From positions 1 through 22,071 of the IMG/VR virus record IMGVR_UViG_3300027771_000120: 22,071 nucleotides of DNA. The stretch is one strand, 5' to 3'. Positions 1 through 22,071 of this stretch are shown here, one piece after another. A program made the position numbers and the translations under genes. The DNA is from a virus. Numbering within the stretch: position 1 is the stretch's first letter; the number at the start of each line of letters is the position of its first letter. The notes under the pieces were generated by a model. It made no database searches. It saw nothing but the letters and a program-made list of their open reading frames with translations, and was not told the origin of the DNA.

Positions 1-343
1 GCATGACATAGGTAGCGTGATAGTGTGTCGCACCTTGGGTAATATCTGGGATTGAGCCCCTTTCTATCTTGTACGCTAGGGACACACTTTGTGCCCATGC
101 CTCATTATCTTGGGGCGTGTCGGTTTTGCCGTCACACCACCAACTGAAACTACAACGGTCACGTATAGGGTGGTTTTTCCAGTAATGTCCTTGTTTCACA
201 ACTGAACAAATACTGTCTGGGTATGCAGGTGAGTTGACTCGATTCATTACCACGTTAGCTGTGGCTATTTGACCTGCTAAGGATTCACCACGGGCTTCGT
301 GGTAGATGTTCATAGCAAGGCAAAGCGTTGCGGCAGTTAGCAT
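1..343 (-). CDS. SleB-type cell wall hydrolase (endolysin), C-terminus off the window
   Basis: Partial gene, visible for 114 codons and running off the left edge. Residues 8-20 (CLAMNIYHEARGE) followed by GQIATANVVMNRV and a later SICSVVKQ are the signature of Hydrolase_2/SleB family lytic enzymes, which cut peptidoglycan. The conserved Glu in YHEARGE is the likely catalytic residue. The ATG at 343 has AAGG about 8 nt upstream, and an in-frame stop lies not far beyond it. No signal peptide is visible in the N-terminus, so export would need a holin or another route. SleB-type lysins occur in several marine N4-like phages, whereas N4 itself uses a different muramidase. It follows directly on small DNA-binding-type genes in the same leftward run. 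Family assignment is confident; the substrate bond is not known. Confidence 0.85.
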   Translation of the reverse strand, partial: MLTAATLCLAMNIYHEARGESLAGQIATANVVMNRVNSPAYPDSICSVVKQGHYWKNHPIRDRCSFSWWCDGKTDTPQDNEAWAQSVSLAYKIERGSIPDITQGATHYHATYVM

Positions 344-353
344 GTTTAGTACC

Positions 354-470
354 TTAATTAAGTAATATTCTTTTGAGTTCTGTTATTGATTTTCCCGTCC
401 TGATTACTACTTCAGACATAAGCATATTGGGGTTATTATCGAACAAGTCGATGATTTCTTGGTCAGTCAC
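354..470 (-). CDS. Tiny 38-residue protein, GTG start, unknown function
   Basis: A short open frame overlaps the 3' end of the preceding 97-residue gene by 8 nt and ends 10 nt before the lysin start codon, filling the gap exactly. It would begin with GTG (VTDQEIIDLFDNNPN...) and end in ELKRILLN. The composition is helical and amphipathic, with a QEIIDLF...SEVVIRTGKS pattern that could be a minimal helix-turn-helix. No good ribosome binding site precedes the GTG, so translation would depend on coupling to the upstream gene. It could be chance; the tight fit is the main argument for it. Confidence 0.4.
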   Translation of the reverse strand: MTDQEIIDLFDNNPNMLMSEVVIRTGKSITELKRILLN

Positions 471-756
471 GTACGGCAGCTATTAGTTGTTTGCGTTTGA
501 TACGAATTGCTAGTTGCAGGTCATGTCTGTTTACGGCAGTGGCACAGTCGTCGTGTCTGCGTTTTAAAATTAAACCAATATCACGATGAGGCACGGCTAG
601 TGCGCGAAGCTCAACTAACATGGTTAGCTCCTCCGGTAGCCATAGCTTTGGCTTACGCCTTCTGGTAGCTTTGCCTTCAGTGACCTTTTTAATAACAGCA
701 CTATCCTCATTGAAACTAAAACATTCAGGAATGTTCGGTTTAAATATAATACTCAT
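463..756 (-). CDS. Small basic Myb/SANT-like or GcrA-like DNA-binding protein
   Basis: 97 residues. A basic linker (ATRRRKPK) leads into WLPEELTMLVELRALAVPHR then DIGLILKRRHDDCATAVNRH. This is a tri-helical pattern with an initial Trp, an acidic pair, and a third helix rich in Arg/His, as in Myb/SANT-like and GcrA-like domains. Strong SD (AGGAG, 8 nt from the ATG). The gene sits between a 68-residue acidic protein and the tiny 38-residue frame. A second Myb-like protein of the same general type lies at 10215-10577. DNA binding is inferred from the fold pattern; target and role are unknown. Confidence 0.7.
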   Translation of the reverse strand: MSIIFKPNIPECFSFNEDSAVIKKVTEGKATRRRKPKLWLPEELTMLVELRALAVPHRDIGLILKRRHDDCATAVNRHDLQLAIRIKRKQLIAAVRD

Positions 757-781
757 AGTGTGTACTCCTGATTTCAGTCAG

Positions 782-988
782 TTAATGTAATTGTTTCTGT
801 GAACTTTCTTCAGTTGCTACATAAAATCTTTCAATGATCATTTCTGCTTCCGCATAGTTGTCTTGAAAGAGTTCGGCATCAACCTGATCTATCGTTTCGT
901 AGCAATTTTCAATGAGTTTACATAGTTCAATGATGAGAGCTGAAGCTTCATCTAAACTGGCTGGTTTGTTTGCAGTAACTGTGGTCAT
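782..988 (-). CDS. Small acidic helical protein, unknown
   Basis: 68 residues, mostly predicted helix, strongly acidic (for example ETIDQVDAELFQDNYAEAEM). No recognisable domain, no Cys pairs and no membrane segment. Its ATG overlaps the stop of the upstream phosphoesterase gene (ATGA), and a GAGGG ribosome site lies in the end of that gene, so the two are probably translationally coupled. Small acidic phage proteins of this kind are often inhibitors or DNA mimics, but nothing here shows that; function unassigned. Confidence 0.7.
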   Translation of the reverse strand: MTTVTANKPASLDEASALIIELCKLIENCYETIDQVDAELFQDNYAEAEMIIERFYVATEESSQKQLH

Positions 989-2163
989 TTAATGCCCTCA
1001 ATTTGGTTGATGCCAATTTTATGGCGTTGGATTTCCCCATTTACTTTGTCGTAGACAATCGCGCTCATAGTGCGTTTTGCACCGTAGCCAGAATCCGCAT
1101 GCCACGCATCACCAGAAGGGAGCGCCTGGAATGTCTCCACCAACATGCTAGCTATCTCTACAGATGTCGCATGATGGATGTGGCCCATTAACATGTGTTT
1201 ATGGTCACACTGCCCCCATTCTTTAGATAAAGACCGAGCGACATACTCAAATGCCCTCTGAGGCTTCATACGATCCCCGTGGTGGGTCACAAGTAGGTTT
1301 GAACCATAGGTTATGTGTTGGAATTTGTGAGCGTTGTCCATCACCTCTACACGAGGTTCTGATTCATAGAAGGCTTTCAACATAACGTTCATACAACGAG
1401 AGGTTGAGCTGTTGTGGTTACCCCTGACTTGCATCAAGATAACCTTGTTATGGGACTTTAATAGCAGATCAATAGAACGGCGATACACACGTACTTGAGC
1501 GGCTACGGAATCCCCGTAGTCCCCGTCCATATCCATGTGGTTAGTGCCAGAGCTAGTGGTGTTAGCTAGATTATCGGAGTGACCGAAGTCACCTAAATCC
1601 AGCATAAGACCTACATCAGAACCACCAGTTGCGTGAATCAACTTTTCGATTGCACCAACAGTGACACGCTCTGCTATTTCAAGATCCCAATCTGAATCAC
1701 CATTACGTTCCTTTGTGACCTTCATACCGATATGAGCGTCACCAATAACGTATGCTGTGAGATGCTTAGGTAAGTCTCCCATTGGTTTTACAGGTAAAGG
1801 GGTATATGCAGGCAGGTCTTCCATTAGACCATCTACAAATACACGCAAAGACTCTTCTTGAGACTGCTGATTTAGATTGGTTTTAACCCATTGTTGTTTT
1901 ACCGTGCCGTCATCTGCATAGAGCGTTGATACGCCCTTTACAACATGACTCTCTGGTGAAGCATGCGTCATATCATGATCAGGTGAATAGCCCCGTGTGG
2001 CAGCTGTGCGCCTTACACGAGCTAGTGTTTCCCGTACCTTTCTGTCGTTAATACCTAGCTTAGCAGCCGCCTCTTTTTGAGTTGACGAATTTAATAGCGC
2101 AGTAATAGTTTCGGTCTGTCTTTGGGTGATGCAGTAAGGCAATAACGCCTTGTAATCTATCAT
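985..2163 (-). CDS. HTH-containing calcineurin-like metallophosphoesterase
   Basis: 392 residues from the ATG at 2163, chosen because GGAG lies 5 nt upstream; an in-frame longer start (406 residues) has no comparable site. Residues about 11-50 form a helix-turn-helix (TQKEAAAKLGINDRKVRETL) like those of sigma region 4/LuxR-type proteins. From residue about 137 the metallophosphoesterase motifs appear in order: GDAH (141-144), LGDFGHSDN (190-198), RGNHN (247-251), THHGD (293-297) and GHIHH (327-331). All five two-metal-binding motifs are intact, so it should be active on a phosphodiester or phosphomonoester, most plausibly nucleic acid or nucleotide. Related HTH-phosphoesterase fusions occur in other phages and are often labelled SbcD-like or DNA repair exonuclease, but the SbcC partner is not present here. 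Confidence 0.85.
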   Translation of the reverse strand: MIDYKALLPYCITQRQTETITALLNSSTQKEAAAKLGINDRKVRETLARVRRTAATRGYSPDHDMTHASPESHVVKGVSTLYADDGTVKQQWVKTNLNQQSQEESLRVFVDGLMEDLPAYTPLPVKPMGDLPKHLTAYVIGDAHIGMKVTKERNGDSDWDLEIAERVTVGAIEKLIHATGGSDVGLMLDLGDFGHSDNLANTTSSGTNHMDMDGDYGDSVAAQVRVYRRSIDLLLKSHNKVILMQVRGNHNSSTSRCMNVMLKAFYESEPRVEVMDNAHKFQHITYGSNLLVTHHGDRMKPQRAFEYVARSLSKEWGQCDHKHMLMGHIHHATSVEIASMLVETFQALPSGDAWHADSGYGAKRTMSAIVYDKVNGEIQRHKIGINQIEGIK

Positions 2164-2215
2164 GGTGACTCCGTTGTTAAATTGAGTCAGCAAATACCAG
2201 TACACATTCTAGGAG

Positions 2216-2752
2216 TTAAGCTGCTTCTGCTTCTTTGAGCGAATTAAGCTTGGATAGGTCTTTATACTTATTTTCAATTTGGATTAGATCCATATAGTCA
2301 TCAATAGGGACAAGTGCATACCTAGGCTGACGTTTGTACGTAACAAGTACAAGCTCGTCATCATTTGGGCTATCACTAATATGTCGTCCTACATCACTGG
2401 CTGACATGGTGGGAGCTGTAACACCCATTCGCGGTGTATCACGGATGTGATACTGGCGCATTTTTGCGTAGACCATTTGAAGGGATATTTTTAATACACC
2501 AGCAATTTCATCAGGCGTGTAGCCAGAAACCCACAACTGTGTAATATCTTCTAGATAGGATTTGTTTTTCACTTCGACACCACTCACTAATCCCCAGCGT
2601 TGACGACGACACCAAATGGTGTCTTTAGTCACGCCGTAGAATTTAGCGATCTTTGAGTCTGACCATCCATCATCAATTAGGAGCCCAAGCTCTTCTTTAT
2701 CAGGATCGAATGGAGGTTTACGTAGAATTTTGTTCGGGGAAATGCGGGACAT
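2216..2752 (-). CDS. Tandem HTH protein with C-terminal Phd/YefM-like segment
   Basis: 178 residues from the ATG at 2752, which has AGGA 8-9 nt upstream; a TTG 39 nt further upstream would give 191 residues but lacks a site. Two helix-turn-helix units are visible: GWSDSKIAKFYGVTKDTIW (about residues 30-48) and GYTPDEIAGVLKISLQMVY (about 77-95). The C-terminal part (SASDVGRHISD... VLVTYKRQPRYALVPIDDY) follows the Phd/YefM antitoxin pattern: an N-terminal Asn/Ser-A-x-x-x-G-R/L helix, then a strand with K-x-x-P/R and V-L-V-x-x-x-D-Y. No toxin gene is adjacent. Probably a sequence-specific DNA-binding regulator; the Phd resemblance is by eye only. Confidence 0.7.
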   Translation of the reverse strand: MSRISPNKILRKPPFDPDKEELGLLIDDGWSDSKIAKFYGVTKDTIWCRRQRWGLVSGVEVKNKSYLEDITQLWVSGYTPDEIAGVLKISLQMVYAKMRQYHIRDTPRMGVTAPTMSASDVGRHISDSPNDDELVLVTYKRQPRYALVPIDDYMDLIQIENKYKDLSKLNSLKEAEAA

Positions 2753-2801
2753 TGATAAGTTCCTGTATTGGTTAAATCCAACACTTATCAACTGGTTTCA
2801 G

Positions 2802-3014
2802 CTAATGCTGACGTTCGTATTTGGCATGGTCTTCGCCACACTCTTGATCACAAAATAAGTTTTTACTGTTTACTTCAAAAGGTTCATGGCACCAATGACA
2901 CTCTTGTTTTGGTTGAAGTTTGCGAGAAAAACATGACTGTCTAATCGCTGCTATTCTTGCATCCAATAGTTTTTGCTCAATCTCTTGAGTTGCGTCTAAT
3001 ATGTCTGCCGTCAA
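2802..3014 (-). CDS. TraR/DksA-like small zinc-finger protein (TTG start)
   Basis: 70 residues. The N-terminus MTADILDATQEIEQ with following helix resembles phage/plasmid TraR proteins, whose acidic N-terminal tip enters the secondary channel of host RNA polymerase. The zinc site is CHWC (39-42) and FCDQEC (54-59), spaced CxxC-x12-CxxxC, close to the FCSxxC finger type, and the tail EDHAKYERQH recalls the basic C-terminal helix of TraR. No ATG is available near the start. The TTG at 3014 has AGGAG 8 nt upstream, lying across the end of the previous gene. A general small zinc finger is the alternative; the TraR call is moderate. Confidence 0.7.
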   Translation of the reverse strand: MTADILDATQEIEQKLLDARIAAIRQSCFSRKLQPKQECHWCHEPFEVNSKNLFCDQECGEDHAKYERQH

Positions 3015-3016
3015 AG

Positions 3017-3373
3017 TTATTTCTCCTTAACTGAACTGTCAGAGGGTTGCTCCAGAGCATTATGCCTGTCGTAATACTCCAACTGTATTTGCAGTACGTG
3101 GATAGCCTTATTAAGGTCTATACGGTGAGTACCTTTTTGTCTTGTTAGGTATTTATTTACTTTAGTATAAACAGCTGCCTGTAATCCTTCGTAACCAAAA
3201 TTTGCAAAGGTAGCTTCAAGGGGCTGTATACCCTGCTTGGTATAATGGTCACCGTCTACTTGTGACTCAATGGCACTTTGCTTTGGTGCTTTCTCCCAAG
3301 TATCCTTCCATTTTTTAGTGGGAGTACACTCAGACAATTCAATGTCTACTGCTTCGCTTAAAGAACAGACCAT
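3017..3373 (-). CDS. DUF3310 family protein (nucleotide-kinase-like)
   Basis: 118 residues. The DUF3310 pattern is clear: DHYTKQGIQPLEATFANFG (about 42-60), then YTKVNKYLTRQKGTHRIDLNK and a final helix AIHVLQIQLEYYD. T7 gp1.7, a nucleotide kinase, contains a region of this family, so a role in phage nucleotide metabolism is a reasonable expectation, though no P-loop is seen here. ATG at 3373 with AGGAG 7 nt upstream. The start overlaps the end of the DUF551-like gene and the 3' end carries the ribosome site for the TraR-like gene. Confidence 0.8.
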   Translation of the reverse strand: MVCSLSEAVDIELSECTPTKKWKDTWEKAPKQSAIESQVDGDHYTKQGIQPLEATFANFGYEGLQAAVYTKVNKYLTRQKGTHRIDLNKAIHVLQIQLEYYDRHNALEQPSDSSVKEK

Positions 3374-3558
3374 TTTGTTACTCCTGTTACTGGCTTACCT
3401 TCGGGGGTTTTGTATTGTGGGTCGTCATTATATGAACGGACATACTCTGGGCGAATAGCAACGACTTCGTCGCCGTTAATTAAACGAGCAAGTACAAATA
3501 CCCCTGGTGAAGGAAAAGTGTGTACATCATGCCATACGCGTTTCAGTGCAGTGTTCAT
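3358..3558 (-). CDS. DUF551-like small protein
   Basis: 66 residues starting at the ATG at 3558, which has AGGAG 7 nt upstream (a longer frame back to 3648 lacks a site and lies over the upstream gene). The pattern WHDVHTFPSPGVFVLARLIN ... PEYVRSYN ... GVTKWSVL matches the layout of DUF551: an early W, PSPGxxVLA in place of PPxGxxVLV, and a final T-x-W-x-x-L. DUF551 proteins are common in phages and have no assigned function. The gene overlaps the upstream 166-residue gene by 32 nt and the downstream DUF3310 gene by 16 nt, as in the compact runs elsewhere in this region. Confidence 0.7.
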   Translation of the reverse strand: MNTALKRVWHDVHTFPSPGVFVLARLINGDEVVAIRPEYVRSYNDDPQYKTPEGKPVTGVTKWSVL

Positions 3559-4027
3559 CAGCAATCTCCTTGGTAAACTGGTCAGGGTTGGTAATACCGG
3601 TGTAATCAAATAGCTTATATGCTTGCTCTTCTGTCCAGTCACACTCAAATGGGCATGATAGCCAGCCGTATCCGTAGAAGAATTTAGTATTAATAGACTG
3701 GATTAGTTTACTGTGCGCTTGGCTTAAATAATCAGCCACTTCGTTCTGTGTTAAAAGCTGATCTATGAAGAGAGACTCAGATTTCATATTAATTTTGCCA
3801 TCATTATCTTTAAAGAATGCGGCAATAAACGTTGACCATTTGAAGCGCTCTTTGGCTAATGTGGTTATTAGTGCCCGATCAGGTAGATATACATGTGCAT
3901 GGTTATTATGGAAACAAATAATGTCGGAATCGAGACTCGTATGTACGAAGGATTTATTCCTTAGTAGGCAAAGTGTTCGTTTGATATTTTTAATGCGAGG
4001 ATTGTACTTCTTGGTTCGTTTTTTCAT
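3527..4027 (-). CDS. Hypothetical protein, 166 aa
   Basis: No family recognised. The N-terminus is very basic (MKKRTKKYNPRIKNIKRT), followed by a mixed alpha/beta region with aromatic clusters (KFFYGYGWLSCPFECDW around 114-130) and an acidic helical C-terminus. The start at 4027 has only a weak GAG upstream. It is the first gene after the terminator at 4101-4129, so its transcription must come from read-through or from a promoter in the 100-nt AT-rich gap just upstream. Strong basic tail suggests nucleic acid contact, but this is inference. Confidence 0.65.
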   Translation of the reverse strand: MKKRTKKYNPRIKNIKRTLCLLRNKSFVHTSLDSDIICFHNNHAHVYLPDRALITTLAKERFKWSTFIAAFFKDNDGKINMKSESLFIDQLLTQNEVADYLSQAHSKLIQSINTKFFYGYGWLSCPFECDWTEEQAYKLFDYTGITNPDQFTKEIADEHCTETRMA

Positions 4028-4100
4028 GAGAACTCATATAGGCACAATAAACTATTTCATATAAAAATCAAGCATTTATAGGAAATAGTCTACTAAGAAT

Positions 4101-4129
4101 GGGTAAAATACCCCCAAAAAGGGGGTATT
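4101..4129 (-). terminator. Hairpin terminator after the DNA polymerase gene
   Basis: Perfect 9-bp stem (AATACCCCC / GGGGGTATT) with a 5-nt loop, starting 2 nt beyond the DNA polymerase stop codon. On the leftward strand it is followed by TTACCC, a short T-tract, so efficiency may be moderate. It separates the replication block from the accessory genes below 4.03 kb. Confidence 0.65.
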
Positions 4130-4131
4130 AA

Positions 4132-6705
4132 CTAGGCTGCATCTGAATCAGGGGGATTTGCTGCGTTTCTTAAGGCGTTTTGAGAGCCATTGTTGGGTAA
4201 CGAATACTCTGTTTCCCAAGTTGGGTGAAACACAGAAAGCTCCCCACCCAGACCTACATCGGGATGGGTAATTTCCGGTAGTTGTTGCCACTCCATACAC
4301 TCCACTAGATTCTTGTTAAGGTAAGTAATGACATCTATGTCATCCCGAACCAAGAAATACTGGGCGTCATGGATATGGGCTACAGGAAGTACGTCATACC
4401 GGTAAGGTGACTTCATCACCCTACACTGTAGTTCGATACCTGCACGGTTATTTAACAGACCGTAAGACTGTCCCAGGGCGTTGCCAGCAGTTCGTGCTTC
4501 AGCTTGTGCTTCATAAGGAGTAATCCTACTGTTCATTAGTGATTGTTTCAGTGTTGGTGTACGCACTCGTAAACCAAACGCTGTGGTCACATAACCGTCT
4601 TTCGCTGCGTTATCAATCTTGTCCTTCACCCATAAGTCAGATGCTTTATACATCTCATGGTAGTTGGCTTCGATTGCTTTCGCCTCTTCTTCCTCAAGCC
4701 CTACGTTTTGGATTAACCCGTGATAGGTACCTCCATAAGTGAGTAGGAATGTAGGGGCTTTGGATCTCTGGCGAATTTCTGGGTACTTCTTGGCGATTGA
4801 ATTGATGCTTTCGACTGTAAGTACAATGTCAGGCATCTCATCCTTGAAGTAAGCATAGGCGCGTAAACAGTGCCCATCATACCCATCTGTATAAACCTTC
4901 AGCTTGTTGGGGTCTTTGGTCGTCAGGGCAGAGATTCTATCTTCTAACGAAGCAAAATCTGCGCCCATAAATAACCAGCCTGGCGGTGCCTGAAAACATC
5001 GCTTTATTAATTTAGCAAAGCGACTTCCCGTAGAGGGAATGTTTTGTAGATTAGGGCCAGAGCTAGAAAGACGACCAGAGACTGTACCACCCAAGTTGAA
5101 GTTGCCGTGCAAGTAATGCCAGCCGTTTTTCCAGATGGAATGTTCCTCAATGGCCTTAATGAAGGTATTGAGTATTTTATTCGCTTCAAAGAATTGAATA
5201 AGAGTATCCAGAATCTCGTCATGGTCAGGGCGAGTAATACGATGCTTTAGCTTTTTAAGGGTCTTCGCACCTACTGCGGGGGCACCCTTATCCGTTTTAT
5301 CTATTACAGGGTAATCCAGAAAGTCATACCAGAATTGTTGTAACTGAGGTGCGCTGTTGGGGTTAAAAACCACATCAGCAAAGTCCTCAATAGGCTTCAC
5401 CTTAGTCTTGAGTTTGGCATTCGCTTTGGTTTGCTCCTGCTCCTGTAACAGACAGTTAAACTCCTGTATGACAGGTGAGTTTTCAAAGTAAGCCAAGGTA
5501 GTAAACGTTACCGCCTCTAGCTCCTTACGTGCCGCTGCTACTGCCTCCATATTGATGGGCATACCAGTCAATTCCATTTGCAGAATCACCTGCACAGAGG
5601 GCTTAAATACGGACTCATAGATGTCTAATTGATCATCTTCAATCATGGTGACAAAGTGACGATCAAATACGTACCACGTCGCTAAACAATCAACGAGGTT
5701 GTATTCAAGTAATTTGTCTTCCTGGATCAAGGTAATATCTTTGATATCGTCCTGAGCGTAGTTACCTGCAAAGGCATGTGCTTGATCTTTTAAACTCAGC
5801 TTGTTGCCGGTGGTGGAATTAGTAGCTAGATAGGTGATCAATTTCGTGTCATGAAACTTACGTGTCATCACTTTAATCCCGTACTGCTTACCTTTCTCAT
5901 CCAATGAATGGGCCATAAATAGCTGATAAATCAACACCTTAACGTCAAAGTTAGCGTTGTGATAAATCAAGTTGCCCTGGTATTGCTCAAAGAATTCAAG
6001 CAGTAACTGCCTCACTTCTTTGTTTGGGTCATCTGGAGTGGTGTCCACACGAAAAGCAACACCATTGTGTTGATCCCAGGCAAAAGCAATAGTACCAACC
6101 CCTGCTTTATGAAATTTCAAACTGAAGGTTTCAATGTCACAGGTTAGTTGGGAGTGCTCGTGAAGCGAATGAAGTGCAACTTCAATATCATGTAGCTTAA
6201 TTGGATACGCCGCTGAATGAATAATACCTTCCCCTGGTGCCTCATACTTACCTCTTAAGTGATCAGCTAATGCCGTTAAAGCCAAGTCTAATTTACTTTG
6301 GTTTTCGGGGGAGTAGAACAACGATTGGTAGTTAGGTGCGTAAACCACTTGTAAGTCTTCATAACCAACGATGGCGCATGGTAAGACATAACCAATATGT
6401 GGCTCTGCCTTACGTTGCTTTGTTAGTGTTTTGAAGTAGTGTGGGTCACATACTAAGAGAACCTTAGTACCCAACCCATCTAGCTCAGGGAGCAACTCAC
6501 TTAGATATTCTTTCTGCGTACTTGCTTTTACCTTTTTAGGATCATCATACTTTAACGAGAAAGCAATAATTTGACCAGTGTCCACGTTACGTAGGTTTAA
6601 GGGGTTTAGGTAGTATTCCTGCAGTTCGCGTTGCTTTAAAGACCTGTCTTTAATCAACAGCGCTACAGGGTACTCTGGTTGATCTTGGAAGATAATATGG
6701 CGCAT
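4132..6705 (-). CDS. Family A DNA polymerase with 3'-5' exonuclease (N4 gp39 type)
   Basis: 857 residues. Replicative polymerase for the phage genome. The 3'-5' proofreading domain has DIET (D190, E192), NANFD (N250, D254) and YNLVD (Y335, D339), all intact. The polymerase domain has TVSGRLSSSGPNLQNIP (541-557), motif A GADFASLEDR (D583, E588), motif B R645-x3-K649-x3-F653-x3-Y657-G and motif C HIHD (H779, D780). No 5'-3' exonuclease domain is present, as in T7 and N4 polymerases. Phe at the position of E. coli Phe762 is typical of many virulent phages. The ATG at 6705 overlaps the region of a GAGGG site and follows the preceding stop by 2 nt. Gene order helicase-small protein-polymerase equals N4 gp37-38-39. 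Confidence 0.97.
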   Translation of the reverse strand: MRHIIFQDQPEYPVALLIKDRSLKQRELQEYYLNPLNLRNVDTGQIIAFSLKYDDPKKVKASTQKEYLSELLPELDGLGTKVLLVCDPHYFKTLTKQRKAEPHIGYVLPCAIVGYEDLQVVYAPNYQSLFYSPENQSKLDLALTALADHLRGKYEAPGEGIIHSAAYPIKLHDIEVALHSLHEHSQLTCDIETFSLKFHKAGVGTIAFAWDQHNGVAFRVDTTPDDPNKEVRQLLLEFFEQYQGNLIYHNANFDVKVLIYQLFMAHSLDEKGKQYGIKVMTRKFHDTKLITYLATNSTTGNKLSLKDQAHAFAGNYAQDDIKDITLIQEDKLLEYNLVDCLATWYVFDRHFVTMIEDDQLDIYESVFKPSVQVILQMELTGMPINMEAVAAARKELEAVTFTTLAYFENSPVIQEFNCLLQEQEQTKANAKLKTKVKPIEDFADVVFNPNSAPQLQQFWYDFLDYPVIDKTDKGAPAVGAKTLKKLKHRITRPDHDEILDTLIQFFEANKILNTFIKAIEEHSIWKNGWHYLHGNFNLGGTVSGRLSSSGPNLQNIPSTGSRFAKLIKRCFQAPPGWLFMGADFASLEDRISALTTKDPNKLKVYTDGYDGHCLRAYAYFKDEMPDIVLTVESINSIAKKYPEIRQRSKAPTFLLTYGGTYHGLIQNVGLEEEEAKAIEANYHEMYKASDLWVKDKIDNAAKDGYVTTAFGLRVRTPTLKQSLMNSRITPYEAQAEARTAGNALGQSYGLLNNRAGIELQCRVMKSPYRYDVLPVAHIHDAQYFLVRDDIDVITYLNKNLVECMEWQQLPEITHPDVGLGGELSVFHPTWETEYSLPNNGSQNALRNAANPPDSDAA

Positions 6706-6707
6706 GG

Positions 6708-7247
6708 TTAGCCCTCAAGCATATTGCTTAATAGTTGTTCACGTATTAATTGAATGCCTTGCTCGTTGTCAGCAGTAAATTTTTCAATGTCTGCTGTAGT
6801 GACTGTAGGTTCCACACATCTAATGGTTTTCAGTACCCCATTACTAAACGCATTTGTAATTGCTGGAGGCAGCAATTCAAGTATGTCAGATATGGTAATA
6901 GTGATATTAAGCGCATTAGCAATAGTGTTTTTGATGTGAACATCCCGGAACACTTGTTGTTTCCGGTGATGTAAGTATTCATCAAAAGACTCCACTAGGG
7001 ATTTATGTAGTGGGCGCACATTACTAATGTCATTTAATGACATAGATGAGTGCGTATAAGTGTTGTACCCTCTTATAAAAAAAGCTTGATTTTCAATGAG
7101 TTGCATCTGCTTATGACAATAGGTATCAACAACTCGCTGATGGGCTCTCTCAGAGAGTAAGTAAAGATACTCAATGATACGCTCTTGGGTTATAGCGCGA
7201 ATATCACGCTGCGGTTGTATGATGGGATACTGTCTGTGTTTGCGCAT
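6708..7247 (-). CDS. Hypothetical protein between helicase and polymerase (N4 gp38 position)
   Basis: 179 residues from the ATG at 7247, chosen because AAGGAG lies 6-7 nt upstream; an in-frame start at 7283 would add 12 residues but lacks a site. No recognised domain. It is largely helical, basic at the N-terminus (MRKHRQYPIIQPQRD), with His/Gln-rich helices and an acidic C-terminus. It overlaps the helicase gene by 44 nt and is followed 2 nt later by the polymerase gene, so it is surely co-expressed with the replisome. Position matches N4 gp38; function unknown, a replication accessory role is inference from context. Confidence 0.75.
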   Translation of the reverse strand: MRKHRQYPIIQPQRDIRAITQERIIEYLYLLSERAHQRVVDTYCHKQMQLIENQAFFIRGYNTYTHSSMSLNDISNVRPLHKSLVESFDEYLHHRKQQVFRDVHIKNTIANALNITITISDILELLPPAITNAFSNGVLKTIRCVEPTVTTADIEKFTADNEQGIQLIREQLLSNMLEG

Positions 7248-8526
7248 AATGTTCTCCTTGATATTTCTCAGGCAACTTGCCATAGAGAATTACCTCTTCA
7301 GAAGCACGGGATATAGCAACGTACATCATTCGTGCTACTTGATCTGGGACGTTACATCGACCTATGTCATTCAAGTCAATTAAGACTCTTTTATAGGTAC
7401 TACCTTGGCTCTTGTGCACAGTGCACGCGTAAGGGGGTCGAATGTCTGCAATACTATCTTGGATAGCAAAGAATTCTGCCCACTTCTTCTCACGTTTTAA
7501 TGAGCTTAGTTTGACCTTTACATCGCTACTTTTATTAGGGATGAAGACTTCAATCTTATTATCAAGAGTTAGATACTTACCTGAAATGCCTTGATAGGTC
7601 GAAGAGCTCTTACTAATGTAAGTGATACGTGCACGCCCATCTGTGGCGTAAAGGGTTCTGCCTTTATCATCCATGATGGGTTTGTTAGTTACAATCTGCT
7701 CACCTTCTTCAAAGGCATGCTTATAGCCCTTGTGTTGGCGTATAAAGCCGTTGTACTCCTGTACACGTGAGTTTGTCCATGCCAGTACTTTGGCATCATC
7801 TTCTTGCTCATAGTGAGGCAAACTAAAAGAGTCTTGGACAAGTGATTGAAAGGTTGGGCCATCAACATGACGTACTTGAGCGCCGCTCGCTACGATAACA
7901 GGAAACTGTTTAGATCTAACGGTTTCACGGTACTTAGCAGACAGATTGTCAATTTCCCCGTCAAATCGCATAATCTTAGTCAATTTAGCAGTAGGCATTG
8001 AGCCATCAAAAATAGGAGATGCACTGGTAGTGTGTGGGGTTAATTGGTGTGGATCACCTATGTAAATAATCTTAGAAGCACGCGTTAGATCCCGGATACA
8101 AAGTAGTAGCTGGGGATCAATAAAACTGGCTTCGTCAATAATGATTAGACTATCAGATACTTGCTCATTCTTTGTGCGCTTTAAAGAAGTCACACCATTA
8201 CTGGTGTTGTTATTTACCCTTAGCCCTAACAGGCTATGGATAGTTAAAGGGTCTTCTCCTGTGTTAAGCTTTTCAGTGATAACTGTGGCTGCTTTACGTG
8301 TAGTGGCAGTAACGTAGATGTCTACGAAGTTAAAACCAGAATCACCCATAGCATGCATAAGGCTTTCTTGCTTAGGGATTTGGTTTAGTATGTGTTGTAC
8401 AAGTGTAGTCTTACCTGTACCTGCTGAACCTTCGATAACAAATTCGGTAGCTGATTTGTCATTTAGAAAAGCAAATACTGCGTCTACCGCTGCTTTTTGG
8501 TCAGAGTTAAGCTGCTGTTGCGGCAT
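7204..8526 (-). CDS. Superfamily 1B DNA helicase, Dda/RecD-like (N4 gp37 type)
   Basis: 440 residues. ATP-dependent DNA unwinding, presumably at the phage replication fork. Motif I GSAGTGKTT (33-41), Ia TATTRKAA (73-80), motif II DEAS (131-134), motif III GDPHQL (157-162), motif V VHKSQGST (370-377) and motif VI VAISRASE (403-410) are all present and intact. The layout and the SH3-like insert before motif V are those of T4 Dda and the RecD/TraA C-terminal helicases. ATG at 8526 with AGGAG 6 nt upstream, overlapping the upstream gene by 20 nt. Confidence 0.93.
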   Translation of the reverse strand: MPQQQLNSDQKAAVDAVFAFLNDKSATEFVIEGSAGTGKTTLVQHILNQIPKQESLMHAMGDSGFNFVDIYVTATTRKAATVITEKLNTGEDPLTIHSLLGLRVNNNTSNGVTSLKRTKNEQVSDSLIIIDEASFIDPQLLLCIRDLTRASKIIYIGDPHQLTPHTTSASPIFDGSMPTAKLTKIMRFDGEIDNLSAKYRETVRSKQFPVIVASGAQVRHVDGPTFQSLVQDSFSLPHYEQEDDAKVLAWTNSRVQEYNGFIRQHKGYKHAFEEGEQIVTNKPIMDDKGRTLYATDGRARITYISKSSSTYQGISGKYLTLDNKIEVFIPNKSSDVKVKLSSLKREKKWAEFFAIQDSIADIRPPYACTVHKSQGSTYKRVLIDLNDIGRCNVPDQVARMMYVAISRASEEVILYGKLPEKYQGEHYAQTQTVSHHTTAA

Positions 8527-8905
8527 TTTGCTCTCCTATGGTGGGTGTTTTAGGTGAAGTGTCGAAGTTATAATCAACGTAGGCGCTTTGGTAGGTTATT
8601 GTGGTGATGTCGAATGTCCCAGGGGAACCTTCTTCATCTATGTCATCACCGTCTTCACCCACACGGACAAATGCGTACCTATGCTCGTTTTCCTCAACAC
8701 ACCCGATGGAATCGATTAGGCGTGTTACATAGATACACTCAGGGTAAGTTTCGTACCACTTGGTACCTTCAAAGACCCAGTAGTACACGCCATTGACTAG
8801 GCGAGCTGCGTTATGGAACCAATCACTACGGCCCTGCCCCAGTAATATTTCTGCTTCATACACTTCTTTTTCAATGGCGATGACAACATCGGAACGGTAT
8901 CCCAT
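8507..8905 (-). CDS. Conserved phage hypothetical protein (MGYRSDV type)
   Basis: 132 residues. The start MGYRSDVVIAI is a conspicuous N-terminus that recurs in uncharacterised phage proteins. The body is a beta-rich sequence with many aromatics (GVYYWVFEGTKWYETYPECIYV), an acidic stretch GEDGDDIDEEG and a Pro/Ala tail. No catalytic motif is visible. GGAG lies 6 nt upstream of the ATG. It sits between the VWA protein and the helicase, overlapping the latter. Function unassigned. Confidence 0.75.
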   Translation of the reverse strand: MGYRSDVVIAIEKEVYEAEILLGQGRSDWFHNAARLVNGVYYWVFEGTKWYETYPECIYVTRLIDSIGCVEENEHRYAFVRVGEDGDDIDEEGSPGTFDITTITYQSAYVDYNFDTSPKTPTIGEQNAATAA

Positions 8906-8915
8906 ATAAAACTCC

Positions 8916-10019
8916 TTACATGGGGTATTCGATTACTCGTCCCCAGTGACTTGTGAATGACTCATTCCCATGAATAAGCCAGATGATTGGACACAGAGGA
9001 TCAATGTCCCCTGGGTCAAAATACCCATCAGTAAATATAATCATCACTGTGGGTTTGTGCTTAGCACCGTACTCCATGACTTCTTGTATCTCAGTGCCAC
9101 CACGTCCTGTGAACTGAATGTCCATCAAATCATCGACGCTAGCTACGGTATTGGTTGAGCGAATCTCAGTATCAAAGTCACACACGGTAAGCTTAGATGG
9201 ATTCAGGTGAGCTGTGATGGCATAGATCTCAGCAAACCATTGGTTGAACTGTTCATCAGTGACTGAGCCAGAGGCATCAATCATAATGGCGATCTCTCCT
9301 ATTGCTTCGCTGTATAAGCTGGGCATATAAAAGGAAGGGTAAAAGCGTCTGTTGGGTCGTCGCATAGAATAATCATCAGGTGCAAGGGCATCTATGTGGT
9401 TTTCCAGAATGACGTTCCAAGGTAGCTTGGGGTTGAGTAACTTATCTAAGAAGATTTCTATCTCACCCGGTATAGAGCCAGCTTGATCACTTAGCTTGGC
9501 TTGTGTTGCTGCCTTTACAAGTATGTCTGTAACTTCAGCTTCAATTGTCTCAGCTTCGTCACTAGGTGGCTCTTCCATATCAAGTATGAAATCTTCAGAC
9601 TCAGCAGGCGGATTTTGAACCAAGTCTTCGTATACTTCTTCGCTAGTGTAGTTATCATATCTTTCATCGACTAAACCTCCCTTGATCATTGCCCCATTCG
9701 CTTTTACAAGCATGAGGTTAATTACAAAATCTGTTGCCATATTCCAAAGACGGAAGTTACGCTCTCCTACTCTAGTCATGTGCATAAATGCCACATGGTA
9801 GGATTCGTGTTCTAGTAAAAACACTTGTTCTAATAACGTTAAACTTAAGAAGAACTCTGGGTTTACTCTAAGGTTAATGCCGTTAGTACATGCAGTAGGG
9901 ATGGTTTCATCCCATGAGAACTTTAATGAGAAAAGAATGGTTGAAATGAAAGCACTTTCTTGACGAATGGCTATGTGTAGTTTTGCTTTATTCAAAGCCG
10001 TTTCTTTATCTGTTGTCAT
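8916..10019 (-). CDS. Metallopeptidase-like and VWA domain protein (N4 gp25 type)
   Basis: 367 residues. The N-terminal part carries HESYHVAFMH (H71-E72-H75, H80), a HExxH zinc-peptidase-like motif of the DUF2201 N-terminal domain. The C-terminal part is a von Willebrand A domain with the MIDAS motif DASGS (D248, S250, S252), GGTE (T309) and FTDG (D331). The linker is very acidic (about 135-170). These proteins pair with MoxR-type AAA+ ATPases, here the gene at 10587-11609, and the pair is conserved across N4-like phages as gp24/gp25. By analogy with RavA-ViaA, the pair may act as a chaperone-like remodelling system on a protein substrate; the phage substrate is unknown. Confidence 0.9.
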   Translation of the reverse strand: MTTDKETALNKAKLHIAIRQESAFISTILFSLKFSWDETIPTACTNGINLRVNPEFFLSLTLLEQVFLLEHESYHVAFMHMTRVGERNFRLWNMATDFVINLMLVKANGAMIKGGLVDERYDNYTSEEVYEDLVQNPPAESEDFILDMEEPPSDEAETIEAEVTDILVKAATQAKLSDQAGSIPGEIEIFLDKLLNPKLPWNVILENHIDALAPDDYSMRRPNRRFYPSFYMPSLYSEAIGEIAIMIDASGSVTDEQFNQWFAEIYAITAHLNPSKLTVCDFDTEIRSTNTVASVDDLMDIQFTGRGGTEIQEVMEYGAKHKPTVMIIFTDGYFDPGDIDPLCPIIWLIHGNESFTSHWGRVIEYPM

Positions 10020-10034
10020 GGGATGACTCCTTAC

Positions 10035-10202
10035 CTATTCTTCAGCTTTTTCAGCAGCTTCGTTCATTCTTGCAACTACTTCGATCATTGCGGCATTAAT
10101 TTCTGGTGTGTACGCCAAGGAAGGGTCTAAATTAAACTCCTCTACATACTCCATGTCATCAATACCGTGGGCTGCCATACGGTTATAAGATTTTTGGGTC
10201 AT
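10035..10202 (-). CDS. Small acidic protein, 55 aa
   Basis: Begins MTQKSYNRMAAHGIDDMEYV and ends EAAEKAEE. Strong SD: GGAG 8 nt upstream of the ATG at 10202. It fills the gap between the Myb-like membrane-tailed gene and the VWA gene with 12-15 nt spacers on either side, as expected for a real gene in this compact operon. Acidic, helical C-terminus, no motif recognised. Confidence 0.7.
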   Translation of the reverse strand: MTQKSYNRMAAHGIDDMEYVEEFNLDPSLAYTPEINAAMIEVVARMNEAAEKAEE

Positions 10203-10214
10203 ACTATTACTCCA

Positions 10215-10577
10215 TTAGATTACTAGCATAGTTAGTGTGGCAGCTTGCGCTACAGCCAATGCACCAACAATAATGCGGTAGGTTTTGATTTTCGATTTTA
10301 ATAACGGATTGACGTTATTCGTTTTTACCCTGACCTTTCTGCGCGGCTTACTCTTTTTTTGAGTACCGTTTAGCGCAACTGGCAGGTTAGGTCTTGTTTT
10401 GTAAAACCCAAGCTTGATAGCACGGTTATTGATAGACGAATACGTCCGTTCAAGGGCATTCCCTATGTCACCATAGTGCATGTCAGATAAAAGAAGTTTC
10501 ATTAGCTGTTGGTCTTCCAATACAGTCCAAGGACGCCGGCTAATTTTAGTTGAGGTAATCTGGGTAATTGAATTCAT
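10215..10577 (-). CDS. Myb/SANT-like DNA-binding protein with C-terminal membrane segment
   Basis: 120 residues in three parts. Residues 14-60 (RRPWTVLEDQQLMKLL..., YGDIGNALERTYSSINNRAI) form a Myb/SANT-like tri-helical unit with the initial Trp and a basic recognition helix. Residues about 75-98 are a highly basic linker (KKSKPRRKVRVK). The last 20 or so residues (IIVGALAVAQAATLTMLVI) are a hydrophobic helix ending at the C-terminus, which would make this a tail-anchored inner-membrane protein with the DNA-binding part in the cytoplasm. AGGA precedes the ATG. It lies between the AAA+ and VWA genes. The domain call is by pattern. Confidence 0.75.
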   Translation of the reverse strand: MNSITQITSTKISRRPWTVLEDQQLMKLLLSDMHYGDIGNALERTYSSINNRAIKLGFYKTRPNLPVALNGTQKKSKPRRKVRVKTNNVNPLLKSKIKTYRIIVGALAVAQAATLTMLVI

Positions 10578-10586
10578 GAAGTATTC

Positions 10587-11609
10587 CTAGAGAAATTTGG
10601 CGGCATTAGTGGCAATCCACTGGCGCACGCAAGGTAGTTCGGTAAGCGCAGGCTTTCGCTTGCGAATATCTTTAAAGGTGATGATGCCAAATTCAGGCGG
10701 TAACCGCATAACGAACTTGGTCAATGCATCTGCATTGTCTTTATTAAAGTGGTTGGATACAGCGCCTGTGAGTGCGTAAAGCACACTAGGGTCTTGTGAT
10801 ACCTCTACACCTTCTGGGTTACGGATAATATCTGCCATCTTAGGGAGGCTTTTATATATCTTAGTAAAGGTGAAGAATTCGCGTGCTGCGCCTTCGCCAA
10901 TCGTGCCAGCAAGTAGTGGCAGCTTGTTAATATGAATATTGTCCCACTTACTGATTAGACGATGGACAAACTCCCATGTTCTTGGACACGGATAGGTTTC
11001 ATCGTTGTGATCAGGTGAAAAGCGGTACAGTGAATCTGGCTTAAACTTAATGTAATCCGTGATACGGTGATCTAAGTTATTCTCCGCAGCATAGTCAATG
11101 AACCCATCAAAGCTCACGTCTAGGCTTAGGTGTACTAGCCTTGACTGCATTGCTGTTGATAAACGGTTTACAATCGCACCATCAGTACGTTTGTTACCTG
11201 CACACATGACTACACACTTCTCATGGAGACTGTGCTTACCTATTTGCCGGTCTAACGTGACTTTATAAGCAGCAGCTTGTACTGCATTAGATGCACTGTT
11301 GAATTCATCTAAGAACAGAAGCCAACCATTGCACCCGTCAGGTAAGGGGTCACTCTCTATCGGGAAGATATCCATCGGTAGATAAGTTCCCTTACCTGTA
11401 TCGGGGTCAACGTGGGGAAAGCCATTCATGTCAGTGGGGTCAGATTGGCTTAGACGCACATCAATGACTTTCAGACTGTATTCATCGGCAATTTGTTTAA
11501 CAATAGCGGACTTACCTATCCCAGGTGAGCCAGTAAGCATAGGGACTAACTTGGCTTTTAAGCAGTCTACTAATAGTTCTTTTGCCTGCACTGGGTTAAC
11601 AGTAAGCAT
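10587..11609 (-). CDS. MoxR-type AAA+ ATPase (N4 gp24 type)
   Basis: 340 residues. Walker A GSPGIGKS (27-34), Walker B LLFLDEFN (97-104; D101, E102), sensor 1 region CAGN (N139) and a likely arginine finger at R157 in AMQSRL. The insertions and the presence of a VWA partner gene two genes downstream place it in the MoxR/AAA_5 group. These act as oligomeric ATPases that remodel or activate partner complexes. AAGGAG lies 6-7 nt before the ATG at 11609, and a CC-GGA-GG hairpin (11641-11653) lies 32 nt upstream. Role in infection unknown despite conservation in N4-like phages. Confidence 0.92.
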   Translation of the reverse strand: MLTVNPVQAKELLVDCLKAKLVPMLTGSPGIGKSAIVKQIADEYSLKVIDVRLSQSDPTDMNGFPHVDPDTGKGTYLPMDIFPIESDPLPDGCNGWLLFLDEFNSASNAVQAAAYKVTLDRQIGKHSLHEKCVVMCAGNKRTDGAIVNRLSTAMQSRLVHLSLDVSFDGFIDYAAENNLDHRITDYIKFKPDSLYRFSPDHNDETYPCPRTWEFVHRLISKWDNIHINKLPLLAGTIGEGAAREFFTFTKIYKSLPKMADIIRNPEGVEVSQDPSVLYALTGAVSNHFNKDNADALTKFVMRLPPEFGIITFKDIRKRKPALTELPCVRQWIATNAAKFL

Positions 11610-11640
11610 GTTTTACTCCTTGTTTAATAATCCAAGAAAA

Positions 11641-11653
11641 CAACCGGAGGTTG
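11641..11653 (-). promoter_or_regulatory. GGA-loop hairpin, candidate virion-RNAP promoter upstream of AAA+ gene
   Basis: Plus strand CAACC-GGA-GGTTG: perfect 5-bp stem, 3-nt loop. It lies in a 48-nt gap between two leftward genes. The plus strand is the template for leftward transcription, which is the strand on which the N4 virion RNA polymerase reads hairpin promoters. With N4 geometry (loop centre at -11) the start would be 11636, before the SD of the AAA+ gene; the template base there is G rather than the preferred C. Confidence 0.5.
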
Positions 11654-11657
11654 CTTA

Positions 11658-11906
11658 TCAATGAAGAGAATATTCTTCAGCGTGATCTAAGAATTCATCG
11701 AAGAGTCGAGAATGGTCTTGATCAGTTAACTCACTATGTAGTGAAGTTAGTGTATTTCCTTCCTGGTCACGAAGGGTAAACTCGAACTCTGGTTCATCGT
11801 TTGGTTCTTCGCTTAAAGCAGTAATGGGGTAGTTAGTACCTGGGTAGTAATGATTGACTTCACAGATACAGGTGATGTCGTCTACGACTGTCTCAAATTC
11901 ACGCAT
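11658..11906 (-). CDS. Hypothetical acidic protein, 82 aa
   Basis: Start placed at the ATG at 11906 (MREFETVVDD); a GTG 6 nt upstream is possible. It overlaps the upstream 64-residue gene by 8 nt and may be translationally coupled because no clear SD is visible. Pattern DDITCICEVNHYYPGTNYPI, then a beta-rich acidic section and a helical end DQDHSRLFDEFLDH. It resembles small conserved phage proteins containing a CxxEV...YxPG strand, but no function is known. Confidence 0.7.
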   Translation of the reverse strand: MREFETVVDDITCICEVNHYYPGTNYPITALSEEPNDEPEFEFTLRDQEGNTLTSLHSELTDQDHSRLFDEFLDHAEEYSLH

Positions 11907-12093
11907 AGGCACTGATCTTACGTTTAAGCTCGTTGATGAGCGTGTTGTGGTAAACCAATAAAGCTTCAGTGATATCTGCTCTGTGACTATCTTCTAGCGA
12001 TACATAAGCGTGATTCATGGCTTCATTGAGTGTTCCATACTCTGTAAAGAGCGTGGTTTTTTGACTATCTAATATGTCTGTTATTTTGTTCAT
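11899..12093 (-). CDS. Hypothetical helical protein, 64 aa
   Basis: MNKITDILDSQKTTLFTEYG... followed by an amphipathic helix and a basic C-terminus (LINELKRKISAYA). AAGAG lies about 8 nt before the ATG at 12093. It is the first gene after the 261-nt regulatory gap and lies about 43 nt downstream of the start predicted from the hairpin at 12140-12154. No domain recognised. Confidence 0.7.
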   Translation of the reverse strand: MNKITDILDSQKTTLFTEYGTLNEAMNHAYVSLEDSHRADITEALLVYHNTLINELKRKISAYA

Positions 12094-12139
12094 TAGGTGC
12101 TCTTGTATTTAATTGCGGGGTTTAATCCTACTCACCTGA

Positions 12140-12154
12140 CACACCGGAGGTGTG
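12140..12154 (-). promoter_or_regulatory. GGA-loop hairpin, best candidate for an N4-type virion-RNAP promoter
   Basis: Plus strand CACACC-GGA-GGTGTG: perfect 6-bp stem with a GGA loop. Template-strand CC lies at 12135-12136, separated from the loop by 9 bases. This equals the spacing I recall for the N4 P2 promoter (template CC, 9 bases, GGA loop), where the transcript begins GG. Predicted start 12136, 43 nt before the first codon at 12093. It sits between a terminator and the next operon. Confidence 0.6.
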
Positions 12155-12166
12155 CTTCTACCTTAT

Positions 12167-12194
12167 AAAGTGGCGCATCTATACAGCGCCATTT
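12167..12194. terminator. GC-rich inverted repeat in the gap after RNAP2
   Basis: TGGCGC (12171-12176) pairs with GCGCCA (12186-12191) across a 9-nt loop, extended by AAA/TTT with one bulged base. T- or A-rich flanks on both sides make it terminator-like in either direction. It lies just upstream of the hairpin at 12140, so it could insulate that promoter from read-through. Confidence 0.4.
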
Positions 12195-12280
12195 TATATC
12201 TATAAGCGTTTGTTTTATAAGGGATTTTTACTTATTAAGAATAACGGAACCGTCATAATTAGGTTGATGGTTCTAGTGCA

Positions 12281-12310
12281 GGAAAAATAAAGCCACCCCG
12301 AAGGGTGGCT
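12281..12310 (-). terminator. UUCG-capped intrinsic terminator after RNAP subunit 2
   Basis: On the leftward strand the stem AGCCACCC / GGGTGGCT (8 bp) closes a TTCG tetraloop and is followed by TTATTTTTCC. A C(UUCG)G loop with a GC-rich stem and T-tract is a textbook strong intrinsic terminator. It lies about 45 nt beyond the RNAP2 stop codon and should end the early transcription unit. Confidence 0.9.
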
Positions 12311-12354
12311 ATTTAGTTAGATAAAAAGATATCTATAGTTAAACGTGATTTGCT

Positions 12355-13563
12355 TTAGGACAACGCGTAATTGCTCTGTCGTATGAGGGTAGAGATGTAT
12401 GGCGTTACCTTGTCGATGGTGACAGGTGCCTGATTCACTTGGGTTAAGATATTAGCTAGTAGGTCAGAATCACCTAGTTGTGCAAATATTTCAATGTAGT
12501 GATGACGTACATGGTTCATGTTATTAGCATGCGCCTTGAACTCGTCATGCACACACACTAATGGAAAGGACTTATGCAATAGTGACGTGCTGATTAAGTA
12601 ATCAAGGCGGAGTAAATCACTATTTGAGTAAGACAAGACTGTTGTTTTACTTGTTACCAAGTTATCAGCCTCTACAATAGACATAAAAGCACTGGTATCA
12701 ACTGTAGTTGGTACTGGGCCACGCTTGCTAAGCTCACTACGTACTAGCTGCTGTGCCGTTTGCAATACTCTATAGTCGTAGTTACAGCGTCTATTCATCT
12801 CTCTGACGATCATGCCGTCAATGGAGTGAACGATATTCGCTGCAATACTCAATCCGCTCTCTGTACCTTCATTTTCATAGAAACGGTGGGTAAAAGTAGC
12901 ATGATCTAACTCATCCACTTCAATCTTAACGTCTACTGGCGTCATTACCTTGCACTTAGCTTCAAAGCCGTCCGGTAGCGTCCAGTCATGAGACAGTGCA
13001 AACGGTTGCCAAGAGCCTAATAACATTTCCATGGTCGTTACCGCCCCTGGTGCCACTTCAGCTTGCGCTTCATAGAACTTCTCTAGCTCAATAGTCTCTT
13101 TACCGAAGATTTCTTTAGGCTTACCAGTAGAACCGTAAAAGTGAGTCATCAATGCCTGCTTAATATCAGCACGATCAGGAGACACTCTAATACCTACCTG
13201 TTGTAATTTACGGTTCATTACAGCAGTCACATCGGTATAGATGTCTGCACGTATGTTAGGATTAACTAAACCTGTAGACTCACACGTCACGGGACAGCCC
13301 ATTAGAGTACCCATGATCTGAATACCTGATGAACAGGCGTCTAATCCTACAAGATGCCCACTAGGGACACCTGATTGTGCATTACGTAGTGCCATAACAG
13401 CAGCAACATACAATGGGCTAGCACTTGCATCATCTACTAATGACTCAAGACTACCTATATGATGATCTACCCAATTAATACGGTCATTGAAAGTCTCTTT
13501 CTCTAAGCCGTAGTGGTTAGCTATATCAATCTTAATGTACTCAAATCCGGTAAATGTCTGCAT
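12355..13563 (-). CDS. Single-subunit RNA polymerase, C-terminal subunit (N4 RNAPII gp16 type)
   Basis: 402 residues, close to the length recalled for N4 gp16. It begins at FEYIKIDIANHYG, which lines up with T7 RNAP YYWLKIHGANCAG just after the GND motif, so it carries palm and fingers. Motif A LDACSSGIQ (D75), motif B R131-x3-K135-x7-Y143-G144, the HSIDG element (236-240, T7 HSQDG) and motif C VHDEF (D330, T7 IHDSF) are all intact. About 80 residues separate HSIDG from motif C, against about 20 in T7. It needs the N-terminal subunit encoded at 14292-15188 to make a complete polymerase for middle genes. ATG at 13563 with AAGGAG upstream. Confidence 0.95.
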   Translation of the reverse strand: MQTFTGFEYIKIDIANHYGLEKETFNDRINWVDHHIGSLESLVDDASASPLYVAAVMALRNAQSGVPSGHLVGLDACSSGIQIMGTLMGCPVTCESTGLVNPNIRADIYTDVTAVMNRKLQQVGIRVSPDRADIKQALMTHFYGSTGKPKEIFGKETIELEKFYEAQAEVAPGAVTTMEMLLGSWQPFALSHDWTLPDGFEAKCKVMTPVDVKIEVDELDHATFTHRFYENEGTESGLSIAANIVHSIDGMIVREMNRRCNYDYRVLQTAQQLVRSELSKRGPVPTTVDTSAFMSIVEADNLVTSKTTVLSYSNSDLLRLDYLISTSLLHKSFPLVCVHDEFKAHANNMNHVRHHYIEIFAQLGDSDLLANILTQVNQAPVTIDKVTPYISTLIRQSNYALS

Positions 13564-13574
13564 GGTGTTACTCC

Positions 13575-13739
13575 TTAGTGGAATTCGCTGAATAGGTATT
13601 CACATGTTTCGTCATCAAGGTACTGAACAGCTTCTGCAAGCATGTCGCAGATCTTGTCAATGTCCTTATTGTCGTAGTGCTGCTTGATCACTTTCATGAT
13701 GGCTTCACTACGTTTTTCATAACAAGTTAGGTCTATCAT
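13575..13739 (-). CDS. Small protein between the RNAP subunits, 54 aa
   Basis: Starts MIDLTCYEKRSEAIMKVIKQ and ends DDETCEYLFSEFH; helical, acidic at the C-terminus. Its ATG overlaps the stop of the upstream gene (TAATG), so it is translationally coupled, and it stops 11 nt before the RNAP2 start codon, with the RNAP2 ribosome site directly after its stop. No known domain. One of four small genes lying between the two polymerase subunits. Confidence 0.7.
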   Translation of the reverse strand: MIDLTCYEKRSEAIMKVIKQHYDNKDIDKICDMLAEAVQYLDDETCEYLFSEFH

Positions 13740-13921
13740 TAGCCCCACTCTCTTACTAATTCTGTTAATGTTTCACGAGTCTGCTCGTCTTCTTCTGCGT
13801 ATGCCTTTAACATGGTTTCATAAACGAAATCTTGCAGTACATGTAGTGGTGCATCGTCTATGACCTCTTTAATGGCCTTACGTATTTGGTTTTCTGAAAT
13901 TGCTTCTTTAGTTGTACTCAT
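13739..13921 (-). CDS. Small acidic protein between the RNAP subunits, 60 aa
   Basis: MSTTKEAISENQIRKAIKEV... ending LTELVREWG. Almost entirely predicted helix with regular charge alternation, compatible with a small dimerising or partner-binding protein. Strong SD (AAGGAGG, about 5 nt from the ATG). Second-last of the four small genes inserted between the polymerase halves. No family recognised. Confidence 0.72.
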   Translation of the reverse strand: MSTTKEAISENQIRKAIKEVIDDAPLHVLQDFVYETMLKAYAEEDEQTRETLTELVREWG

Positions 13922-13930
13922 AAGTCCTCC

Positions 13931-14128
13931 TTAAAACGAGTCGTTTACAATGCGCATGATTTGCTCACACGCTTCGGTATAGGTTGCGTATTCACCAATA
14001 AACTCACCGGCTATGCGTAATTCAACATGTTCCATGTTCTTAATTATTCCAATAGGTGTGATTAATACGGCTACCTTCATGTCGTACAGTCCTGCATGAA
14101 CTGCAGATGACTCTGGGAATGTTTTCAT
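13931..14128 (-). CDS. Small alpha/beta protein between the RNAP subunits, 65 aa
   Basis: MKTFPESSAVHAGLYDMKVA... with hydrophobic strands (AVLITPIGIIK, VELRIAGEFIGEY) and a helix EACEQIMRIVND. The sequence reads like a compact strand-strand-helix fold. Its ATG overlaps the stop of the upstream gene (ATGA) and GGAGGG lies 6 nt upstream, within that gene. Function unknown. Confidence 0.72.
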   Translation of the reverse strand: MKTFPESSAVHAGLYDMKVAVLITPIGIIKNMEHVELRIAGEFIGEYATYTEACEQIMRIVNDSF

Positions 14129-14292
14129 GAATTGCCCTCCACTTCTGATATGTCAATCACTTCAACGTCATCGCCACCTACTAGTGCGATGAATTCTTCA
14201 ATAGCTTGTGCTTCTGCTTCTTGTTGGTTTATGGCCTCAACGTAGACTCGTCTACCTGTGCCTCCATACACGTATGCTGAATAACTGTTCAT
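14125..14292 (-). CDS. Small protein directly after RNAP subunit 1, 55 aa
   Basis: MNSYSAYVYGGTGRRVYVEA followed by a Gln/Ala helix (INQQEAEAQAIEEFIALV) and an acidic strand. Its ATG overlaps the RNAP1 stop codon (TAATG), so translation is coupled to the polymerase subunit and it should be made in similar amounts. The strand-strand-helix-strand arrangement is like that of the following 65-residue protein, so the two may be distant paralogues. No known family. Confidence 0.7.
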   Translation of the reverse strand: MNSYSAYVYGGTGRRVYVEAINQQEAEAQAIEEFIALVGGDDVEVIDISEVEGNS

Positions 14293-15188
14293 TAGTTAAC
14301 TCCTTCAATTAGTTCTTTGTCCGATAGCTCGACGATTGCTTTTCTGAAGCTATTACCCTGCGTAGAGCAGTGATAGCCCTGAGCATAAGTACGCCCACGC
14401 TTATCGACACGATGCGTTAGCCAGAACTCGTTGCCGTGCTGTACTAAGTCACGGTAGACTTCATAGCTCTTCTTAACGAAGGTCATCCACTGTTCTTTCT
14501 TAACTGGATCAGTGAATTCTTTCTTAGGTTCTTCACTAAACGTCTTTAGTAGATGTACGTTCAGACTTAGTGGCACTTGGTTAAACTTATTAATGGAATC
14601 TAAGCAGATGTTCTCAGTATGAAAGTTACCTTTACCTAGAATCATGCTTTCACGCTTCGTGAGATACCCACTATCATGGTTAGTACGAATATCAAGAGGT
14701 GGACAGATCATTGGTGGCAGGTACATGGTCTGTTCAATGAACTTGGTGATCTTCTCGTCTAACTCAAAGGTAGATACCAAGTAGATAGACCCGTGATCTG
14801 TATTCTTGTACAAATCATAGACATCTAATGAAACTAACGTAGCTAATAGCTCTGCTGCTATCTTGGCTCCATCGCCCTTGTCAGTCATACCTATAACTGA
14901 AGCAACTTCACCTACAACAGATGTGTATAGCTCAGGCTTCTGCTTACGCAACGTGACCAAAATGATGTCCTCAACCGTCATAACAAGATCACGGTTCAAC
15001 ATAAAGTCAGCTATACGTTTATTCTTACTCTTATAGTAAGACTGGTTTGCGTAAAACTTTATTAGACTTACTGCGTCTACTATCTTTGCCTGCAATTCGG
15101 TAGAGTTTAGAAGTGAGTCTTTCAGATATGTCCTGATGTACTTCTTGCTGTACATGTACTCCGTTTGTCTTTGGTTTTCTACAAACAT
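14292..15188 (-). CDS. Single-subunit RNA polymerase, N-terminal subunit (N4 RNAPII gp15 type)
   Basis: 298 residues from the ATG at 15188, which has GGAG 7 nt upstream; a GTG at 15209 would add seven. The last 40 residues hold HRVDKRGRTYAQGYHCSTQG then NSFRK, the T7 RNAP motif WRGRVYA...NPQGNDMTK. The protein then stops, at exactly the place where RNAP2 begins in the T7 alignment. The rest corresponds to the N-terminal and thumb parts of T7 RNAP. N4 RNAPII is a heterodimer split at this point and works with accessory early proteins on single-stranded promoters. The true N-terminus is uncertain: a strongly initiated overlapping frame starts at 15249 (see separate entry). Confidence 0.9.
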   Translation of the reverse strand: MFVENQRQTEYMYSKKYIRTYLKDSLLNSTELQAKIVDAVSLIKFYANQSYYKSKNKRIADFMLNRDLVMTVEDIILVTLRKQKPELYTSVVGEVASVIGMTDKGDGAKIAAELLATLVSLDVYDLYKNTDHGSIYLVSTFELDEKITKFIEQTMYLPPMICPPLDIRTNHDSGYLTKRESMILGKGNFHTENICLDSINKFNQVPLSLNVHLLKTFSEEPKKEFTDPVKKEQWMTFVKKSYEVYRDLVQHGNEFWLTHRVDKRGRTYAQGYHCSTQGNSFRKAIVELSDKELIEGVN

Positions 15189-15249
15189 AAGGGTTCTCCC
15201 ACTCTTCACGTTGATACTGGATTTCTTGCAAGTAACTACTATCTTCCAT
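15031..15249 (-). other. Overlapping reading frame at the 5' end of RNAP subunit 1
   Basis: The ATG at 15249 has a strong AGGAG 6 nt upstream and opens a 72-codon frame (MEDSSYLQEIQYQREEWENP...) that runs across the beginning of the RNAP1 gene in another frame. Its first 20 residues look like the N-terminal helix of T7-type polymerases (LQxExxYQREEWEN), whereas its later part (SKLYRIAGKDSRRSKSNK) looks like shadow coding. A +1 shift between about 15210 and 15160 would join it to RNAP1 and give a polymerase subunit about 20 residues longer. Either a programmed shift, a sequencing/assembly indel, or a short leader peptide would explain this. Confidence 0.45.
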
Positions 15250-15261
15250 CACTCACTCCTG

Positions 15262-15276
15262 GTTGCCGGAGGCAAC
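15262..15276 (-). promoter_or_regulatory. GGA-loop hairpin just upstream of RNAP subunit 1
   Basis: Plus strand GTTGCC-GGA-GGCAAC: perfect 6-bp stem plus a G-T closing pair, GGA loop. Third copy of the CC-GGA-GG core, with flanks different from the other two yet still pairing. The N4 geometry would place the start at 15258 on a template C, 9 nt before the ATG at 15249 and within its ribosome site, which would favour the internal start at 15188. Confidence 0.5.
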
Positions 15277-15412
15277 TATCTAAAAGCTATGCGTAAAGCG
15301 CTTTATAAATAATGTACTCAAGTCGTTTCTCTTCGGCTTGCATGTAGTCACTAAATTGCTTACGTTCTTCTGCTGTCATGTGGTGCTCCTAGTCGGTAGT
15401 AACTATCTAAAA
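15274..15412. repeat. Direct repeat AACTATCTAAAA flanking the 30-residue gene
   Basis: Identical 12-mers at 15274-15285 and 15401-15412. Each follows a CTCCT (leftward SD) and an intervening imperfect or perfect hairpin region: GGTTGCC-GGA-GGCAACT in the first, a decayed AGTCGGTAGT in the second. This looks like a duplicated promoter/leader unit with the second copy degenerated. Confidence 0.55.
15287..15379 (-). CDS. Very small protein, 30 aa
   Basis: MTAEERKQFSDYMQAEEKRL then EYIIYKALYA. Strong SD (AGGAG, 7 nt from the ATG at 15379). A single amphipathic, highly charged helix. It lies between the terminator at 15404-15437 and the RNAP1 hairpin. The good ribosome site and lack of other content in this gap support it as a real gene, but its length keeps confidence moderate. 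Confidence 0.55.
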   Translation of the reverse strand: MTAEERKQFSDYMQAEEKRLEYIIYKALYA

Positions 15413-15437
15413 AAACTAAAGGGAGCCTATGGCTCCC
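15404..15437 (-). terminator. Intrinsic terminator after the 81-residue early gene
   Basis: On the leftward strand the stem GGGAGCC / GGCTCCC (7 bp, 3-nt loop ATA) is followed by TTTAGTTTTTTTAG. It begins 10 nt beyond the stop codon of the gene at 15448-15693. A strong intrinsic terminator that would separate the first early genes from the RNAP1 unit. Confidence 0.88.
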
Positions 15438-15447
15438 CTTATGGTGA

Positions 15448-15693
15448 TTATGCGAATGAAAGTTTCTCTTCACTCTCAGACATGACATTTACGTCAATTA
15501 CAAGCTGAGCTTTTTCTAGCTCGTCTTTATTTTCAATAAGAAAGGCATGTAATTCCTTATTGCCATATAAAGGGATACCACCAATCTGCTTTTCACCATT
15601 CTTCAACTTAATAGATACGTTGAACCAGGCATCAGCCTTATTAGAATTCATGTTAGAAACGTTATTTACGCGACGGTTTAGCATGTTAGCCAT
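15448..15693 (-). CDS. Conserved small early protein, 81 aa
   Basis: MANMLNRRVNNVSNMNSNKA, then the distinctive segment DAWFNVSIKLKNGEKQIGGI followed by PLYGNKELHAFLIENK. I recall this W-x-N-V-S ... I-G-G-I-P-L-Y pattern from other phage proteins without a function. The strand-rich centre with a later helix might be an OB-like or small beta fold; a single-stranded-DNA or RNAP accessory role, like the N4 early activators, is conceivable but unproven. AGGAG lies about 8 nt before the ATG. Its own leader (hairpin at 15741-15761) and own terminator make it a one-gene transcription unit. Confidence 0.8.
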   Translation of the reverse strand: MANMLNRRVNNVSNMNSNKADAWFNVSIKLKNGEKQIGGIPLYGNKELHAFLIENKDELEKAQLVIDVNVMSESEEKLSFA

Positions 15694-15740
15694 GATTACT
15701 TCTCCTGAAGTTTAATTATATTAATTGGGATTCGATTGCC

Positions 15741-15761
15741 CCACACACCAACGCCAGTTGG
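15741..15761 (-). promoter_or_regulatory. GCCA-loop hairpin repeat A, candidate early promoter
   Basis: Plus strand CC-A-N9-GCCA with a 5-bp stem CCAAC/GTTGG around GCCA. Same register as the copies at 16757 and 17094. The CC is 49 nt from the ATG at 15693; repeat B has the same 49-nt distance to its gene. Confidence 0.5.
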
Positions 15762-15978
15762 CCCTTAGTTGTTAGACTTATGTCTAATGGATGGGAGTAA
15801 GGTTAATGAGTAAAGTGTGTTGCGTTTTGCGCAACGTGTATGTCTGTGAGTGTGTAGTGTGTGACCAGATTTGAAGGGAATTTAGTATATCGACCACTAA
15901 CCACTAAATGAGTGATATCTAGGAAGTTAGTATCACGGTTCGTACTATGTACGGCATAAGCTATCTAAGGGCGTTTAA

Positions 15979-16002
15979 GGCAACCCCATAGCTGAGGTTA
16001 CC
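15979..16002 (-). terminator. Weak hairpin after the 46-residue Cys-rich gene
   Basis: GGCAACC pairs with GGTTACC (7 bp with one C-A mismatch) across a 10-nt loop, 9 nt beyond the stop of the gene at 16011-16151. The leftward T-tract is short (TTAAA), so this may be only a weak terminator. Confidence 0.35.
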
Positions 16003-16010
16003 TAATACTT

Positions 16011-16151
16011 CTACTGCTCTTCATAGGTACAGTACACTGGCCCAGCGTCAGGCTCTAGGTAGTCTAGCTTTACCTCATCTGCATACTCACAATGAAGTAC
16101 AGCAGTGTAGCCATCACCGTGCATTGTTCCACCACAACTCTCACAACTCAT
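16011..16151 (-). CDS. Small Cys/His protein, probable zinc binder, 46 aa
   Basis: MSCESCGGTMHGDGYTAVLH, then CEYADE ... PVYCTYEEQ. Cysteines at 3, 6, 21 and 41 with His 11 and 20 give a CxxC...HC...C arrangement that could hold one zinc. The CxxCGxxMHGDGYT start recurs in small phage proteins of unknown role. Strong SD (AGGAG, 8 nt) and a 4-nt ATGA overlap with the upstream membrane protein gene. Acidic C-terminal half. Function unknown. Confidence 0.75.
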   Translation of the reverse strand: MSCESCGGTMHGDGYTAVLHCEYADEVKLDYLEPDAGPVYCTYEEQ

Positions 16152-16318
16152 ACCCTTCTCCTTACTGCACTCAGACGAGTACGTCTACTGTTAGTAATAG
16201 GTACACGATGTACCCACATATGATGTACACCTGACACTGCAAGTAGTACGAATGGCAATGCCATAGCGTAGCCTAGCGGTGTACTTGCTAGCGCTACTAA
16301 TAGTTCTAAATCAGACAT
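16148..16318 (-). CDS. Small single-pass membrane protein, 56 aa
   Basis: Starts MSDLELLVALASTPLGYAMA at the ATG at 16318, preceded by AGGA about 8 nt upstream. One long hydrophobic helix (about residues 6-36) is followed by a His pair and a strongly basic tail (HRVPITNSRRTRLSAVRRRV). The positive tail predicts N-out/C-in orientation in the inner membrane. It overlaps the upstream 68-residue gene by 13 nt and the downstream Cys-rich gene by 4 nt. Early membrane proteins of phages often act on host physiology or superinfection; nothing specific shows which. Confidence 0.7.
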   Translation of the reverse strand: MSDLELLVALASTPLGYAMALPFVLLAVSGVHHMWVHRVPITNSRRTRLSAVRRRV

Positions 16319-16512
16319 TGTGAATATCCTTGTACCCAACCACGTTGAATAAAGCTATTCCATACCTTACGAGCTTCAACTCGTGAACAGGTATAGTCTT
16401 CGTCACACCAGTCACCTTCTACGTCTTCTCTAATAAATACAGAGTCACCAGTAACAACGAACTCTTGAGAGTACATCTGGCATTCTGCGTGTACTAATGT
16501 ATATGTGGTCAT
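16306..16512 (-). CDS. Small early protein, 68 aa
   Basis: Start at the ATG at 16512 because AGGAGG lies 6 nt upstream. MTTYTLVHAECQMYSQEFVV..., an acidic centre with CDEDYTC, and a C-terminal helix VEARKVWNSFIQRGWVQGY. The EARxxWxxxxxxGW ending recurs in small early phage proteins of unknown role. Four cysteines but no clear CxxC pair. First gene of a three-gene overlapping set (16512-16011). Confidence 0.72.
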   Translation of the reverse strand: MTTYTLVHAECQMYSQEFVVTGDSVFIREDVEGDWCDEDYTCSRVEARKVWNSFIQRGWVQGYSQCLI

Positions 16513-16583
16513 ATTGACCCTCCTGAACGTACACGCTACCCACACCAGTTAGGATGTAGGTAACATATCGTTAATGTTAAATG

Positions 16584-16709
16584 TTAAATAGAATCAAGTA
16601 CTTGAGAGATATCAACTTGAATATCTTCTATTTCATAGACAGAGGTGAACTGATCTACATAGTCTAGGTAGTCCAAGGTGTGTTCAGCGTTAATGTAATC
16701 TGTAAGCAT
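16584..16709 (-). CDS. Very small acidic protein, 41 aa
   Basis: MLTDYINAEHTLDYLDYVDQ ... ending VDISQVLDSI. Strong SD (AGGAG, 7 nt from the ATG). Very acidic (about ten Asp/Glu, one basic Lys/Arg absent) and aromatic-rich; such small acidic early proteins can mimic DNA or bind host enzymes, but that is speculation. Repeat B of the GCCA hairpin family lies 49 nt upstream. After its stop there is a TTAACAT tandem (16565-16588 region). Confidence 0.65.
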   Translation of the reverse strand: MLTDYINAEHTLDYLDYVDQFTSVYEIEDIQVDISQVLDSI

Positions 16710-16756
16710 GAGAGCTCTCCTGTTATGAGTGTGGCATACGGTTAAGTCCGTACATC

Positions 16757-16776
16757 CCACCCACTAGCGCCAGCTA
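16757..16776 (-). promoter_or_regulatory. GCCA-loop hairpin repeat B, candidate early promoter
   Basis: Plus strand CC (16757-16758)-A-N9-GCCA (16769-16772), with TAGC/GCTA pairing around GCCA. It shares the run CTAGCGCCAGCT with repeat C apart from one base. Located 49 nt before the ATG at 16709. Confidence 0.5.
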
Positions 16777-16812
16777 TAGCTCTATCTTCCTTACGATCTA
16801 TCTATCTCGTTT

Positions 16813-16832
16813 TGTGTGTGTGTGTGTGTGTG
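16813..16832. repeat. (TG)10 dinucleotide repeat
   Basis: Ten uninterrupted TG units in the non-coding gap between the first two early genes. Dinucleotide tracts of this length are rare in compact phage genomes and are prone to slippage; it may affect DNA conformation near the early promoters. It lies between the terminator at 16845 and repeat B. Confidence 0.9.
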
Positions 16833-16844
16833 TTCTCTTAGGGC

Positions 16845-16880
16845 TAAAAGAAATACCCCCAACCTTGCGGTTAGGGGAAT
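16845..16880 (-). terminator. Intrinsic terminator after the first early gene
   Basis: On the leftward strand CCCC-T-AACC pairs with GGTT-G-GGGG around a GCAA loop (one mismatch), followed by TATTTCTTTTAG. It starts 4-7 nt beyond the stop of the 56-residue gene. A one-gene transcription unit with its own hairpin promoter candidate and its own terminator. Confidence 0.75.
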
Positions 16881-16883
16881 AGG

Positions 16884-17054
16884 TTAGACCTCGATGGCCT
16901 TGGTCTTAAGTGCGGCTTCACGTTCCTCGTCACGGAACCGAAGAGCTGCGTCTTCTGCTGTTTCCATGATGGCATCAATGGTATTGATAGCACGATCAAA
17001 CAAGCCTAGAGTCTTGATGATTGAGTTGAATAGTTTTGAGATTGCTTCGCGCAT
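16884..17054 (-). CDS. First leftward early gene, 56-aa helical protein
   Basis: MREAISKLFNSIIKTLGLFD followed by RAINTIDAIMETAEDAALRF and a charged end. An amphipathic start (possibly membrane-associating) then long helices with acidic and basic patches. AGGAG lies about 9 nt before the ATG at 17054. It is the outermost leftward gene before the divergent gap and therefore likely among the first genes to enter the cell and be transcribed. I recall similar small helical early proteins in N4-like phages, with no function known. Confidence 0.75.
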   Translation of the reverse strand: MREAISKLFNSIIKTLGLFDRAINTIDAIMETAEDAALRFRDEEREAALKTKAIEV

Positions 17055-17081
17055 AGTATGTACTCCTGATTATATTTAGAC

Positions 17082-17091
17082 GGGGGCCCCC
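17082..17091. repeat. GGGGGCCCCC palindrome
   Basis: Perfect 10-bp GC-only palindrome, directly beside repeat C and 27 nt before the first early gene. It is the most GC-rich spot in an otherwise AT-rich gap. With the start predicted from repeat C it would fall in the 5' leader of the first early transcript. Confidence 0.7.
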
Positions 17092-17093
17092 AT

Positions 17094-17112
17094 CCATTCA
17101 TTAGCGCCAGCT
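17094..17112 (-). promoter_or_regulatory. GCCA-loop hairpin repeat C, candidate early promoter
   Basis: Plus strand CC (17094-17095)-A-N9-GCCA (17106-17109). Same register as repeats A and B, but with only a 3-bp AGC/GCT stem. The sequence CATCCA at its 5' side is also the start region I recall for the N4 P2 template strand. Located about 40 nt before the ATG at 17054. Confidence 0.45.
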
Positions 17113-17300
17113 TTTAGTATAGGGGGGGGTATTCCGATTTAGTTGCAGTTAGTACTACAGTAATGAATCGGTACCTAAATTATATAATTCCAATAAACCT
17201 GCGAATCAGTTCCTATTTTATTATTTTCTAAATAACCTGAATAACTTTCTAAATAATAATTATTAAAATAATAATAATAATATTTACTTTTCTATAGGCG

Positions 17301-17360
17301 AAAAAAAGCCCACTCGAAGAGCAGTATTGTCGTAGACAATTCTGACTAGTAGAAGTGGGC
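17301..17360 (-). other. 53-nt multi-branched inverted repeat with A7/T7 tract
   Basis: Outer stem GCCCACT (17308-17314) / AGTGGGC (17354-17360). Inside, ATTGTC-GTA-GACAAT (17326-17340) is a perfect 6-bp stem with a 3-nt loop, extended by CAG/CTG across a T-T mismatch. CTC-GAA-GAG (17313-17321) and the palindrome ACTAGT (17345-17350) offer further arms. On the leftward strand the element ends in T7, so it can act as an intrinsic terminator or the end of a small RNA. It could equally work as DNA at the genome ends. Confidence 0.65.
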
Positions 17361-17502
17361 AAAGGTCTTACTAAAACGAACGTGTACCAGTTGGTAAATG
17401 CCAACTAGATTTAACTATAGTGATGTTTAAATTAAAATCAACTTTTATTTCAATGACTTATCACGTATATTAAGCCGATACACTAACTGATCTGGAGTCC
17501 CT

Positions 17503-18192
17503 ATGGACACTCTTACCTTAGATCAGTTTAAGCAAGCCCTTCCTGCCCACGTTAAGAAAAACGTTAATCAAGAAATCATAGATAATGTTAATAGTTTAAT
17601 CAGTGAACCTGAAATGCGTGAAGCATATCGGGATAATTTGATTAGTTATACGCACGTGTTGAAGAATGGTAAGTTTAAACTGAGTAATTATTTAGACGCT
17701 GTGCGTTACGTTAGTTATAAACTAATGGGCAGTACTAATATTGATTCATATTCAAAAGCCTTTCCTGAAAAGATTACTAAATTCCAGCACCAAGGCGTAG
17801 CTAGTAAAGATATTGCTAGTTATGTGACTGCGTTTAATAAATCCAAGCTAGTTAATCTTATATTAGAGCAGAGCTTGGTTCCTTCTTGGGTATTAAACCA
17901 AGACTTATATCAGAGCGCTTTAAATACGCAGGCGGATCTTATGCTGTCAGCAAGGTCTGAGAAGGTTAGAAGTGACGCAGCGAACTCCCTACTTAGCCAC
18001 CTGAAGCAACCTGAAACCCAGAAGATTGAATTGGACATTGGGATGAAAGAAGACAGCTCTATTAATGCGCTAAGGGCATCGACTATGGAACTAGTAGCCC
18101 AGCAGAAGATGATGTTAAAAGCCGGTGCTATGCACGCACAGGAAGTAGCGCACAGTAAGTTAATTATAGATGCTGAATTTAAGGAAGTGTAA
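17503..18192 (+). CDS. Putative terminase small subunit (N4 gp69 position)
   Basis: 229 residues, the first rightward gene, with GGAG 5 nt before the ATG. Mostly helical; a central segment (KLSNYLDAVRYVSYKLMGST) and a later long helix (DLMLSARSEKVRSDAANSLL, SHLKQPETQKIELDIGM) are typical of the terminase-associated proteins encoded upstream of terL in N4-like and related phages. The motif LMxxARSxKVRxxAAxxLLxHLKxP with a following I-x-L-D-I strand is what I recall from small terminase-like proteins in marine phages. The role (recognition of packaging sites and loading of the large subunit) is inferred from position and pattern, not from a diagnostic motif. Confidence 0.7.
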   Translation: MDTLTLDQFKQALPAHVKKNVNQEIIDNVNSLISEPEMREAYRDNLISYTHVLKNGKFKLSNYLDAVRYVSYKLMGSTNIDSYSKAFPEKITKFQHQGVASKDIASYVTAFNKSKLVNLILEQSLVPSWVLNQDLYQSALNTQADLMLSARSEKVRSDAANSLLSHLKQPETQKIELDIGMKEDSSINALRASTMELVAQQKMMLKAGAMHAQEVAHSKLIIDAEFKEV

Positions 18193-18395
18193 TGGGTGTA
18201 ATTAATTGGGTTATCACCCTGTGGGACATGCCAAGAGAATACCATGAGCACCCTGTTGCGGTGAGAGCTGCACGCTATCCTGGCGGCGCGGTGCGTATAC
18301 AAGGGGAATACATCTGGAGCGAGGGGTTAAACAACGGAAGTACGTGGAAAGACCTCCCGCTAGTGAACGTAGACAAAGACGGAACAGAGATTTAA
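18192..18395 (+). CDS. Hypothetical protein, 67 aa, in terminase operon
   Basis: MGVINWVITLWDMPREYHEH ... ending LVNVDKDGTEI. Its ATG overlaps the stop of the upstream gene (TAATG), implying coupled translation. Trp-rich N-terminus, a Tyr/Gly-rich beta-like centre (ARYPGGAVRIQGEYIW) and an acidic tail. No membrane helix or known domain. Late expression with the packaging genes is inferred from context. Confidence 0.7.
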   Translation: MGVINWVITLWDMPREYHEHPVAVRAARYPGGAVRIQGEYIWSEGLNNGSTWKDLPLVNVDKDGTEI

Positions 18396-18397
18396 CT

Positions 18398-18520
18398 ATG
18401 ACCGGATTGACAGAAAGCTTACTGAATATGTTCCTTGTGTTAGGTATTTTGGTTTACATAATTGACATACTTTCTAGTGTTAGTTTTAGTACTGGCGAAG
18501 AGGATGAAGATGAGTTATGA
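18398..18520 (+). CDS. Small membrane protein with acidic tail, 40 aa
   Basis: MTGLTESLLNMFLVLGILVY then IIDILSSVSF and the tail STGEEDEDEL. One hydrophobic helix (about residues 8-30) followed by a short, very acidic C-terminus. It starts 2 nt after the preceding stop codon, lacks an obvious SD, and overlaps the start of terL by 11 nt. The size and layout would suit a small holin-like or scaffold/membrane-tether peptide, but no family is recognised. Confidence 0.55.
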   Translation: MTGLTESLLNMFLVLGILVYIIDILSSVSFSTGEEDEDEL

Positions 18521-20108
18521 AGAAAAGTTAATAAGAGTTGAGGATTACCTCAATGATATTAACTACACAGTCGATCCAGAGTATGTTCCTAGTGACTTCG
18601 CCTTAGAGTTTGTCACGTTTATTAAGCTGGTTAATGGGGCTGATGGTGAGGAAAACCTTACCCCGTTGGTTCATTATCAGATGCTGGATACGATTACCCA
18701 TGGAGGTACCCGTATTGCCAACCTTTGCCATCGTGGTATTGCTAAGACAACACTCATGGGCGAGTACTTGTTCCTGTACTTAGCGACATACGGTTCTATC
18801 CCTGGTTTTGGTGACATATCCCTTGCTTTATACGTGTCAGATAGTATCGAGAACGGTGTGAAGAACATGCGTAAGAACCTGGAGTTCCGTTGGGAAAACT
18901 CAGAGTTCTTAAAGGTGTATGTGCCCCGTGTAAGGTTCACAGACATACGTTGGGAGTTTACCAATGCAGATGGGAACACGTTCATTGTAAAGGGTTATGG
19001 TGCTAAGACAGGCGTTCGTGGAGCCAAAGAGATGGGACGCCGTCCACAGTTGGCAGTACTGGATGACTTATTCTCTGATGAAGATGCTAAGTCCCCTACT
19101 ATCATAGAAAACGTGGAAGCCACGATCTATAAAGCGGTGACATACGCCCTGCATCCTAAGAAAAACTTAATCATCTGGTCAGGTACCCCGTTTAATGCGA
19201 AAGACCCGTTGTATAAGGCAGTTGAATCCGGCGCTTGGGACGTTAACGTGTTCCCAGTATGTGAAAAGTTCCCGTGTGAAGAGGATGAGTTCATAGGTTC
19301 ATGGCCTGATCGCTTTAACTACAGGTATGTTAGAGAGCAATACGACATTGCAGTGAAGACAGGCAAGGTAAAAGACTTTAACCAGGAAATGATGCTGCGC
19401 ATCATGTCAGAGGAAGATCGACTTGTCTTGGATCATGACATAAGTTGGTATAAGCGCGGTAACGTACTCAACAATAAAGACCTGTTTAACTTCTATATTA
19501 CTACTGACTTTGCGACTTCAGAAAGAACGTCAGCGGACTACTCTGTTATTTCAGTGTGGGCATATAACAATAATGGGGATTGGCTTTGGGTAGACGGCAT
19601 CTGTAAACGTCAATTAATGGATAAAAACATTAATGATTTGTTTCGTTTGGCTCAACAGTACCGACCCCAGCAAGTGGGTATAGAAGTGACTGGGCAACAA
19701 GGTGGATTTATCCAATGGATTCAAGATCAGATGATGCAAAGGAATATTTATTTCCCCTTAGCGTCGGAAGGTAATCTACAAAAGCCGGGTGTCAGACCTA
19801 ACACTAATAAAATGGTTCGATTTAATACAATGGTGCCTTTGTTTAAGGCTAATAAAATATTCTTTCCAATAGAAAGAAGAGACTCGCCAGAATTAGTCGA
19901 AGCATACAATGAATTGAGTTTAGCTAGTCCTAGTGGCTTTAAATCCAAGCATGATGATTTCATTGATACCATTAGTATGTTGAGTTCTTTAATGCCTTGG
20001 AAACCCACCCAACACGGTGAATTAAATAAAAGCAGTAGCGGATTAGATATTTGGGACGTTGATATAGTTCAAGACGATGATAGTAGAATACGCTCGTATA
20101 TAGTTTAA
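18510..20108 (+). CDS. terL: Terminase large subunit (N4 gp68 type)
   Basis: 532 residues from the ATG at 18510 (AGAGG 6 nt upstream); the in-frame extension back to 18462 starts with TTG and would encode an artefactual hydrophobic leader. ATPase domain: Walker A variant CHRGIAKTT (73-81), Walker B LAVLDD (181-186) and the coupling motif SGTPF (224-228). Nuclease domain with an RNase H-like fold: TTDFA (D333), IEVTG (E392) and HDDFIDT (D482, D483, D486), the three acidic metal-binding sites. It packages DNA into proheads and cuts concatemers. Length and motif spacing fit terminases of short-tailed phages with direct terminal repeats. Confidence 0.95.
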   Translation: MSYEEKLIRVEDYLNDINYTVDPEYVPSDFALEFVTFIKLVNGADGEENLTPLVHYQMLDTITHGGTRIANLCHRGIAKTTLMGEYLFLYLATYGSIPGFGDISLALYVSDSIENGVKNMRKNLEFRWENSEFLKVYVPRVRFTDIRWEFTNADGNTFIVKGYGAKTGVRGAKEMGRRPQLAVLDDLFSDEDAKSPTIIENVEATIYKAVTYALHPKKNLIIWSGTPFNAKDPLYKAVESGAWDVNVFPVCEKFPCEEDEFIGSWPDRFNYRYVREQYDIAVKTGKVKDFNQEMMLRIMSEEDRLVLDHDISWYKRGNVLNNKDLFNFYITTDFATSERTSADYSVISVWAYNNNGDWLWVDGICKRQLMDKNINDLFRLAQQYRPQQVGIEVTGQQGGFIQWIQDQMMQRNIYFPLASEGNLQKPGVRPNTNKMVRFNTMVPLFKANKIFFPIERRDSPELVEAYNELSLASPSGFKSKHDDFIDTISMLSSLMPWKPTQHGELNKSSSGLDIWDVDIVQDDDSRIRSYIV

Positions 20109-20125
20109 CTCTGACCCCCTATAAT
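20097..20125 (+). promoter_or_regulatory. Possible sigma70-type promoter for the tail genes
   Basis: A perfect TATAAT at 20120-20125 lies in the 51-nt gap after terL, 35 nt before the next start codon. With a 17-nt spacer the -35 box would be TATATA (20097-20102), a poor match to TTGACA. N4 late genes are transcribed by host sigma70 RNA polymerase with phage help, so a -10-dominated promoter is plausible. Confidence 0.35.
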
Positions 20126-20159
20126 AACGGTTAACGCACAACTCTTTTGAGGTTAGCCA

Positions 20160-20867
20160 ATGCTACTGTCAGATATATTTATGTACCTTGCTTATGGGGA
20201 ATTATCCCAAATGGCAATTGGTACTAATAATCGTGGTGGAATAGACGAATCTGATTACCCAACATTAATTAGCCATATTAATCTAGGGCTAACTAATTTA
20301 CATAGCCGACTGCCCTTAAAACAGTCGCAGGCTATTATTACGCAGCAGTCAGATCGTACCCTTTACCCATTAACGTCCGTCTATGCAATTACTTCTGCCT
20401 CAGTAGGAAATGATAGGTTTATTCTTGATTCTACTGCAGAACCTTTTGTAGATAATGTATTAAAGATCGAAGAAATTTACACAGAAAGTAATGTTTTATT
20501 GCCTTTGAATGATTCAGCCAAAGCCAATTCATTGTTTACACCCTCATTCAACACACTTCAGGTGCCTACACCTGAATCTAACAAACTACTTGCCGTAGTT
20601 TACCGTGCAAACCACACGCAGCTGCCAGCTAAGCGTGGGGTAGACATTAGTGCCATTGAACTAGATATCCCTGCAGTGCTTATTGAGCCTCTACTTACGT
20701 TTGTAGTTGGGCGCGTTGCTGCAGCAGGTAACAACCAGACCAGCATTCAAGAAGCAGCGGCTTATCAACAGAAGTATGAAGTGCAGATACAGCAGATTAT
20801 TCAGTCTGGCGCATTATCAGTGGATCGTCCCAGTAACTTACGCATGAGGAGCAACGGATGGGTATAA
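20160..20867 (+). CDS. Tail tube / head-tail adaptor protein (N4 gp67 type)
   Basis: 235 residues. The N-terminus MLLSDIFMYLAYGELSQMAI, then YPTLISHINLGLTNLHSRLP and a TLYPL strand are what I recall from the tail tube or adaptor protein encoded next to terL in N4-like phages (N4 gp67). The C-terminal half is alpha-helical (AAAYQQKYEVQIQQIIQSG) as in gp6-like connector proteins that form a 12-mer ring below the portal. GAGG lies about 7 nt before the ATG. It overlaps the next gene by 10 nt. Confidence 0.75.
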   Translation: MLLSDIFMYLAYGELSQMAIGTNNRGGIDESDYPTLISHINLGLTNLHSRLPLKQSQAIITQQSDRTLYPLTSVYAITSASVGNDRFILDSTAEPFVDNVLKIEEIYTESNVLLPLNDSAKANSLFTPSFNTLQVPTPESNKLLAVVYRANHTQLPAKRGVDISAIELDIPAVLIEPLLTFVVGRVAAAGNNQTSIQEAAAYQQKYEVQIQQIIQSGALSVDRPSNLRMRSNGWV

Positions 20868-21250
20868 CAGCTAATTTTGGGTCATCAACCCGTACAAGTA
20901 ATGGTGATGTTGCTTATGGCACGTTGGGTACATACAAGTACGTACAGGGCGACACTGGCCCACAGATGCGCTTCACCTTTACTGATGAAGACACTGGCTT
21001 ACTTACGGACTTAACCGGTGCGTTAGTAACCTTACGTTTACGTCCAACAGGCGGTAGCGTAATACTTACTCGTGAGTTGTTTATCAACCCGGAGACAGCA
21101 ACCAATGGCGAAGCCATTGTGATCTGGCAAGAAGGTGATCTAAACGTTACTCCTGGTACATACGAAGCAGAGATTGAAGTGATTCATAGCTCCGGGCTAC
21201 GGGAAACATTATTCGACGTAGTGGTTCTTTGGATACGCGCTGACTTCTAA
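20858..21250 (+). CDS. BppU-like N-terminal-domain structural protein
   Basis: 130 residues. The pattern VQGDTGPQMRFTFTDEDTGL, then LTDLTGALVTLRLRPTGG and a closing GTYEAEIEVIHSSG is the layout of BppU N-terminal/Ig-like beta domains (D-x-x-P-x-x-x-F-T-x-x-D-E, then D-L-T-G-A) found in phage baseplate and tail-appendage proteins. Here it stands alone and so could serve as an attachment or collar piece for the following repetitive tail protein. GAGGAG lies 6 nt upstream of the ATG, and the stop overlaps the next ATG (TAATG). Confidence 0.78.
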   Translation: MGITANFGSSTRTSNGDVAYGTLGTYKYVQGDTGPQMRFTFTDEDTGLLTDLTGALVTLRLRPTGGSVILTRELFINPETATNGEAIVIWQEGDLNVTPGTYEAEIEVIHSSGLRETLFDVVVLWIRADF

Positions 21251-22071
21251 TGAAAATCAAGTCTGGTCTGCTTAGCAAGCTGGCAGCCCAACATAAACAG
21301 TTGGGTGTAGACGCCAGCATCAAGATTATAGACGCCATTGACGCGTCTATAACGCGTCTTGGCTTATCAGCAGACATTACTGCCACCAAGAGCAAGCTTT
21401 CTGTAGCCATCGATGCGTCTACTGTGGCATCTATTGATCGTCTTGGGCTATCGGTAGGTACTACCTACGCTAATAAACTCGCTGTAGCCATCGAACTAGG
21501 CGACTTCATCATTCAACGTCTGGTTAATGACGGTGTCTTAGTGGATGATATGTCCACCGCCGTCGATGAGTGTGTAATGGAGTTCTTTAAGACCCTTACA
21601 GACGATACAGCACTTGCTGATCAGATCACTAAGGACTTTAGTAAAGCATTCCACGATGCCGGTTTAGTTACCGACATTCAGGTGCTGGCTTTCTTCAAGG
21701 GTCTTTCTGACACCATTGCTTCCACAGATAGTGTGGCGTGGCTTGTTGAGAAGCCTCTGGAAGAAGAAGTACTGGGTCTTGAAGACTATGTGGTCTTACT
21801 CACCAAGAAGGCACCTGAAGAGGTTGTGGGCACGTTTGACAGTATTGATAAGTTTGATGTCACTAAGGAACTTGCCCATGCAACTGCCATTGGCTCACAT
21901 GTTGCTACAAGCCTATCTAAGCCCCTACAGGATGCTTCAGTATTAACTGATACATTTACCCTACTAGCAGAGAAACCGCTCTTAGATGGCTCCTCTGTGG
22001 GCGACAACGAGGTGTTAGCGGTAGGAAAGCCCTTACATAACGCTGCCTCTCTAGTAGAGCACCTCCGTTAC
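21250..22071 (+). CDS. Repetitive tail appendage/fibre protein, C-terminus off the window
   Basis: 274 codons visible, open at the right edge. The N-terminal part has two copies of an IDAS...RLGLS...KLSVA-like unit of about 25-35 residues (about residues 28-85). Further on there are several imperfect units with the pattern K-P-L-x-[DEN]-x-x-x-[LV]-x-[DE]-x-x-x-[LV] (VEKPLEEEVLGLEDYVVLLT, LSKPLQDASVLTDTFTLLAE, VGKPLHNAASLVEHL). Such short Asp-containing repeats are typical of N4-like and other marine phage tail appendage or virion structural proteins and probably build an extended helical or beta-solenoid shaft. Start coupled to the preceding BppU-like gene. Confidence 0.8.
   Translation, partial: MKIKSGLLSKLAAQHKQLGVDASIKIIDAIDASITRLGLSADITATKSKLSVAIDASTVASIDRLGLSVGTTYANKLAVAIELGDFIIQRLVNDGVLVDDMSTAVDECVMEFFKTLTDDTALADQITKDFSKAFHDAGLVTDIQVLAFFKGLSDTIASTDSVAWLVEKPLEEEVLGLEDYVVLLTKKAPEEVVGTFDSIDKFDVTKELAHATAIGSHVATSLSKPLQDASVLTDTFTLLAEKPLLDGSSVGDNEVLAVGKPLHNAASLVEHLRY

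Follow-up and report, generated by a model that had tools for sequence, protein, structure and literature searches.

Hairpins with four-base loops before early genes of an N4-like phage fragment: a putative tetraloop variant of the virion RNA polymerase promoter

Background

Recognition of a DNA hairpin by a polymerase has its textbook example in the promoter of phage N4, whose three-base loop has been treated as part of the family-wide rule. In N4, extrusion of the hairpin on the template strand is driven by gyrase, and the virion RNA polymerase (vRNAP) contacts both loop and stem and starts transcription at +1C; the closing base pair and the G and A of the loop are required for the hairpin, and the three sites P1 to P3 of N4 are mapped vRNAP promoters (PMC4496689). 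Early promoters with hairpins are also described for LUZ7, LIT1 and PEV2 (PMC3715699), and hairpins have been predicted before early genes of Pectobacterium CB1-like phages (PMC6027278).

We found no paper that describes such promoters with a 4-nt loop, the key N4 papers being only partly covered. A natural four-base class with the same stability bases, situated before the same genes and switched genome-wide, would provide an evolutionary series for loop recognition. In tetraloop lineages, a search for 3-nt loops misses the promoters, and the annotation of early genes would improve with a four-base class.

Three hairpins with GCCA loops in the early region

The stretch of DNA analysed here (the window; 22,071 nt), a virus record of 22 kb, encodes an N4-like set of RNAP1, RNAP2, ATPase, DNA polymerase and terminase. 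With RNAP1, RNAP2, N4-like replication genes and terminase it qualifies as a Schitoviridae (N4-like) fragment. RNAP1 (N4 gp15-like; 14292..15209, minus strand) marks the N4-type early region, and RNAP2 (N4 gp16-like) is located at 12355..13563 on the same strand. The early genes are read leftward, and the plus strand is thus the template. A vRNAP gene is absent from the 22-kb fragment, no RNA families or tRNAs were found in the window, sigma-70-like sites are not enriched, and a first scan of genome contigs with the window RNAP2 as query returned no relatives.

A first-pass annotation had pointed to three plus-strand copies of the pattern CC-A-N9-GCCA, and we found them at exactly the positions it gave, with perfectly paired stems of 3, 4 and 5 bp as it had claimed. 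P1 (17094..17112, plus strand) comprises CC at 17094-17095 (inferred +1 at 17095), followed by A-N9-GCCA, with the 3-bp hairpin AGC-GCCA-GCT at 17103-17112 and the core CGCCAG at 17105. The same arrangement is seen in P2 (16757..16776, plus strand), with CC at 16757-16758, an inferred +1 at 16758, the 4-bp hairpin TAGC-GCCA-GCTA at 16765-16776 and the core at 16768, and in P3 (15741..15761, plus strand), with CC at 15741-15742, an inferred +1 at 15742, the 5-bp hairpin CCAAC-GCCA-GTTGG at 15748-15761 and the core at 15752. The spacing between CC and loop is 11 nt in every copy, and the loop comprises 4 nt on the template strand, likewise in all close relatives; a strict 3-nt criterion is not met.

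All three sites are placed before early genes and upstream of RNAP1 and RNAP2, which is the N4-type location. P1 is followed by a gene for 56 aa (16884..17054, minus strand; a terminator-like site comes next at 16877-16856) and P3 by a gene for 81 aa with a weak match to phrog_6271 (15448..15693, minus strand; terminator-like site next at 15441-15417). The gene after P2 (16584..16711, minus strand) encodes 41 aa from the ATG at 16711; with the alternative GTG at 16760 as start, the gene would be longer and would extend into the P2 hairpin. From the inferred +1 to the likely start codons (17054, 16711 and 15693) the distances are 41, 47 and 49 nt for P1, P2 and P3, respectively. Counted in this way, from the C adjoining A, the annotated distances of about 41 nt for P1 and 49 nt for P3 stand, and the 49 nt given for P2 come close to the value found.

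With stems of only 3 to 5 bp, the hairpins might be chance palindromes or be plainly inherited without function. However, CC-N9-CGCCAG was observed three times in the window compared with 0.25 expected; with a stem of 3 bp or more it occurs three times on the plus strand and never on the minus strand, and 400 dinucleotide shuffles yielded such a core with stem at a mean of 0.015 and a maximum of 1. No further site that combines the CC register, the CGCCAG core and three or more stem pairs is present on either window strand. The looser pattern CCA-N9-GCCA alone gives a weaker signal (6 in the window, 2.07 expected). Taken with the covariation and the strand-controlled, family-wide enrichment reported below, the shuffle tests leave practically no room for chance or functionless inheritance. 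Nearest-neighbour DNA folding indicated modest stability of the hairpins and, with the parameters used, did not clearly favour the template strand.

Other hairpins and sequence features in the window

A degenerate fourth member that had been suspected at 16539-16557 was rejected: this site has neither a GCCA core nor a stem, and the sequence conserved there in L173 and L175, TACCCACACCAGTT, forms no pairing around a loop. A GGA triloop hairpin does exist at 12135-12150 (core 12145; 6 bp), and its register is, as previously annotated, within one base of that of the GCCA copies (10 versus 11). Its CC stands at the N4-like spacing of 10 and precedes a gene for 64 aa by about 43 nt, and the hairpin is retained with an identical stem in L002; no counterpart was seen in L003. 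Whether it is a promoter, in a genome with otherwise tetraloop early hairpins, is undecided. Two more c-GGA-g hairpins, at 15262-15276 (core 15267; directly before RNAP1) and 11641-11653 (core 11645; directly before the ATPase gene), have CC off-register (9 and 13, respectively) and were not counted. In the L002 counterpart of the former the stem is retained and the loop is GGAC, suggestive of a function in RNA or of some other function for this hairpin.

Upstream of P1, at 17120-17175, a G-run followed by CTACAGTAATGAA is conserved in L002 and L003; this stretch possibly lies near a genome end or packaging site. A (TG)10 tract at 16813-16833 is located immediately upstream of P2 and is present in L002 too.

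Conservation and covariation in relatives

Loss or unpairing of GCCA in relatives that keep the downstream genes would have refuted the promoter interpretation, and we did not observe this. The core is retained at all covered homologous sites in L173, L175, L176, L177, L178 and L208, which are about 75-80% identical there. In the next relative, L003 (RNAP1 61% identical), hairpins with the loop GACA and different stems are found at all three corresponding places, including that of P1. Pairing of the P2 stem is retained as AAGC/GCTT in L177 and as GAGC/GCTC in L003, and the P3 stem, CCAAC/GTTGG in the window, reads TGCGC/GCGCA around the GACA loop in L003. Four of five stem pairs are altered on both sides (10 cells compared with 3.0 in shuffles, none of 500 being as high), and the C:G closing pair, the 5' loop G and the 3' loop A do not vary in any of the 17 aligned copies. 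A shifted 3-nt loop, which had been offered as an alternative, is unneeded, as c-GNNA-g pairing is seen throughout the copies and relatives. Orthologues of the P1 gene are found behind tetraloops in L002, L003, L173 and L175, and behind a triloop in L204. As a separate observation, the orthologue of the terminase-side gene in L208 (5435-6255) contains an internal repeat that carries a stop and may be an assembly artefact.

By covariation and strand bias alone, a DNA hairpin is indistinguishable from an RNA hairpin of the opposite strand, and the sites might thus act in the leftward mRNA as leader, processing or terminator hairpins with the loop UGGC, or UNNC in general. However, a C:G closing pair with G first and A last in the loop is what N4 needs for extrusion of its DNA hairpin, the CC keeps a constant distance of 11-12 nt, the triloop orthologues are published DNA-hairpin promoters, and P1 to P3 were not called as terminators, terminator-like sites being found elsewhere. 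A role at the RNA level is therefore quite unlikely, and we prefer to regard the three sites as DNA-hairpin promoters.

Two loop classes in the Schitoviridae

For a family-wide view, about 230 Schitoviridae loci around RNAP1, RNAP2 or a terminase-side gene were surveyed, and P1 to P3 of N4 were recovered as a positive control. Triloops of the type c-GNA-g with CC at 12 nt were observed 183 times on the template strand and 19 times on the control strand; the template-strand counts of c-GNNA-g tetraloops were 45 for CC at 11 nt and 49 for CC at 12 nt, compared with 8 and 14 on the control strand. When all loop sequences were ranked without prior choice, c-GNA-g and several c-GNNA-g loops were the strong outliers, both among triloops (template versus control: GGA 117 versus 5, GAA 80 versus 13, GTA 56 versus 11, GCA 42 versus 14) and among tetraloops (GTTA 14 versus 0, GGTA 13 versus 1, GATA 14 versus 5, GGCA 9 versus 1). 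The loop c-CGAA-g also ranked high (15 versus 2), probably through alternative pairing of C-GAA-G triloops. DNA loops of the forms d(cGNAg) and d(cGNNAg) are both known for unusual stability, a property that would account for the prominence of precisely these two classes.

Stems were not selected for in a further comparison. At spacing 11-12, 12% of the CC-spaced c-GNNA-g cores have a stem of at least 4 bp, versus 2-3.5% on the control strand; the values are 3-4% at spacings 10, 13 and 14, and 7% at spacing 9, the latter at least partly because many sites have a second CC there. A Shine-Dalgarno sequence and a start codon follow 15-75 nt downstream of 63 of 90 tetraloops (70%; median 40 nt) and 223 of 304 triloops (73%; median 42 nt), compared with 1 of 22 (5%) and 7 of 46 (15%), respectively, on the control strand.

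In some genomes almost all loops share even their central base (all GTA in L027, all GAA in L016 and L325, and similarly in others), as if the loops of a genome evolved together. No clear GNA or GNNA promoter hairpins were seen in the early regions examined of L008 (Tribble) and of the group L126, L134, L133 and L140, which may rely on different loops or spacings. Early regions of N4-like type that contain tetraloop promoters were also encountered in bacterial contigs of 233 kb (L323, Alteromonas sp. BMJM2, with five tetraloops and no triloop) and 914 kb (L324, Xenophilus sp. Marseille-Q4582), whose assemblies also contain a vRNAP; these regions look like integrated elements.

Orthology to triloop promoters and apparent loop switching

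The genes following P3 and its counterparts form a cluster of 74 members (some contigs enter via more than one locus), in which the preceding hairpin is a triloop in 60 cases and a tetraloop in 14. LUZ7 and LIT1 belong to this cluster on the triloop side, and it is for genes of this stretch that their early hairpin promoters with 3-nt loops were published (PMC3715699). The window P3 gene matches the LUZ7/LIT1 family, phrog_6271, only weakly (E 4.8e-5). Near-sister pairs differ: before a 91-aa gene and at equal spacing, L029 has CCATTCCATGCG-CGGAG and L031 has CCATTCATAGCG-CGTAAG.

Genomes use almost exclusively triloops or almost exclusively tetraloops. Among the 67 genome groups that have three or more sites, only 21 sites belong to the minority class of their group versus 58.9 after shuffling (minimum 46 of 5000), a statistic that is helped by near-copies. 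In an RNAP2 tree built on 60 rows of strictly assigned class, the 10 tetraloop rows need six changes, five of which are forced by well-supported branches, and gene exchange has possibly inflated this number. One tetraloop group (support 93) unites the window with L003, L017, L020 and L323 and stands next to L016, which has triloops. A switch thus seems to affect the whole set of early promoters of a phage at once, and it would presumably follow a change in the virion polymerase of that phage. With some reserve, we lean towards the interpretation that loop size is an evolving specificity code in the Schitoviridae, with repeated all-promoter switches between c-GNA-g and c-GNNA-g driven by changes in the loop-recognition element of the vRNAP. 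Loop class gave no clear difference between the vRNAP tree and the RNAP2 tree (five changes each in the strict set, 7 versus 8 in the wider set). Residue changes matching loop size were not discernible in the vRNAPs, which are too divergent, and the N4 contact residues K114, R119, W129, D901 and R904 could not be assigned in the vRNAPs of tetraloop phages, the alignment at 21-30% identity being too uncertain.

A probable tetraloop variant of the N4 promoter

P1 to P3 are very probably early promoters and would represent a tetraloop variant of the hairpin promoter of the N4 virion RNA polymerase. A 4-nt-loop variant of the N4 rule had been proposed in the first-pass annotation, and this proposal is supported by conservation, stem covariation, template-strand bias, fixed spacings, orthology to published triloop promoters and the family-wide c-GNNA-g class; recognition by the vRNAP is inferred. 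The strict N4 definition, a 3-nt loop with a central purine, excludes the three sites, and tetraloop variant is therefore the best name. By analogy with N4, the template (plus) strand would form a small extruded hairpin under negative supercoiling, the virion-carried RNA polymerase would bind loop and stem, and transcription would start leftward on a C about 11 nt from the hairpin. The N4 triloop c-G-N-A-g is replaced by c-G-N-N-A-g, with a single added loop base, and the bases that N4 needs for hairpin stability (C:G closing pair, first-loop G and last-loop A) are retained. Transcript-end or binding data do not exist for any tetraloop phage; the start site, the extrusion, the recognition by the virion polymerase and its co-evolution with the promoters are thus inferences. 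The stem of P1, with just 3 bp, the absence of the -11 purine and of -8G from some copies, the lack of a vRNAP gene on the fragment and the modest folding stability without clear strand difference are among the weak points of this explanation.

The window encodes RNAP1 and RNAP2 but no vRNAP, and sequence alone does not identify the polymerase. The hairpins might serve a different early regulator, such as the middle polymerase RNAPII (gp15/gp16-like), as promoters or operator-like sites. We consider this unlikely: the sites occupy the same kind of place as P1 to P3 of N4, which are mapped vRNAP promoters (PMC4496689), and as the LUZ7/LIT1 promoters, before orthologous genes, and they sit upstream of RNAP1 and RNAP2 themselves.

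Comparison with known promoters and polymerases

L003, the nearest near-complete relative and a tetraloop phage, has an N4-type vRNAP open frame of 3354 aa (E 2e-24), and a profile built from such vRNAPs matches the N4 vRNAP structures (E ~5e-61). The vRNAP open frames of L350 and L352, the records behind L102 and L128, are about 4350 residues long and thus far longer than that of N4 with 3500.

The likeness to P1 to P3 of N4 comprises a template-strand hairpin before early genes, the presence of three copies, a C at the start site (inferred in the window), the C:G closing pair, and a loop with G first and A last. The window differs from N4 in its loop of 4 rather than 3 nt, in its CC-to-loop spacing of 11 rather than 10, and in the loop centre, which is CC in the window and AC in L003, whereas N4 has a purine at -11, a criterion that is not fulfilled. 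At the position of the N4 -8G, next to the closing C, P1 and P2 of the window have G and P3 has A. Across tetraloop genomes the CC of the inferred start site is held at 11-12 nt. The predicted early promoters of Pectobacterium CB1-like phages (PMC6027278) resemble the window in that hairpins are predicted before early genes. The early promoters of LUZ7, LIT1 and PEV2 (PMC3715699) differ from those of the window by a 3-nt loop and a CC-to-loop spacing of 12, and share with them the P3 gene family (phrog_6271-type) and similar stems of 4-5 bp.
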